DNA from: Picochlorum sp. 'celeri'
Lineage: Eukaryota > Chlorophyta > Trebouxiophyceae
Assembly: GCA_010909725.1 (NCBI GenBank)
Contig: JAACMV010000030.1
Span: 186,001 to 250,000, forward strand
DNA: 64,000 nucleotides
Direction: 5' to 3'
This document shows positions 1 through 64,000 of the stretch, in pieces. Each line of letters starts with the position of its first letter. Positions within the stretch are counted from its first letter, which is position 1. The notes under the pieces were generated by a model. The model had not been told where the DNA came from. It did no database searches and saw nothing but the letters and a program-made list of their open reading frames with translations. The position numbers were made by a program, and so were the translations under genes.

Positions 1-134
1 AGATGTGAATACAAAAAAACATGATGATGATGGTCTTAGTTGTGTTACACTCAAGGTAGGTCTTGGCACTCGTATCTTCTATACGAGGAAGAAAAAGCAG
101 AAGAAAAAACAACAAGAAGAAACACACGGTGCTC

Positions 135-917
135 TCAGCATGTCACGGTCCAGTCTCCATTGTCTTTTGTAATTGACAATCCCAAGCTTGGCAAGTTGAT
201 CTCGGCCTGAATATCTCTGGTGTTCTGCGTATAGATGACCATTGGTGTTTCATCCGTCTCGGTTGGTTTTGGATTATAAATTAATCCAAGAACCTCGGCG
301 GATCTGAAGAATGGAGGGATTGAGGATTCCTGTGGTCCAGAGCAGAGAGACACGTCTCCAACAATGCCAATGAGGTTTCCTTCAACCCCAAAGACGTCTA
401 GGTCTTTGGACTGACACCCGACTTTGATGGAGAACTGCTTGAAATCGCAGGGGTGGGTTCCGCAAAAGTCGAGGACAATGACATCAGCGTCGCTGGTCGG
501 CTGATACAGATACGTCGATGCCGCCAGTCGAAAGGCGCCGTCAAAGCGTTCATTGACGCTGTACGAGTTTAGCTCGGTCACATCGCAGACATCCTCGGTC
601 GAGCCCGTTTGCCTCGCTTTCAATGCACTTTTTAAACTTCGAAGAATTTTCTTCTCCTGGTTTTTACCACTGCCAGTGATGTCATTTCTCACAACGACGT
701 TTGTCGAGCGCTCCAGCTTCTCCTGATCCATGTACTTAGTACACGCAGTTTGCGAACACCCTGAGCCGGTACAGGCGCACGAGTCCCCTGTAACGATAAT
801 ACCACATGATTTAGGGCAAGTATAGCACGTTTTACCGTCGCACGACGCAGCACGAGTGACGCCTAGCACGGTCAACGTGGCAAGCACGATCCAATGGAGA
901 AATCTGTTGTGGCGCAT
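135..917 (-). CDS. Secreted cysteine-rich protein, unknown function
   Basis: 260-residue single-exon frame. The N-terminus has a basic start, then a hydrophobic stretch ending near residue 23 (WIVLATLTVLGVTRA), a typical signal peptide. Residues 26-60 carry ten cysteines in a compact disulfide-rich segment; the remainder is a beta-rich-looking region with scattered cysteines (DFCGTHPC, VGCQSK) and no membrane segment. I do not recognise the family. Its neighbour on the same strand is a secreted protease, so an extracellular or wall role fits, but that is inference from location only. Confidence 0.7.
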   Translation of the reverse strand: MRHNRFLHWIVLATLTVLGVTRAASCDGKTCYTCPKSCGIIVTGDSCACTGSGCSQTACTKYMDQEKLERSTNVVVRNDITGSGKNQEKKILRSLKSALKARQTGSTEDVCDVTELNSYSVNERFDGAFRLAASTYLYQPTSDADVIVLDFCGTHPCDFKQFSIKVGCQSKDLDVFGVEGNLIGIVGDVSLCSGPQESSIPPFFRSAEVLGLIYNPKPTETDETPMVIYTQNTRDIQAEINLPSLGLSITKDNGDWTVTC

Positions 918-1323
918 GCTGCAAATAGTTCCCTCGTTATGTCTTTGTCACTTTTATTATATGTATTTATTTCAAAATGTATTTTCTTTACGGCGAAGAG
1001 TGCTGTACACGCGGTTTTCGGTCCAATGTCAGCTTCTTTGACGTGTACATGGTCATTGGAGCGCTCGACCCCGGACGGACGACTTCTTGTGCCGTTGGAA
1101 GGTCAGTCATGCTTGCATCGTGTCTAGCTTCCTTGCCACGTTCAGTTCTACGCGAGGGGAATGAAATGTAGATGCGTTTACATATGTATGAAGATATTCG
1201 TGTTGATACAAAAAGCATGGGTTGGTTCAACAACTGAATAGGCAACACAATATGGAAAAAAAAAACCAGGTTTTCAATACTTACTGACTCGTGCCCGAGC
1301 ACAATCGTTCTTGTTCATCATTC
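918..1323. other. Intergenic, no supported gene
   Basis: About 400 bp between two minus-strand secreted-protein genes, presumably the promoter of the Cys-rich gene plus the 3' end of the mosaic protease gene. Short frames exist on both strands (for example plus 977-1171) but none is conserved-looking or needed to complete a neighbour. No RNA gene seen. Confidence 0.5.
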
Positions 1324-3670
1324 TCAGCACTTTCGCAGTGATGTGGAGGAAGATAGTTTCCTGAGTCTCCAGTATTGGTACCCAGAGCTTAGAACCCTGC
1401 TGGAGGTGAACACGCTTGGGCTGCCACATCGAGATGATCTGCTCATATTCGAACTATAGTTTCTGTTTTCACGACTCTGCATATCACATAAAAAAGGCAC
1501 GTGAGATGAAACTGCGTAGAGTACACGTAGAAAAGAAATAGGGACATACCACTGCTCTGATGATAACTTTGCTGCACGAACTTCCGTCATAAGAGATCAT
1601 CCTCCAACTCGTCGGGTAGGATGAGAGATACACATTTCTCTTGCTGGAAACCCTAGAGTTTACGGCCACGTATTTATTCTTCGTGGTGCATGATTTGACT
1701 GCCCGTATTGACACTCTGTTATTTCCTTTGGACTCCACAACAAATCGTGTGGCTGTTCTGGATGTCTTCTTTTTCGCCTTGACAGATCGTGATCTACAGT
1801 TCGAGGTCCATACATTGAGGTACCTGGTACCACAGCCAGAATCATACCCGTAAATGAGGTATGTCCCTTCGTCAATGTCGCAAATCTTCTCAACTGGTGG
1901 AGGTGGTGGGGAGGGAAGCGGGAAGAATGGAGGAGGAGAAGGCGTCACAGAAGGTGGTGGCGGGGAAGGTGTCACGGAAGGTGGAGGAGGAGAAGGTGTC
2001 ACGGAAGGTGGTGGCGGGGAAGGCGAAGGAGTTGGTGTGTTGCCAGTTTGCACTGCAAAGCAAAAGACATGGTAATGCACCCAAACAACAAGAAGAGGAA
2101 GAAGAAAAGCAAGCATACCTTCACCATACGTATTCCCAGAGAAGCGCGATGATGGCACAGGAGTGGCATTCGAATCTGCAACCTGACAATTTGCACCGGC
2201 AACATTGTACTGATCACCACCAAGTGGACCAAGCCAGGTGAAATACTTGCATCCAGGAGTGTCCACACAAAACTGTGCACAAGCACCAGCAGAAACAGCA
2301 CCCGTTTCTACGATATTTGAAGCACCGGTGTATTCGACAAAACCGGACTGTCTTTGAGTGCCAGCTGGAAACTCATCTCTGTTCAACCAGCCTCCCTGGC
2401 AGTTTCCAGCAGACTCTACAAAACCTGCTGGCTCATGAAGCTTACACACCCTTGTTCCCTTGTCATAAGCCCATGCTCCACAGTTAGAGATTCCTTTACA
2501 AGCTGCACAACAATTTCCACCAGATTCCTGAGAACTAGAAGAAATCACAGCACCACTGAAGCACACATCCTCTTCCACCAATGTATTCAGCACAGAAGGA
2601 ATGGATGTCCTACATACATCATATTTTACCATGTTAATGCTATGCGTCCTCTTCAAATTTGCATGTCATGAAACGACAAAGAAAAAAAAAACCATCACGC
2701 ACCCTTCCCAATTAAAGTACCAAATCTGATCATTGATCCACGTTGTAAACTGAGCCACACTCGTGTATCCTCCATAATCATTTGGTCCACCACACGGAAC
2801 AGGACCGTAACTCGTAATACCAACTTGAATATTTTCGTTATATCCAGCTGTTGGCCATCGAGCACCTTCAATCGCCAACGGACCTCCAGAGTCTCCCTGA
2901 CATGCATCACTATCTGGCACACCAGGCGTATCCCCACCAGCACAAATATGCGTTGCCGACGGTGGCTGCAGCCCCCACAGTCTATACGTCTGATCACATG
3001 TCTGCCTATCTATATATGGAACATCTGCATATTGAAGAATTTCAGCCACGTCCCTATTCCCATCGGTATACTCCACCTCAGTCTTGCCCCACCCAGCCAC
3101 ATACAATGGACTCGGTATCTGATCCTCCCGCAATGTACTCAAAAGCACACTCTGAGCCGGTATCTCATTCTCATACGCAAGCAAACCTATATCATTCTGA
3201 AACGATCTCGGGTTATAATTCTCGTGAAAGGTGTATTCATATGCAGACACCTGGTTGGCCCTAAATTGGTTCTGGTTGACAATCCCATAGGCAGCAGTAG
3301 CATCCCTCAAATTATCCGCCAAGCAATGCGCCGCTGTCATCGCAACACGAGGCGCAATTTTTGTCGAAGCACACTGCCCAGTAGAGCCAGATGCCGTTGT
3401 AAGACGCGTCAGGCCAATATATGGAAAGTCCCCTGGAGCTGCATCATTTCCATACGACACTCTGGCAGCCACCTTCTCCTTCGAGGAATCACGATCATCT
3501 ATACTCGCCAATCGAATCACAGAGGATGTATTCAACACCCGCAGCTCATCACCTTGAAAATTCTTCGGCAACGATACCCGCGCAATCTTCGTCTTCCCAA
3601 GCACACTGGCAAACACGGTTGCCAGCACACAGTACTGAATCACTATCTTTAGAGCGGTTAAAGATCTCAT
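1324..3670 (-). CDS. Secreted mosaic trypsin-like protease with PAN, Pro-rich and trefoil-like domains
   Basis: Four exons (3670-2703, 2609-2119, 2052-1550, 1476-1324) join in frame to 704 residues; donors are GTGCGT, GTATGC and GTATGT, all acceptors AG. Signal peptide at residues 1-25. A chymotrypsin-fold S1 domain follows with catalytic His115 (TAAHC), Asp160 (NDIGLL) and Ser261 (GDSGGP); Asp255 sits six before the serine, which predicts trypsin-like cleavage after Lys/Arg. Next come two Cys-rich PAN/apple-like segments (about 335-470), a Ser-Thr-Pro linker with repeated SVTPSPPPP (about 490-530), and a C-terminal region (about 540-704) with repeating hydrophobic/Trp pattern that resembles a beta-trefoil. 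Family knowledge: PAN and trefoil modules bind proteins or sugars, and SPPPP linkers are typical of green algal extracellular matrix proteins. Inference: a cell-surface or matrix protease. The first two exons have separate open frames, so unspliced reading would wrongly give two genes. Confidence 0.8.
1929..2025. repeat. 27-bp tandem repeat coding the Pro-rich linker
   Basis: Imperfect 27-bp units (about 3.5 copies) differing by G/A-rich substitutions, reading on the minus strand as (SVTPSPPPP)n in the mosaic protease. In-frame unit length means copy-number change would keep the gene open. Confidence 0.75.
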
Positions 3671-4088
3671 CTTTAGCCAATTACAGAATGATATCTGACT
3701 GCTAGACTATATATGTGATACAAAGTAATGCTACGCGCTCAGTCTATAGTTGCTGACTCGGTGATTCAAGGATCACTTTGGCCTCCTCGTCTTTGTCTTG
3801 AGGGTCTACAGACAGCGCAGTAATAATATGTACAATATGAGTACGTTAGTATTAATTAAAAAGGGCCACCTACCTTGGACACTCTAGAGTATGAATTGGC
3901 GTGGCGTGGCTTCATACATGGCCTTGCACGCAGCAACGTCTTTCCCCATCAATACAGGCACACAACCGAACGGACGCAACCACACGGCCGCGGGAATGAA
4001 GGTGCCAACGAAGCTATCATTATCGGTGCTCTCTATATGAGACAAAACGTGCAATTACAACAAAGAATGGTACTATTCATACAGCATT
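3671..4088. other. Intergenic, no supported gene
   Basis: 418 bp upstream of the mosaic protease start and downstream of the V-ATPase gene. AT-rich near 3840-3870. No frame or RNA structure that I can support. Confidence 0.5.
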
Positions 4089-4743
4089 CTATTTTGGCTC
4101 TGCTGTCCCGGCCTTGGATGCCAGAATAACTCCAACAATCAATCCGTAGAGAGCAAGAGCCTCAGCGAAAATCAAAATCAAAATCATTCCAACAAACAAT
4201 TTTGGCTGCTGCGCATTCGCACGCACTCCAGCATCTCCCACAATACCGATGCACATACCAGCTCCCAACGCAGCAAATCCACACGCTATTCCAGAGGCAA
4301 AGTGGGCATACCCATCAAAGTAGTAGTATGCCTTTTCCGCAGTCTGATTGATTCCTGTACTGATCACCACCGCGATAATAAGACCGTAGATTCCCAACAC
4401 TCCCGCCATAACAACAGGGATAATAGACTTCATCACAAGCTCTGGCCTCATCACACCCATGGCTGCTATACCCACCCCAGACTTGGCTGTCCCATAGGCA
4501 GCTCCAAAGCATGAGAAGATAATGGCCGATGCCGCTCCCAAATATCCAAAGAATGGAGCAATCTGCACATCATGATCATCCAGTAATCATACAACTATAC
4601 GTACCCAAACCGCTGCTGCCACATCCCGTGAGACATGGACCAACAGCCACCCCGTCAGCCGCCCAATCCCCAAACCCCACCCCCTCTCAACCCATAAAAA
4701 TACCATAGAAACCCACCTGATCTCCGTTCCACTCCGCTGCCAT
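4089..4743 (-). CDS. V-type H+-ATPase 16-kDa proteolipid, subunit c
   Basis: Two exons: 4743-4717 (27 nt, MAAEWNGDQ) and 4562-4089, joined in phase 0 across a 154-bp intron (GTGGGT...CAG) to 166 residues, the usual length for eukaryotic subunit c. Four transmembrane helices in two homologous hairpins are evident. Helix 4 holds the proton-carrying glutamate in [11 protein letters not shown], and the N-half begins [12 protein letters not shown] as in plant and fungal homologues. It forms the membrane rotor ring of the vacuolar proton pump. The upstream mini-exon decides the start: the long frame alone lacks an ATG, beginning at GTG CAG, which is the splice acceptor. Confidence 0.95.
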
Positions 4744-5434
4744 GATTTATTACGTCCGTGCGTGATACCAACACAAATCTACTCGATCAATCAAGCGTCA
4801 CTCGATCGATCAACCAAACAATGGTTTCTCCAACTATATCTACTGTATAAGAAGAATTGAGAGCCCGGCTATGCGTATAAGATACGTTACAGATACAACG
4901 AGGACCAACGTCAGATGCTCGTTCGACCAACACCAGCGTCCTGTACACTCGTCAATACGATGCAGAGAGTGATAGTATGGCTCTATCCAAGCATACAATA
5001 CTAGTATGTAATACTATTATGGTAAGAATGACCACCCGTGCTCCTTGGGTGCACTCCGGAGACAGACCATGAAGTACATATACATGGTACCGGTCAAAAC
5101 TATAGTTTCATGGGATGTATATTCATGCTACAACGATGCCCTACCAAGAAGGCACCACCCCTGTCAGCAGAGTCACAAGACCGAAGGGGCTCGATCCATC
5201 TAGAATCTCTCGCCTGGACTGTGGACATTCCAATTCACGCGGATTGTTAGGGTCTCACTGACGATACCTCTATAGTATTCTATAGTTGAATAAGAATTTA
5301 CATGTACTAGAAAATTTGCGTACTCTATAGAGAGAGCACCAAAGGAAGGAGAAGAAAACAGACTATCAATCAGTCAATTGGCAATTGGAATAAAATTCTT
5401 CTGGAAGAGAGCACAGGAGTTCAGGCTGGCGTGA
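4744..5434. other. Divergent intergenic region (V-ATPase c / proline dehydrogenase)
   Basis: 691 bp between two divergent starts, likely holding both promoters. AT-rich tracts with several CTATAG motifs near 5270-5330. No gene or RNA seen. Confidence 0.5.
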
Positions 5435-7462
5435 ATGAAACGAGAGGTTGGGTTTGCATTACGTCAGATTGTAAGGAATGCATGTTCTCATGCGAAGGGT
5501 GTGCCCAATGTGAATGGCAGTGGAGGAGGCGTGGTCTCGGAACCATGGCATAGGGCTTTTGGCTCTCGAGGAATCTGTCACGGTGGAGGGGGTGGCATGG
5601 GGTATCGGTCTGGTGATTCCCATGCTTTTTATGGGCAATATGTGCATGTGAATAGGTATCATGGTGGGCGGAGCAGCAATGGTGGAGTTGTTGGTGCCAT
5701 GCGATTGTTGAACGACGGCATGATCCCCCGCGGCTGTGGAGGGGAGTGCGTGGGGAGATCGAGGCCGTCGCATGTGTACATGGGGTATCGGGAGTACTAT
5801 GGGACTCCTCATGATATGCGAGCGTTGACGGCGGAGGAGGAGCAGGCGGAGCATATGGACCCAAGTTTTGCCAGGGGGACGCCGAGTGTGTGTGTGGATG
5901 CGCATGCGACCATGGTGGAGGAGATGGATGTTCCGCTGGATTTTGATGATCCGAAGGCTGCGTTTGCGAGTAAGACGACGTGGGAGATTATGCGATCGCT
6001 GATTGTGTTTCGAGTGTGCAAGATTTCATGGTTGGTGCAAAAGGCTGATACAGCGTTGAAGTGGAGCAAGCGGTTGTTTACGCCGTACCTGGTGAACTTT
6101 GTGGTGAAGAATTCGTTTTATCAGCAGTTTGTGGCGGGGGCTGATGCGGAGGGTATTCGGCCTGTGATGGAGCATTTGGAGAGGAATGGGATTCATTCTG
6201 TGTTGGACTATGCGGCAGAGGATGATGTGGATGAGGAGACTGGGGTGGCGCAGAGTCGAGCGTTGGGGGGTATTTCGAGTGCGGAGGATTTGAGGATCAG
6301 TACTGTTGTGGCGAGGACGTACAGATATGAGGATGAGGAGGCTTGTGATCAGAGGATGAATAATTTCCTGAAGAGTATCAAAGCTGCTGGGTCGGTGGAT
6401 AGGCAAGGGTTTACGGCCATCAAAGTGACGGCGTTGGGAATGCCGATGCTGTTGGAGAGAGTTTCGAATGCTCTTTTGGCTGTTCGAGACTTGTTCAAGC
6501 AGTTGGATGAGAATGGTGATGGTCACTTGGATGTGGATGAGTTCAAGCGGGTGTGCAAAACCATTTTTAATGCAAGCTCTGATGATTTACACCGATTGTT
6601 TGACCGTTTGGATACTGATCGTGATGGAAAGGTGGACTACTTGGCCTTTACAAAGGGGATTACTGTGTACAGAGGAACTGAAATTGCATCTCGTTGTAAA
6701 GAGGAGGGGCCGTTTTCGAGAGCGGCGTTGGACGACGAGGAGTTGCGGTTGCTCGATAATATGCTGCGGCGTGTAAATATTCTCGCCGAGGCTGCTGTGG
6801 ATGCTGGAGTGAGGTTGATGGTGGATGCCGAGCATTCATATTTCCAGCCAGCGATTGATTCTGTGGTGACGGAACTTCAGAGAAAGTTTAATAAGAACGA
6901 GCCACGCGTGTATAATACATATCAATGTTATTTGAAGGATTCTCACGATAGAATTTTGGTGGATTTGGAGAGGTCTCGTCGTGAGGGATACAAGTTTGGA
7001 TGCAAATTGGTACGAGGTGCATACATGGTATTGGAGAGGGAGAGAGCGGCAGAAAAGGGGTATCCCTCGCCCGTGTGGGATACCAAGGAAGAAACTCACG
7101 CATGCTATGATGGAGCTGTGGCGATGCTGTTGCCGTGGGTAAAGAATAACGGTGCTGAATTCATGGTTGCCTCTCATAATCAGAGGTCTGTGGAGCTTGC
7201 GGTGGCAGGTATGAAGGCCAGTGGGTTGCCACCGGATGCACCAGTCTACTTTGGACAGCTCTTGGGAATGGCTGATAATTTGACGTATACGTTGGGCGCC
7301 CATGGGTATGGTGCATACAAGTATGTTCCTTTTGGAAGCGTCGATGAGGTCATGCCATATTTGATTCGAAGAGCTCAGGAGAATAGCGATGTTCTTGGAG
7401 GTATTGCAAAGGAGACGAATATGCTGCGATCTGAATTGAAAAGACGATTGCTTCCTTTCTGA
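5435..7462 (+). CDS. Proline dehydrogenase with two EF-hands
   Basis: 675 residues, one exon. The N-terminal ~115 residues are basic/Gly-rich and fit a mitochondrial presequence. The FAD-binding ProDH barrel is split: strand motif KVTALG lies near residue 330, then two canonical EF-hand loops (DENGDGHLDVDEF at ~358 and DTDRDGKVDYLAF at ~394), then the barrel resumes with RLMVDAEHSYFQPAID, KLVRGAYM, ASHNQRS and the C-terminal YKYVPFGSVDEVMPYLIRRAQEN signature. The enzyme oxidises proline to pyrroline-5-carboxylate and feeds electrons to quinone at the inner mitochondrial membrane. All twelve-residue EF loops keep Asp/Asn/Asp ligands and a final Glu or hydrophobic position (the first ends in Glu, the second is less perfect), so calcium binding is plausible for at least one. 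EF-hand ProDHs are known from trypanosomatids; their presence in a green alga is worth noting. Confidence 0.92.
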   Translation: MKREVGFALRQIVRNACSHAKGVPNVNGSGGGVVSEPWHRAFGSRGICHGGGGGMGYRSGDSHAFYGQYVHVNRYHGGRSSNGGVVGAMRLLNDGMIPRGCGGECVGRSRPSHVYMGYREYYGTPHDMRALTAEEEQAEHMDPSFARGTPSVCVDAHATMVEEMDVPLDFDDPKAAFASKTTWEIMRSLIVFRVCKISWLVQKADTALKWSKRLFTPYLVNFVVKNSFYQQFVAGADAEGIRPVMEHLERNGIHSVLDYAAEDDVDEETGVAQSRALGGISSAEDLRISTVVARTYRYEDEEACDQRMNNFLKSIKAAGSVDRQGFTAIKVTALGMPMLLERVSNALLAVRDLFKQLDENGDGHLDVDEFKRVCKTIFNASSDDLHRLFDRLDTDRDGKVDYLAFTKGITVYRGTEIASRCKEEGPFSRAALDDEELRLLDNMLRRVNILAEAAVDAGVRLMVDAEHSYFQPAIDSVVTELQRKFNKNEPRVYNTYQCYLKDSHDRILVDLERSRREGYKFGCKLVRGAYMVLERERAAEKGYPSPVWDTKEETHACYDGAVAMLLPWVKNNGAEFMVASHNQRSVELAVAGMKASGLPPDAPVYFGQLLGMADNLTYTLGAHGYGAYKYVPFGSVDEVMPYLIRRAQENSDVLGGIAKETNMLRSELKRRLLPF

Positions 7463-7613
7463 GGTTGGTGCATTTTGATGGTTGATCAGGCTGGGCACTG
7501 GTTTCCAAAAGGAAAAATAAAGTTGTACAATAATTCATGTTTTGTATATCAGAGATATTGATCCCTGTTCTTGTAATTTTTAATTCAAAAGATCTTGTAG
7601 ACAGTGAAGGAAT

Positions 7614-8549
7614 ATGCACACGACAGTAACGTCGCCACGGCGATTCCCTGTTGGTGCAAGGAGGGTCATTCAAACAGCGCACGAGGTGTCCCACGTCACG
7701 CCTCAGAGTGCGCGATGCTTCAAATTATGGTCTACTAAAAGGGATATTGATCTTATAATAACGGATGTGGATGGTACATTGTTGAATAGCGATCAGAAAT
7801 TGACAGAAAGGACGGTGGAGCATATTCGTTTAGCTGAGGATGCTGGAGTCCCTCTGATGATTGCCACAGGGAAAGCGTACGGGCCGTGGACGAATGAGAT
7901 TCTTCCAGCATTAGCATCGCCGATGCCTCAGGTATACTTGCAAGGGCTCTTTATACGTGATGTGGATGGGAATGAAATGTCTAGTCGTGTTTTGGATCAA
8001 GACATACTATGCCAGGTTGTGGAACTTGCCGCTGCATTGTCACTTACACTGGTCTTGTACTCGAGCGACAGAATCATATGTGAAGAAAGAAATCATCAGA
8101 CGGATCGCTTGATATTCTATGGCGAGCCTACCCCGGAGGGTGTTGGTCCAGTTGTCCCTTTTCTTGAATCGACAGACGTTCGGATTCACAAATGCATCTT
8201 CATGGCTGATGATGATGCTATTGCAGCTGCGAGGCCTGTAGTACAGGATCAATTTGGAGACGAAGTATCTTTAACATCTGCGATATCGGGCATGTTGGAA
8301 GTATTGCCTGCAAATAGTTCTAAAGGGAGGGGTGTGGAGTTTGTCCTGAACACACTGAATATTGCACCAGAGCGATGCATGGCTCTCGGAGATGGAGAAA
8401 ATGATGTAGAAATGTTACGCATGGTTGGTCTCGGGATTGCTGTGGGGAATGCGACCGAGAAGGCAAAAGAAGCAAGTGACATTGTGCTTGATTACACAAA
8501 TGACCAAGATGCAGTCGCTGAGGCAATTACTCGTTATATTCTCTCTTAA
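7614..8549 (+). CDS. Cof-type HAD-family phosphatase, probably plastid-targeted
   Basis: 311 residues. A ~45-residue Ser/Thr/Arg-rich leader with few acids precedes the catalytic domain, fitting a plastid or mitochondrial transit peptide. HAD motif I is DVDGTLLNSD (nucleophile Asp, acid Asp), motif II is in MIATGKA, motif III/IV is SSKGRG...ALGDGENDVEML, the Cof/IIB signature. Family members dephosphorylate sugar phosphates, flavin precursors or other small phosphometabolites; the substrate cannot be read from sequence. It follows the ProDH gene on the same strand with a 150-bp gap. Confidence 0.85.
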   Translation: MHTTVTSPRRFPVGARRVIQTAHEVSHVTPQSARCFKLWSTKRDIDLIITDVDGTLLNSDQKLTERTVEHIRLAEDAGVPLMIATGKAYGPWTNEILPALASPMPQVYLQGLFIRDVDGNEMSSRVLDQDILCQVVELAAALSLTLVLYSSDRIICEERNHQTDRLIFYGEPTPEGVGPVVPFLESTDVRIHKCIFMADDDAIAAARPVVQDQFGDEVSLTSAISGMLEVLPANSSKGRGVEFVLNTLNIAPERCMALGDGENDVEMLRMVGLGIAVGNATEKAKEASDIVLDYTNDQDAVAEAITRYILS

Positions 8550-8599
8550 ACATGCTGTAGTACTGTAAAATATGATGGATTGAAAAATGCAGAAAATCT

Positions 8600-11104
8600 T
8601 CATGGGTTCTTGGAGCACACGTAAAATGTTGGAACATCAACTGCATTGATGCCATTGAATTTGGATGCTCCACACAATGTGTAGGCACCCATACCTGGGA
8701 ACATGAGCCAATCCCCAACTTCCATCTCAGGCAGGTTGTATTCTCGCAAGACTGTATCAAGTCCATCGCAGGTTGGCCCAAACACGGTCGAGCGTCTCAA
8801 TGGACGCTGCTTGCCATCATCATTCAATACCAAGGCACGTGGTGCCAGGGTAGCATGATCATACATGAGACAATTCATCGAGCCATACAGTCCATCTGTG
8901 ATCCAGTAATCAAAATCGATTGGGGAATTCTCCTCATACGTGTGTGGTCTTGAACGGCGCCCATACACCAACGTACCAAGCGTGGCAATAGATTCAGCGA
9001 AGAAGCGGCCAGGTTCGGCAATGATTGAGATACCAGAACTTTCTGGGAAGTGTTCATCCAATGCAGCGTTGAGGGCTGCTGGAACACCTTCAAGGTCGAC
9101 CTTGCCAAAGGAATTGAACTTTCCTCCGCAGAATCCACCTCCAACGTCCAGAATCCTCATATCAAACCCATATGATGATCCCAAGTCAAATGCCTTCCGT
9201 GCCAATTCAATGGCAAACGTGAATGCATTTGGATCCGTCGCTCCTGACCCGACATGGAATGACACACCATCGACAGGTATCTTGTGTCTTTGTGCTGCTG
9301 CAAAGAGCTCCTCCCATTCCCATTCCTCAGCTCCAAACTTGTTGCCAAGAGGGCAACGCGCAGATGGATCATCTGCTCGGATGCGAAGCAGCACTCTGGA
9401 CCCTGGTGCCCACCTGTTCAATTTGATAAGCTCTGATTCTGTATCAAATGTACTGTGCATAATTCCACGCTGAGCAGATGCTCTGATATCCGAAGGCCTT
9501 TTGCATGGATTGGCAAAGATGATGCGATCAGCAGTAACTCCCAAGGACATCACTTGTTCCACCTCTGCCTCAGACGCGCAATCAAACCCTGCACCGAGAG
9601 ATGCCAGAGCTTCAAGAAGGGCCCGATCATTGTTGCATTTGACAGCATAATGTGGGTGAATGCGAGGCATGGCCTCCTGCCATGCATGATACAACCTCCT
9701 CACAACTGCCAAGTCCATGATGTAAAAGTTGTCTTCAATCATATGCTCCTCAATCAACTTGCGAGCGAATCCATCAATTGTTGCTGGCAGGCAATTCTCC
9801 AACTGCGCTGCACCAACAGATGTCATGACATCCTCAAACGTTCTGTTTGCATACATGGCAGTCACACCACAATCAGAGGAATTCTCCGAGGATGTGGCCA
9901 TAAAATCCGAATCTTGCTGCAACGCAGAAACAAACGTCTTTGACGATGGAATCTGTTTCAAAACCGCTCTGGGACTTTGTTGCCCATCCGCATGCTTCTT
10001 CTTCTTTGCAGTCTCCACTCTGGAAAGGGTGAAAAAGGCCACTTCTCCACCGCAAGAGTCCTCTTGATAGGATGTGCAGCTGAATGTATATCCAGTTGGA
10101 CAAATCAAGGATGCTGGGAAGTGTTGATGGTTTGCATCAACCGAAAATGCCACGGCTGCATATGTTGGCTCAAACGCCCTGACTGTCTTTGACACATATT
10201 CACTCACTGCAGCAGCGCTCACCTTTTCTCCACACACCTCGAATGACGCATATGAGAACTCCTCTTCTGGAGTAATATGAATGGTTGAAAACTCTGAACC
10301 ACATGTTCCATTCATCGAATATCCGCATGGTTCAAACACATAATCATCAATGGCGTGGCTTGGTACAATGGACGAAATGCCTGATGACATGGTTGTCATC
10401 TGGGAAGACACAAAAGATTCTCCCCTCACAAACTGACTCGCCTTTTCTGGCGCCAGCCCAGTCATGCAAATCTCCAGAGTCTTGGTGCCAGCCACAGCAC
10501 TGTTCTCTTGAGATGCATCACCGTCTTTGTCTTGCTTCATTCCAGCCACAAATACATGCCACTGCAGCCCACCCAACGCATCTCCGAGCACATAGGCAGA
10601 CGTGGCATCCAAATGATTGTACAACCCAAACATGTCCTTCAACATGGAGCACTCGTTATCAAACTTTTGATACGTCTCTGGCTGCTTCTCAGGAAACAGA
10701 AACGATGCACGCGAGTATTTCACGCGACATGGCTCCATTCCAATCCCATCTGCCGTTTCCAACATGAAAGGAATGCATGACAGCAACTTTGTCGTCCCAC
10801 ACGTCTTCAGCACAATCTTATCCGAGTACACAAACATGGACGATTCAGACAGCACATACGCATCCAAATCGGTATTCGATGTATGAGACACAACCTCACA
10901 TTCTGCCATGCGAAGCATGGCATCCAGCGTGGACTGCGTCACATCTCTCCTCAGGCAGGGTTGAAGACGTGCACCCCCACCCTTGGTGTCCTTGCTCTTC
11001 TCCTGAAAACTCACTACAATCCTCTTCTCACTGCCTTCAAATACAGGCATAGGATACACCTCTTCAGCATAGACCTCACCGGTCGATTTCGCTCCAATAC
11101 CCAT
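8600..11104 (-). CDS. Bifunctional S-adenosylmethionine decarboxylase-ornithine decarboxylase
   Basis: 834 residues from the ATG at 11104, which has an ACC ATG G context; the frame is open 26 codons further but only through a GAA/AAG microsatellite. N-terminal half (to ~380) is AdoMetDC: the self-cleavage site Glu87-Ser88 in LSESSMF gives the pyruvoyl cofactor, Cys102 is in KTCGTT, and the late motif TPEEEFSYASFE is present. C-terminal half (from ~430) is group IV PLP-dependent ODC: PLP Lys near 486 in YAVKCN, HVGSG, GGGF, EPGRFF, TDGLYGS and catalytic Cys near 776 in GPTCDGLD. A low-complexity Lys/Ser linker joins them. The two enzymes supply decarboxylated AdoMet and putrescine for spermidine synthesis. 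The order AdoMetDC-ODC is that of the Plasmodium fusion. Both halves keep their key residues, so both activities are expected. Confidence 0.95.
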   Translation of the reverse strand: MGIGAKSTGEVYAEEVYPMPVFEGSEKRIVVSFQEKSKDTKGGGARLQPCLRRDVTQSTLDAMLRMAECEVVSHTSNTDLDAYVLSESSMFVYSDKIVLKTCGTTKLLSCIPFMLETADGIGMEPCRVKYSRASFLFPEKQPETYQKFDNECSMLKDMFGLYNHLDATSAYVLGDALGGLQWHVFVAGMKQDKDGDASQENSAVAGTKTLEICMTGLAPEKASQFVRGESFVSSQMTTMSSGISSIVPSHAIDDYVFEPCGYSMNGTCGSEFSTIHITPEEEFSYASFEVCGEKVSAAAVSEYVSKTVRAFEPTYAAVAFSVDANHQHFPASLICPTGYTFSCTSYQEDSCGGEVAFFTLSRVETAKKKKHADGQQSPRAVLKQIPSSKTFVSALQQDSDFMATSSENSSDCGVTAMYANRTFEDVMTSVGAAQLENCLPATIDGFARKLIEEHMIEDNFYIMDLAVVRRLYHAWQEAMPRIHPHYAVKCNNDRALLEALASLGAGFDCASEAEVEQVMSLGVTADRIIFANPCKRPSDIRASAQRGIMHSTFDTESELIKLNRWAPGSRVLLRIRADDPSARCPLGNKFGAEEWEWEELFAAAQRHKIPVDGVSFHVGSGATDPNAFTFAIELARKAFDLGSSYGFDMRILDVGGGFCGGKFNSFGKVDLEGVPAALNAALDEHFPESSGISIIAEPGRFFAESIATLGTLVYGRRSRPHTYEENSPIDFDYWITDGLYGSMNCLMYDHATLAPRALVLNDDGKQRPLRRSTVFGPTCDGLDTVLREYNLPEMEVGDWLMFPGMGAYTLCGASKFNGINAVDVPTFYVCSKNP

Positions 11105-11112
11105 GGTCTTGT

Positions 11113-11153
11113 TCTTCTTCTTCTTGTTTCTTCTTCTTCTTCTTCTTCTTGAT
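11113..11153. repeat. TTC/GAA microsatellite in the 5' leader of AdoMetDC-ODC
   Basis: Interrupted (TTC)n tract on the plus strand directly upstream of the start codon. Read through it would add an Arg/Lys-rich extension, most likely untranslated leader. Confidence 0.7.
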
Positions 11154-11194
11154 GTGTGTGAGTGTCTCCAAATATGTGACACTTCTACTATGTG

Positions 11195-11539
11195 TTATTT
11201 CGGCTTCTTCACGCAATCAGACGTAATCGCGCTGTAATACTCTGCAACATACACATTCATATCATTACATCCCCTTCTCCACACACATACACACACATCA
11301 TCCACTCCAAACGCACCTACTCCCCAGGGCCTCAAGTCTTCCACAAGTGGCGGCAGCGGTGGCTCTCTAGATACTCGAGGAGCGCTCAAACAACACTCCC
11401 CCGCGCCTCTATTCAAATAAAAATCGCTATACTGGCTACTACTAACACCCCCTCCTTCTATTCTATCAATCTCAGAGGCGGGTAAACGACAACGCGAACG
11501 AGTCGACGACGGCGAATCTTCTTCTGACGATGCAAGCAT
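11195..11539 (-). CDS. Small protein of 89 residues, unknown
   Basis: Two exons, 11539-11317 and 11241-11195, with a 75-bp intron (GTGCGT...GCAG) that joins in phase 1. The spliced product is 89 residues, Ser/Arg/Pro-rich with no membrane segment, ending YYSAITSDCVKKPK. I do not recognise it. Support is the exact local splice consensus and a spliced frame ending in a compact basic tail; without splicing the intron also stays open, so a 114-residue form is possible. It is divergent from nothing and lies 90 bp upstream of the AdoMetDC-ODC start on the same strand. Confidence 0.4.
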   Translation of the reverse strand: MLASSEEDSPSSTRSRCRLPASEIDRIEGGGVSSSQYSDFYLNRGAGECCLSAPRVSREPPLPPLVEDLRPWGVGAFGVDDVCVCVWRRGCNDMNVYVAEYYSAITSDCVKKPK

Positions 11540-11885
11540 GCTCTGATACCACCATAAATTTCTTCATATGTATTCGTATATATAAACCTGTCACTTCAAG
11601 ATGAATGGATGGGTGGATGGATAGTCAACGCCTCACACACGGACTCTTGGTTGCTCAGTGATCGAGATGATCGACAACAACAACACCTGCTGTGAATCAC
11701 AAATGCTCTCACACACAGTAACTTGTAAAGTTATTACAATATAAATACAGGCAGGTCATGCCATGAGCAATATTCATCAGCCAACCACCACATCATGCAG
11801 CATGCCGCATGCGTGGGATTGTCGCAGACGCCGCGGTCTCTCGACAAGCTCCCTTCTCTTCGATCAAAGAGGAATGGCGCTCCAT
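11540..11885. other. Intergenic, no supported gene
   Basis: 346 bp between two minus-strand small genes; presumably a promoter. Nothing recognisable. Confidence 0.45.
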
Positions 11886-12167
11886 CTATTCAGTATGCCT
11901 TGTCACACATGCATCCAATGCTCGACTCTCTTCATGACACATCATAGAAGAAGAAGAAGAAGAAGAAGAAGAAGAAGAAGACGATTCTTGGCACTGGTGC
12001 AGAGCATCCACCTCCTCTGGGCACATGGCCTTGAGTCGGCACCACACAAGCCTTGTGGCAAGATGCTTGCAAGGTCCATGCATTCCATCACCCGTAGTAG
12101 GTGGTAGTATCTTTTCCATTCTCTTCATACAAGATATATATGCTGCTTCGACTCGATCACAGCTCAT
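11886..12167 (-). CDS. Double twin-CX9C protein, complex I subunit NDUFA8-like, with poly-Ser insert
   Basis: 93 residues with four exact CX9C motifs in order: CDRVEAAYISC, CKHLATRLVWC, CPEEVDALHQC, CHEESRALDAC. Two coiled-helix pairs in this spacing are characteristic of the NDUFA8/PGIV accessory subunit of mitochondrial complex I; the third motif (CPxEVDAxxxC) matches plant NDUFA8 closely. Such proteins are oxidised and trapped in the intermembrane space by Mia40. A run of 13 serines lies between motif three and four, encoded by a TCT/TTC microsatellite. The protein is slightly shorter than plant homologues at the N-terminus, so an extra upstream mini-exon is possible. Confidence 0.65.
   Translation of the reverse strand: MSCDRVEAAYISCMKRMEKILPPTTGDGMHGPCKHLATRLVWCRLKAMCPEEVDALHQCQESSSSSSSSSSSSSMMCHEESRALDACVTRHTE
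11946..11981. repeat. (GAA)n microsatellite inside a coding region
   Basis: About 12 uninterrupted trinucleotides; on the minus strand it encodes the poly-Ser run of the NDUFA8-like protein. Confidence 0.85.
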
Positions 12168-12597
12168 GGCAGAAGAAGTACAGTCTCTCTCTCACTTTTC
12201 ATATTTCATCTCAACAAGAAGAAGAAGAAGAAGAGCAGCAGGGTGTGTTGCATACCAAGAAGAAGACGGCAGAGAGACAGTGCTCTTGTATATAAAATAT
12301 ATGATGATGATAAATAAATTAATAATGCCTCTGGACTAGAAGAAGAAGCATTATAATTTATGCTTGTGAAAAAGAATACCAATCCTTCTTCTTCTTCTTC
12401 TTGCAAAAAAAGCACAAGGAATGAAGGGCAGATCTATATATGGCAGACAAGGGCATCCCATCAAAGGTATCCTTGGATGGTACATGAATGCCAAGATTGA
12501 CGATGCATGGTACTGTGTCGGGATTCGCCCGATACCAACTATGCCATACGTACCTATGGTATGTATTCCAATAGAATTAGAAGTAATAATAATTAAA
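12168..12597. other. Divergent intergenic region with GAA/TTC tracts
   Basis: 430 bp between the NDUFA8-like and TPS genes, with further GAA/TTC tracts near 12221-12236 and 12387-12402. The TPS frame is open back to 12421 but that extension is not conserved-looking. No gene seen. Confidence 0.5.
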
Positions 12598-15123
12598 ATG
12601 CAATTTACGAGAAAATCCTTCTCAAATCTTCAAGCCCTGGAGGATGGTGGTTCGATGGGCGAGCTTCAGGGTGGAGGACCATTATCGTTCGAAGAAGGGA
12701 ATTCGTATGCGACTGGGTCTCAAGCATCGATGGATAGCGATGTGGGGAAGCGAACGAAAAGGCTGGTGTTTGTATCGAACCATTTACCTTTGATTATGAA
12801 GCGAGATACGATACAAGGCTGGGTGTTTGAATTGGACGAGGATGCCTTGATTGTTCAAGCACGGGAGGGGTTGCCGGATGATATGGAGGCAGTCTATGTT
12901 GGTTGTTTACCGAATGAAGTGGATCCTATGGAGCAGGATGAGGTTGCGTTGATGCTGCAGAAGCAATTTGGGTGTTACCCTGTGTTTCTAGGGGCAGAAT
13001 TGAAGGAGAATTATTATAAAAAGTTTTGCAAGCAGCAGTTGTGGCCGATGATGCATTATCTGATTCCTTTGAATCCGTTGTCTCTTGGAAGGTTTGATCC
13101 GGCGCTGTGGTCGTCGTATGTGAGGGCGAATATGGCGTTTGTGAACAGGTTGGTGGAGGTGTTGTCGTCGCTGGAGAATGATTTCGTGTGGATACACGAT
13201 TATCATTTGTTGGTGTTACCGTCTTTGTTGAGAAAACGGTTTCATCGGATCAAGTGTGGTTTCTTTTTGCATTCTCCGTTTCCGTCTTCTGAGATTTTTA
13301 GGACGTTTCCTCGCAGAGAAGAGGTGTTGAGGTCTCTGTTGAATGCGGATGTGATTGGGTTTCATACGTTTGATTATGCGAGGCATTTTTTATCATGCTG
13401 TTCTAGAATGCTGGGGTTGGAGCATAAGACGAGCCGAGGAAGTATTATTGTGGAATATTATGGGAGGGATGTGGGGATTAAGATTATGCCGACAGGGGTG
13501 AATCCAGAGAGGTTGTTGGCGGTGAGGACGTGGTCGGACACGGAGTGGAGGATTGGGGAATTACAGGCAGAGTATAGAGGTAAAATGATTCTGCTGGGAG
13601 TAGATGATATGGATGTGTTTAAAGGTATTGAGCTCAAGTTGGCAGCGTTTCAAGAGGTGTTGATTCATCACCCAGAGTGGAGGGGGAAGCTGGTGTTGAT
13701 TCAGGTGACATCGGCGCCTCGTGCGCCGGGTAAAGATGTGGAAGATTTGCATGCGTATGCTCTGTCGTTGGTGGAGGCGATTAATACGAGGTTCGGTGAG
13801 GATGGATATCAGCCTGTTGTGTGGCTGGAGAGGCCGGTGCCCCTGTATGAGAAGATTGCATTGTATTCGATAGCTGATGTGGCTGTCGTGACTGCGAGTC
13901 GGGATGGTATGAATCTGATGCCGTATGAATATATTGTGTGTCGCCAAGGGCACGAGGAGAAGGAAGATGTCAAGCCTAGTATGTTGGTGGTGTCAGAGTT
14001 TGTGGGATGCTCTCCATCATTGAGTGGTGCTATTCGAGTCAATCCGTGGAGTATTGAGGCTGTCCGAGATGCGATTTATGCTTCTATTCGGTTATCTCCG
14101 TCAGAGAGATTGTTACGTCATGAAAAGCATTGGAAGTATGTTGGGTCGCATACGGTGAAATTCTGGGCCAAGTCCTATGTGGCTGATTTACAGAGGATGA
14201 CGCAGAATCACCGAAAAATGCAATGCTTTGATTTAGGATTCGCATTGGATACATTTAGAATGGTTGCATTGACGTCTGACTTTAGAAAATTGAATCAGGA
14301 GGATGTTTCCAAGGGATACAAGGCGTCCGAGAATAGAGTGCTGCTCCTGGATCATGATGGAACTCTCGTTCCACAGAGCTCGATTTCAGCCAAGCCTGAT
14401 GATCACTTGCTGCATGTGTTGACAGATCTTACAAGTGATTCGAAGAATCATGTGTACATCATCTCGGGAAGGGCTCGTGCAGAGTTGGAGGAGTGGTTTG
14501 CATCTGTTCCTCGGTTGGGTTTGGCTGCAGAGCATGGGTTCTACATCAGACATCCGGGAGAAGGAGAGTGGACAGTTCAGGATCCTGATGCAGAGTTTGG
14601 ATGGAAGGATATTGTCATGCCGATTCTCGAATTATATACAGAGTCCACCGATGGGAGTCATATTGAAACAAAAGAAAGCTCTCTCGTGTGGCACTATGGG
14701 AATGCTGACCCAGATTTTGGTTCTTGGCAAGCCAAAGAGTTGCTGGACCATTTAGAGGGTGTTCTGTTTAATGAGCCAGTTGATGTTGTTCAGGGCCAGA
14801 CTATTGTGGAAGTCAAGCCTCAGGGTGTCTCAAAGGGAAGGGCAGCAGAGAGGTCAATCGCAATGACAAAAGATAAGAGTAGATTTATTCTCTGCATCGG
14901 GAATGATAAATCTGATGAAGAGATGTTTTCGTCAATTTTTCCGCACCATCATGAAAATGATTCCGTCTTTGCGTGCACAGTGGGTCAGAAGCCGTCCAAG
15001 GCTCCATATTATGTGAATGACACGTCAGACGTGTTGCAATTACTGGAAAAAATGGTTGGAGATGGACAGGATGACCAGCCGCAAAAGGCTCCTCCCACGA
15101 AAGAAGTGAAATTCTATATATAA
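12598..15123 (+). CDS. Class II trehalose-6-phosphate synthase/phosphatase
   Basis: 841 residues from the ATG at 12598, chosen because MQFTRKSFSNLQALE matches the N-terminus of plant TPS5-11; the frame is open 59 codons further upstream. GT20 domain: WIHDYHLL, the class II signature GVDDMDVFKGIELKL (class I enzymes have GVDRLDYIKG, so the donor-binding Arg is replaced), RDGMNLMPYEY. HAD phosphatase domain from ~575: LLLDHDGTLVP, YIISGRA, AAEHGFYIR, ILCIGNDKSDEEMF, with both catalytic Asp residues kept. In plants class II proteins mostly lack synthase activity and act in sugar signalling through SnRK1; that role is inference here. Confidence 0.93.
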   Translation: MQFTRKSFSNLQALEDGGSMGELQGGGPLSFEEGNSYATGSQASMDSDVGKRTKRLVFVSNHLPLIMKRDTIQGWVFELDEDALIVQAREGLPDDMEAVYVGCLPNEVDPMEQDEVALMLQKQFGCYPVFLGAELKENYYKKFCKQQLWPMMHYLIPLNPLSLGRFDPALWSSYVRANMAFVNRLVEVLSSLENDFVWIHDYHLLVLPSLLRKRFHRIKCGFFLHSPFPSSEIFRTFPRREEVLRSLLNADVIGFHTFDYARHFLSCCSRMLGLEHKTSRGSIIVEYYGRDVGIKIMPTGVNPERLLAVRTWSDTEWRIGELQAEYRGKMILLGVDDMDVFKGIELKLAAFQEVLIHHPEWRGKLVLIQVTSAPRAPGKDVEDLHAYALSLVEAINTRFGEDGYQPVVWLERPVPLYEKIALYSIADVAVVTASRDGMNLMPYEYIVCRQGHEEKEDVKPSMLVVSEFVGCSPSLSGAIRVNPWSIEAVRDAIYASIRLSPSERLLRHEKHWKYVGSHTVKFWAKSYVADLQRMTQNHRKMQCFDLGFALDTFRMVALTSDFRKLNQEDVSKGYKASENRVLLLDHDGTLVPQSSISAKPDDHLLHVLTDLTSDSKNHVYIISGRARAELEEWFASVPRLGLAAEHGFYIRHPGEGEWTVQDPDAEFGWKDIVMPILELYTESTDGSHIETKESSLVWHYGNADPDFGSWQAKELLDHLEGVLFNEPVDVVQGQTIVEVKPQGVSKGRAAERSIAMTKDKSRFILCIGNDKSDEEMFSSIFPHHHENDSVFACTVGQKPSKAPYYVNDTSDVLQLLEKMVGDGQDDQPQKAPPTKEVKFYI

Positions 15124-15145
15124 TAATTATTATTCTGATCTGATT

Positions 15146-15808
15146 TTAAATGGATGGGTACCCCGGCAATTTTGTCACGTCAATACCTTTTAAGAATTCT
15201 GCATTTTGGATTGCTTCGAGGCCTCTCGGGGCGTCTTCAAAACCAACACAATACTGTGGTGGGACTCCTAGTAACTCTGCTGCCTTGAGAAACGTCTCTG
15301 GGTGTGGCTTACCGTGTGTCACCTCGTCCGCTGTCACAATCGCATCGAATAAATCGTCAACCATGGCTGCCTTCATGGCCTTTTCAACTTGGAGCCTTGT
15401 GCCACCAGTGGCAACGGCAATCGGCAAGCCGCGCTTTTTCGCCAGTCTTGCCGTCTCTACCACCATAGGAATGACTTCAGTTTCATGTGCTAATGATACA
15501 TAGATCTTTTGTTTCCGTAATGCGGCTGCTTTTGTGTCAATGGTGATTTTCTGTTCTCTGGCCAACTGCTCCATGATGTGCTCCGATGGTGTGCCAGCCA
15601 TTGATAACAGCGTCTCCTTTGTCAATTCAAAATTATACTCTGTTGATACTTGCTCCCAAGCTTGCCAATGATGGTGCATTGTGTGTAAAACAGTGCCGTC
15701 CAGGTCGAAGACCATGGCCTTGACTTGATCTGGAATGCCTGGGATGGGATACTCTTCACTCTCCATACTCAATAAATTCCTAGTTCTGAATGGGATTTTT
15801 CGATCCAT
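15146..15808 (-). CDS. HAD-family hydrolase, YqaB/phosphoglucomutase-like
   Basis: 220 residues (or 206 if Met15 is the start). Motif I FDLDGTVLHT, helical cap domain, motif II VATGG, Lys in THGKPHPETF, motif IV FEDAPRGLEA: complete subfamily I HAD phosphatase/phosphomutase set. Substrates of close families are fructose-1-phosphate or beta-glucose-1-phosphate; not decidable from sequence. Stop codons of this gene and TPS are 22 bp apart, convergent. Confidence 0.85.
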   Translation of the reverse strand: MDRKIPFRTRNLLSMESEEYPIPGIPDQVKAMVFDLDGTVLHTMHHHWQAWEQVSTEYNFELTKETLLSMAGTPSEHIMEQLAREQKITIDTKAAALRKQKIYVSLAHETEVIPMVVETARLAKKRGLPIAVATGGTRLQVEKAMKAAMVDDLFDAIVTADEVTHGKPHPETFLKAAELLGVPPQYCVGFEDAPRGLEAIQNAEFLKGIDVTKLPGYPSI

Positions 15809-16117
15809 GTATGGCGCTAGTGATTTTCCCGCGCATTAGTGGAAGCACGCCAATGATGCCCTCAGGAGCAATGGTAGTGGCGGTAGACTGGGCGCCACCA
15901 CTGCAGGGCCAAAAACTCGAGAGCCCATTGCTGACGTCATTCCTAGAAGAGAGGAGTAGGGGCTGATGTGGATGGAGGGATGCGGGTTTCACTATACAAC
16001 GGCGACATAACAGGTTCTTCCAGCAGAAATAACAATATCAAATGCAAAAGAGTGAACTTTTTGGTGTCGGACCAGGTTTCTCAGTTCAAACTTGACACTA
16101 TTGTGTAAGATATGACC
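15809..16117. other. Divergent intergenic region upstream of papain-like gene 1
   Basis: Likely carries two promoters. Bases ~16039-16069 resemble ~17971-18000 upstream of the second papain gene (shared GCAAAAG...TTTTGGTGTCG core). Confidence 0.5.
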
Positions 16118-17302
16118 ATGACAGTGGTCAGAGTGCTCATTCTGTTGTTCGTGGCGCAATGCGCTGTCGCGAGGGTGAGGCCAACATTTTCATTCTCCAA
16201 TCAAGAGGACGCTATCGCCTGGAGCAAAGAAGTCCTCAAGCTGAAGGAGCAGTATGACTCGAACAACGAGGAGGAGGCTCTTGCTGCGAGGAAAGAAGTC
16301 GCAACGCTCAGTCGGGAGTGGCGCAAAAGCTTTGACGTCAAATGGCCTGAAAAGCTATTATCGGAGAAATTCAGGATCTTCACGAACAATCTGTGGTATG
16401 TGGGGAAGAAGAATATCAGATTGGCAGAGGCAAAGAGTCCTTGGTGGGTGTCACAGGGCAAGTTTGCAGACCTGACCTTTTCTCAATTCAGGAGACAATA
16501 TCTGATTGATGACCTTGTCAGACCCAGGAAAGATATTTTCTTGGACAAATTCAGAATCAGAATATTTAGGTGCTTTGACTGGAGGAATCGGGATGTTGTG
16601 ACTGGTGTCAGGAATCAAGGAGCATGTGGGTCTTGCTGGGCCTTTGCCGCCATCGCTACCATCGAGTCGAGGTACTTGATCGAGAACGGAGAGACTGTGG
16701 ATGACAATCCGATCAATTTGTCCGAGCAGCAATTGGTGGACTGCGTGAGATCACCCAGGAGGGATTTCAGCAATGACAGGTATGACTCTGTTGGTTGCTC
16801 AGGAGGGTACTCCAACGAGGCGATGGAGTATGTTCGCCAGCACAATGTCACCTATGAGTCAGTCTATCCATACACTGCGTCTAATGGTGAGTGCGATCAA
16901 AATCCGCGGGACGGGTCAAGTCCTGCACCAGCTATCGAACTGGGAGGTCCAATTCCAGGATGGAGTTACTACTCAGGGGGCAACTCTACCATCATCAAAT
17001 CGCTGGTTAATGTGGCCCCTGTGGTCAACTATATCAGGGTAGAAGCTGCTTTCCAGTTGTACAATGGTGGGGTGATGGATACAGCATGTGCCAACCAGGG
17101 AGTCAATCATGCTACTGCAATCGTTGGGTACTGCACCAGTCAGCTTTTGTTTGGAAACTTCAACTATTGGATTGTGAAAAACAGCTGGGGGACTGGTTGG
17201 GGAGAAAATGGATTCTATAGAATTCAAACTGTCCGAAATGGGGCAGGTATCTGCCAAAGCCAATCAAGCATTTTCCAGCCAACAGAGCCAAGGGATGCTT
17301 GA
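16118..17302 (+). CDS. Papain-like (C1A) cysteine protease, copy 1
   Basis: 394 residues; start at the second ATG (16118) by alignment with copy 2, the first being two codons upstream. Signal peptide (MTVVRVLILLFVAQCAVA), an I29-type inhibitory propeptide (~25-140), then the mature domain with Gln and catalytic Cys in NQGACGSCWAF, His in NHATAIVGYC and Asn in KNSWGTGWGENG. A secreted or lytic-compartment protease activated by propeptide removal. Tandem with the next gene. Confidence 0.95.
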   Translation: MTVVRVLILLFVAQCAVARVRPTFSFSNQEDAIAWSKEVLKLKEQYDSNNEEEALAARKEVATLSREWRKSFDVKWPEKLLSEKFRIFTNNLWYVGKKNIRLAEAKSPWWVSQGKFADLTFSQFRRQYLIDDLVRPRKDIFLDKFRIRIFRCFDWRNRDVVTGVRNQGACGSCWAFAAIATIESRYLIENGETVDDNPINLSEQQLVDCVRSPRRDFSNDRYDSVGCSGGYSNEAMEYVRQHNVTYESVYPYTASNGECDQNPRDGSSPAPAIELGGPIPGWSYYSGGNSTIIKSLVNVAPVVNYIRVEAAFQLYNGGVMDTACANQGVNHATAIVGYCTSQLLFGNFNYWIVKNSWGTGWGENGFYRIQTVRNGAGICQSQSSIFQPTEPRDA

Positions 17303-18033
17303 TTCAACCAATGCTTCCTTGAAAGTCAGAAAGAAAAGCAATTCACCGAGAAGATTATCAGAGGCAAAATGCCGGATGTTGATGAGATGAAGCACCCAAG
17401 AGAGAAATGTTGATGTATATTCTCCGTTGTTTTTTCCCTTTTCTTTTCAGAGAGCACTCGCAGGAACCAGATGCTTGATTCATTGCGTTACAATCTGCAT
17501 GCTGGATCCGCTTTTTCTTTGTTCGTGAGTATAAAAATTGTGCTTGAAGTGTAAGAATGTACGCCTTCAGTGATAGATATTGCTTTCTCATGCCTACTTA
17601 TCCACCAGGTCGAGGCCACTTGTGACGGTATGTCGCTGAAACCCGACATTTGAACTGGACACTCATTCTTGACTTTGGAAATCGTGCCCCAAACCCAAAA
17701 GAAAAGTAATGAGTAATCATACTGCACTTGCCCTTGTCTGCTATCACTTTGGATTTTATTTGACACACTGAGAGAATTGTTTGGCCTGTAGCCCTAGGCC
17801 AGCCATGACTGACCTGTGATCACAGGGCGCCCTCAGCCCACCTTAGGATGGTAATCGCGCCTGTTACCTAATTCATCCCCCCCCCTCCTCGGGGGACCCT
17901 ATGTATATGCAAGCGGTTCTTGCCTCGAATCACGATATTCGCTTTCGTATTATTTGAAATAGGCATATTAAACGCAAAAGTGCACAACTTTTGGTGTCGC
18001 GCAGTCTTTGTCCTTTGAAACCAACGCTCAGCC
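17303..18033. other. Spacer between tandem papain genes
   Basis: 731 bp. The segment near 17465-17490 (CCAGATGCTTGAT) recurs at ~19395 downstream of copy 2, so the duplicated unit includes 3' flank. A 14-bp palindrome CCTGTGATCACAGG lies at 17813-17826 and a C9 run near 17877. No gene seen. Confidence 0.55.
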
Positions 18034-19218
18034 ATGACAGTGCACCGAGTGCTCCTTCTGCTCTTCTTGGCGCAATGCGCTCTTGCGAGGCTCAAGCCAA
18101 GATTCTCATTCTCCGATCAAGAGGAGGCCGTCGCCTGGAGCGAAGACGTCCTCAAGCTGAAGAAGCAGTATGACTCCAAAAACGAGAAGGAGGCTCTTGC
18201 TGCAAGGAAAGAGGTCGCAACGCTCAGTCGGGAGTGGCGCGAAGAATTTGACGTGAAATGGTCTACCAAATTACTTCAGAAAAAGCTCAAGGTGTTCACG
18301 GACAACTTATGGTATGTTGGGGAGAAGAATGTGGACTTGGCCAAGGCAAAGAGCCCATGGTGGGTGTCACAGGGCAAATTCGCAGACCTGACATTCTCTC
18401 AATTCAGGAGAGAATATCTGATTGAAGACCTCAAAATACCAAAATTTGACTTTGATATAGAGGACTTGAAGATCAGGTTGTTCAGTTGCTTTGACTGGAG
18501 GGATGAAGATGTTGTGACTGGTGTCAGGAATCAAGGAGCATGTGGGTCTTGCTGGGCCTTTGCCGCCATCGCTACCATCGAGTCGAGGTACTTGATCGAG
18601 AACGGAGAGACTGTGGATGACAATCCGATCAATTTGTCCGAGCAGCAATTGGTGGACTGCGTGAGATCACCCAGGAGGGATTTGAACAATGGCAGGTATG
18701 ACTCTGTTGGCTGCTCAGGAGGATGGTCCGAGGAGGCCATGGAGTATGTTCGCCAGCATAATGTGACCTATGAGTCCGCCTATCCATATACTGCATCGGA
18801 TGGTGTGTGCAATCAAAATCCGCGGGACGGGTCAAGTCCTGAACCAGCAATGACCTTGGGGGGTCCAAATCCAGGATGGAGTGGCTATTCAGGGGGCAAC
18901 TCTACCATCATTAAATCTCTACTTGCTGTATCGCCTGTGGCAAACTACATCAGGGTGGAGAATGGTTTCCAGTTGTACAATGGTGGGGTCATGGATACAG
19001 CATGTACAGGTCAGGGCATTAATCATGCTACTGCAATTGTTGGATACTGCAACAGCAAGCTTCTGTTTGGAAACTTCAACTATTGGATTGTGAAAAACAG
19101 CTGGGGGACTGGTTGGGGAGAAGATGGCTATTACAGGATTCAAACTCGGTCTAGTGGGGCAGGTGTTTGCGAAAGCCAGTCAAGCATTTTCCAGCCAACA
19201 ATACCTACAGAGGCTTGA
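18034..19218 (+). CDS. Papain-like (C1A) cysteine protease, copy 2
   Basis: 394 residues, same length and architecture as copy 1: signal peptide, I29 propeptide, mature C1A domain with GSCWAF, NHATAIVGYC and KNSWGTGWG. Differs most in the propeptide-mature junction (residues ~130-155) and is identical over 176 bp around the catalytic Cys. Evidently a tandem duplicate under recent sequence exchange. Confidence 0.95.
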   Translation: MTVHRVLLLLFLAQCALARLKPRFSFSDQEEAVAWSEDVLKLKKQYDSKNEKEALAARKEVATLSREWREEFDVKWSTKLLQKKLKVFTDNLWYVGEKNVDLAKAKSPWWVSQGKFADLTFSQFRREYLIEDLKIPKFDFDIEDLKIRLFSCFDWRDEDVVTGVRNQGACGSCWAFAAIATIESRYLIENGETVDDNPINLSEQQLVDCVRSPRRDLNNGRYDSVGCSGGWSEEAMEYVRQHNVTYESAYPYTASDGVCNQNPRDGSSPEPAMTLGGPNPGWSGYSGGNSTIIKSLLAVSPVANYIRVENGFQLYNGGVMDTACTGQGINHATAIVGYCNSKLLFGNFNYWIVKNSWGTGWGEDGYYRIQTRSSGAGVCESQSSIFQPTIPTEA

Positions 19219-19660
19219 TGATTTTTTTGGGGGAGCCGTGTGTTCTGCACGCCAATGACTTTTTCTGTCCTGCTCTCTTTCTGTATTTTCAGGAGTCGAA
19301 TAACTTTCAGAGACGAGATGCTTGTGTTATTGTTTTGAAGCACTGTCACTGATGAGAGGGATGATCTTTGTTTGAACAGGCTAGTAGGTGACACCAGATG
19401 CTTGATCCATTGCCTTATGATTGGCATCTGTCTCATTCTATTCCTCTATACGTTTCTCGGATTGAATAGATTGCGTTTCTCTGTTGATGTAATTTTAAAG
19501 ATGTGATTTCACATTGCCTTTCCAGGCAACTTGATGATACCAGCAGGTGTATTATGACCACATGTGGCACTAATTCAGAGTACAAGAAGTGCACGCTGAC
19601 TGAATTCATCCAAGGCAAATGTTTAAAGTGAAGCGAGGACACATAAAAGCAAAAGAAGAA
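19219..19660. other. Intergenic, 3' flank of papain copy 2 and trailer of the tRNA
   Basis: No open gene. The end nearest the tRNA contains two A4 runs (19645-19648, 19651-19654), which on the minus strand are TTTT signals suited to Pol III termination. Confidence 0.5.
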
Positions 19661-19662
19661 GA

Positions 19663-19747
19663 TGGCAAGCGGACGTAATAGCCGTTATACCACTGGAGCT
19701 CAGAAGTAAATCTGCTCCAGCCCGGAGTCGAACCGGGGTATCCCGCT
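19663..19747 (-). tRNA. Permuted tRNA-Gly(GCC): 3' half precedes 5' half
   Basis: Read on the minus strand, the 3' half (19747-19713: anticodon-stem GCGGG, variable ATAC, T-arm CCCGG-TTCGACT-CCGGG, acceptor CTGGAGC, discriminator A) comes first, then a 13-nt spacer, then the 5' half (19699-19663: acceptor GCTCCAG, TG, D-arm GTAT-AACGGCTA-TTAC, G26, anticodon-stem TCCGC, loop TTGCCA). Joined at the normal 37/38 intron site they give a 72-nt cloverleaf: acceptor 7/7 pairs, T-stem 5/5, anticodon stem 5/5 with one G-U, D-stem 3 of 4, correct A14, G18G19, A21, TTC and a four-base variable loop as in plant tRNA-Gly(GCC). Box A and box B are intact. No other copy of either half lies nearby, so this is not a broken normal gene. 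Known permuted tRNAs mature through a circular intermediate cut by the splicing endonuclease. Confidence 0.88.
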
Positions 19748-20068
19748 AATTACTAAGTTGACAATTAGATGTAGAAAACGAATTTCCTATTCAATATGTA
19801 GCAAATGATTACATTACCCGGGCCTTTTGGCCCCCCATTTCGGGCCATTCATGGGTTGAAATGATGACATCAAACTTATTAATGAGTTCTATATCATCGA
19901 AAGTGGTACCTGAGATGGTAGAGACACTAGAAACCACGGAGGAACGCGAAGCAGCTTTGAATACTCATCCAACTGATCGATTAGGTATGGATATACATGC
20001 GAAAAGAATTCGAGATTCTTTACATTGGTATGAAATTAAATCCGGGCATCATGAAAGGCAATCAACAA
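19748..20068. other. Leader of the permuted tRNA and ELIP 3' flank
   Basis: Immediately before the tRNA 3' half lies a short hairpin-capable CTAATT...AATTAG. A plus-strand frame of 103 codons (19861-20172) runs into the ELIP gene antisense; it matches no family I know and is left unannotated. Confidence 0.45.
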
Positions 20069-20548
20069 TCAAAAGAAACAAGCACCTCCAGCCTGGTGCT
20101 CCAAGGCCAACAGCACTGCCCACGCCAGCATGGCTGCCCGCCCATTCACCTTCTCAGCTCGAACCGACATAAATCCGAAATCTTCATCCTTAACATTCTT
20201 CAGAATCGGTATCATCGACGCCCAAATCATCAAGCAGCAAAGGGCAACGTAGCCATAGTTGGGATTCAAAAACTGCTCAACTATGGATTCAGAGGTTTCC
20301 ATCTCCCGCAACGCCATGGGGAAAAACATAAGCATGGCTAACCTGCAGTTGATACGTTCCGGAGCGGGGCCAAATACTCCCATGGCTTCAAACAGTGACA
20401 ACTTGTTTCTAGGAACCACGACGGAGCCAGTCGTGCCTGTGGTGCCATTAGAAGCTTTGGTCCTCATATTTTGTAATCTCACTAAATTTGGTACAGATTG
20501 TGTGGACCGGATCGGCAATGTGCGCAATCCTCGTGCCAACGACGACAT
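20069..20548 (-). CDS. ELIP/LIL-type chlorophyll-binding-like protein
   Basis: 159 residues from Met at 20548; the frame is open further upstream but overlaps the end of the next gene. A Ser/Arg-rich transit peptide (~1-45) is followed by three hydrophobic helices. Helix 1 has ERINCRLAML and helix 3 has EKVNGRAAMLAW, the paired ExxNxRxAM motifs that bind chlorophyll and cross helices in the LHC superfamily. Thylakoid photoprotection is the usual role. It establishes that the organism has a plastid of photosynthetic type. Confidence 0.85.
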   Translation of the reverse strand: MSSLARGLRTLPIRSTQSVPNLVRLQNMRTKASNGTTGTTGSVVVPRNKLSLFEAMGVFGPAPERINCRLAMLMFFPMALREMETSESIVEQFLNPNYGYVALCCLMIWASMIPILKNVKDEDFGFMSVRAEKVNGRAAMLAWAVLLALEHQAGGACFF

Positions 20549-20630
20549 TGCTAAACTTTCTAAGTGCTCTACTATAATATGCTCTATATGCGTGTATACG
20601 ATGGTATTCTTACCATATGAAATGCTATTC

Positions 20631-23457
20631 TCAATAAAAATTCTTGGTTTTTCCAACAATGGCCTCCAGAGATGCTCCCGGGCTGAACTCGGTGCCTCCA
20701 TGGATCTTCTCGAGGACCACAAGTTCCTGGCCTGCCTCCTGAACGGTCTCAGGATTCAGGAAAAGGCTACCGCAGTGGGCCAGGACCATGGTTATGTCTT
20801 TCTCTATGGATGGGAATCTATTTGATTTGCACCGCATCAGAAAATCTCGCACGAGCAGCTCACAGTAGTGGACCCTTTGGAAATGTGGGTTCTCCACCGA
20901 AGCACCTCCTCCCCATTCAATCTTCCATGGGGATTTGGGCACTTGGTATCCGACTCCTTGTCTCAATTTGAAATGCAGTTTTGACGGACCTTCCCGTCGG
21001 GCAAGCATTGTCACTTTTCTACCTTCTTCCAGGCGTACAGCCCTGTCGAGGTACTGTACTGCCTGCCCCCAGTAGTGGCCATGCTCTGTAAAGGGATTGT
21101 TTGAAATTGTGTCAACATCATCCAAATGCAAGTCAAACCAAAACATGACTGCATTTAACAGTCCAGATGTTTTCACTTGCAACTTGAGGAGTTTTTCACG
21201 AATGTTTTTGCGGTCCTCTGAATCAAAGAACACCTCTGTAACCTTGACAGGATCAGTGATTGCTCTGTACTGGAAGTCCCTAGCATCCACAACCTCGTAG
21301 CTCGAATCCCATCGATACCTATCAAAGCATGCCAGCTTCACACCTTCCATGGGTCTGGTGACAGCCTCAATGCCCATGCAGTATACTGTTGCTGCCTGGG
21401 GAATGACTTTTGCGCCTGGTTGGACAACCTTTCTCCTTGTGAGGCTGAGGATGTACTCAAACTGATTCCCCAACAAACCTGCGTCAAACATGTCAGCAAT
21501 GACCACGTTCGTTCCCAATGGTCGCACTTCTTTTCCTCTCTGTAATAGGGCGGCATCCCGATGTACTACTGATATCTTTTTTGAATACCCACTTGCTGCG
21601 ACAGTCTTCCTGGCAATATCACATAAAGAAGCATGCAAGTCACAGGCGACGACAGACGTCGCTCCGGATTTCGCAGCAGAAATGGCCAAGATACCTGTTC
21701 CAGTCCCAATATCAAGGACATGGGCTTCCCCTGATTTTTCCAATACTTGCTTGATTGTTCTGTCAATAGCTCTCTGATATCTCTGAATCCTTGACTCATC
21801 CCTCAACATTCCAAAGTGTTCATGTGGGAAGGATGCATCTCTCTTGGCCAGACTAATATAATCAGCGCTTTCAATATCAAACTGCATCCTGACTGTATTG
21901 TGGGTCGCTAGGATCGGGATGATGGTGTCCTTGGCCACGCTCAACTCTCCAGCCAGATACTGGATACCTGGTTGGAGGGACTCTGATTCCAAGCTGTTCA
22001 GATACACGTCTCCATACAAATGTATTTCATACCAAAACATGATGGCGTTCAACCTTCCATCCTGCGTGAATGTGACGTCCAAAGTCTTTGTCTCACTCTT
22101 TGTAGGAGGATTGCCAAAGTCAAAGTACCATGCTTCAATTGGATCTGATAAGGCTTTGACGCAGTCTTTGTTCACTGTACCGCATGGAACTTGATTTGGA
22201 CACCACCTGTACAAATTCGCTGCGCTCATATCGACACCCGCCACGTGGTTGACTCTCAATTCAACAGCCTGGGCATACACCGTTGCTGACGCTGGCATGA
22301 TGATGTGACGCTCCGGGATCACCAATTCGCTCAGACTGTGCTGAATCGCCGGAATGAGACCACTAGAAAGAATTTCCTTGTCAAATATATTCGCAATGAG
22401 GAGATTGCAGCAGATTTCAACGTCAGTTTTGATTCTCAAATCCGTTGGCCGTTTGTACACAATACTGTACAAATCCTCATCAATTTCATTCTCCATCATC
22501 GTCTCTTTACACGCCAATGCCAGATACAACCATCGCTCGACGGCGGTCACGTGTCTTGCGCCAGCGCGAAGGGCGTGTATCGCCTGCACCCCTGCCCCTG
22601 CCCCCAAATTCAAAACTCGGCAGTCTGTATCAGAGGATTCAAAGTAATCAACTGCTTGCTCGATCGCTCGCCTATATTGTCTATTAAAATATGGATCCTG
22701 AAGCTGCTTAAGAATCCTTTTGGGCATTCGTATGTCCGATTGGACCGTCATATAATTGTAGGTATCTTTGATATGATGATCATTTTCCGCTTGGAATGGC
22801 GTCAAGAGCTTCACTGGAAGCAAGTCATCCGTCTTAATCCTATGCAGTGGAGCTGCATATGGATGATAGGAAATCTTTTGAGAAGCGTGGGGATACGTAA
22901 TCGTCCGATGCTCCTGGCTCTTTCCCTCTGCGAGGTCCTTGAGAATGGCTTGATTTGCCTTCTCTAGCCCCAGCTTGAGATCAGGATTAAATGCATCCAT
23001 CGACAGTCCTTTTTCAAAAACCCCAACAGCCTCACGATATCTACCCAATCCCATCAACGCCGACCCTTTTCGATGAAATGCTTTGATGTACGACGACGAC
23101 CCTTTGAAATTCCTCCGCAACGATGACTGTGCCAAAAGCATACTCCTCTCAGCATGCCACAGAGCCTCCTCATACTTTTCCAGTTTCAAATACGCTGCTG
23201 AGCAATTCCCATGGCATATGTACATCTCAGGATGCGTCAAATTGTTCTTCTTTGCCTTCTCAAACATGATGGTATAGATGGCAATGGCATCCTCCAACTT
23301 GTTCTCCTTGTACAGGGCAGTAGCCTTGGTATTCAGCGACGACAGGGGCAAATCCATGATTTTAACCTGTATTTAACAAACATATATGTGGTTGTAGGCA
23401 CCCGAGGTGGCATTTTCAAGCTCTCTTCCTGACTATACGTACCTGTTGGGACGCCAT
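20631..23457 (-). CDS. TPR plus tandem PRMT-like methyltransferase
   Basis: Exon 1 is 15 nt (23457-23443, MASQQ), then a 76-bp intron (GTACGT...ACAG), then 23366-20631: 916 residues. N-terminal TPR helices (~10-150), then two PRMT-fold halves with SAM motifs VLNLGAGAGVQAI (~255) and VLDIGTGTGILAI (~560). Architecture is that of PRMT7/PRMT9. The double-E loop that holds arginine in active PRMTs reads ANIFDKEILSSG in the first half and ADMFDAGLLGNQ in the second, so the paired glutamates are missing in both. It may act on a different substrate or be non-catalytic. The intact GxGxG in the second half suggests SAM is still bound. Confidence 0.85.
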
Positions 23458-23723
23458 GTCCAGTTGACCAACACCGTCCTCGTCAAACTTGTCAGGAGTG
23501 TATGGCATATGCGGATTACCCATTAAATCTTATTACTACGGTGACTGGTGATGGAAAATCTATACTCTTGGATCTCTACTCCAGGATTCGTGGTTTGAAT
23601 CTTGTCAATCAAATGCTAATGCCGCGAAAAAGAACGCCGTTATCTCCTATCGATCGTTTCAAAAGCAGTATTAGTAGTATTTGATATTCATAAATAGTCG
23701 AGAGTATATATGTGATCTTTCTT

Positions 23724-25033
23724 CTACAGATGAGGGATGGTCACTATTCCTTTGTTGACCTCCTCATCAGTCAACGCGCGCATCTCTCCTTTGATGAACT
23801 CGAAATCTAGTCCTCACATGATGCTACATTGTGCACCCTGGTCTACATGTGCTGCTTTCACGTCATCACCTTCATCATTGTACTTGGAAAGTATCATATC
23901 TAAGAGTTTCTTTGCTTCCTCGTCGTAATCTACAGTCGCGCTCATCTCCATACACGAGTCTATATCCCCACCTCGGTGCTGTGGTGGCTCATCTACATTG
24001 TCTTCGTCTTCATCATGAGAGTCCTCACCGGCCTGAATAATCTGTCGCAGCGATGCCATGACACCAAGGATAAAGTCCTTATCTTTATGGGACAAGGCCT
24101 CCAGAATCAGATTCTTCATATTATCCAAAGTCATCTGGCAGAGCGTGTTGACTGCAGCATCCTTGACCCTCAGGCTGTCAGCAAGTATCAAAATCTCCAT
24201 GACTGAAAGTACACCACCCGCATCAACCAAATCAAACCTCAACGAAGGATCTTTCTCGCATAGCGTACTAATAAGGCTCATGGTCAGGGTAATGCGCTCG
24301 CAGTCAAGGGATTGTTCATTACAAATCCTGTGCACAAGAGCAAGGCAACGGGGCCGCAGCAGACTGGCCAGCGCCTCATCAATCGTATCAATGGTTGCCA
24401 CTGTCCTATCCAATAGTTCCAAATATGTTATATTTCCATCGTCAATGTATTCGCAGAGGTATTCTATGAGCGTCATCTTTGCATTCTTGTTGAAATGGCA
24501 AATATTTGAAATAGCTTCCATTGCTGTGGCTGATTTGATCTGACGAACATCAATTGTCCACGGAACTAACGTCGGAATGGCATCTAAGAAATAATCCTGC
24601 ACTGGATTGAATAATATATTGCAGCTCTGGTTTTCTAGTGCAGTCACTCCACTATACAGTCTCACTTTTGAGGACGAACAATGGTCCGTCAGTGCAGCAA
24701 TCACAGTTGCTGCTTTGACTCCCACAGCTTCGCTCTCGTCGTTTAGAAACTCCAAGAGGACATGGGCCACATCGGACTCCACAAGAATGAACTGATTCCT
24801 ATAGTTTGGATCAGAGTGATCAATACATTGGATCACTCTGTCGAGAGCCTGCATTCAGGTAGACTTTCTTGTCACAGAGACATGGCATGTGCAGGACGAC
24901 AGCGACATCTCCATACCTTGAGTTTCACATCAATTCCTTTCCCAAATGTAGACCCAATCTCTAAAGCTATCTGAATAACCTCTTGGTCGCACTCATCGTC
25001 CTCTCGACTGCGCTTTTTTGATGGTAGTTGCAT
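23724..25033 (-). CDS. Helical-repeat (ARM/HEAT-like) protein, unknown
   Basis: Three exons: 25033-24917, 24848-23870, 23806-23724, joining in frame to 392 residues (introns 68 and 63 bp). Starts MQLPSKKRSREDDECDQ with a likely nuclear signal, then leucine-rich alpha-helical repeats throughout, an acidic stretch near residue 320 and a final segment FEFIKGEMRALTDEEV. The third exon was found only by splicing: without it the frame stops inside the intron. Overall plan (nuclear-like N-terminus, ARM-type solenoid, conserved tail) recalls PSMD5-type proteasome assembly factors, but the match is too weak to name. Confidence 0.7.
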
Positions 25034-25085
25034 CTCGGAATTTCTAAATCTTTGTCAGATATCATTTGCATACATTTTTACAGAT

Positions 25086-27156
25086 TCATATGTAATTATT
25101 AGGAGCAGTCTTGCTACAATTTGACTTCTTGGTCTGTTTTTCATTCGCATCGGACTGCAGACTGACATCGACTTCGCAGAGGGACAGGGCAGTTCTCTTC
25201 TTTGGAAGGTACACGGCAACATTGGTCCCTTTGAGTGGAGTGGTGCACTGGATAACGATTGGCGATCCTCTTTTCACTTTACTAGGTACTTTTCCACATA
25301 AAGAGAACCTCTTTCGATCTCCAGAGCCATCCCATGTCTGATTGCCCACCATGATGTTGGCACCTGTGATGGAGGAGGAGCAGCAGTCTGCTCTCGTGGT
25401 GATGGTCACAGAAGTCACGACATCCTGTTTTGGGAGTGGAGCTGTCCACCATGGATAACTGCGCTTAGGATCGGTGATGGCGCATGACTTGGCATGCCTT
25501 CTAGCATTGTGTCTGCAGTCTCCATTGTTCCCGTATGTAGCCACATACTTTTTATATGTGCTTGACTGTGTTGCTGGCCTCCCTCGAATGCTTGTCGTTC
25601 CACACTGTGGTGCTGCATCGGGTGATGATTCACCGACTTCAGGATTGGGCTCTTGAGGAATGTTTTCTGGATTCTTTGGAAGCCCTGGGACAACGTCTGC
25701 CTCCTTTGGAATTTTCAACCTGAGCTTCTTCACAGCCTCAAAGGTGTTGAGCCTTCCACCTGAAATGGTGTATTTGCTTCCATCTTGGAAGGGTGTTGCT
25801 GTCTCGACTAATAATGATTTAATTTCTGCTGGTTGAAGATCGTATCCTGCTTTCAGAGCAAGAGATTTCAAAAGCGCGGCAGCCCCACACACAATTGGTG
25901 CAGCCATGGATGTCCCGCTCATGACACCATACTCTCCGTCATTCGTGGTACTGTAAATGGAGGAGCCAGGAGCTGCCAAATGCACAGTATTTCGCCCTAT
26001 ATTGGAAAACGCTGACATCAAGTTTGTACTCGTGGTGGATCCAATGGTTAAGACGTTGCTTTCCTTGTATGATGCTGGGTACAGAGGGGACCTGTCAAGG
26101 TCAAGGCCATTGTTATTCCCTGCCGCAACAACGAACAATGCGTTTTCACTGTTCAGCTTCTTGATTTCATCGTGAAGAATCTCAGAGTACCCAACGCCTC
26201 CCCATGAATTCGAGTATATGTGTGCACCCTCTTCTTGGCACAGTCTAATGCATGTGATGGCATCAGAGATGTACCCAGCTCCACTGGCAGTAATGAATCT
26301 GCAGGGAAGCAAACCCACTTTCCATGCACCGCCGGTTACTCCTCGTGCATTATTACTCACAGCTCCAACAAGTCCTGCAACATGCGTTCCGTGGCCAAGG
26401 CTGTCGTCGAAATTGGCCCACTCAGCACTTCCTGGGGTTGGATAGCTCTTCCCATCAGACAGAGGGACAACATTCCATCCCTTGAGGATATTGCCAGCAA
26501 CGTCAGGGTGATTCATATCAACACCACTATCAATCACACAGACTTTCACATCAGCTGATCCAGTAGTCACGTCCCATGCTTTATCGTTACCAACCACACG
26601 GTGATGCCACTGATTCTGATACAAGGAATCTGAAGGCGTTTTATACAACTCAATTTCGTAGTCAGGTTCGGCGACGGCGACGTCTGCTCTCTTTTTCAGT
26701 TGTTCTACTTTCTTCTCAACGCTCATTCCATCAATAATGTCATATGCTATAGGAACGTGATTCCTGGAGAAGTCGGTGGCCCCAGCTGCATAGGATTTGG
26801 TGCTCTTTCCAACGTGAGCCAATCTCAAACCTAGGGACCGATCTTCCTCCTCGACGGATAAAACAGTGGCTCTAAAGCGAACTAATACTCTGTTTGGAGC
26901 ATGGGGTTTGAGCACCTGCGCGAGCAAATGAAACACGAGTGTGAGCATGCTCTGTCCACAGGGGTTTTTAGATCACAACTATCCCTGGCCCGTCTTCTGC
27001 CTTTCATTCTTCATACCAACCAGCACGCACCTGCTTCGCTCCAAGTACTCCTGAGAGCTGGATGTATAGGAAAAACAATACAAGCAGCGATCGACAGTGA
27101 CGCACGAGGCGAGAACCTGTGGTGCACTTTTGCCACGCTGCCAGGGTGCAAGACAT
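25086..27156 (-). CDS. Secreted subtilisin-like protease with fucolectin-type C-terminal domain
   Basis: Exon 1 27156-27031 and exon 2 26915-25086, 115-bp intron (GTGCGT...GCAG), 651 residues. Exon 1 supplies the signal sequence (RSLLVLFFLYIQLSGVLGA), absent from the unspliced frame. I9-like propeptide, then S8 domain with Asp in VIDSGVD, His in GHGTHVAG, oxyanion Asn in AAGNNNG and Ser in SGTSMAAP. From ~480, GRPATQSSTY...YPWWTAPL and a Cys-rich beta region match F5/8-type fucolectin/tachylectin (FTP) domains, which bind sugars. Inference: surface or wall-directed protease. Lies 52 bp downstream-to-upstream of the helical-repeat gene on the same strand. Confidence 0.9.
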
Positions 27157-28661
27157 GATCACTCTCAACAAACTTTGCAGATTATGATATTACCCAGTAT
27201 GGCACGAGATCAAACTCTAATCTGCAACAACACACCAAGTTTTCAAACGTGAGAATACGATTCCCAGCAACAGAGGGTTGGTTGGTAGAGAGAGCTGTTG
27301 TTCTGGTGAGGCACAGACACTCTCTGGATCAGTTGGGTGTCAAAGGAAAACCTATTCGTGATGATCAGCGTCGCTTGACAACGTGCGATTGCCTGATCAA
27401 AACTCGATCTCCCTCCTTCGCGAATGAAATATGTCGAATTGGAATTGTATCCTCGGCATTGTGATCCCCCAATGTTGAAAGCAGGCTCTCATCTGCCTAA
27501 TGCCCCCTCCCATGAGACCATCATAGATTCATCCCTCCCCTCCCATCCAGGCTACCTTTCAATGGTCATAAAAATTCAAATAGAGGGGATTGACACGGGC
27601 AGCACCCCTCCTCCTCGTCACACGCAAAAGCGATCTACTTTGGGAACGAAGACACCAAAGTTCTGGAGACGGCCTCGCACGCACCCCAGCCCATCGATTT
27701 TGACCACATATGGAGTTATAATGATGTCTATACTCCTGCCGTGGTCGATCATCGCCCAGCAGCAGCGACACGCCTCGAGCGGAATGGCTCGGAGCAACCA
27801 TCCCCCCAGTCCCCCACGTGTATCCACTATAGAGAGCAACGATCCCTTCCAACATGTTTGAAGACCATACTAAACCGACAGAACCCCAATTCTGGACCTT
27901 TCCCCGCACCTTGGATGACACCCCCCCAACTGATCCTTTGGAACCACAGACTCGTGGCTTCTGCCTCGACTACCAACCTCATACAAACCCATCAATACAG
28001 GACACGCACGAGTACAAACACTTTCAACCAGTGAAAGAATGGTTCTGCACGGGTACAGCACCTTGTAAATGAAATATCAGTCAACGAAAAGCTCTCTTCA
28101 AACCGCCGGCTCGAGTGCAGACAACGGTCAGCAGAGGACGCGTTAGCAGCGGCCTAGGTGTCTGGTTCCCCCTCCAAATAAATTTACAGTATAAAATTTT
28201 CAAATGTACATCTAATACACCTGAGATTCGGCCCATCCGCCCGTGATTGCAGCATTCAGTTCAAACCCCTTTCGGAGTCGGTCATGCGAGGTTGGTTCTG
28301 AAGCTGGCACCCGCCTCTTGATTCAGGTTGCATTAGGCCACCACAAATACCTACCTTGGCATCGATATGACGTGAACACTAGTCAAGATGTCGTTTATTC
28401 TTCGAGTAGATGTATGAGGACATCCCCTTGAACACAATAGGGGAGGTGGGCATGAGTGGTGACAAACCCAAGGTTTGAATATCTCAGCCGGGCGCCCCTC
28501 TCATTATGGTTGTCAGTGTCTCAATTGAAGGGAAACGCGATTCTGCTCATTGCAATAAAAATTTGTTGTATCAAAAAGATACTGTATACTCTACAAGTAG
28601 ATTGTGCTTTAGATTTGGTTGAAAACAGCGTTCACTGCATGGCACAACCCACGTGTTGAGA
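27157..28661. other. 1.5-kb stretch without a convincing gene
   Basis: Longest unexplained part of the window. Several frames stay open on both strands (for example plus 27424-27861, minus 27559-27921, and plus 27854-28072, 72 residues starting MFEDHTKPTEPQFW). The last has the most protein-like composition, rich in Pro, Trp and charged residues, but lacks a recognisable family or a clear partner exon. No tRNA or snRNA match found by eye. Confidence 0.4.
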
Positions 28662-29404
28662 ATGGGAGTCTCTACTCGAAAGTCCAAGGTATGATGTTCA
28701 AATTACAAAATGTTTGATTGGAATGGATGATTGTTGTCCATACAACGCATACGATCCAAAGAAGGGAGGAACAAGTTTGTGGGACGCTGTGCTGCAGGCG
28801 ACGTCACCGAAGAATGCTCGGCCGGAGAAAAGAGGGCATGGGTCGGTGCGACAGAAGAAAAAGACAAAGATTCAGGCAAAGAAGGCTGCCTTTCGGGAGA
28901 GTGCGTGAGATGATGCTTGCTCCTGCTCACAGGAGGAGCCCACAAAGTTGTTTGTTACTGAACCAAGTTGTTGTCTGACACATTATATGTATATATTGTC
29001 ATCACGATGCAGAATTAAAAGTTGAGCATGCGAGCAACGCATCTGGTAAAACACAAATGAAGAAAAAGAAGAGGAATAAAAAGAAATATACTGCCCTTAA
29101 TGATATGAAGAGTCTGGCTGAGACCTTGGGGGATTTTGGTCAACATGATTCACTTGCCATGAAGGTGACAACAGTGAAAACCGCAAAACACAGGGACAGA
29201 ATTCTGTACGTCTTTTTTACTATATTTTTACATGGTGTGTATATTAATACTAACGATATATGCGTATTGTTGTTGTTGTTGCTGTGCAGACAGGAGGAGA
29301 AGGAGAGAATGTCTCAGGTGTATGGCCATCCAGTTTTTCAATCAGATCCTCTCAAAGCTGTCCTGGGGCATTTAGAAGCCACGCTTCCGCCGCCTCCAGG
29401 ATGA
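28662..29404 (+). CDS. SLX9-like ribosome biogenesis factor
   Basis: Four exons, 28662-28688, 28762-28900, 29013-29205, 29290-29404, spliced to 157 residues. N-terminus MGVSTRKSK, then basic VRQKKKTKIQAKKAAFREK, a second basic block, KYTALNDMKSLAETL, and the C-terminal motif HPVFQSDPLKAVLGHLEATL. The last matches the conserved tail of SLX9/FAM207A (xxHPxFxxDPxxxIxxHL). SLX9 acts in pre-40S processing and export in the nucleolus. Exons 2-4 join with exact phase; exon 1 is less certain because its acceptor is AAG, and Met at 28723 is an alternative start. Confidence 0.7.
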
Positions 29405-29411
29405 TGTTTTT

Positions 29412-30532
29412 CTATGCATGTATAGACCATGGATCTGCCTTCATCTCTGCTACATCTGTATAAAAATTTCTTCTCATGGGATCAACATCAACCAACCAGG
29501 ACACATCTTTCCCTATTCCACTGTGTCCTATTTCTTCTTCTTTCGAAGTATGTAAGATTGCTTTTTCAATCTGAATGGCTGTTAGGACAGGCCATTTTGC
29601 ACGAGGTTCTAGTTCGTGTATCTCACCACACATGGTGAGTTCATCGCAAAGCATGTTGAGCACCCGAGTCTTCTTCTCCTCTTCCTGACTCGCGGAGCAC
29701 TCTCGAACGTGCTGACCCAAGCACCCTAACAGCCACCTATGATAAAACCATCCACTTTGATCCAGAGGATCCGTGTAGCAGGCTTGTCGAACAAATTGGA
29801 ATTCTTCCTCCAGTGTGTCCAGGGGAATATCATGCACCGCTTTGGATGACAAGTTCCCAACGCTCTTCTCAATCTCATCCTGCTCCTTACCTTGCAGCGG
29901 TAAAAGCGTACTTCTATGATGCCATGCAGAGTAATTTGAAAAGTTCTGTTCAATCTTTTTCCGAGAGTACTCTAGTTCTCGGGAAACAGGGAGTCCCATG
30001 TGCTTTGAAATACATCGCCTGTATCCCCATCCGTGGAAATTCCTATCATCAGCATCCAGCAACTTCTCCACAAGATCCAACTCATGCTCCAACGAACAAA
30101 ACCCACTGGACACAACCCATCGCCTATGATGAAACGTAGCATATGACTTTGGGTTCTTGAACAATGCTCTTTCCGTCACAACCAGTTCCTCCTTCACCGC
30201 AGCCACAGCCTCATCACCACCTTTATCAATAATAGATTCTAAATACTCTCTCCTATAGTTCCATACAGTATACATTTCAGGATTCATCTGCAAGAGCTTG
30301 GAAGACATGTTCAAATTCTCTACAGTGAATTGTCTCTGCTGCCTTGCCTCCAACACACGGCGACACAGTTCTCCAAACAACTCTGCCTGTACAAGTATAG
30401 TATTGTTGGCCCTGTAAGGTTCCTCGTATACATATATGCAAACGTTCCTCCAGTACGCACCTTTTTCTCTGCTGCCTTGACTTTCTCAGGGTTCTGAGGA
30501 CCCACATCCTTCACCCGTGGCCTTCCATGCAT
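29412..30532 (-). CDS. Rab geranylgeranyltransferase alpha subunit
   Basis: Exon 1 30532-30461 (MHGRPRVKDVGP...), 74-bp intron (GTGCGT...ACAG), exon 2 30386-29412; 348 residues. The N-terminus MHGRxxVK and five PFTA repeats (MYTVWNYRREYL, SYATFHHRRWVV, FHGWGYRRCI, YSAWHHRSTL, SGWFYHRWLL) are diagnostic. With a beta subunit and REP it adds geranylgeranyl groups to Rab GTPases. Its stop is 7 bp from the stop of the convergent SLX9-like gene. Confidence 0.93.
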
Positions 30533-30773
30533 GATTACAATCTTTTCAGATATTTCTTCATAAATGTGTTGTATCCTGTGCGCCACATCTCTCTCTGATT
30601 AGCATGTTGATGAGAATTCCCACCCAGACTGATCTTACACTCATTGCTCATTTGTTGCATTAGATGTCTGCCGATCGCATCGCCAGGGATTTGTGGAATT
30701 ATATTTTAAATTTAAGCATTAAGAGCGTGCTGAACATTGTATTATTACCGTGTTGTGTTGTTAAGACCGCAGG

Positions 30774-33337
30774 ATGTCGGGTCCTTTGATAGGTGGTGGT
30801 ACGTCACTCCTGATCCATTCATTTGGAGACTTGATTGGACCTTTTGAATATAGACTATATAGTTTTGGGCTGCATTAGTCTCATGTGTGGTTTTCATGGT
30901 TGACGGGAGGGATATCGAGGGATTGGTTTTCTTGCTTTTTCTTCTGTGCAACGGAACGACCTGGGTATATCGTGATCGATTCATGGTGTACTGACGTTCA
31001 TGAAATATATTTCTTGCAGATGAGGTGAATGCAATTGTGCTGGATGTGGGAACATACCAGGTGAAGGCTGGGTATGCTGGAGAAGATGCACCAAAGTTTA
31101 TTTGTCCATCTGTACGTCTGGTATTGTTGTACTCTTTTGGCATTGCCATAGGTTTATCCCAATGTGTCTAATCAATATGCGCATCGTACAGGTTGTTGGT
31201 GTGGGTGGTGAGTCTCTTGCTGCAGCAAAGAAGGGTTCAGACAGTGCTGCAATGGAAACGGATGAGCGTATGATTCGAGCTGGAGTGAATGCGCTAGAAG
31301 TGCCACGAGATGATATGGAAGTAGTTTCACCTTTTAAAGATGGTCTTTTGGACGATTGGGATGCGGTAGAGGCGCTCTGGGACCACATGCTCAAGTACGG
31401 GGTGTCTTTGGGTCTGCACATGTTGTCTTGATATATATGGATTCCGATTGACGATGCGATGTGTGTATGCAGGGATCAAATGAGACTGACAACGGATGAG
31501 CATCCTATGATGCTTGCAGAGCCATCACAGAATGAGAAGGCTGTGAGGGAGAAGATGGTGGAGATTATGTTTGAAAAGTATAATGTTCCAGGTGAGTATA
31601 TATATTGGAACTACTACTACTACTACTGGTATGTGTAAATATATAATACGAATGGTGTATCATGTGGCTTATATAATGTGTGCAGCCGTCTTTGTTGCCA
31701 AAAATGCTGTACTAAGTTCATTCGCAATTGGAAGGCAAACCTCTCTGGTGATTGATTCTGGACACGAGTCCACCGTTGGTGCGTGATTTTACAAGTATAC
31801 TAGTATACACACATGGTTGTATATGGATACGGGGTATCCACGTACTAAATGAGGAGCTTCTCAATGGCAAGCTTGAGCTGCTGAATCTGGTTCTTCAGCT
31901 GGCTTCCTTCATTTGTGGTGATGCTTGCTGCAATCACTGGTCTTGTGACTCCACAAGCACGACCAAGCGCAGCTTTGGATGGAACGAACACATATGGAAC
32001 GTTCTTGTCCTCAGCAAGCAGGGGCAGATGAAGGAGAATCTCAATTGGCTCTGTGTCAGCAGCCATGATGACAACTTCACTGATTCCTCTGTTGAGAGTC
32101 TTTGTCGCTGCACAATATATCGAAGGTTAGCAGCAGAACAACCAGATTCGGATGCTATTTGAGAACGTACCTTCGTTTGCTCCCTTCTTGATTTGCTTAT
32201 AGTTGGTGGCTTGTTGAACAAGATCCAGCAACGTGTTTGTCAGCTGCATGTATTGAATATATAAATAGTTATGGGTTGATTTGGGGGTCGAGGAATGCAT
32301 ATGGGAAGATGAGGTTTCCTTCGACGCATGGCATGCACATCGTACCTGAGCATCTGCGAGGGGGTATGCCTTGGGGTTCACAGCCTCACTCATTTTTCTT
32401 AGATCCTTGACCGATCACTACCCTTGTCGATAGAATTAGTCTGTTTTGTGTCGTATGGGTCTGGGAGGGGGGAATTCGACACTTGTGTGTTGCCGCAGAT
32501 GGACTGTGGACAGAGTAATTCGTTAGTGCCTGACCATGGAGTACATGTTCTGTTGCAGTATCCGCTGTTCATGATGGTTACGTGCTGAAAAAGTCTATTA
32601 TCAAGACTCCTATCGCTGGTCACTTCCTTACGAAATGCATGCAGCATACAATCGAAGAGAAGGGGATTGCTGTGAAACCGAGATACTCTTTTAAACGGTT
32701 GGATACCGCTGGAGCTGCTCCAACAGTGGAAGATATAGACTGCTCGCGCATTACAGACAGTTTTAAGGCATACCATATTGACGCTATTTGTCAGGATGCA
32801 AAGCATGCGGTGTGTCGCCAGCTCTCTGATACTCCATTTAGCCCAGAGGAGAATGCAAACATTCCAAACGTGACCTACGAGCTTCCAGATGGTCAAGAAA
32901 TTCACATTGGGCCTCAGCGTTTCTCTATCCCAGAGTTATTATTCAACCCCTCTCTTGCAAATGGGTTTGGTAGTGTTGGTGAGGAAATCTTGAAAACTCC
33001 TGATGTAGAGAACAAGGGACTTTCCCAATTGGTGACAGAGTGCATAGGAAAGTGTGACATTGATGTGAGACGAGAACTGTACAATGGTATTTTGCTTACA
33101 GGAGGTACTTCCCTCTTTGCTTCTCTTCAGAAACGTTTAGAGGATGAGGTGACAAATTTGGCTCCATCCATGATGAAGGTTCGCGTCATATCACCAAGTA
33201 ATGCCATTGAGAAGAGGTATTCTACTTGGATTGGTGGGTCAATCTTGGCGTCCCTTGGAACCTTCCAGCAAATGTGGATGTCCAAATCTGAATATAAAGA
33301 ATATGGTGCAGGGTTAATTCACAAAAAAGCTCCCTAA
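30774..33337 (+). CDS. Actin-related protein 4 (nuclear ARP, chromatin remodelling subunit)
   Basis: Six exons: 30774-30798, 31020-31111, 31192-31394, 31473-31591, 31686-31778, 32559-33337; 436 residues. N-terminus [28 protein letters not shown], the middle LVIDSGHES, and the tail [29 protein letters not shown] match ARP4 (BAF53). ARP4 is a subunit of INO80, SWR1 and NuA4-type complexes. Introns are 221, 80, 78, 94 and 780 bp. The fifth is large because it contains the complete SNU13 gene on the opposite strand. Confidence 0.93.
31845..32393 (-). CDS. 15.5K/SNU13 snRNP and snoRNP protein, nested in ARP4 intron 5
   Basis: Three exons, 32393-32346, 32243-32171, 32107-31845, spliced to 127 residues (introns 102 and 63 bp). 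[20 protein letters not shown]-type helix, [13 protein letters not shown], and [17 protein letters not shown]...[14 protein letters not shown] make it an unmistakable L7Ae-family SNU13, which binds kink-turns in U4 snRNA and box C/D snoRNAs. It lies wholly within the ARP4 intron, antisense, leaving 66 bp to the upstream ARP4 exon and 165 bp on the promoter side. Its promoter must therefore lie within ARP4 sequence. Confidence 0.95.
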
Positions 33338-33349
33338 ATATACATGTAA

Positions 33350-34330
33350 TCACCATTCTATGATGGATCTGTCCCAGGCAAAGAAATGCCCATTCTCATC
33401 AAGGGTACAACTCTCAATGATCTCTAAAAGCTGCTGCACTCCACGTTCGCGTGAAAACAGCTTTCCATCGGGAACATTACGATGCCAAGGTTTCGATAAA
33501 TCTGTATCACACGTCCCAGGGTGCAGCAGAATAGCTGCGACGTTGTGGCCTCTCCTTGCCAGTTCAAGAGAGAGACATTTTGTCAATTGATTTAATGCTG
33601 TCTTCGAAGACCGATACGAGTACCAACCCCCAAGTCTATTGTCACTTATACTAGATACTCTTGCAGACATATTTGCTATAATTGCTGGCCGCCCTGAATC
33701 TTTGCCGCCCTCTATCAACAAGGGTAGAAATGCTTGGCATGTAAGAATCGGCCCGACTGCATTTGTTTCAAAGGATCTCATCAAATTACGCCGATTCATT
33801 CTCGTATAACTCGTCTCTGGTTTCATTGAATCGTCATGCAAGATTGCTGAGCAGTTTATGAGGCGATCAAGCTTTCCATATCGTGACGAGACATGTTCAA
33901 ACGCTCTCTGAATATCCTCATCACGTGTTGTGTCCAGGCAGACAATATCCAGTCTGTCACCATACAGTGATTTCAATTCTCTCAATCCCTCAGCTTTCGA
34001 AGGATTTCTACAAGATGCTATTACAGTCGAGTTGTCATATCGATTGAGAATTTGACTCGCATATTCTAATCCCAAACCTGAAGAAGAGGACAACAGGAAT
34101 ATGAGGCCAGGATTGTCCCACCAAAGTAGCATGCACCGTTGAGAACAGCGTCATAATGCCATAAAATAATCGTTATAATTAACATTAGTACCTCTACTAG
34201 CGCCCTGAATGAGCCATCTCGTTGGTTCTGCCGAAGAAGAAGCAGACGACGCATTCGCCCTATGCAACTGCAAACGCTTGCCTGCGATTGGCAGTCTATT
34301 GTATCCGAATGTCGACCAGAGTAATCTCAT
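33350..34330 (-). CDS. Short-chain dehydrogenase/reductase, organelle-targeted
   Basis: Exon 1 34330-34192 and exon 2 34077-33350 (114-bp intron), 288 residues. Exon 1 gives a basic, acid-poor leader and the start of the Rossmann glycine motif, which is split by the intron: GAS-RG|LGLEYA. Also INCSAIL (NNAG position), catalytic Ser region, YSYRSSKTAL (YxxxK) and HPGTCDT. Classical SDR, closest in pattern to the C-factor/sniffer group. Substrate unknown. Stop lies 12 bp from the stop of convergent ARP4. Confidence 0.88.
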
Positions 34331-34488
34331 GATTAAAAAAAAGTATAGACAAACTTTTACAAGAGAAAAAGATTAGGGTAAGTCAATTACACAGGTAGAG
34401 AAAGGTTCTCACTTGGATGCCTGTCCTCTTGTTCAGTTGAGTTTTCATCACGATGACATGATCGGTCGCCAGCTGGTAGACTTGGTAC

Positions 34489-35127
34489 TTACTTTTCCAT
34501 GCTTGCTTGAGCTGGGGCTTGTGTTGTCTGAATTCCCCAGTCAAAGTCCTGTGGCTGGATCTTCTCAGCAGCCCAGTCCTGTCCACGTGCGATCAATTCC
34601 ATATAATCTTGGATGATAGCCATCTGGCCCACGTAAGGGATGGTGTTCGTGGTGCAATCTGGGTTGCAGAAATTTCCGCCAGAACCACAGTTGGCGAGGC
34701 ACCCTGGTGATACTGGGAGGTTGTACTTGTCGCGAATGGCCTTTCTTGTTGGACCTGCAACCACTCCGCAGAGGCAGATGAGGGAATACAACGTGTACTT
34801 CAGGCAATGATCCACCTGTCTTCCTCCATGCACTTTTTCGGCAATTTCTCCGTAGAGCATGCCATTACCGCAAAAGCCAACCAAGCCTGCATATGATGAT
34901 GTAGCGGTCAGTGTCGAGGCAGCTCCGGTCGAGGGGGGTAGGTAACGGCTCGGCGACTTCCGTCCGACACTCGGAGCACGCAAGCGCAACAAACCATATC
35001 TCGTCGGGCAAGGAAACTTTTGGAAAAAAAATTAATAAAAATCTCAAGTTAAACAAAGGTGAAACGCACATACGACAGGATCGTCGAGGCAGCCAATAAA
35101 CTCGTGGTTCCAGTTTCCAGTACTCAT
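34489..35127 (-). CDS. PLAC8/cysteine-rich membrane-type protein
   Basis: Exon 1 35127-35070 and exon 2 34886-34489, 183-bp intron (GTGCGT...GCAG), 151 residues. Spliced N-terminus WNHEFIGCLDDPVVC|LVGFCGNGMLYGEIAEKV is the PLAC8 signature, followed by a hydrophobic Cys segment, RKAIRDKYNLP, a Cys-rich stretch and YMELIARG. Plant members (FW2.2, PCR) sit in the plasma membrane and influence cell size or metal flux; which applies is unknown. Confidence 0.88.
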
Positions 35128-35500
35128 AGTGAGCGTAAATCAAGCGTATTTACAGGGATGTTGACAAAGCAAAAATCTTTAGATTTATGAATTCCTGTCG
35201 ATTGGTGTGCAAAGCAATGTTCGTGATGATACGCCAAGGTTTCAGATTCACCCGAGATCTTTCTGCCACGTCATCCACAGAAGAGAAATAGCATGATGCT
35301 AGATCCCTGTCCAACAACGTGCCCGATCGATGCCACTTGTTGTTGATCAAGACACCCAATCAATCCAAAACAGTCCATGAATGTATTACATATCTATGAT
35401 TGATTTGATCTCAACAGTATACTTCTTCATGAAGACATACCACTGGATGACGCCTTGCTCTACGACATAACCTGTAGAGAGACAGCATGCTCATGGCACA
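35128..35500. other. Intergenic; possible unresolved small exons on the minus strand
   Basis: Two coding-like fragments: a mitochondrial-leader-like start MSMLSLYRLCRRARRHP at ~35486 with a following GTATGT donor, and an open frame 35359-35150. An alternative frame over ~35475-35390 reads QWYVFMKKYTVEI before a stop. None gives a family match; not annotated as a gene. Confidence 0.3.
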
Positions 35501-36412
35501 TTATTGTTTCTGCTTGATACACTCTAGCAATTCACCACTGGCATGCATCTCCTCAATAATGTCAGCTCCACCCACAAATTCACCATCGACATAGACCTGA
35601 GGAATAGTAGGCCATTGGCTGTATTCTTTGATTGCTTCGCGAAGTCCAGGATTGTAGACTTCATCAAGGACATTGACAACCTCAAAGTCTTGCCCAGAAA
35701 TTTCCGTGAGCATGGTCAAGACTTTGTAAGAGAATCCACAGGCAGGCTCATAACGAGTTCCCTTGACGAACGCAACCACACGATTGGTTTTGACCACCTG
35801 ATCAATCAAGTCATCAATGGAGCATGTCAAATCTTCCAGTCCCTTGCCAGGAGTAAGCTTGATCTCTGGCTTGGCCATTCTACGGCGCCGTTGTTGCCAC
35901 ATTTTCTCTCCAGGAGCATTTCCTGGAGGAATAGATCCAGTGTCTTCGACCGCACTTTCGATCCATGCCTTCCAAGCCTCTGTAAGCTCTTCCTTGCCAG
36001 CACCAGGCATCTCTCCAACCTTGACAGAAGAAACCATATCTGGGCCCAGCGCCTCGATATGCGTCTGAATACTAACTGCAACCTTGCGTGAAATTCCGAT
36101 GTATTGCAAAGAATCGTCTTTGTCGTATACAGCGTAGACACCGGGCTCCAATGTAATGTCAGCAGATATCTGCTGTTTGTCTGCAGTCAACACTGCAACT
36201 TTGTCACACTCTCCAAGCGTGGCAGAAGCCACAATGGAGCTGAGACGTGAACCTTTTCTTGCAATAGTTTGGACCATTGGCTTGCAATGTGGTACCTTTG
36301 GTGCTCCCATTCTGGCGTACAGGGCAAGGCTTCTCTTGCCTCCTACAGTGCCAGGGTGCATTCTGGTCCCCATGCAGGACGCATTCTTCCATTGGCAATG
36401 CAACATTGACAT
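35501..36412 (-). CDS. Plastid monothiol glutaredoxin fused to GIY-YIG-like domain (GRXS16 type)
   Basis: 303 residues. Transit-peptide-like N-terminus (~1-60), a GIY-YIG-like fold (GVYAVYD...LQYIGISR, ~90-180), then a CGFS glutaredoxin (FVKGTRYEPACGFSYKV, WPTIPQVYVDGEFVGGADI). The CGFS cysteine and the TIP/GG glutathione-binding motifs are intact, as required for [2Fe-2S] cluster binding. The domain order is that of the plant plastid protein GRXS16. Confidence 0.93.
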   Translation of the reverse strand: MSMLHCQWKNASCMGTRMHPGTVGGKRSLALYARMGAPKVPHCKPMVQTIARKGSRLSSIVASATLGECDKVAVLTADKQQISADITLEPGVYAVYDKDDSLQYIGISRKVAVSIQTHIEALGPDMVSSVKVGEMPGAGKEELTEAWKAWIESAVEDTGSIPPGNAPGEKMWQQRRRRMAKPEIKLTPGKGLEDLTCSIDDLIDQVVKTNRVVAFVKGTRYEPACGFSYKVLTMLTEISGQDFEVVNVLDEVYNPGLREAIKEYSQWPTIPQVYVDGEFVGGADIIEEMHASGELLECIKQKQ

Positions 36413-36750
36413 TGTTATGAGCTATAAGTCTCTATGAATATCTACTGTTGCTGGATGGCGATATTTTCGTTTCTCTTCCGTCGGTCTCGTCACACAGGTA
36501 TGGCACGTGCCCACAGGTGGTTCGATTATGAGCGAAATATGCGTGATTTAATACTCTTAAGAATCCAATATATATTTGAAATGCATCAAAACCGCACAAT
36601 GAGCCTGCATCGATGGCATTGTGCCATGCACGTTTTGATCCCGTGATGGCCATGGGCTCTTTCATTTCCTTCATCCCAGTCGAAACCTGGGGTCATATTC
36701 CATGAGCAGGCCAGCCGAGTCCTCAGTTGAAGATAAAATATGAAGAATTA
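36413..36750. other. Divergent intergenic region (GRXS16 / UBP)
   Basis: 338 bp with open frames on both strands but none supported. Presumably two promoters. Confidence 0.45.
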
Positions 36751-37908
36751 ATGGGGCAAGGGTCGAGTAAGCCTTCTGAGGAGGTTTTGAGGGACCTGCC
36801 AGACTCAGAGCGTTACTTTGGGTTCGAAAACTTTGGCAATACGTGCTACTGTAATAGCGTTCTTCAGTCCCTTTACTTTTGTAAATCTTTTAGAAACAGA
36901 GTACTGGAGTATAAGCAGGATATAGCTAATGGAACTCGCAGCCCTGAAGAGCAGGAGACGATTTTGAGTTGCCTTGCGGACCTTTTCGAGTTGGTACGTC
37001 ACTCTCAAGGGTTTCAAAGGGATTGTTTTAATAGTTTCATGCCCTATGGACAATACTGTGTCATGTAGGTGGCGAGAAATAAGAAGAAAAGTGGGTCTAT
37101 TGCTCCCAGAAAGTTTGTTGGTAAAGTCAAGTCTGAAAATGAGTTGTTCAGGTCGTTTGCACATCAGGATGCTCACGAATTCCTCAGTTACTTATTGAAT
37201 GATATAGCAGAAACTCTTTCATCTGCGAACAAAGCCCATGGAGAGGACGTCGGATCAGATGCGGCCCCCCAAACTTGGGTAGATGAACTATTCCGAGGAA
37301 AGCTTGTGACAGAGACAAAGTGCCTCTGGTGTGAGAATGTGACGAAACGGGAGGAGCCGTTTTATGATTTATCATTGGAGATTGAGAAGAATTGTTCTTT
37401 AACGGCGTGCTTACAGCGCTTCTCATCTGCAGAGACGTTGCGAGATGATGAGAAATTTTTCTGTGATAGGTGTGGCAGGAAGCAAGAAGCTGTGAAGCGA
37501 ATGAGGATAGGTAACACACCTCGCGTACTCTGTTGTCACTTTAAGAGGTTTAAATATGTTGAAAGTGTGGGTCAGATGCGAAAACTGACCCATCGGGTTG
37601 TCTTTCCATTTGATTTGAAACTTCGAAACACGACAGATACATGCCCAGACACAGATGCAAGGTTTTCCCTGTTTGCTGTCGTCGTGCATATGGGTGCCCA
37701 TATGAATCATGGGCATTATGTAGCTTTAATAAAAAGTCATGATCAATGGCTCTGCTTCGATGATGACCAGGTCATGGCAGTCACTGAAGCACAGGTTCGC
37801 AGTACATTTGGCCACCCACAGGACCCCATCATGCGACCGAATGGGAGCATGACTGGCTCCATGGATCATGGATACATTTTATTCTATGAGATGGTGTCAG
37901 ATGATTGA
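36751..37908 (+). CDS. Ubiquitin-specific protease, plant UBP3/4 (USP12/46) type
   Basis: Exons 36751-36993 and 37069-37908, 75-bp intron (GTACGT...GTAG), 360 residues. Start MGQGSSK (possible N-myristoylation, as in plant UBP3). Catalytic Cys in NFGNTCYCNS, His in MNHGHYVAL, CxxC zinc pairs (CLWCENV and CDRCGRK), end YILFYEMV. Without splicing the frame ends in the intron, giving a false break between the Cys and His boxes. Confidence 0.95.
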
Positions 37909-37954
37909 CCATTCTTCGTGGCGTTGATATTTTATATATTTACATATTTACCCT

Positions 37955-38491
37955 TTAATAGCAAGCGGCACTTGGACGAGATGCCTTGTATGTGGTCTTG
38001 TAGACACGGCTACTTGGGCGAACCATTCTTCTTGGAACTGGGAAGCTGATCTTTGAATCGTGGAACTGGGTGATGTTTGGTCTCTTGCAATCAGCTGCCT
38101 TGACGGTGGCCGTCTTAATGATGGAGATGGCACTATGTCTAGCACGGTGTCTACTTCCCATTTCCTGGTACATTTGTTCTACAGCGCCGTTAAGTGTGGT
38201 ATCTCTGTACTCCTTGTATGCATTATGCACTCCGGTACGAGAGTTATATCTAACCCAGATGCCATAATTCTTAATGGTGGTTGGGTTCTTCTCGAAAATT
38301 TCGTTCACTGCGAGAATCTGACCGTTAGCCTTCTTCACACGACGAAGCTTTCTCAAAAAGTACCAGAACTTGGACTTGGCCTTGACCTCGTCCCTAGCCC
38401 ACATCTTCATTCTGTAAATCTGAGGGTTTGGATCCTTCTCAGTTGGGACGTGACGTCCAACAATCTGGAACTGACGGTACAAGAACTGCAT
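37955..38491 (-). CDS. Ribosomal protein eL20 (L18a)
   Basis: 178 residues from ATG 38491, the same length as plant eL20. [55 protein letters not shown], and KTTYKASRP are family-specific. The bases at the start (TTGATGCAG) also look like a splice acceptor, so an upstream mini-exon replacing the first two residues cannot be excluded. Confidence 0.95.
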
Positions 38492-39271
38492 CAACGAAAG
38501 AACAATATAACGGTGTTAGCATTGCACATGTATTCTTCTTCTACAAGATCAATGCTCAGATGAGAGGGGGGAGGAAGGGTTCCTCGCAACCATGGCCATG
38601 GCCATGTCTGCTGCCGATGCACCCGTGACCATCCATGCCCATCCATGCCATTACTATGATAAAATTCAAAAAGAATTTATTCTCATATCCAAACGAGCAT
38701 GCCATTCCCTGAGGAAGGCAGTCTGTTCGATGACAAGGTTCCTCGTCGGCGGACAAAGATACAGCGCTGCGGTCGCCTTTCCCCCCTCACAGCGTTGAAT
38801 AACAATCGACGTATAGAATAATCCAATATTTCTACGCCCGATGTAGTATTCGACGCTGAAAGCACCCAATATAGAGTTGCACTCTATATCTCAGCGGCGG
38901 CCAGTCCGAAGAGACCAGTCCACGCTTCTCTATTCATCCGTACCTTGACCATCTTGTCAAATAGAATAATATATAGACTAATATAATATATTAATGGCCA
39001 GGCTGGCTGTTGTTTGTGAAACCTCTACTCCAGAGGGTGTTCTATGCGGCCGGCAAATTGCGACTCGCAATGTAATGTATACCCTTCCCATCCATGGGAG
39101 CATTTGACCGATGATAAGCATGTAGCCCACTCGCACCGAGCGAACGAGTCATCTTTTGACAAAGAAGAGGGCAGATAATATTCCAAAAACTATATTTATC
39201 TTTACAGATACCTACTGTATCAAATACTGGCGCATATTAGACGGAATACTGCTACAGGAAAAGAATAGACA
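38492..39271. other. Divergent intergenic region (eL20 / U2AF35)
   Basis: 780 bp. Contains a GGCCATGGCCATGG run near 38592 and AT-rich segments near 38960-39000 and 39180-39220. No gene or RNA recognised. Confidence 0.45.
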
Positions 39272-40221
39272 ATGGCTCAGCATCTTGCTACCATTTTCGG
39301 TACCGAAAAGGATAGGGTGAACTGCCCTTTCTATTTTAAAATAGGGTATGTGGATTATAAAGTATATTTATACTGTTGTTGGTGTCCTTTCTCGTGTGTA
39401 TGCTGTTTTCCAACTCTTGTCTTTCTTGTACTCATTTCCTATTCATTGTTTGCAGGGCATGTCGTCACGGAGATCGATGTTCTAGAATACACAATAAACC
39501 TACAATTAGTCCGACCATTTTACTGCACAACCTGTACATGAATCCAGTGTTGAATGCTCCTCTTGGGCCGGATGGACTGCCCATTCCTGTGGATCCCCAA
39601 AAGGTTCAGCAGTTTTTTGAAGACTTTTACGAGGATGTATTTCTTGAGCTTAACAAGTATGGTCGGGTGGAGCACGTCTGTATCTGCGATAATTTAGCTG
39701 ATCACATGGTTGGGAATGTGTATGTCAAGTACAGGGATGAGGAAGCTGCAGCAAAGGCGCTCAAGGGCTTGCAAGGACGATTCTACGCAGGGAAGCCGAT
39801 TCAGGTCGAATTTTCACCCGTGACAGATTTTAGAGAATCTACATGCAGGCAGTATGAAGAAGGAACATGTACAAGGGGAGGGTATTGTAATTTTATGCAT
39901 GTGAGACCAGTTTCCAAAGAGCTTCGAAAGCAATGTTTCGGTCGCTATGGCGATGGAACGACTGGTTCGACGCAATTTCATGTTGGAGCGCCATCTCGAG
40001 GAGGAGGCAGGAGATATGATGATCATAGACGGAGCTATGGGCGTCGGTATGATGATCGCCGAGGATACAATAGTAGATCATACGATAGAAGAGACAGGCG
40101 GGATAGATATGACGATAGGCGTGGAAGAAGAGATAGATATGACGATGACAGGCATCGCCGACGCGACGACTCGGCAGAGAGACGAGCTCGAATTGCTCAA
40201 TGGAATGCAGAGGCTCGATAA
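39272..40221 (+). CDS. U2 snRNP auxiliary factor small subunit (U2AF35)
   Basis: Exons 39272-39345 and 39456-40221, 110-bp intron (GTATGT...GCAG), 279 residues. [21 protein letters not shown] and the first CCCH finger, whose C-x8-C-x5-C-x3-H is split by the intron; UHM domain (~45-145); second finger [19 protein letters not shown]; Arg/Asp/Tyr-rich tail. Recognises the 3' splice-site AG, consistent with the strict CAG acceptors in this window. Confidence 0.95.
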
Positions 40222-40244
40222 TAATAATAATCCCATAATAACAA

Positions 40245-41393
40245 TCAATGGAGTTGTGTCCATGACCACCATAATATTGTAAATATTCCTGTTTCCAAAG
40301 CTATTCTCCCAATAGTGTTTCGAACATCATCTGGTGATGGTTTCCTAGAGCCAGCCAAATCTCTAAACCTAAGGTTTCCTGAATCATGTGTCAGTGCATA
40401 ACAAACTCCACGCATGTGACCCTTCCCAAGCACACCCACAACACGCTTCGTTCCATTCACGGCCTTTGATCGCTTCAAACTCCAAGCTAAATACAAATCT
40501 CGTTCGAACACAAGCGCTTCTGCAACCTCAGGAAAGGCATCGGCAAGGGCATACAGCATGGCATTGACTGCATCATCATCCTTCCTAATCTCCTCTAATT
40601 TCTTCACATCTACTAGACTGCTATTTGAATACTGAAACCCTACAATGACAAGTTTCAAAAAATTGATCTTCTGTCTCAGTGAAAGACTTTCCCACGCCCT
40701 CTTGAGAGTCACTTCAATCGGCCTATCACCCAACACAACTTGCGCATCAATCGCCTCCGCCGCCCTCCTCGCTGCAACAAACTCCATACCAGCCTCAACA
40801 TCCAACCTATGTGCCATTCTTGAAGCCACTTGGCTCAACAACAGACGCAACAGAAGTGCACTTTGACCTCCAAGCGCTACAGACCTCTGAAACGTCTCAA
40901 TCATATTCTCACCAGTCATATCCAACAAATTCTTCCCAGAATTATCTAATTTCTTAATCGCAGTAGCCTCATACATCACTGATGATCTACTCTTACACAA
41001 CTCCACCACAACATTCTCTGGTTGTATGGCAGATATCACCCTTTCTACTTCAGCTGCTGCTTGAACGGACACATGCGCCGTCCCTAACACAAACACAATC
41101 TCAGGCTCTCTATATCCATCAGTTCTCCGCTCTACGTAGTCATCAGGCCTCGGTATCGCCATTAACGTCCCTGGACACATTTGAAAGAGGAATTATAGTT
41201 GGGTCAATGCTTCACCACAGTCGGCTCCATTCGTACCTTCATCGGATAAATCCTTCAATTCTGGATATTCTGATTCAATAATTGCTCGAGAACGCTGTTG
41301 TAGTATCCGTCTGTGGTCATAATCCTTCGGAGGACGAATGACCTTTCGTGGTTCTGCCACAGCTGCCACTACCACAGCCTTTAAAGAATTCAT
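40245..41393 (-). CDS. TraB-domain protein, organelle outer-membrane type
   Basis: Exons 41393-41237 and 41170-40245, 66-bp intron, 360 residues. LGTAHVSVQAAAEVERVI, the middle VLGDRPIEVTLKRAW, and VVGVLGKGHMRGV are TraB/PrgY family motifs; the C-terminus has a hydrophobic GIFTILWWSW segment that could anchor in membrane. Plant relatives are on the mitochondrial outer membrane. Its ATG lies only 11 bp after the stop codon of the upstream same-strand SDR gene. Confidence 0.88.
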
Positions 41394-41404
41394 TTTACAA
41401 ATAT

Positions 41405-42358
41405 CTATGGAATACCTAGCAGCTGGGCCATCGCCTCTTCTCTACCACGCAGGGATCCACCAACAGTGGATTGCTCCATGCTATTTGAAGAAGAAGTCAA
41501 CCCAATCACTCCTTCTGGCTTTCTATTCATCGCCACCATGGCGATACACAATGCCGCATCTTCCCTTGGAATACCACCAGACGCCTGTCCATCTTGTGAT
41601 ATACCAACGGACACAGACCCACCAGGTGCATTGCTCAGTGCTGCAGCATCCACCTGCACTATTGTGTACTTCAAACTAGACTCGCTCAACACAGTCTCTC
41701 GAGACACATCTGTCAATTCTCTATATTCTTTTCCAGGAAAGAAGGAGGCGATACCTGTCGGCTTGGATCCAGAACGGGCCCCTGACAACAACACTACGTG
41801 TGGAACCTTGGCCTTTTCCAACACAGCCACAAGCCGGGCTGACACATTTCCACACAGAACAACAGATTGACTGACACGACACGCTTTCAATACCCCATCA
41901 ATGGATGTGCTCTGCACGACATCGACGTATGTTCCATACCCAGCTCGCGCCTGAGCAATGTCCTTTGTTGCAACACATACAGGAGCTCTCATCAGAATGA
42001 GCTGAAGCAGCACCTGCTCCGCCATCGGGCTTTCTTCTGGATACAGTACCATGATTTTATCTCGAGGCCCTTGCATCTCGTCTTCCATATCCCCATCATC
42101 CTGAACACCTCCATCCTTTGGTAACACCTGGCCCTCCTGACCATACCATTTTCGAAGCTTCTTCCCAGCATACATGAAATCCAACAGCTCATCCCCAAAA
42201 TTACCTTCTCCTTCATTACTACTACCCTTTTTGCTATGACATTGTACAAATCGGTGCTGCAAAGGTGCCCGAGACAGTCTCCCTCCACACCCTACTCCTT
42301 GGGTGATGCAACCACCCATGGAGGGTCGATGAGACACACTCTGATATGCCATTGCCAT
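41405..42358 (-). CDS. Atypical SDR/NmrA-like plastid protein
   Basis: 317 residues. Transit-like N-terminus (~1-45) then FGDELLDFMYAGKKLRKWYG, a motif I associate with plant plastid NAD(P)-binding Rossmann proteins, and alternating beta/alpha segments (KIMVLYPEES, VVLCGNVSARLVAVL, PHVVLLSGA, KYTIVQV). The classical GxxGxxG is degenerate (LYPEESPMAEQ), so nucleotide binding is uncertain. Function unknown. Confidence 0.65.
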   Translation of the reverse strand: MAMAYQSVSHRPSMGGCITQGVGCGGRLSRAPLQHRFVQCHSKKGSSNEGEGNFGDELLDFMYAGKKLRKWYGQEGQVLPKDGGVQDDGDMEDEMQGPRDKIMVLYPEESPMAEQVLLQLILMRAPVCVATKDIAQARAGYGTYVDVVQSTSIDGVLKACRVSQSVVLCGNVSARLVAVLEKAKVPHVVLLSGARSGSKPTGIASFFPGKEYRELTDVSRETVLSESSLKYTIVQVDAAALSNAPGGSVSVGISQDGQASGGIPREDAALCIAMVAMNRKPEGVIGLTSSSNSMEQSTVGGSLRGREEAMAQLLGIP

Positions 42359-42622
42359 TTAATTGTATACATGTGGAATATCTTGCCCTATAGGCAACCA
42401 TATGCGCCCATGACAGGGTCTGTCGAAGAGGATATTCAACGTCCCATCAAATGCTCATCTGGATGGGAAGGAGTCGCATCTCATTCGAGATCCCTCATAC
42501 CTCCCGTCAGGAGGATGATGAAGACGATGTCAGTCTCTGGATGACTCCTCTCATTATTATTATTATTCTCTCTTTAGTATATAAACAACCATCTTGCAGT
42601 ATATCATCGTCATAGCACCACG

Positions 42623-42883
42623 ATGTTGGAGGCAGTGTACAAGGTTTGTTGTTTGTGACGCTTTTTCTCTTTTATTCGACTATGGTTTGCTAGATACTGA
42701 CTGAATATCTGTTTTATGTAGACATTTATGCGCAGAAATAGCGTATATATAGCGTTTATTATCGCGGGAGCCTTTGCAGGAGAAAAAGCTCTGAATGGGA
42801 CAATTGATTCCATGTGGGAATCTAGCAATAAGGGTAAATTGTTCAAACATATGGAAGCCACGCTGGAAAGCAACTCTGAATAA
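42623..42883 (+). CDS. Cytochrome bc1 complex subunit 9 (QCR9/UQCR10)
   Basis: Exons 42623-42643 and 42722-42883, 78-bp intron (GTTTGT...GTAG), 60 residues, too small to appear as a long frame. MLEAVYKTFMRRNSVYIAF, the single helix IIAGAFAGEKAL and DSMWESSNKGK match plant QCR9 (YKxxMRRNSVYxxFxxAGAFxGE). A single-pass inner-membrane subunit of complex III. Confidence 0.92.
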
Positions 42884-42937
42884 GTATTATGATATATTTT
42901 TTACAAGATTGAAAAGAAAGACAATGCCATAGTATTA

Positions 42938-43890
42938 TTATCGTGGTGAAATAGCCTGAGCTTCTGGGCTGAGGACTTGGTCCATGATTTCCTGAGGTAC
43001 CAATTGGGCACCGAGTTTTGTCTCTGCCTCTAGCATAATCTTTTTGGCTTCTTCAGAGTCTGTTGCATAGAGTACCTGTTCGACGATTCGAAGAACTGGG
43101 ACATCTGCAAGTTCAGGGGCTTGGCACAGAATCTCAATGTCACGGAGCTTGTCAAAGTAAAAGTCTCTCTCCCTCTCGGCTGTATCTACTTTGAGCCTGA
43201 GCTCTGTGACTTCTTCCATCAACGACTGCACTTTTGACTCCAACTCTGGATCGACAACGTGGACTATTTCCTTCTCTACTCTGGCAGCCTTGATGGTTGA
43301 TTTTGCATTCCCTCGCGAGGATACGACGGCAGGGCTTTGCGCAACCTTCTTCGTTACTGCTGCAATTCGTCCTTTTGGAGCACTCGAAGTGCCGGTGGAG
43401 TACTTTTTCCAATCCCCAGTCTTGCAATTCTGCCTCCTCTCAACAGCATTGTACTCACTTGCCACATCCTCCCCATTGGTGACGCTGTCCCAGTATCCTT
43501 TGAACCACTGCATGAATTCAATACTATCTTGACGCTTTCCTTTCGACAATTGGTTGACGTTGAATGCTTTATCAACCTTCATCTTGGTGAAGGCCCTCTG
43601 AAGTTCTTTATAGTTGTTGACATACTCCCAATCGTTGCGAACGTTGAAGTCAACCCGCTTCATATTTACCGATCCAGGGAATAAGCAATCCATCAATTGG
43701 CATGCGACTGCTCCTGAACACGTCTGCAGAGATGAACACATGTAAGCAACCGCATCGAGATTCATTCGAGTGTCATGCGTCATACCTCTTCAATCTTCTC
43801 AAGCCTCAAAGATAAAGTACTATTAAGCCATTGAAGGAGCTGGGATTGTCCCAAGAACATATTCTCTGCCATAAGGCCTCGATTCGCCAT
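42938..43890 (-). CDS. EB1-family microtubule plus-end protein
   Basis: Exons 43890-43786 and 43723-42938, 62-bp intron, 296 residues. CH domain: GQSQLLQWLNSTLSLRLEKIEE, SGAVACQLMDCLFPG, WEYVNNYKELQRAF, EFMQWFKGYWD. Linker, then coiled coil and EB-homology region (REREFDFYFDKLRDIEILCQ-like, starting ~residue 215). Lacks an EEY-type tail. Tracks growing microtubule ends. Confidence 0.95.
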
Positions 43891-44224
43891 GGTTGGTACA
43901 AGTGGTTGGTCGTTAGCAAGTCGGTATTCTTGGGTGGTACTGAAGGTATCCTCTTGCTGCGTATTTCACACTTTTGTAATCATATGAATGATTTGGTATA
44001 AGCCAGAGGAGTACTTAATGGCTTACGATGCCTCACGTGCGGCATGGTTGACGACGGTAGCGGTTACCTATCTACTCTCCCATCGACAAGAGTGTTTGAT
44101 CGGAGATACTGTGTTTTCTTCGGAATCTTGGCATCTTCCAGTGTTGGACAGAATGATTCTCGATCAAACGGGTCAAACTCCCCAAAGATTGGCCTATGAA
44201 ATGTAGTTTTTTTTTCAATCGACA
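43891..44224. other. Divergent intergenic region (EB1 / carrier)
   Basis: A plus-strand frame of 72 codons (43988-44206) ends 18 bp before the carrier start; it could be a leader or upstream frame. No family match. Confidence 0.4.
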
Positions 44225-45301
44225 ATGAGAGAGTCCACAAAGGTTGTTGTGTATACCCTGCCAGCAGGCAAGCAGAAACATCATGTTTTGCCGGCATGCG
44301 GGAACGACTTGGCAACAGCGCCATTATTGGGCGATTGCGACAATGCGATATATGAACTGGGTGTAGTAGAGACAAAAAATAGATTGCCTGTGTTGGAAAT
44401 CGCAAAGCGTCGACCGATTGCTTTGTTGGGGATGATTCCCCGGCCTGTAGTATTGTTTTCGGCAGGGGCGCTGTCTGGCGCAATCGCCAAGACATTAACA
44501 GCGCCACTTGATAGGGTGAAAATATTGTTACAGGTTCGAGGGGGGCTTCAGAAAGGGGCGATCGCGGAAGCTGCGCAGAGCGGATCGCTGTTGAAATCAC
44601 TGATAGCTGTAGGAAAGCAGGAGGGTATTGGTGGGTTCTGGAAAGGTAATCTTCCTCAGGTTCTCCGAGTTGTGCCATATTCTGCAGCTCAGTTATACTC
44701 ATATGAGGTATTCAAGCAGCTTTTTGTGGACAAGAGGACTGGGGAGCTTAATGTACAGAGGCGATTGGCTGCAGGAGCATGTGCTGGTATGACTGCCACC
44801 ATCCTGACACACCCACTTGATACATTGAGGCTTCGTATAGCCGTAGATCCAAAATGTCGTAGTTTATTAGGCGCTGTAGCTATTCTGGCAAAGGAAGGTG
44901 GTTTGCCTGCATTTTATAGAGGACTCTGGGCTTCTATGGCAGGTATTGCACCATACATGGCTCTTGAGTTGGCAACGTATGATATTTTGCCCAAGAACAT
45001 TCCATCGTTTGCCAGAGGATTCACATCTGCTTTGATTGCAACAGCGTCTTGCTATCCTCTCGATACAGTGCGCCGTCGCATTCAACTTGAAGCTGCAAAG
45101 TCCATTCCATGGGGTGTTGCAGCTGGTGCTATTCTTAGAGAGGAGGGCATTGGAGGAATGTACAGAGGTTTCTTGCCAAATGCAGTTAAAAATCTTCCAA
45201 ATAAAGGAGTCAAGCTGACAGTGTTTGACAAGGCCAAAACAGCCTACAGTGTTGGAACTAGTGCTCTTGAGGAAGAGAAAAAGGCATTGGGACTTGAATG
45301 A
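44225..45301 (+). CDS. Plastid ADP/ATP carrier of the TAAC type
   Basis: 358 residues. A ~75-residue N-terminal extension precedes three mitochondrial-carrier repeats: PLDRVKILLQ, PLDTLRLRI and PLDTVRRRI (PxDxxR signatures) with six helices. The opening PRPVVLFSAGALSGAIAKTLTAPLDR and KGNLPQVLRVVPYSAAQL resemble plant TAAC, a thylakoid/envelope ATP importer. Location is inferred from that similarity and the extension. Confidence 0.85.
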   Translation: MRESTKVVVYTLPAGKQKHHVLPACGNDLATAPLLGDCDNAIYELGVVETKNRLPVLEIAKRRPIALLGMIPRPVVLFSAGALSGAIAKTLTAPLDRVKILLQVRGGLQKGAIAEAAQSGSLLKSLIAVGKQEGIGGFWKGNLPQVLRVVPYSAAQLYSYEVFKQLFVDKRTGELNVQRRLAAGACAGMTATILTHPLDTLRLRIAVDPKCRSLLGAVAILAKEGGLPAFYRGLWASMAGIAPYMALELATYDILPKNIPSFARGFTSALIATASCYPLDTVRRRIQLEAAKSIPWGVAAGAILREEGIGGMYRGFLPNAVKNLPNKGVKLTVFDKAKTAYSVGTSALEEEKKALGLE

Positions 45302-45563
45302 TAGAAACATTTGATTATGACCTACCATGATATTCATGCACGCATATTGATTCTGCTGTAATGCTCCAACGAGATGGATGATTATATTGATGTATGATTG
45401 TGTGTGTGGTTCAGGGACGGTTGTGTGCAAATTGTCCTCACCCCATTCTTGCATAGACAAGAAGTAGTATTGGCACACACACATGGATCGATTGAGGGGA
45501 TCCAAGACTAGGCGGTGCAATTATGTAATTGATATAGAACAAAGAAATATATAAGTTTTTTTA

Positions 45564-46514
45564 ATGTTGAGATTGCCAAAACGAGCAGGCATGGCCAAAC
45601 AGGGCCTGTCGGGCCTCGCTCTTAAACTGACATGTCAGAGACATGTGAGCCAGGTATTCTCAACCACGAATTTTGGGAGACATGCGTCTATAGGATACGG
45701 CTTTCATAAAAATAAGAGTATATCTCAGTATAGAATTAGATCGAATGAATCGAATGATGATCGGTCAGCATTGTCAAGGCAGTTGTCTCAGGACGAACTC
45801 ATAGTTGTGTCAAGTGCTCTTGGCCTTTCCTTGCTCACAGCGATTGGTATTATCGCCATCCCTGGATACCTTGAACAGTCCGATGGGTATTATTTCGATT
45901 CTGGATTTTCATCAGAGGATATGGTGGGATCTCTACTCTGGGCGACAAGCTATTACTTTTGTTCTCCCTGGCAATTGCTCTTGCTCTTCTTGGGCAGGAT
46001 TGATACCGAGCGGCCGAGCGACTGGCTGATGCGAGTCACGGGTCGAGTGATGGGTTATGATGTGGATGGGTTGGGGTACGAGCCCCCAGTAGCTTTGAAA
46101 ATCGCTGCAGTGGCCATGGCAATCCTTTGGGGTGTTTTAACAGCGTCCATCCTTGAAATTTCGTTTGGTGACGGATCTTGGTCGGTATCAACAGGCATTG
46201 GAGCATGTTTCGCTGCTTTTGTCTATGAAGTAGGTCGACCAAAGAGACTATCGTCCGAGGAGGCAGTGCTTTTGGAGAAACAGTGGGTAGACTTCAAAGC
46301 ATTTGCAGATGCTTCCCTTAGTCCAGCAGGCAGATGTCATGAAACAGAAATAATGAGAGAATTCCGCAAACGATTTGGGAAATATAGAAGTGAAGAATCT
46401 CTCTCTGATGCGAGAATCAGAGATATGATCTCGAACTGGAACAGCAATGTCAAAAGATCCAGAAATGGATACTACACCAACATTTCAATCAAGTCCTCCA
46501 TTGATCAGATATAA
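45564..46514 (+). CDS. Conserved-looking membrane protein, probably plastid; unknown
   Basis: 316 residues. Basic leader (~1-60), hydrophobic segments near 82-102, 120-145 and 178-205, then a soluble charged C-terminus with WVDFKAFADASLSPAGRCHETEIMREF. I recall similar GRCHE-type tails in uncharacterised plastid proteins but cannot name a family. Stop is 32 bp from the convergent PIP5K stop. Confidence 0.7.
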   Translation: MLRLPKRAGMAKQGLSGLALKLTCQRHVSQVFSTTNFGRHASIGYGFHKNKSISQYRIRSNESNDDRSALSRQLSQDELIVVSSALGLSLLTAIGIIAIPGYLEQSDGYYFDSGFSSEDMVGSLLWATSYYFCSPWQLLLLFLGRIDTERPSDWLMRVTGRVMGYDVDGLGYEPPVALKIAAVAMAILWGVLTASILEISFGDGSWSVSTGIGACFAAFVYEVGRPKRLSSEEAVLLEKQWVDFKAFADASLSPAGRCHETEIMREFRKRFGKYRSEESLSDARIRDMISNWNSNVKRSRNGYYTNISIKSSIDQI

Positions 46515-46546
46515 GCAATCCATTACCAATATTTCATATATTCATT

Positions 46547-48691
46547 CTATAAATAATCGCTATGTTGCCAATGATCTCCCTTCTCGATGAAGATGTTCTT
46601 CATAAAGTCGACAAATCGGTCAGCATAGTGTTTTGGATCTGACACTGAGACCCCATCTCCATGCAAGGTTTGCTTCCATACCTTTTCAACCCTTTTGCGA
46701 GTATTGTATTTCTGCAAAAAGTCTATAATGCCAAAATAAAGCAAAACAGGTTGCCTGTGTTCGTTGCCATCACTATCCACCTGTATTGCAACAGCAGGTG
46801 TCCCCCAACCGATCGGATCACTAAACCTCAGGTCGTTCACATTCAAACTGGAATTACTACCGCTGGTGTCTGTAAACTTTCTCGTCAAATTTCTCGATGG
46901 CATTCCTCTGACTTTTGTTTTTGACACCTCGAGAGACGAAATTCCAGAAGCTGCAGATGATCGTGCTGCATCCCTGACTGAATTGGCCGAGGCAATCAAA
47001 TTTGCAGCATCCTTTGCATAGTCTTTTGCCTGCTCATCCTCCAGATACTCCTCCATATTCTGCAACATATTTCTACTAAACGCAAGGCTTCCATGAAATT
47101 GTCGCTGTTCCAACGCAATCAGCTTGGCTCGAGAAGATGGGCCCCATACTTCTCCTGGCGGATACCATACTGTATCCCCCCACGCTATAAAATGCACCCC
47201 GAGCAGAAGTGAATAATCAATCAACCTCCTTTTTGACAAAAAATGAACATCCTTTACTATCATATGCATAATCGCCTGATATCGTTCCGTTGTAATCTCG
47301 AATTTCATATCAATATCCAAATCTTTGAGTGTCGCATCTGGGTCCTTCATCTTCTCCGCCCCCACCGTCCTCTTATACGTGCTTCCCTTCAGATCATACT
47401 TTCTATGCATTCGCTTGCCAGTTGGTAGAACATTCCCCATCACAACGAAACGCGCGTTCTGCCCAAGCCACGGACGCACTCTATGGATTCCATAAAACTT
47501 GACAAGCAGTGTCATTGGGTTTGAACACACATATTTCTCATACTGCTTCATGAAATGCAAAAATATCCCCATCTCCTCCTTTCGAACAGACTTGATCAGA
47601 AACCGATCATCCTCTGATAAAAAGAAAATACACCCTGATGACCCAGGAGAGGGCATTTCTCTCAACGCAGGACCCCCTGTCAAACTCACTAAATAATCAG
47701 CACTATCAATCCCACAACTCTCCCGTAATCGCTGGAAAACCTTTGGTAAATACTCTTTATACTTAAACCCCGGCACATCCCCGATATTCGGAAAGTTCTG
47801 CACCACAGCTGATGAGTAATCCTTCCTCCTCAATGAATCTACTGGACTTTCCTGCGCAATCCCATACATGATCCCAACCTGAAGCTGCCTCATCAAATCG
47901 TACGAATGATGCCCTTTATAAATAACCTCACCAGGCTTCAAAGGCCTCGAATCCATATGATACTGCTTCTTAATCTCCTTCAACTGCTGCTTATCCTTCT
48001 TTTCTTTCATCCGCAACCCTATATTCTTCACCAACTCCCCATTCCTATACGTCCTCAAATACACCATGGGATCTGACTCACCCACATCTCCGGGCGCCGG
48101 TCTATACACCCCATCCCCATCCTTGACACCATTCTTCCACCCACCATAATACACAGAACCATCCACAGCAGCGTACGTCCCCTGTCCATTCTGCAAATCA
48201 TCCTTCCACTCACCCTCAAAACGATCCCCATTAGCCCATAAGAACACGCCTCTCCCATGTATTCGCCCATTCTTCCATTCACCACTATATGAAGACCCAT
48301 CATCAAACAGAATAGCATGCTCCCTCTCCTGCTTCTCATCAGATCGCGCATCCACTTCCTCGCTACCCTCAGCAATAGACCCACTCCTAGGCAAAGAATG
48401 TCGCATCTTGTCCATCTCATTCCCACCAACAATACTGCGTATCCTTGAGTTGGTCACCTTGTATGACTTTCTAAAAATCTGCTGAGGCTTTACACCACCC
48501 TCCCGCCAAGGCAACCTCCAAGGTCTAAACTTGCCATTTCTCTTGGAAGAACCTACTTCAAAAGGAGACCCAAGGTCAAGCTCCTTGGCATCCTGCGGCT
48601 CCTCTGACGACCCATTGCATTCCACAACACCGCCTTGGAATGTCCCTTTGGGAGACCCAGGTATAGATGACGACGACAACGTCGCCGTCAT
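46547..48691 (-). CDS. MORN-repeat phosphatidylinositol-4-phosphate 5-kinase
   Basis: 714 residues from ATG 48691; the frame is open 125 codons further without support. Three MORN repeats (YSGEWKNGRIHGRGVF, FEGEWKDDLQNGQGTY, YYGGWKNGVKDGDGVY, ~150-225), then the PIPK domain: LTGGPALREMPSPGSSGC, FLIKSVRKEE (catalytic Lys), VMGNVLPTGKRMHRKYDLKGST, LLLGVHF, C-terminal VLYFGIIDFLQKY (IID motif) and KHYADRFVDFM. MORN-PIP5K is the plant type. An insert of ~120 residues with repeated Ala/Ser lies between kinase lobes. Confidence 0.95.
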   Translation of the reverse strand: MTATLSSSSIPGSPKGTFQGGVVECNGSSEEPQDAKELDLGSPFEVGSSKRNGKFRPWRLPWREGGVKPQQIFRKSYKVTNSRIRSIVGGNEMDKMRHSLPRSGSIAEGSEEVDARSDEKQEREHAILFDDGSSYSGEWKNGRIHGRGVFLWANGDRFEGEWKDDLQNGQGTYAAVDGSVYYGGWKNGVKDGDGVYRPAPGDVGESDPMVYLRTYRNGELVKNIGLRMKEKKDKQQLKEIKKQYHMDSRPLKPGEVIYKGHHSYDLMRQLQVGIMYGIAQESPVDSLRRKDYSSAVVQNFPNIGDVPGFKYKEYLPKVFQRLRESCGIDSADYLVSLTGGPALREMPSPGSSGCIFFLSEDDRFLIKSVRKEEMGIFLHFMKQYEKYVCSNPMTLLVKFYGIHRVRPWLGQNARFVVMGNVLPTGKRMHRKYDLKGSTYKRTVGAEKMKDPDATLKDLDIDMKFEITTERYQAIMHMIVKDVHFLSKRRLIDYSLLLGVHFIAWGDTVWYPPGEVWGPSSRAKLIALEQRQFHGSLAFSRNMLQNMEEYLEDEQAKDYAKDAANLIASANSVRDAARSSAASGISSLEVSKTKVRGMPSRNLTRKFTDTSGSNSSLNVNDLRFSDPIGWGTPAVAIQVDSDGNEHRQPVLLYFGIIDFLQKYNTRKRVEKVWKQTLHGDGVSVSDPKHYADRFVDFMKNIFIEKGDHWQHSDYL

Positions 48692-48928
48692 ATTTAAATT
48701 TTGCAAAAATAATGCCAATCTGTTGCCTTTTTTATGGACGCAGTAGTTGAAACACGGGCGGTCAAAAGGCTCCAGTCGACCACCATGAGCAGATGTAAAA
48801 TACCTTCCGATCCAAGCGATACGTTGATGGGAACATGGGTTGGAGCGTGTCCATCGACATGGAATCCTCATGGGATTCGTCCATGCATCCCACATATGGG
48901 TGTAAATGAAACAAAAGAAATAGTCATC

Positions 48929-49411
48929 ATGCCAGTGGTACGCAAGGTACGACTGAGGCACGTATGCGGAGACTTGGGTCCGTTTGACGTGGAATCCACT
49001 GCCCGCGTGGAAACCTTGGCAGAACAGGCATACAAAGAATGGCCGAAAGGTGGGTTTTAAATACATGTGGTTTATAACGGGGCGAATCTGATGTTACGGT
49101 TGACCTCTGCAGAAGGGCCAATGGCTGTGGATCCTCCCTTGTCTCCAGAGGAAGTTGGATGCATCGTTCAAGGGAAGATATTGTCTGGATCACAGGATGT
49201 AGAGAGTGTGTATGAGAGGTATTTTGGAGGGTATGAGGAGGAGCAGGAGGAGGATGTGGTGATGACGATGCATGTTGTTGTCAGACCTCCAAAGCCCCCA
49301 TCAAAGCATAGGAGTAAGAAGAAGAGTCAACGAGGGTCGCGGTCGAGGCAGCAGGGTGGGGCGACGACGTCGCCTTCATCGTCTGGTTCACAGTGCTGTG
49401 TCCTCATGTGA
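48929..49411 (+). CDS. Membrane-anchored ubiquitin-fold protein (MUB)
   Basis: Exons 48929-49049 and 49113-49411, 63-bp intron (GTGGGT...GCAG), 139 residues. Ubiquitin-like fold from the start (RKVRLRHVCGDLGPFDVES, EQAYKEWPK|EGP, VQGKILSGSQDVESV, VVMTMHVVVRPP), a basic Ser/Arg linker, and C-terminal CCVLM giving a CaaX box CVLM for prenylation. Plant MUBs recruit group VI E2 enzymes at membranes. The splice removes a segment that would otherwise stop the frame. Confidence 0.9.
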
Positions 49412-49548
49412 TGTCTGAATGAATTATGAAGCTTGAGGCAATACGTGTGTGATTATGTACAACGTGAGGAGTTGCGTACTGCTGGAATAGATTTGTTTAT
49501 GTGAATTCGTTACATATTTATTTTTAATGTCTACCTATCGTATATTTC

Positions 49549-52500
49549 CTATGATGCTGCTAGAATGTCGTCAAGATCTTCATCTGAGGAGGAGGAGGAC
49601 TCGTCATCACCTTCTTCCTCATCATCATCTTGATTGTCGCTGCTGCTACTACCACTTGTGTGTTCTTGTGCTGGCTGAAGCTCCTGGAGTTGTTCGTCAA
49701 TGTCTGATTCTTCCTGGTCAATATCCATGATTCCATCGTCACTGTCGCTTTCATCACCGAGTTCGAAGTAACTCGGTTTGAGACCAAGAGAGAGTTTACC
49801 ACCCTCTGTATCGACAGTGATGACACGAGCTTTGACATCCTGTCCAACGCTGAATAGTTTGAATACGTCTTGCACATACCCGTCTGAGAGTTCACTCACA
49901 TGAGCTAGACCAGTCACGGGAGAGTCTTTGATGGACACAAAGACGCCGAATTTTTCTATCCGTTTGACGACTCCATTGACAATCTGTCCCTCAGAGAATC
50001 CTTCAACGCTCACGGTTGTCTTTCGTTTCCGTAATGTGATGTCAATATTGCCATTTTGAATGGTCATTACTGTGCCTTGCACGAATAGTCCTGGAGGATA
50101 TGATGCTTCTGGGTCTTCGACAAAGTCATCCTGCAGCTGTCTCAGTTTTATTCTGGCTTCCACAGTTCGGCCCAGGGAGACAAAGACTCCCATTTTCCCT
50201 GCAGACTTGACATATCCTGATACGGCCGATCCTACAGAGAGATCTTTTGCCTTTAACGATGGATTTGGGATAAGAGCACCGTCGATGACGTCGAGCGTGC
50301 CTTCGTCTAAATCAGAGACTGCTCCTGATGAGGGCCTCAAGGATGCGCTATACTTGTTGCCTGTTTGGGACACGATGGATACCTGTACAAAGCGATCCGT
50401 TTTGATGGCATCCAATGCGTTTTTAACCGCAACTGAGTAAATATCTGTGAGATTGACGACTCCGAATGTGTTCCAGGATAATTTGACAGTCACGCCATGG
50501 CTGTTTGCTTTGGTGATGTATCCAACTGCCAATGTGCCTGGTTTGAATCTGTTCTCTCTGTCTACTGGCATGCCATCACGCTCTAGAGATACTTCCAATG
50601 AATGCTTTTTGGGATCCACTGACAGCACTCGCGTTTTTACTCTCATTCCTGTTTTGAATGTGGAGGAGGCAGTTTTGCACTCGTGCAATGATTCAATCTG
50701 GTCTGGAATGAATGCTCTGCCTTTGACAAAAGGACTGTATGCTATCAAAATATTCTCATTCTTAATGCCATGTACATATCCCGTCAATGTGTCATCTTTG
50801 GAAATTGTCTTCCATGTGACAGGGTCTGGAGAGGTCAAGGAGATGTGTACCAGACCAGGCTTGGTTGTTTTTCCTCCTGCCATGCCAATGACAAATCCTT
50901 TATGGGTCGATCCTGGCTCCAGTTTTCGTAGTGGATTGTCAGAGGTGTCATCTGCATCATTTGCTTGAACTTGGGAGATGTGGATTGTCCCCTTCAAGTT
51001 GCTCTCCTCCAAGGTGACATCGGCATGTGTAGCATGCACTGAATCAATCTTGATGTCGACTTCGGTTCCGCGCTTTAACGATGTACGCTTTCTTCCAGAT
51101 TTTTGAGTCTCATTATTCTTCGACTTCATCTGGTTCTTAGGGACGAGGAGTAATCTGTGACCTGTGTCTGCTGACGGTGTGCTTGTCACCCTTGCTTCCA
51201 GTTTTTGACCAATGTTGAATTCTTTAACCGATCTATCGTTAAAGTCGGCGACGCAAAGGTGTCCTATAGGCGGATATGTTCCTTTAGGGAGTGATACGAT
51301 GTAATACCCCTCCTCAGACTTGCATTGTCTGAGGACAACCTCCAGTTCCTGTTCCTCCTTGACAGGATTTTTTGGATCAGAGCCCTGGACGGCGGATTTC
51401 ACATTGTTGAGGCTGCATAAATCGATGATCCCGTCTTTTTTTGAAACGTCCATGACAATTGCTGAAACCGAAGAGACTTCTTTGATCTTTTCCTCGTCTT
51501 CAGCCTGCCCGTTGGCAAGAAGGCCTACCAAATCTGGATACTCCTCAAAGTCGCACAAGACTCCATACTCTTTCCTGCCGTGTACAACCACGTCAACTGC
51601 ATCGTATATATTAATGTATTAGGTGCTAAAATGTATGTGATTGTGCGTGAAAAATATTCGTACCTGTAGACCCAAATGGGAATGTCCCAGCCCAGTCCAT
51701 GTTTTCATCATGATCTTCATCAATCTTGTATGCCACGTCCATGTCTCTGATATATGATTTTATGTATGATGCGTCTCCGGAAGCACAAATACTTTGTTTC
51801 AGGGATGCTGAGAACTGTTGTTTCTGTGTGTCCACTCCGGTCACACATGCCCTGACTGACATGTTCACGTGGAAGAGGGACGAGGGATTAGCCACAAATG
51901 AATCTGCAAGCTGAGAGAGACCGACTCGACCACTCAAATGATCCAAAAATCTAACGAAAACTGCATTGGAAGATACGGATGCAATATATCCTGGAATGAC
52001 GTTCCCTACTTTCAAATCCTCAAGCTTGTCTGGCATTGTTCCTGAAACAACTGCAGTTCTGATTGAATTCTTATTTGTGATTTTGACCTGTTGAATTGAA
52101 TCTAAGCGTTCTAAAACCACCAAGTCTTCCAATTTCGAGCCTATTGTGAGCGAATCACTCAACGCTTGACAAGCCGCTGGGTGGTCAGATAGATGACCAA
52201 CATCGAGTCTACCCAAGATGCCCTTCTTGTCTGGTACATCAAGTTCAAAAACGTAGCCTGTGGCTTCTTCCTCATTGTCCTTACCTTTCAAAATATTCTT
52301 GACAATTCCAGAATACATTTCACCAGGTTGAATATTCATGAGCACGCCATTTGAAGACGCAAGGTCGGCAACTTGCTGTTTGGTCAGCAATGTGAGCTTC
52401 AACCGCTGTGTACGCTCATTGACTCCTAATACTCGAACTTTGATGATCTGCCCCAAAGTAAACACTTCATGTGGAGTTTCACTATTTTTGATTCCAAGAT

Positions 52501-54317
52501 GATCATTTCCTATCAATCCAGAAAGGCAGTTGAAGAATGTGACAAAAATACCATGATCTTTGATTCCCGTCACAACACCATATGATTTCATTCCTGCACT
52601 GGCGTCCTTGATAGAGGCTAAAATGGGTAGCTTGCTATCCACAAGAGTCTTCTTCAATGTTATGACGATCTTTTTCTTTCGCTTGTTGACTTCGAGGACT
52701 CTGCCCGAAATTGTCTGGCCAACTTTGAACTTCTTATGAGACCTCTTGTGGGCTGCATCTGAGAAATGGATTGCAGGGACAGATGCCTTGAGAGTTGGAG
52801 ATAGCTTCACAATCATCGAATACTCGTCCACTTTCTCGATTACTGCTGAAACTTTCAGACCAGGTTGAATCGCAGAGATATCCAAGAGGCTTCCATCTAC
52901 AATGGTGGGTTTTAATGACGCACTTGCAAGCCCATCAATTGGACGCAATCCAATCACTCGACATTTCACAATCTGTCCTGATTTGAAACGAGACTCTATA
53001 TCATCTATTTTACTGTCACTCAAATCCGATATGTGTGCAAACGCTGAGTAGAAATCAGGACCATCTTCAGCCTTTTTGCATGGCAGATTCAGACTGACAC
53101 CAAGGCCAGGATACACTCCCTTTACTATTGCATCATCATACACATCCCCTTTGGAGGGGAGTTTCGGAATAACAGACTTTACCAAGTGTGGTAAGAGCGA
53201 CAGGCCAATCTTTTTTGCCTCCACATCACAGAATAATATCCGTGCCTTGACCTTTTGACCTTCCTGAAACTTTGCCAAGTCCTGACCAAGATGGAACGGG
53301 TCTACCGTGCCGTTGAAAAACGTTAAAAATGACACAACGATCCCATCGGATAATATTTTCCCCACTTTCGCATTTACCATATAACCAGGCAGGAGCGAGC
53401 CTATGTTGACTCCAGACCATTCAGTGGTCATGGATGTATCAACATCTTTTGGGATACCAGTGACAATAGCATGCCCTTCATGCTTCATACTCTTCACCAT
53501 AACATCCAGTATACTACCTTCCAGATACTTTTTTACTGTATTCTTCTTCATCAGAAATCCCGTGGTACCTTTGATCCCAAAATCAACAATATACCCATGG
53601 TCTTCCACACTCTTCACACATGCTGTCAAGCAAGACCCCTCCCGTACAGCATCTCTATCAAGCCCTTTGTTAACACTAGATACTTTTGTACTCAGAAAAA
53701 TCTTCTTCTTTTCTTGCTTTCCACTCCCTTGCCCCGCGACATCCACAACAGAGCACCTCACATAGCTCCCAAGTGAAAAATATGCATTCAAGTGCAAAGA
53801 CTTGGTTCCCAAAGCATCCGCTCCACGTGGAATGTAGTCCGAAGCATTTTCTAAAATCACAGTACCACGTAGTCCGTGAGGAAGACTCACCGCCATTGAC
53901 GTTGGTGATATCTCTGTAATCATCCCCCAAAATTTCATGCCTGGCTTGACAGCTTTGAATTTCAAGAGTTCCACAAACTTTGGAACTTTCTCCATGACTG
54001 ACAGCGATTTGAAAAAATCATCCTCGTCCACATCAATTGAACTCTTGTCGCTCTTTCGCTTCTTCCTTTTCTTTAAATGGCCACCAATCTCACGCTCGAC
54101 TTCTGCCTCTGCCTCCTGCATGTCGTCCACGGCAGCAGTCATTCCGATGCCCTCGATTGGGTTTTACCACTATATATTCATGACATACCTCTCTAATTCG
54201 TTTCAATTCAACCGGAGCTATACCAGATCCTCCCCCTCGGGGAAAATTCTCTTCCTCCTCAACAGCATGACCGTCATGCATGGCTTGCGCAACCTTCTTG
54301 CCCTTTTTCATCTTCAT
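49549..54317 (-). CDS. RRP5-like S1-repeat protein lacking the C-terminal HAT domain
   Basis: Exons 54317-54189, 54115-51664, 51596-49549; introns 73 and 67 bp; 1542 residues. FPRGGGSGIAPVELKRIRE near the N-terminus is the RRP5 opening (FPRGG...L). About a dozen S1-like OB folds follow (e.g. GMKFWGMITEISP, ENGVVKRIEKFGVFVSIKD), ending LSLGLKPSYFELGDE, and then an acidic Asp/Glu/Ser tail and a stop. In yeast, plants and animals the last S1 is followed by acidic linker plus seven HAT/TPR repeats. These are absent here and no continuing exon is seen in the 140 bp before the next gene. RRP5 is an early pre-rRNA processing factor for both subunits. Confidence 0.9.
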
Positions 54318-54430
54318 TGACAGTCCTAATAGATTTTTATGATCTAAATTAAATTCATATTTTCAATATGATATGCAAGAACGGCAGTAATGGACGACAT
54401 CGTGTCCATTTTGATGACAACACTGTCTCA

Positions 54431-56035
54431 TCACTTGGTTGAGAGGGGGGAGGCCAATTTGCTTTGGAGCATGAGTAACCCAACATCAGAGAGAACAGCT
54501 TTGAAGTTGACTGATGGTTTACTCAATGTTCCCCTGATTGCAATGGAAAAAGGTTTTAGATCCTGGATATTCCTACCAATGACATGCTGTAATGTAGAGG
54601 AAGAAATCTGCACTATTGTGTCCATGGTTGCATCAGGTCCTGTCCCATTGATGGTTGCGCGAACACCAAGTTCAATTGGATACGATATTCCAGGAACCTG
54701 GAGGGATAGCGATGCAATATCTGATGCCACGGATGCTCCATTGTCGCTGACAATGACGGATGCTTCTGAAGATGAAATGGATACACTCATGTCCTTTTCA
54801 AGAGCGTGGCGAAACCCAGGATATTTTGAACCCATGGAGGCGTCGCTCAACATGGTTAAAACTCGGATCACATCCCGCAAGAGAGGCCCCTGCTCTACCT
54901 GAGCACTCCATGGAGCAACTTTGGCAATCATCCGTGTCGCCGGAAGAACCCCATCTTCCGAGGTGATTGACATTTTTATTGGCGATTCAGATATAACATG
55001 CACACCTCCAATAAATAAAGGGTTGATGAGTGCCATCACTGCATCCGAAAATGCTTGTGTGACTCTAGTATCAACATGGACTGGGGACTCTTCATCCAAG
55101 TATAACTCATCAGTATTGGTTTGAGACCCTTTCAGATCCAAATGAAACGCAGGTGAGTCCATATCAACCGCAACTCGGGACACGAGGCGTCGGTTTTTGT
55201 CGACACGAAGTGCTTGTTGAGACACTGACATGAACAGTCTTCCACCCATCAGTCGACTTATTTCTTCATTCAAACGAAGACGCCCCTCAGAAACAAAACA
55301 TGTAATTGTATCATCAATCACAATTTCTGCCGAGAAAGGATGGTTGACATGGACAGACCCTCTAAAAGCTTCTGGTAGCACTGGTTGTTCAATTGCTCCC
55401 AGCACCCCCGTCTTTTCTAATTCATTCAAAATTCTAATCTGCCCCCTCTCATCTGTTTCTAGATTCAAAACTGGATTATGAAGGAAAACCTCAGCCTTTT
55501 GATGCCGTCCAAGCATCTGCCATAGACTTTTTGAACTCTGTATGCGATCTATGGACAAGCACTCCTCTGCTCCGCAACCAACCCGTATATTCTTTACATA
55601 AGGCTTTTGTGTACGCCACCTCATATCAACAGAATCCACGTGTATGCTCACCGGTGCGACTTTATTGGCAACATACAGGGCAGCCCTCAAACCTCTTCTG
55701 CTTGAAAGAGCACAAGGCAAAATCCAGGCCATGGCAGCAGTACACGCAAGCACCCCAAGACTGACTCGACCCAATACAACACCAATCTTTGATATTCTTC
55801 CACGCATCCTCCCATGATGAGCACCATCATCATGAGAAGAAGACTGCTCTGCAAAGACAACCAGACCCACCACCCTTGTGTTCCTTCTTTTCAGTCTCGA
55901 TGGTACTACATTGGCGACACAATGTCTGCTCGGACCCATTATTCTGCTTCTCGAATGCGTTGAGACGCATGAAACCCGACACAGACCTCGTCTGCACGAG
56001 GGGTGTACAACGTGTGTACCCATAGAGACTTGCAT
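54431..56035 (-). CDS. Single-span AsmA-like protein, plastid-type leader, unknown
   Basis: 534 residues. Basic leader (~1-75), one membrane helix (VSLGVLACTAAMAWILPCAL, ~93-112), then a long beta-rich domain beginning KVAPVSIHVDSVDMRW and VGCGAEECLSIDRIQSSKSLWQMLGRHQKAEVFLHNPVL. The order helix-then-beta strands with LHNPxLxLxxD recalls AsmA/TamB-type lipid-transfer or translocon proteins (such as TIC236), but it is much shorter than TIC236. Function not assigned. Confidence 0.65.
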   Translation of the reverse strand: MQVSMGTHVVHPSCRRGLCRVSCVSTHSRSRIMGPSRHCVANVVPSRLKRRNTRVVGLVVFAEQSSSHDDGAHHGRMRGRISKIGVVLGRVSLGVLACTAAMAWILPCALSSRRGLRAALYVANKVAPVSIHVDSVDMRWRTQKPYVKNIRVGCGAEECLSIDRIQSSKSLWQMLGRHQKAEVFLHNPVLNLETDERGQIRILNELEKTGVLGAIEQPVLPEAFRGSVHVNHPFSAEIVIDDTITCFVSEGRLRLNEEISRLMGGRLFMSVSQQALRVDKNRRLVSRVAVDMDSPAFHLDLKGSQTNTDELYLDEESPVHVDTRVTQAFSDAVMALINPLFIGGVHVISESPIKMSITSEDGVLPATRMIAKVAPWSAQVEQGPLLRDVIRVLTMLSDASMGSKYPGFRHALEKDMSVSISSSEASVIVSDNGASVASDIASLSLQVPGISYPIELGVRATINGTGPDATMDTIVQISSSTLQHVIGRNIQDLKPFSIAIRGTLSKPSVNFKAVLSDVGLLMLQSKLASPLSTK

Positions 56036-56785
56036 CCCTTTTTTCCAGCACTTTGATATGCCAGTAGAAGCAATACCTCTAGTAGTAGTATCAATGCCAA
56101 TTCACATCAGTCACCTGCTCTCATTGTTTTTTCCAGTTGTATGCATCGCCATCCGCCTTTCGATCTTCTTGCTGCCTTTCGACCGGGTGAGCATGGCAAT
56201 CCTAGAGATGAGCGTCCCGAACGCCCGTCGTGGTACTGCACACCATCATCATTTGCACACCACAGCCAAGTGAAGAACCGAATCAATCAATACTAAATTG
56301 GTAAATATATTCTGAAATTGTATTTTTGGGATTGGTTATCGGCATTATTTTTGCGTATGGACACGCGTAGTTATTTGGCAAGGCCCAGCGCCCCATGCGT
56401 GTTCTGGTATTTGTATTAGAACAGTATTAACGGTTCCGTTTTACCCACAAAAGTTTCTAGGTGCGTTATTATATGTACTTAATGCCTCTCTGAGACTTTT
56501 GGGTGTCTTGCTCGATTAAGCGTTTTTCTCTGTTGGGTACTGCTGCTCTGCGTTTCTTCCAAGCGCGTGGCCAGCAATGCTTGAACAATTCTACATAAAT
56601 TTCCAATTGTGGAGACGTCACGGGGTGGGGAATGACTGGGGCGTATTTGTATGAAAGGGCTGCCCTAGGTCTCCACTGCCCTAGTGGTCGACACCTGTAA
56701 CGACAACCTTAGGGTATCTCAGGGTTTTATGATGTATCAAACTCACCATGTGATGTCTATGTCTATGTGATGCAGTGGTATTGTC
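56036..56785. other. Divergent intergenic region (AsmA-like / PP2C-like)
   Basis: 750 bp, no supported gene. A GATGCAG acceptor-like sequence lies 17 bp before the PP2C-like start, so a 5' UTR intron is possible. Confidence 0.45.
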
Positions 56786-58942
56786 ATGGAGAATAGTGGT
56801 TCGAGAGAGGGCTCTTCGTATGGTGGTGGTTGGAAGTATCCTACGTCTCCTGTGCAGTCATTGGATAAAAAAGGACATGGGTCCTCATTGGCGTTGGCAG
56901 CACTTGCTGAGGCGAACGCCAGTATGGCATCATCAGAGGGTCTTCATATAGGAATGATGAGCAGCCCTGACTATTCAAGGAATCAAGTTTTTGGTTTTGG
57001 TCAGCAGGATGGTGGTGGTCCGTTTGCATCTGCATTTCACAATGAAGAAGATGAGCAGTGTGATACGATTTCTGATAAAGTCACGGTGCATAAAGTGGAT
57101 GTGGCTGTTCGGATGGGATATTCTTGTAGGAAAAGGGACAAGGGGGTGGATGTGGGAGCGTGCGAGAGTGAAGTTGTCTCTGTTACGGGATTTGCAGGCA
57201 ATCCTTCCATCACCTTTGTTGGAGTTTTTGAGGGCCATGGTGAGTATGGCCGCCATGTTGCGTTGCTTGTAGCGTCTTTTGTGACCAAATATTTAGAAAA
57301 AAGTCTTAAAGAGATGGGCTTATTGAGCGATGAAGGAGTCAAGGCAGCTTTGCATGATGTTTCCAGTGCTGCAAACAAGCACCTCATCTCGTCAGGTATT
57401 GATGTGTCGGCTAGTGGCAGCACGGCATGTTTTGGGCTTCTTTTGTCAGATAAAGCATTTGTTGCTAATATTGGAAATGCTCGATGTCTTGTTGTGTCGG
57501 ATGATGCGTTGGGTAGAAGCCTTGTGGTGGAAAAGATTTCATGTGATGCAAACCCTAGCTCACCTGTGGAATTGGAACGAATACAAAATGCTGGAGGAAT
57601 TGTCGGTCGATTTGAGAATGAAGATGGGATTCCGTATGGATCTCTGAGAATATTTAAGGATGGAAGTAAAGTCGTTCCAGGCGTGACTTCGTCTAGGATA
57701 CTTGGGCATGAATCTGCACATTCTTGTGGCGCTGTTGCTGAACCTCTTGTTTGCGAGTATACTTTGAATGATAGGAATAAATTTGTTATTTTTGCCACAG
57801 AAGGAACATGGAATGCAATCCAAGACGAGGATGCTGCGAGAGTTGTCGCTCAGTTTGGAAAGTATCCCGTGGATGGTCTCACTGCCGCGGACTTGCTGAG
57901 TCATTTTGCTCAGAGTGCAAGCGAGCAGAAAAGTAGAGATGAAGAGATATCAGACGTTGCATTGGCAGTCATATATATGGGTACTTCGTTTGCTAAAGCA
58001 AAGCCTTCCAAGGATCTGCATGAAATGGATCTTGCTGTGTTTGCTGCTGCAACCTGCAATGAAGATGCATACATGTCTTCCAGAGAGCTGCAATATGCTG
58101 GTTGTATGGGTGAACAAAAATCAGCGGCGGATCGAACGTTTGTATTACTGGAGGCTTTGTGTCATTTGAATGAGAAGGAGATGTTTGAGATTAGTGAAAG
58201 GACGTCAAGTTTGACACTTGCTATGAGAGGAGAGTCTGGGGATTTACCAAATGCGCGCCAACCTGGCAGTACTTCTGAAGGAACCAGGCAGCCTAGCTTC
58301 GCGAGAGGGTCACAAGATGATACTTTTATTCCATCCCAAGCCATTGGGGTTCCTATATCGAAAGTTCGGATCAATTCGCAAAAGGCACATCAATCAGCAC
58401 CAATGAGCAGATTGTTATCAGGTGAAGAGGATCTCCCACCAATCAGGAAGGCTCAGCTGTCGTATATGAATTTAAATGGATCCCTTGAAGGGAATCATCT
58501 ATATTCGCAAAAGTCTCAGCCCGAAGCCTGGATGTTGGATGGCGTGGAAACACCAAGAAGCTCAGATAGCTGTGGATCAGGGTTGAAGGACGAAAAACCT
58601 CACAGGGGGGAATTACGCCATGAAGGAAAGGTACACAGAGGGATCCCGTGCTCTATCTCGTCCGTTGGCTTGCGTCTCTCATCAGACTCTGACGGCAGCA
58701 TCAGTCGCTTGGGTTCACTTGATGAATCGCTGTCCCTTGGGCTCCGCTCACTGGATATCTCAAGTCCAATGAAGGCTCGCATTGGCAGTGGATCTATTCA
58801 TAAAGGCGAAGTATCACCATTGCGTCACTCATCATTGTCAGTACCAAAAACGTCAAAAGCATTAGAAGGAACCAGTAATAACCAGGGATATCCCATCAGC
58901 AGGTCTTTTAGCAATGTCGTGGTGCTCAAGGACTTGCAGTGA
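56786..58942 (+). CDS. PP2C-like protein with degenerate catalytic site
   Basis: 718 residues. N-terminal Ser/Gly region, PP2C-like fold (~100-420), then a ~300-residue Ser-rich tail with repeated RxSS sites. Motif GVFDGHGG reads VGVFEGHGEYG, GSTA is kept (GSTACFGLLL), ASDGLWD reads FATEGTWN, and the final DNxT metal motif reads EEISDVALAVI. Three of the four metal aspartates are thus replaced or displaced, suggesting a pseudophosphatase or altered activity. Tail phosphorylation is plausible from composition. Confidence 0.8.
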   Translation: MENSGSREGSSYGGGWKYPTSPVQSLDKKGHGSSLALAALAEANASMASSEGLHIGMMSSPDYSRNQVFGFGQQDGGGPFASAFHNEEDEQCDTISDKVTVHKVDVAVRMGYSCRKRDKGVDVGACESEVVSVTGFAGNPSITFVGVFEGHGEYGRHVALLVASFVTKYLEKSLKEMGLLSDEGVKAALHDVSSAANKHLISSGIDVSASGSTACFGLLLSDKAFVANIGNARCLVVSDDALGRSLVVEKISCDANPSSPVELERIQNAGGIVGRFENEDGIPYGSLRIFKDGSKVVPGVTSSRILGHESAHSCGAVAEPLVCEYTLNDRNKFVIFATEGTWNAIQDEDAARVVAQFGKYPVDGLTAADLLSHFAQSASEQKSRDEEISDVALAVIYMGTSFAKAKPSKDLHEMDLAVFAAATCNEDAYMSSRELQYAGCMGEQKSAADRTFVLLEALCHLNEKEMFEISERTSSLTLAMRGESGDLPNARQPGSTSEGTRQPSFARGSQDDTFIPSQAIGVPISKVRINSQKAHQSAPMSRLLSGEEDLPPIRKAQLSYMNLNGSLEGNHLYSQKSQPEAWMLDGVETPRSSDSCGSGLKDEKPHRGELRHEGKVHRGIPCSISSVGLRLSSDSDGSISRLGSLDESLSLGLRSLDISSPMKARIGSGSIHKGEVSPLRHSSLSVPKTSKALEGTSNNQGYPISRSFSNVVVLKDLQ

Positions 58943-58997
58943 CACCATGTATAATCATTATTTGTTTGTTTGTTTCGTGTTACAATATTGATATGGA

Positions 58998-60807
58998 TCA
59001 CATATTTTCGAAATTCGTGACATTGAGTGCTTGCAACTGTCGAAGCTCCGATTCTGTGATGCCCAGCAAACAGTCGAACGACGCTCTCGTAACAAGTGGC
59101 TGAAGAATATCACTCAAATCCATTGGCTGATGGATCATCCTTTTCCACGTCTCATTCGACTTCTCATACACGTCTCCACCAAATGCACTCTTGAAAACAT
59201 GCGCAATCTGCTCCTCTCCAACATCCCGAGACACTGCAGCATCAAATGCCTCACAAAAGCTAGATGCAACACTATGCAGCATCCTCTCTCCTGCAAGACT
59301 CAAACTCCTCGCCGCATTGTCAGGCTCCATCTCAAACGGATCTCGAATATACAGATGATATGCTCTATACGTATCCATATCGTATTCATACGTGAATGCT
59401 GCATCCCAGCAATCAATCCTTAAATTCTGCATCAGAGAATCAGTCCTAATTGTACGCGGCATTGGTGGCAGCGAATCAGAATCAGAACTATGCGGCGATT
59501 TTGGCATCACGAATAGTATATCATCAGAGTCGAACCCAGGATACTTGTTCGTGTAAAAATCTTTCTGCAGCCCCGTGAAGTGTTTCACAAACCTCACAAA
59601 TGTGACAAACAACTCTGACAGAGTTTCCCTGTTCCTTGGCCTTTTACCTGACTCTCTATCTTTCACGAAATCAACAGCATATGACTGAAACTCTTTAATA
59701 TACCGACGCATTCTCTCTCGAAAACGAGAAAGCGACTGGTCCCCATCATTCTCAATGGGTCTACGTGACCCTCCCTCTGCCAACGGCACCACGTCCAACC
59801 TCGGCAACACAGGCACAGGCCGAGTTTGTAAATGAAACAGCACCAGCAGCTTGAGCGTATACGAATTCAGCATACCATGAGGAGCATCAACAAGCCCATG
59901 ATGCTCTGCCCACAGTTTCACCAACCTCACAAGTGCCAAATATTTGCTATCAATACTGCCAAGAATGGCCAGAATTGTAGATTTGAACCGAAACGATTCA
60001 CCCCCAACAATCACATCACAATGCACACCAGTAACAGAATCAGTGTAATGAAACACCGGAACCCGAGCATATATAATTCTCTCCAAATCCTTTGCCACAG
60101 CAGACGAAATCAGGCTATCTGCAAGCTCATGCAGAAATTTCTGCTTTGAAAACCTCGCCACATCAGCCAACCTCCCCTCCTCCCCCACGCCATCCCATGT
60201 ATTTTTAGGAGCATCATCAATCTTTCCATCAATGCATATATCTAAATCAGCCTTGCGATTATGCATCCCACAGGACGTTGAGCCAAACGCATAGCACACC
60301 AGCCGACTGCATGAGACGGGTCCAAATTCATATGTCCGATCAAGAATCGCCTGTAAACGATCCAAACACTTGGAATGGTTCTCACTCAATCCTTTGCACG
60401 TCTCATTCCGAAGCAATGCGTATAATAAATAGTCCATGGCCGTCAGAACCACTGCCTTGCTCTCTACTCCACTGCTCGACTCTGCCTGTGCCTTCAACGA
60501 CTCATTCAAGAACTCCACAGCCTCTGATCCAGCTCCATAATCATCCATACTGGTATATTCGCGTACAATTGTCATATCTTGGCACCCATATTCACCAGAA
60601 GCCAACAGCAAGGCATCGCCTTCCTGGCGTAGAATTTCTTTATGATGAAACGCATCAATCGTATCATCAGTCAGAATTTCAGATAAAGAATGTATTTTAT
60701 ATACCTACAAGGACACGGAATCATCGATGAATTGAAATCAGTCCAACATGTTGGAATTGTCACCACATTTTCAAATTCAAGCCAAAACCCACCGGTTGGC
60801 GCGACAT
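58998..60807 (-). CDS. Cid1-type non-canonical poly(A)/poly(U) polymerase
   Basis: Exon 1 60807-60793 (15 nt, MSRQP), 88-bp intron (GTGGGT...GTAG), exon 2 60704-58998; 573 residues. Nucleotidyltransferase core: YAFGSTSCGMHNRKADLDICID holds the GS and two catalytic Asp, third Asp in HCDVIVGGE. PAP-associated region: LVRLVKLWAEHHGL, GMLNSYTLKLLVLFHLQ. Family members add A or U tails to mRNA, snRNA or small RNA; the missing His-type nucleotide selector cannot be placed by eye, so A versus U is open. Confidence 0.85.
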
Positions 60808-61187
60808 CCAATCTCTTCTATCTAGATAAATATTACTATTGTAGCAAGTGATATAGGAATAGGTATGACAGACTGGTCATCTGGAGGTTTCTCATCAAGG
60901 AAAGTCTTGTGCTTTTTTTTTCAAGGACAGCCTGGCCAGCCTGGCCATCATAGCATGGGCATCAGTTTAGATTCCATATCTTGCTTGCCAGGGCAGTTTG
61001 CAAAAAAAGGACATCCATCCCCTACTTCTAGTATATAGACAATGTGGAATAGTTGATACTTGTCACATAGAAGAATCAAATGATAATAAAACAAATACAC
61101 AAGGCATACATGCTGATGCAGCAGCAGCAACAACAACAAGGACATGTAATGTACATTGTATTTTTTTCGCAAGACAACAAACGGGCA
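60808..61187. other. Intergenic with CAG/CAA microsatellite
   Basis: 380 bp. A (CAG)n(CAA)n tract at ~61117-61137. No gene seen. Confidence 0.5.
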
Positions 61188-62335
61188 TCAATCGTATCGC
61201 CCCATGGGAAAGAATTTAATCATCTCATATGCACTCAGAACAATGGCACAGGCTGGCACAGCCTTGGATGATCTCGCACTCCACCCTTTAAACAACCCAG
61301 CAAGCCCTTCAGATACGAAAATATCCTTCATCATGCTAAATGTCTTGACATTATTGGTATTGTACACCTGCATCCTTGTCTTGACGACATCAAATGGGGT
61401 GGTGATGGCACCTGCTATGGCACCAGACACTCCACCAGCAATCGCATTTGCTTCAAATACTTGCCATTCGGATGTAGGACCATCTTTAGGTACTAATTGC
61501 TCTCGCATAGGTTCTACCAGCGCCCAATACAGGCCTGAGAAGGGCACATCTCTCCACAACGTTGCCCCAACACCCCTCCATAAATGCTTCATCTGCCCCA
61601 CGCGAGATGCTAACGGCATCTTGGTATTGGTATTAGTATTGCTAGGAAGCATACGCCGATAATCCGTCATCGCATGCGACGACGAATCCAGCTTGTTGTG
61701 TTGAATCACACTTTGCACTCGCACCCGCATCAGTTCAATTGGACTGGTACAATACACCGCCACAGACCTCGCCGCTGTCCCTGCCAACAGCGGCGCATAA
61801 TACCCTGTCCCTTGTTTCTGCGCATATTCCAACATGGCATCATACAAGGGCAAATAAATGCCCACCATTGGCACCGCCATGGTCAGAGACAGCCTAGTAC
61901 CCCTCCACAACACACCAACACCTTCCTGACGAGCAATGCGTGTCAGCGCATCAATCGTTCCTCTGAATGGAACAGCTCCAGCGCCACCTGATGGCACTAT
62001 TTTGCTCGATGACGTGCATGCATCTCCATGGCCAGCCAACAGGGGTGTTGTCATCTGTCGAGACAATGCTTCTGGGTTCATCACATGGGATTGGATTCTC
62101 GTCTACACGATGATGCATTATTTTTGATATCATGAGAATATGTACAATCAAAGAAAAAACACTCTCACATACATACCTTGGCAACATCCAATGGATTCAC
62201 AACAACTGCAGATACAACAGAAGCCCCTGCTGCTGCAATACCTTGGTGAACCAAACTAATATGATGATGGTGATGCTCCTGTGCTGAACCTCCTCCTCGT
62301 CCTTGTTCTTCTATATCTGACCCATGTTCTACCAT
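61188..62335 (-). CDS. Mitochondrial carrier of the MTM1/SLC25A39-40 type
   Basis: Exons 62335-62177 and 62102-61188, 74-bp intron (GTATGT...GTAG), 357 residues. A His-rich pentad (HHHHH, residues 21-25) precedes three carrier repeats: NPLDVAK|TRIQSH (split by the intron), SPIELMRVRVQ and TPFDVVKTRMQ. Repeats and the long loop after repeat 1 match MTM1/SLC25A39, linked to mitochondrial glutathione and manganese/iron handling. Confidence 0.88.
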
Positions 62336-62702
62336 ACTGTAGACACAAAGGCGTCAAAGAAGACTGTCAAACCTACCACCACCACCACCACAGAAAGAAA
62401 GAGACCACCCGTCCTCGTCTGTACTACGTTTTCTATTAGCTCTGTACTCCTATGCACACAGACAAGGTGAACTAATGTAATAAAATATTTGATTACTGTT
62501 GAATGCACGTATCTTTGTCATATGGGAGGTGCACGCGTGACGTACAGCCATGCGTTGTATGTCTAAAAATGTCTAATCAAGGAATTCCTTGATTAGTAAA
62601 CAGAATTCGAACGTCGACATGTGTGGCTGGTTTCTGCATAATCCATACATACCTCACTACCCTATTCTGAAGTATTAATACAAATTAAATGGTACTGTAC
62701 CG
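62336..62702. other. Divergent intergenic region (MTM1-type carrier / ECTF protein)
   Basis: 367 bp between two starts, containing a perfect 24-bp palindrome. No gene seen. Confidence 0.5.
62573..62596. repeat. Perfect 24-bp palindrome
   Basis: CTAATCAAGGAA followed directly by its reverse complement, centred between two divergent genes. Could be a dimeric transcription-factor site or a cruciform; role unknown. Confidence 0.8.
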
Positions 62703-64000
62703 ATGAGGCTGGAGGAAAAGGATGAGGATACACTGATGACGATGGATAGGTTGTTGGTTGACGTGTTGTTGCCAACGAATTGTGGAACAGAAGGGACTCG
62801 ACGGGGTCCCGTGGAATTGGATCCAGAACTCTTGTATGGAGATTTTTCATATAATCAAGGCGATATAGGGCGAGACGAACCAAATGACGTTGTGTCTGTG
62901 CAACAAAAGGTGTCTCGTGTGCAGAGCAGAAACCACACGGAGAGTCGTGGTGATGGTTGCCTTGAAGGAAGGATTGGTACGCGCGTGTATCACGATGGTA
63001 TAGTAGATGCAAAACATTCGAGTCGATTGAAAGAGAGATTGGAAGAGTTGAGGAGAGAACGGGATGGGAAGGAAATGAAAGAGTGTACGTTTAGGCCAAA
63101 GGTTGGGAGGGGACCGAGGGAGGGTGTGTGTTGCAATGGTGCGGAGAGGTATATGATTCGATCGGGTAAGAGGGAGAAGGATGTTCAGAGATGGAAAGAG
63201 GAGGAGGAGGCTCGGTTGAAGGAGGAGTGTACGTTTGTTCCATTGTTGAGAGAGGACTCGGTGAAGAAGGAGCTGGGTGCGAGGGGTGTTTTCAAGGTAC
63301 CTATCCAGAATCGTTTGGCAACGGAGAGGAGGAGAAAGGAAGAGCGATTGCAGAAGGTCAAGGAAAAGGTGGATGCCGATGTGACGTTTCAGCCAAAGAT
63401 TGATCTCATGTCGAGAAGGATTGCAGAGAGGCGAAAGGAGAGGGGCGTGCGGGTGTGTCGGAAGGATTGCCATGTTCCGGAGGAATCCTCCGGGGAGCCG
63501 CGGTTTCGATGTGCGAAGAGTGACAAAATTCTGGAGAAGAGTGAAACCATTCCGTTAGATTTCAAAGAGAGGCAGGAGTATTTTTCGAACAAGTATAGGG
63601 AGAAGCAGGAAGAAGGCAAGAGGAGAGAGGAGTCTACAAAAAGCACGGGAAGACCTGCGAAAATCCCGGCAGAGTTGTTGATAGGATCAGAGAGATTGGT
63701 ACGTCAAATGTTGGAAAGTGAGGAGGAGCGAATAGAGAGAATGTGCTTTGGCGAGCATCGTCGGATTGAAGAACAGAGGCGACAGAGGAAAAAGGAGTTG
63801 GAGTCTCAGTTTCGATTCAAGCCAGAGTTGAATAAACGATCGCTTGAGATGAGCAAGGATGCTCAGAATGTGGTACCAAGGTTTCAAAAGGATTTGGAAA
63901 CGTACAAGAGCGAAAAATATCGCGACTGTACGTTTCAACCAGATGTATCAAAACCACGAGTGTATGGGTATCATGATGTGTATCAAGTTCCTCAGGGGCA
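62703..64000 (+). CDS. ECTFxP-repeat protein, probable ciliary, 3' end beyond window
   Basis: Open from ATG 62703 to the window end, 432 residues and unfinished. Highly charged with helical Glu/Arg/Lys tracts. A motif recurs near 63081 (ECTFRPKV), 63223 (ECTFVPLL), 63375 (DVTFQPKI), 63810 (FRFKPEL) and 63928 (DCTFQPDV). Repeats of this E-C-T-F-x-P form are seen in flagellar and basal-body-associated proteins of algae and protists, so a ciliary role is likely but not shown. Confidence 0.75.
   Translation, partial: MRLEEKDEDTLMTMDRLLVDVLLPTNCGTEGTRRGPVELDPELLYGDFSYNQGDIGRDEPNDVVSVQQKVSRVQSRNHTESRGDGCLEGRIGTRVYHDGIVDAKHSSRLKERLEELRRERDGKEMKECTFRPKVGRGPREGVCCNGAERYMIRSGKREKDVQRWKEEEEARLKEECTFVPLLREDSVKKELGARGVFKVPIQNRLATERRRKEERLQKVKEKVDADVTFQPKIDLMSRRIAERRKERGVRVCRKDCHVPEESSGEPRFRCAKSDKILEKSETIPLDFKERQEYFSNKYREKQEEGKRREESTKSTGRPAKIPAELLIGSERLVRQMLESEEERIERMCFGEHRRIEEQRRQRKKELESQFRFKPELNKRSLEMSKDAQNVVPRFQKDLETYKSEKYRDCTFQPDVSKPRVYGYHDVYQVPQG

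Follow-up and report, generated by a model that had tools for sequence, protein, structure and literature searches.

Few tRNA genes are permuted, and what maintains them lacks an explanation. The available portions of the 2014 review by Soma (PMC3978253) count 11 permuted genes among the 43 tRNA genes of Cyanidioschyzon merolae, an organism in which homologues of TFC1 and TFC3 are reported absent. The same source lists 19 permuted genes in the prasinophytes Ostreococcus and Micromonas, of which 18 are type II, with three to six in each genome. Permuted-gene spacers on record there measure 1-74 nt. Permuted tRNA genes have already been reported from Auxenochlorella UTEX 250-A, also a trebouxiophyte, in the accessible part of its genome paper (PMC12633428). 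For Picochlorum, the titles and abstract openings listed in literature searches contain no report of permuted tRNAs, subscription papers and supplements aside. The word 'permuted' is absent from the main text of the Picochlorum SENEW3 paper, where tRNAscan-SE was used.

The locus described here lies in a 64-kb window of Picochlorum celeri DNA. As described in the available text of Becker et al. (2020, PMC7225527), the genome of this alga comprises 27.43 Mbp, divided into two phases that each have 15 scaffolds, with a G+C content of 46%. The assembly analysed contains 27,412,692 bases in 30 contigs, and the window has a G+C content of about 46%. Among the best 120 of 524 matches to the proline dehydrogenase of the window, an MMETSP transcriptome provides one at 99%, and the closest relatives with names come from Nannochloris (63%), Parachlorella, Micractinium and Chlorella. 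An earlier note on this DNA proposed that a permuted glycine tRNA gene would be diagnostic for lineage, and named Cyanidioschyzon, prasinophytes and some nucleomorphs as the established hosts. This part of its reading fails, since P. celeri (Trebouxiophyceae) belongs to none of those groups and Auxenochlorella also has such genes.

The window very probably contains a functional nuclear tRNA-Gly(GCC) gene of the circularly permuted kind (type II, 37/38), which is probably the sole gene for that anticodon. This reading rests on a cloverleaf with swapped halves, an hBH helix, downstream T-runs, the failure to find a linear copy, and halves that are identical on both alleles. On the minus strand, from 19747 to 19663, tRNA positions 38-73 come first, followed by a 13-nt spacer and then positions 1-37. 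The features of the locus, in window coordinates, are as follows.

19780..19786, minus strand: upstream element RAAATTC, 39 nt ahead of the 3' half; a possible external promoter element.
19748..19753, minus strand: end of the leader; its nucleotides -3 to -6 (19750-19753), paired with tRNA positions 32-35, form the central helix (4 bp) in an hBH splicing motif.
19713..19747, minus strand: 3' half of tRNA-Gly(GCC), positions 38-73 (35 nt, with a variable loop of 4), consisting of the 3' strand of the anticodon stem, variable loop, T arm, 3' strand of the acceptor stem and A73.
19700..19712, minus strand: intervening sequence of 13 nt from acceptor end 73 to position 1, with one allelic difference.
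19663..19699, minus strand: 5' half of tRNA-Gly(GCC), positions 1-37, with anticodon GCC at 19666-19664.
19645..19662, minus strand: trailer with two TTTT runs (19654-19651 and 19648-19645); a probable Pol III terminator.

When the halves are joined, the acceptor (7/7), T (5/5) and anticodon (5/5) stems are fully paired. The D stem has three of its four pairs, with a single T-T mismatch at 13:22. The earlier claim that all stems pair was thus slightly too strong, being correct for every stem but this one. The glycine cloverleaf with a 37/38 junction and the presence of invariant bases, both of which the note had also described, are borne out: ARAGORN calls the joined halves tRNA-Gly(gcc), and the sequence carries U8, U33, TTC at 54-56 and A73. 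CCA is absent from the window sequence at the 3' end of the tRNA. In the minimum-energy RNAfold structure of the linear precursor there is no cloverleaf, and the trailer is the pairing partner of the anticodon-stem strand in the 3' half. The proposed structure therefore rests on comparison and not on energy.

Swapping the halves of 14 linear tRNAs from this genome gave the basis for a covariance model, from which the Gly(GCC) gene was left out. At E values up to 10 over the whole window, this model returned one match, which is exactly 19747-19663 (55.3 bits, E 3.5e-15) and agrees with the order of halves and the 13-nt spacer described in the note. A custom finder for permuted tRNAs, which itself requires nearly paired stems and was used with a cut-off score of 46 or more, gave one match in the real window and none in the reversed window or in ten Markov shuffles. 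Exact matching against IMG/VR found no permuted Gly with the same sequence.

The Rfam tRNA model finds no tRNA over the whole window, and raising the E limit to 10 in 19000-20500 still gives none. ARAGORN instead calls an ordinary tRNA-Cys(ACA) at 19712-19803 on the minus strand, a reading of the locus that we rejected and consider highly improbable. An Infernal search of this interval at E up to 10 returns no tRNA, and the ARAGORN call treats the upstream leader as a 5' half while ignoring a perfect acceptor complement downstream. Furthermore, tRNA-Cys(GCA) has a permuted gene of its own (L042) elsewhere in the genome. Because ARAGORN and the Rfam tRNA model both miss the Gly(GCC) gene as such, the tRNA sets annotated for Picochlorum and its relatives may be incomplete.

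In the hBH geometry, tRNA positions 32-35 pair with leader positions -3 to -6. The Gly(GCC) gene has all four pairs of this central helix (TA, TA, GT and CG) and none of the four in the h' helix. Across the 19 permuted gene copies found in the genome (see below), the mean is 3.26 of 4 pairs, with eight copies at 4/4. Sliding the register by 1-12 in either direction (24 registers) lowers the mean to 1.26-2.47, and shuffled leaders average 2.31 with a maximum of 2.89, so that none of 2000 shuffles reaches the observed value. Two of the 19 copies, those for Ser(GCT) (1/4) and Cys(GCA) (2/4), have a weak helix.

Such a helix could also form between two molecules, and the halves are separate in the DNA, as they would be for a split tRNA whose parts are transcribed separately and joined in trans. 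We find this arrangement scarcely credible here. Just 13 nt lie between the halves, the spacer has no TTTT run, and the T-runs come only after the 5' half. The layout fits that of permuted genes, for which the accessible review text gives spacers of 1-74 nt (PMC3978253).

The genome contains Sen34 and Sen2 domains, representing both catalytic subunits of the tRNA-splicing endonuclease, that match the solved Sen34 and Sen2 in sequence. The Sen2 domain is present on seven contigs (C9, C12, C25, C26, C10, C16 and C21). Four 3.2-kb Sen2 blocks that were compared (C10, C12, C16 and C21) are 99.9-100% identical, and small contigs may therefore repeat chromosome sequence.

The TTTT runs that the note had placed after the Gly(GCC) gene have counterparts at the other permuted copies found in this genome. 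A TTTT run occurs within 40 nt downstream of all 19 permuted copies and of 21 of the 23 linear genes found, compared to 16% of background stretches. A TTAAGGAA-like element (for example, at L001, L009, L011, L017, L051 and L125) is also seen downstream of seven of the 23 linear tRNA genes but of only one of the 19 permuted copies.

The upstream element RAAATTC was first spotted by eye in permuted leaders. It occurs within 100 nt upstream of 12 of the 19 permuted copies and 11 of the 23 linear genes, versus 16 of 639 background stretches (2.5%). In its strict form it is absent from seven permuted copies and 12 linear genes. A weight matrix was made from ten sites of linear genes alone, which were chosen by the RAAATTC motif, and 15 of the 19 permuted leaders score above the 95% background level with this matrix. 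The best site in a 200-nt stretch upstream of U6 scores 7.3, just below the threshold of 7.4. From these distributions we infer that RAAATTC is an external Pol III element common to linear and permuted genes. A TFIIIC Tau95 domain, which we take to represent the TFC1 family, is present in the genome, and independence from TFIIIC consequently cannot be claimed.

These elements suggest how the Gly(GCC) gene could be expressed. Pol III would make one linear precursor, with the upstream element aiding the polymerase such that the order of the A and B boxes matters less. The tRNA-splicing endonuclease would cut the hBH motif, and a ligase would join position 37 to position 38 to form a circle. This circle would be opened when the 13-nt spacer is cut out at the acceptor stem, and CCA would be added to the opened tRNA. 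Maturation through circular RNA is inferred by analogy with Cyanidioschyzon. Judging from the gene layouts, production of working tRNAs probably requires that the scrambled RNAs be cut and their parts rejoined.

Other tRNA genes of this genome were sought in a census of B boxes. Sites were located with ungapped patterns on one haplotype, and those found solely on the other haplotype were mostly skipped. The patterns GGTTCGANTCC, GGTTCRANCCC and GGTTCAANTCC were followed in full on that haplotype. For AGTTCRANYCT (166 matches, 100 listed), all listed G57 sites of the haplotype and 27 A57 sites were fetched; for CGTTCRANYCG (105 matches, 100 listed), all listed G57 sites of the haplotype were fetched and no A57 sites. 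TGTTCRANYCA (404 matches, 100 listed) was left out. The census covers 160 regions, three of which were already known from the Rfam tRNA search of the genome, and the last 20 contained no tRNA. The finder gave 32 matches, with both alleles counted, in the 148,762 nt made up of the window and the loci chosen for B boxes, and none in the same nucleotides when reversed or in five Markov shuffles.

This incomplete census yields 18 permuted loci per haploid set, representing 17 anticodons, beside 23 linear genes. The permuted set includes Gly(GCC), Ala(TGC, CGC and AGC), Cys(GCA), Ser(GCT and AGA), Leu(AAG, CAG and TAA), Arg(TCT and CCT), two genes for Arg(TCG), elongator Met, Thr(CGT and AGT) and Tyr(GTA). 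The permuted CAT gene is presumably the elongator form, and the linear one (L014) resembles initiator Met. All of the permuted junctions found are 37/38, in a census that is blind to junctions inside the T loop (59/60). With their halves joined, all 19 copies are assigned the expected isotype and anticodon by ARAGORN. The acceptor (133/133), T (95/95) and anticodon (95/95) stems are completely paired and the D stems are paired at 68 of 76 positions, in a set for which the finder itself demands nearly paired stems. These counts, like those for the hBH motif, terminators and upstream elements, are for all 19 gene copies. They reduce to 18 loci because L050 (C30:266.1-266.8 kb) and L121 (C4:267.1-267.7 kb) are Ala(AGC) alleles in a segment that is inverted between haplotypes (blocks within C30:266271-270058 versus C4:267561-264118). 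L050 further contains an inverted repeat of 78 bp (1-74 and 368-445), and one of its arms overlaps the gene end.

The swapped-halves model was run on loci of the first three patterns only. Six assignments (L121, L128, L133, L136, L146 and L151) come from the finder alone, as does Ser(AGA) at L098, which the model did not list. The model alignment of Arg(TCG) is wrong, and its layout was taken from the finder. The two Arg(TCG) genes, L072 (G000:C8:59.1-59.6 kb) and L074 (C8:537.4-537.9 kb), are near-identical copies with 128-nt spacers. The L072 spacer folds better than 200 Markov resamples (z -2.8), and an Rfam search of this locus at E up to 0.5 gave no match.

Among the linear genes, ten lack an intron and 13 have one. 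ARAGORN and our own anticodon assignments disagree for five of the latter (L025, L029, L076, L095 and L114). The anticodon of L095 is uncertain; it was counted as Ser(TGA) for its long variable arm, though ARAGORN and the parser both read GAA. Two candidates were set aside. L112, which ARAGORN calls Ser(AGA) with an intron, forms no clean cloverleaf by eye and is excluded from all counts, and a finder match at L011 was dropped as spurious since it reused the T arm of a linear tRNA-Glu. A T-arm-like stretch, AGAGGTCCCGGGTTCAAA, is located immediately ahead of position 1 in the linear tRNA-Asn and tRNA-Phe genes (L005 and L021), and is perhaps the trace of a partial duplication. Compensatory T-stem changes are found between alleles of linear tRNA-Lys(TTT) (L013 and L016) and tRNA-Glu(CTC) (L011 and L012).

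Comparison of alleles provides a view of selection on the permuted genes. On contig C4, the Gly(GCC) allele keeps both halves unchanged and has one spacer change, out of six differences over 3241 nt in total. Counts were made for 17 allele pairs, without L050/L121, at locally aligned sites only. In the 15 pairs that are not for Ala, the halves show one substitution in 1145 aligned sites and one indel, compared to 15 of 610 sites and four indels in spacers and 57 of 2929 sites and seven indels in flanks (halves versus the rest, Fisher p 5e-8). The two Ala pairs counted are far more diverged (12/142 in halves and 19/58 in spacers) and do not share the conservation of the other pairs. The Ala(AGC) alleles in the inverted segment are 77% identical over 286 nt. 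Five of their base pairs change on both sides with pairing kept, including 27:43, 28:42 and 31:39, which connect the two swapped halves; in D-stem pairs 12 and 13, a mismatch is left in one allele each. Given this allelic conservation and these paired changes, the swapped halves appear to evolve as a single folded molecule.

By the usual decoding rules, GGT and GGC codons need a tRNA with a GCC anticodon. These codons account for 277 of the 679 glycine codons in 13 window ORFs. The 72-nt mature Gly(GCC) sequence, used as a DNA query in a search where only the best candidates were scored and which is therefore not exhaustive, matches the genome solely as two separate swapped halves, on C30 and its partner C4. 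Rfam gives 34 tRNA matches on the same genome, and Gly(GCC) is in none of the 33 that were read; the 34th, at C30:820084, sits at the position expected for the allele of the C4 Gly(TCC) gene. The incomplete B-box census contains no linear Gly(GCC) gene either. On the question raised in the note of whether an ordinary tRNA-Gly(GCC) exists, these searches agree in having found none within their coverage.

It is conceivable that the locus is a relic, either a permuted pseudogene or a rearrangement from a tandem duplication, and that a missed linear tRNA-Gly(GCC) does the work. Linear genes can be missed, as the incomplete census has no gene of any form for several anticodons, among them Gln TTG, Gly CCC, Leu TAG, Thr TGT, Val AAC and Val CAC. 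The D stem of the Gly(GCC) gene, with three of four pairs, also speaks for this reading. We nevertheless regard this explanation as very unlikely. The other three stems are perfect, the hBH helix and T-runs are in place, the sole allelic change falls in the spacer, and no linear match to the mature sequence was obtained. In addition, the layout is shared by 17 sister loci, for none of which was a linear gene of the same isoacceptor found.

A working permuted gene for Gly(GCC) can be placed in a broader proposal, which we consider evenly balanced between right and wrong. Among the genomes described in the works consulted, that of P. celeri may be the one with the most permuted tRNA genes, which make up at least 18 of about 41 loci found per haploid set. 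These include all three Ala tRNAs found, and for Gly(GCC), Cys, Tyr, elongator Met and others they are the only copies found. Its transcription might also proceed mainly via an external RAAATTC element shared with linear genes, which would free gene order and let spacers grow to 128 nt. According to the accessible literature, this alga is fast-growing, has a phased diploid genome and has been Cas9-edited by other groups. With at least 18 permuted genes beside 13 intron-bearing tRNA genes found, it would be a good place to study the transcription, circularisation and upkeep of permuted tRNAs.

The Gly(GCC) gene shares with those of C. merolae, as presented in the available review text, a 3' half that comes first on the same strand, a spacer at the acceptor end, a BHB-type motif, a downstream T-stretch and the lack of an encoded CCA. 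P. celeri differs from that organism in that the junctions found are all 37/38, 18 of the 41 loci found are permuted, an unusually rich set, and a Tau95 domain is present. It also has two 128-nt spacers, those of the Arg(TCG) genes, which exceed the reviewed range of 1-74 nt (PMC3978253). Auxenochlorella UTEX 250-A is likewise a trebouxiophyte with a diploid, streamlined genome, and its tRNAscan-SE set is also incomplete, as far as the accessible text reports (PMC12633428). The prasinophyte genes resemble the Gly(GCC) gene in their 37/38 junction, hBH motif, short spacers and location in a green algal nucleus. However, prasinophytes belong to a different green algal class and carry three to six permuted genes per genome rather than 18 loci, and these are mostly for Ser, Leu, Cys and iMet, with no Gly(GCC) in the review table. 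Relative to that table (PMC3978253), a permuted Gly(GCC) gene is a new member of a class that is itself already known.
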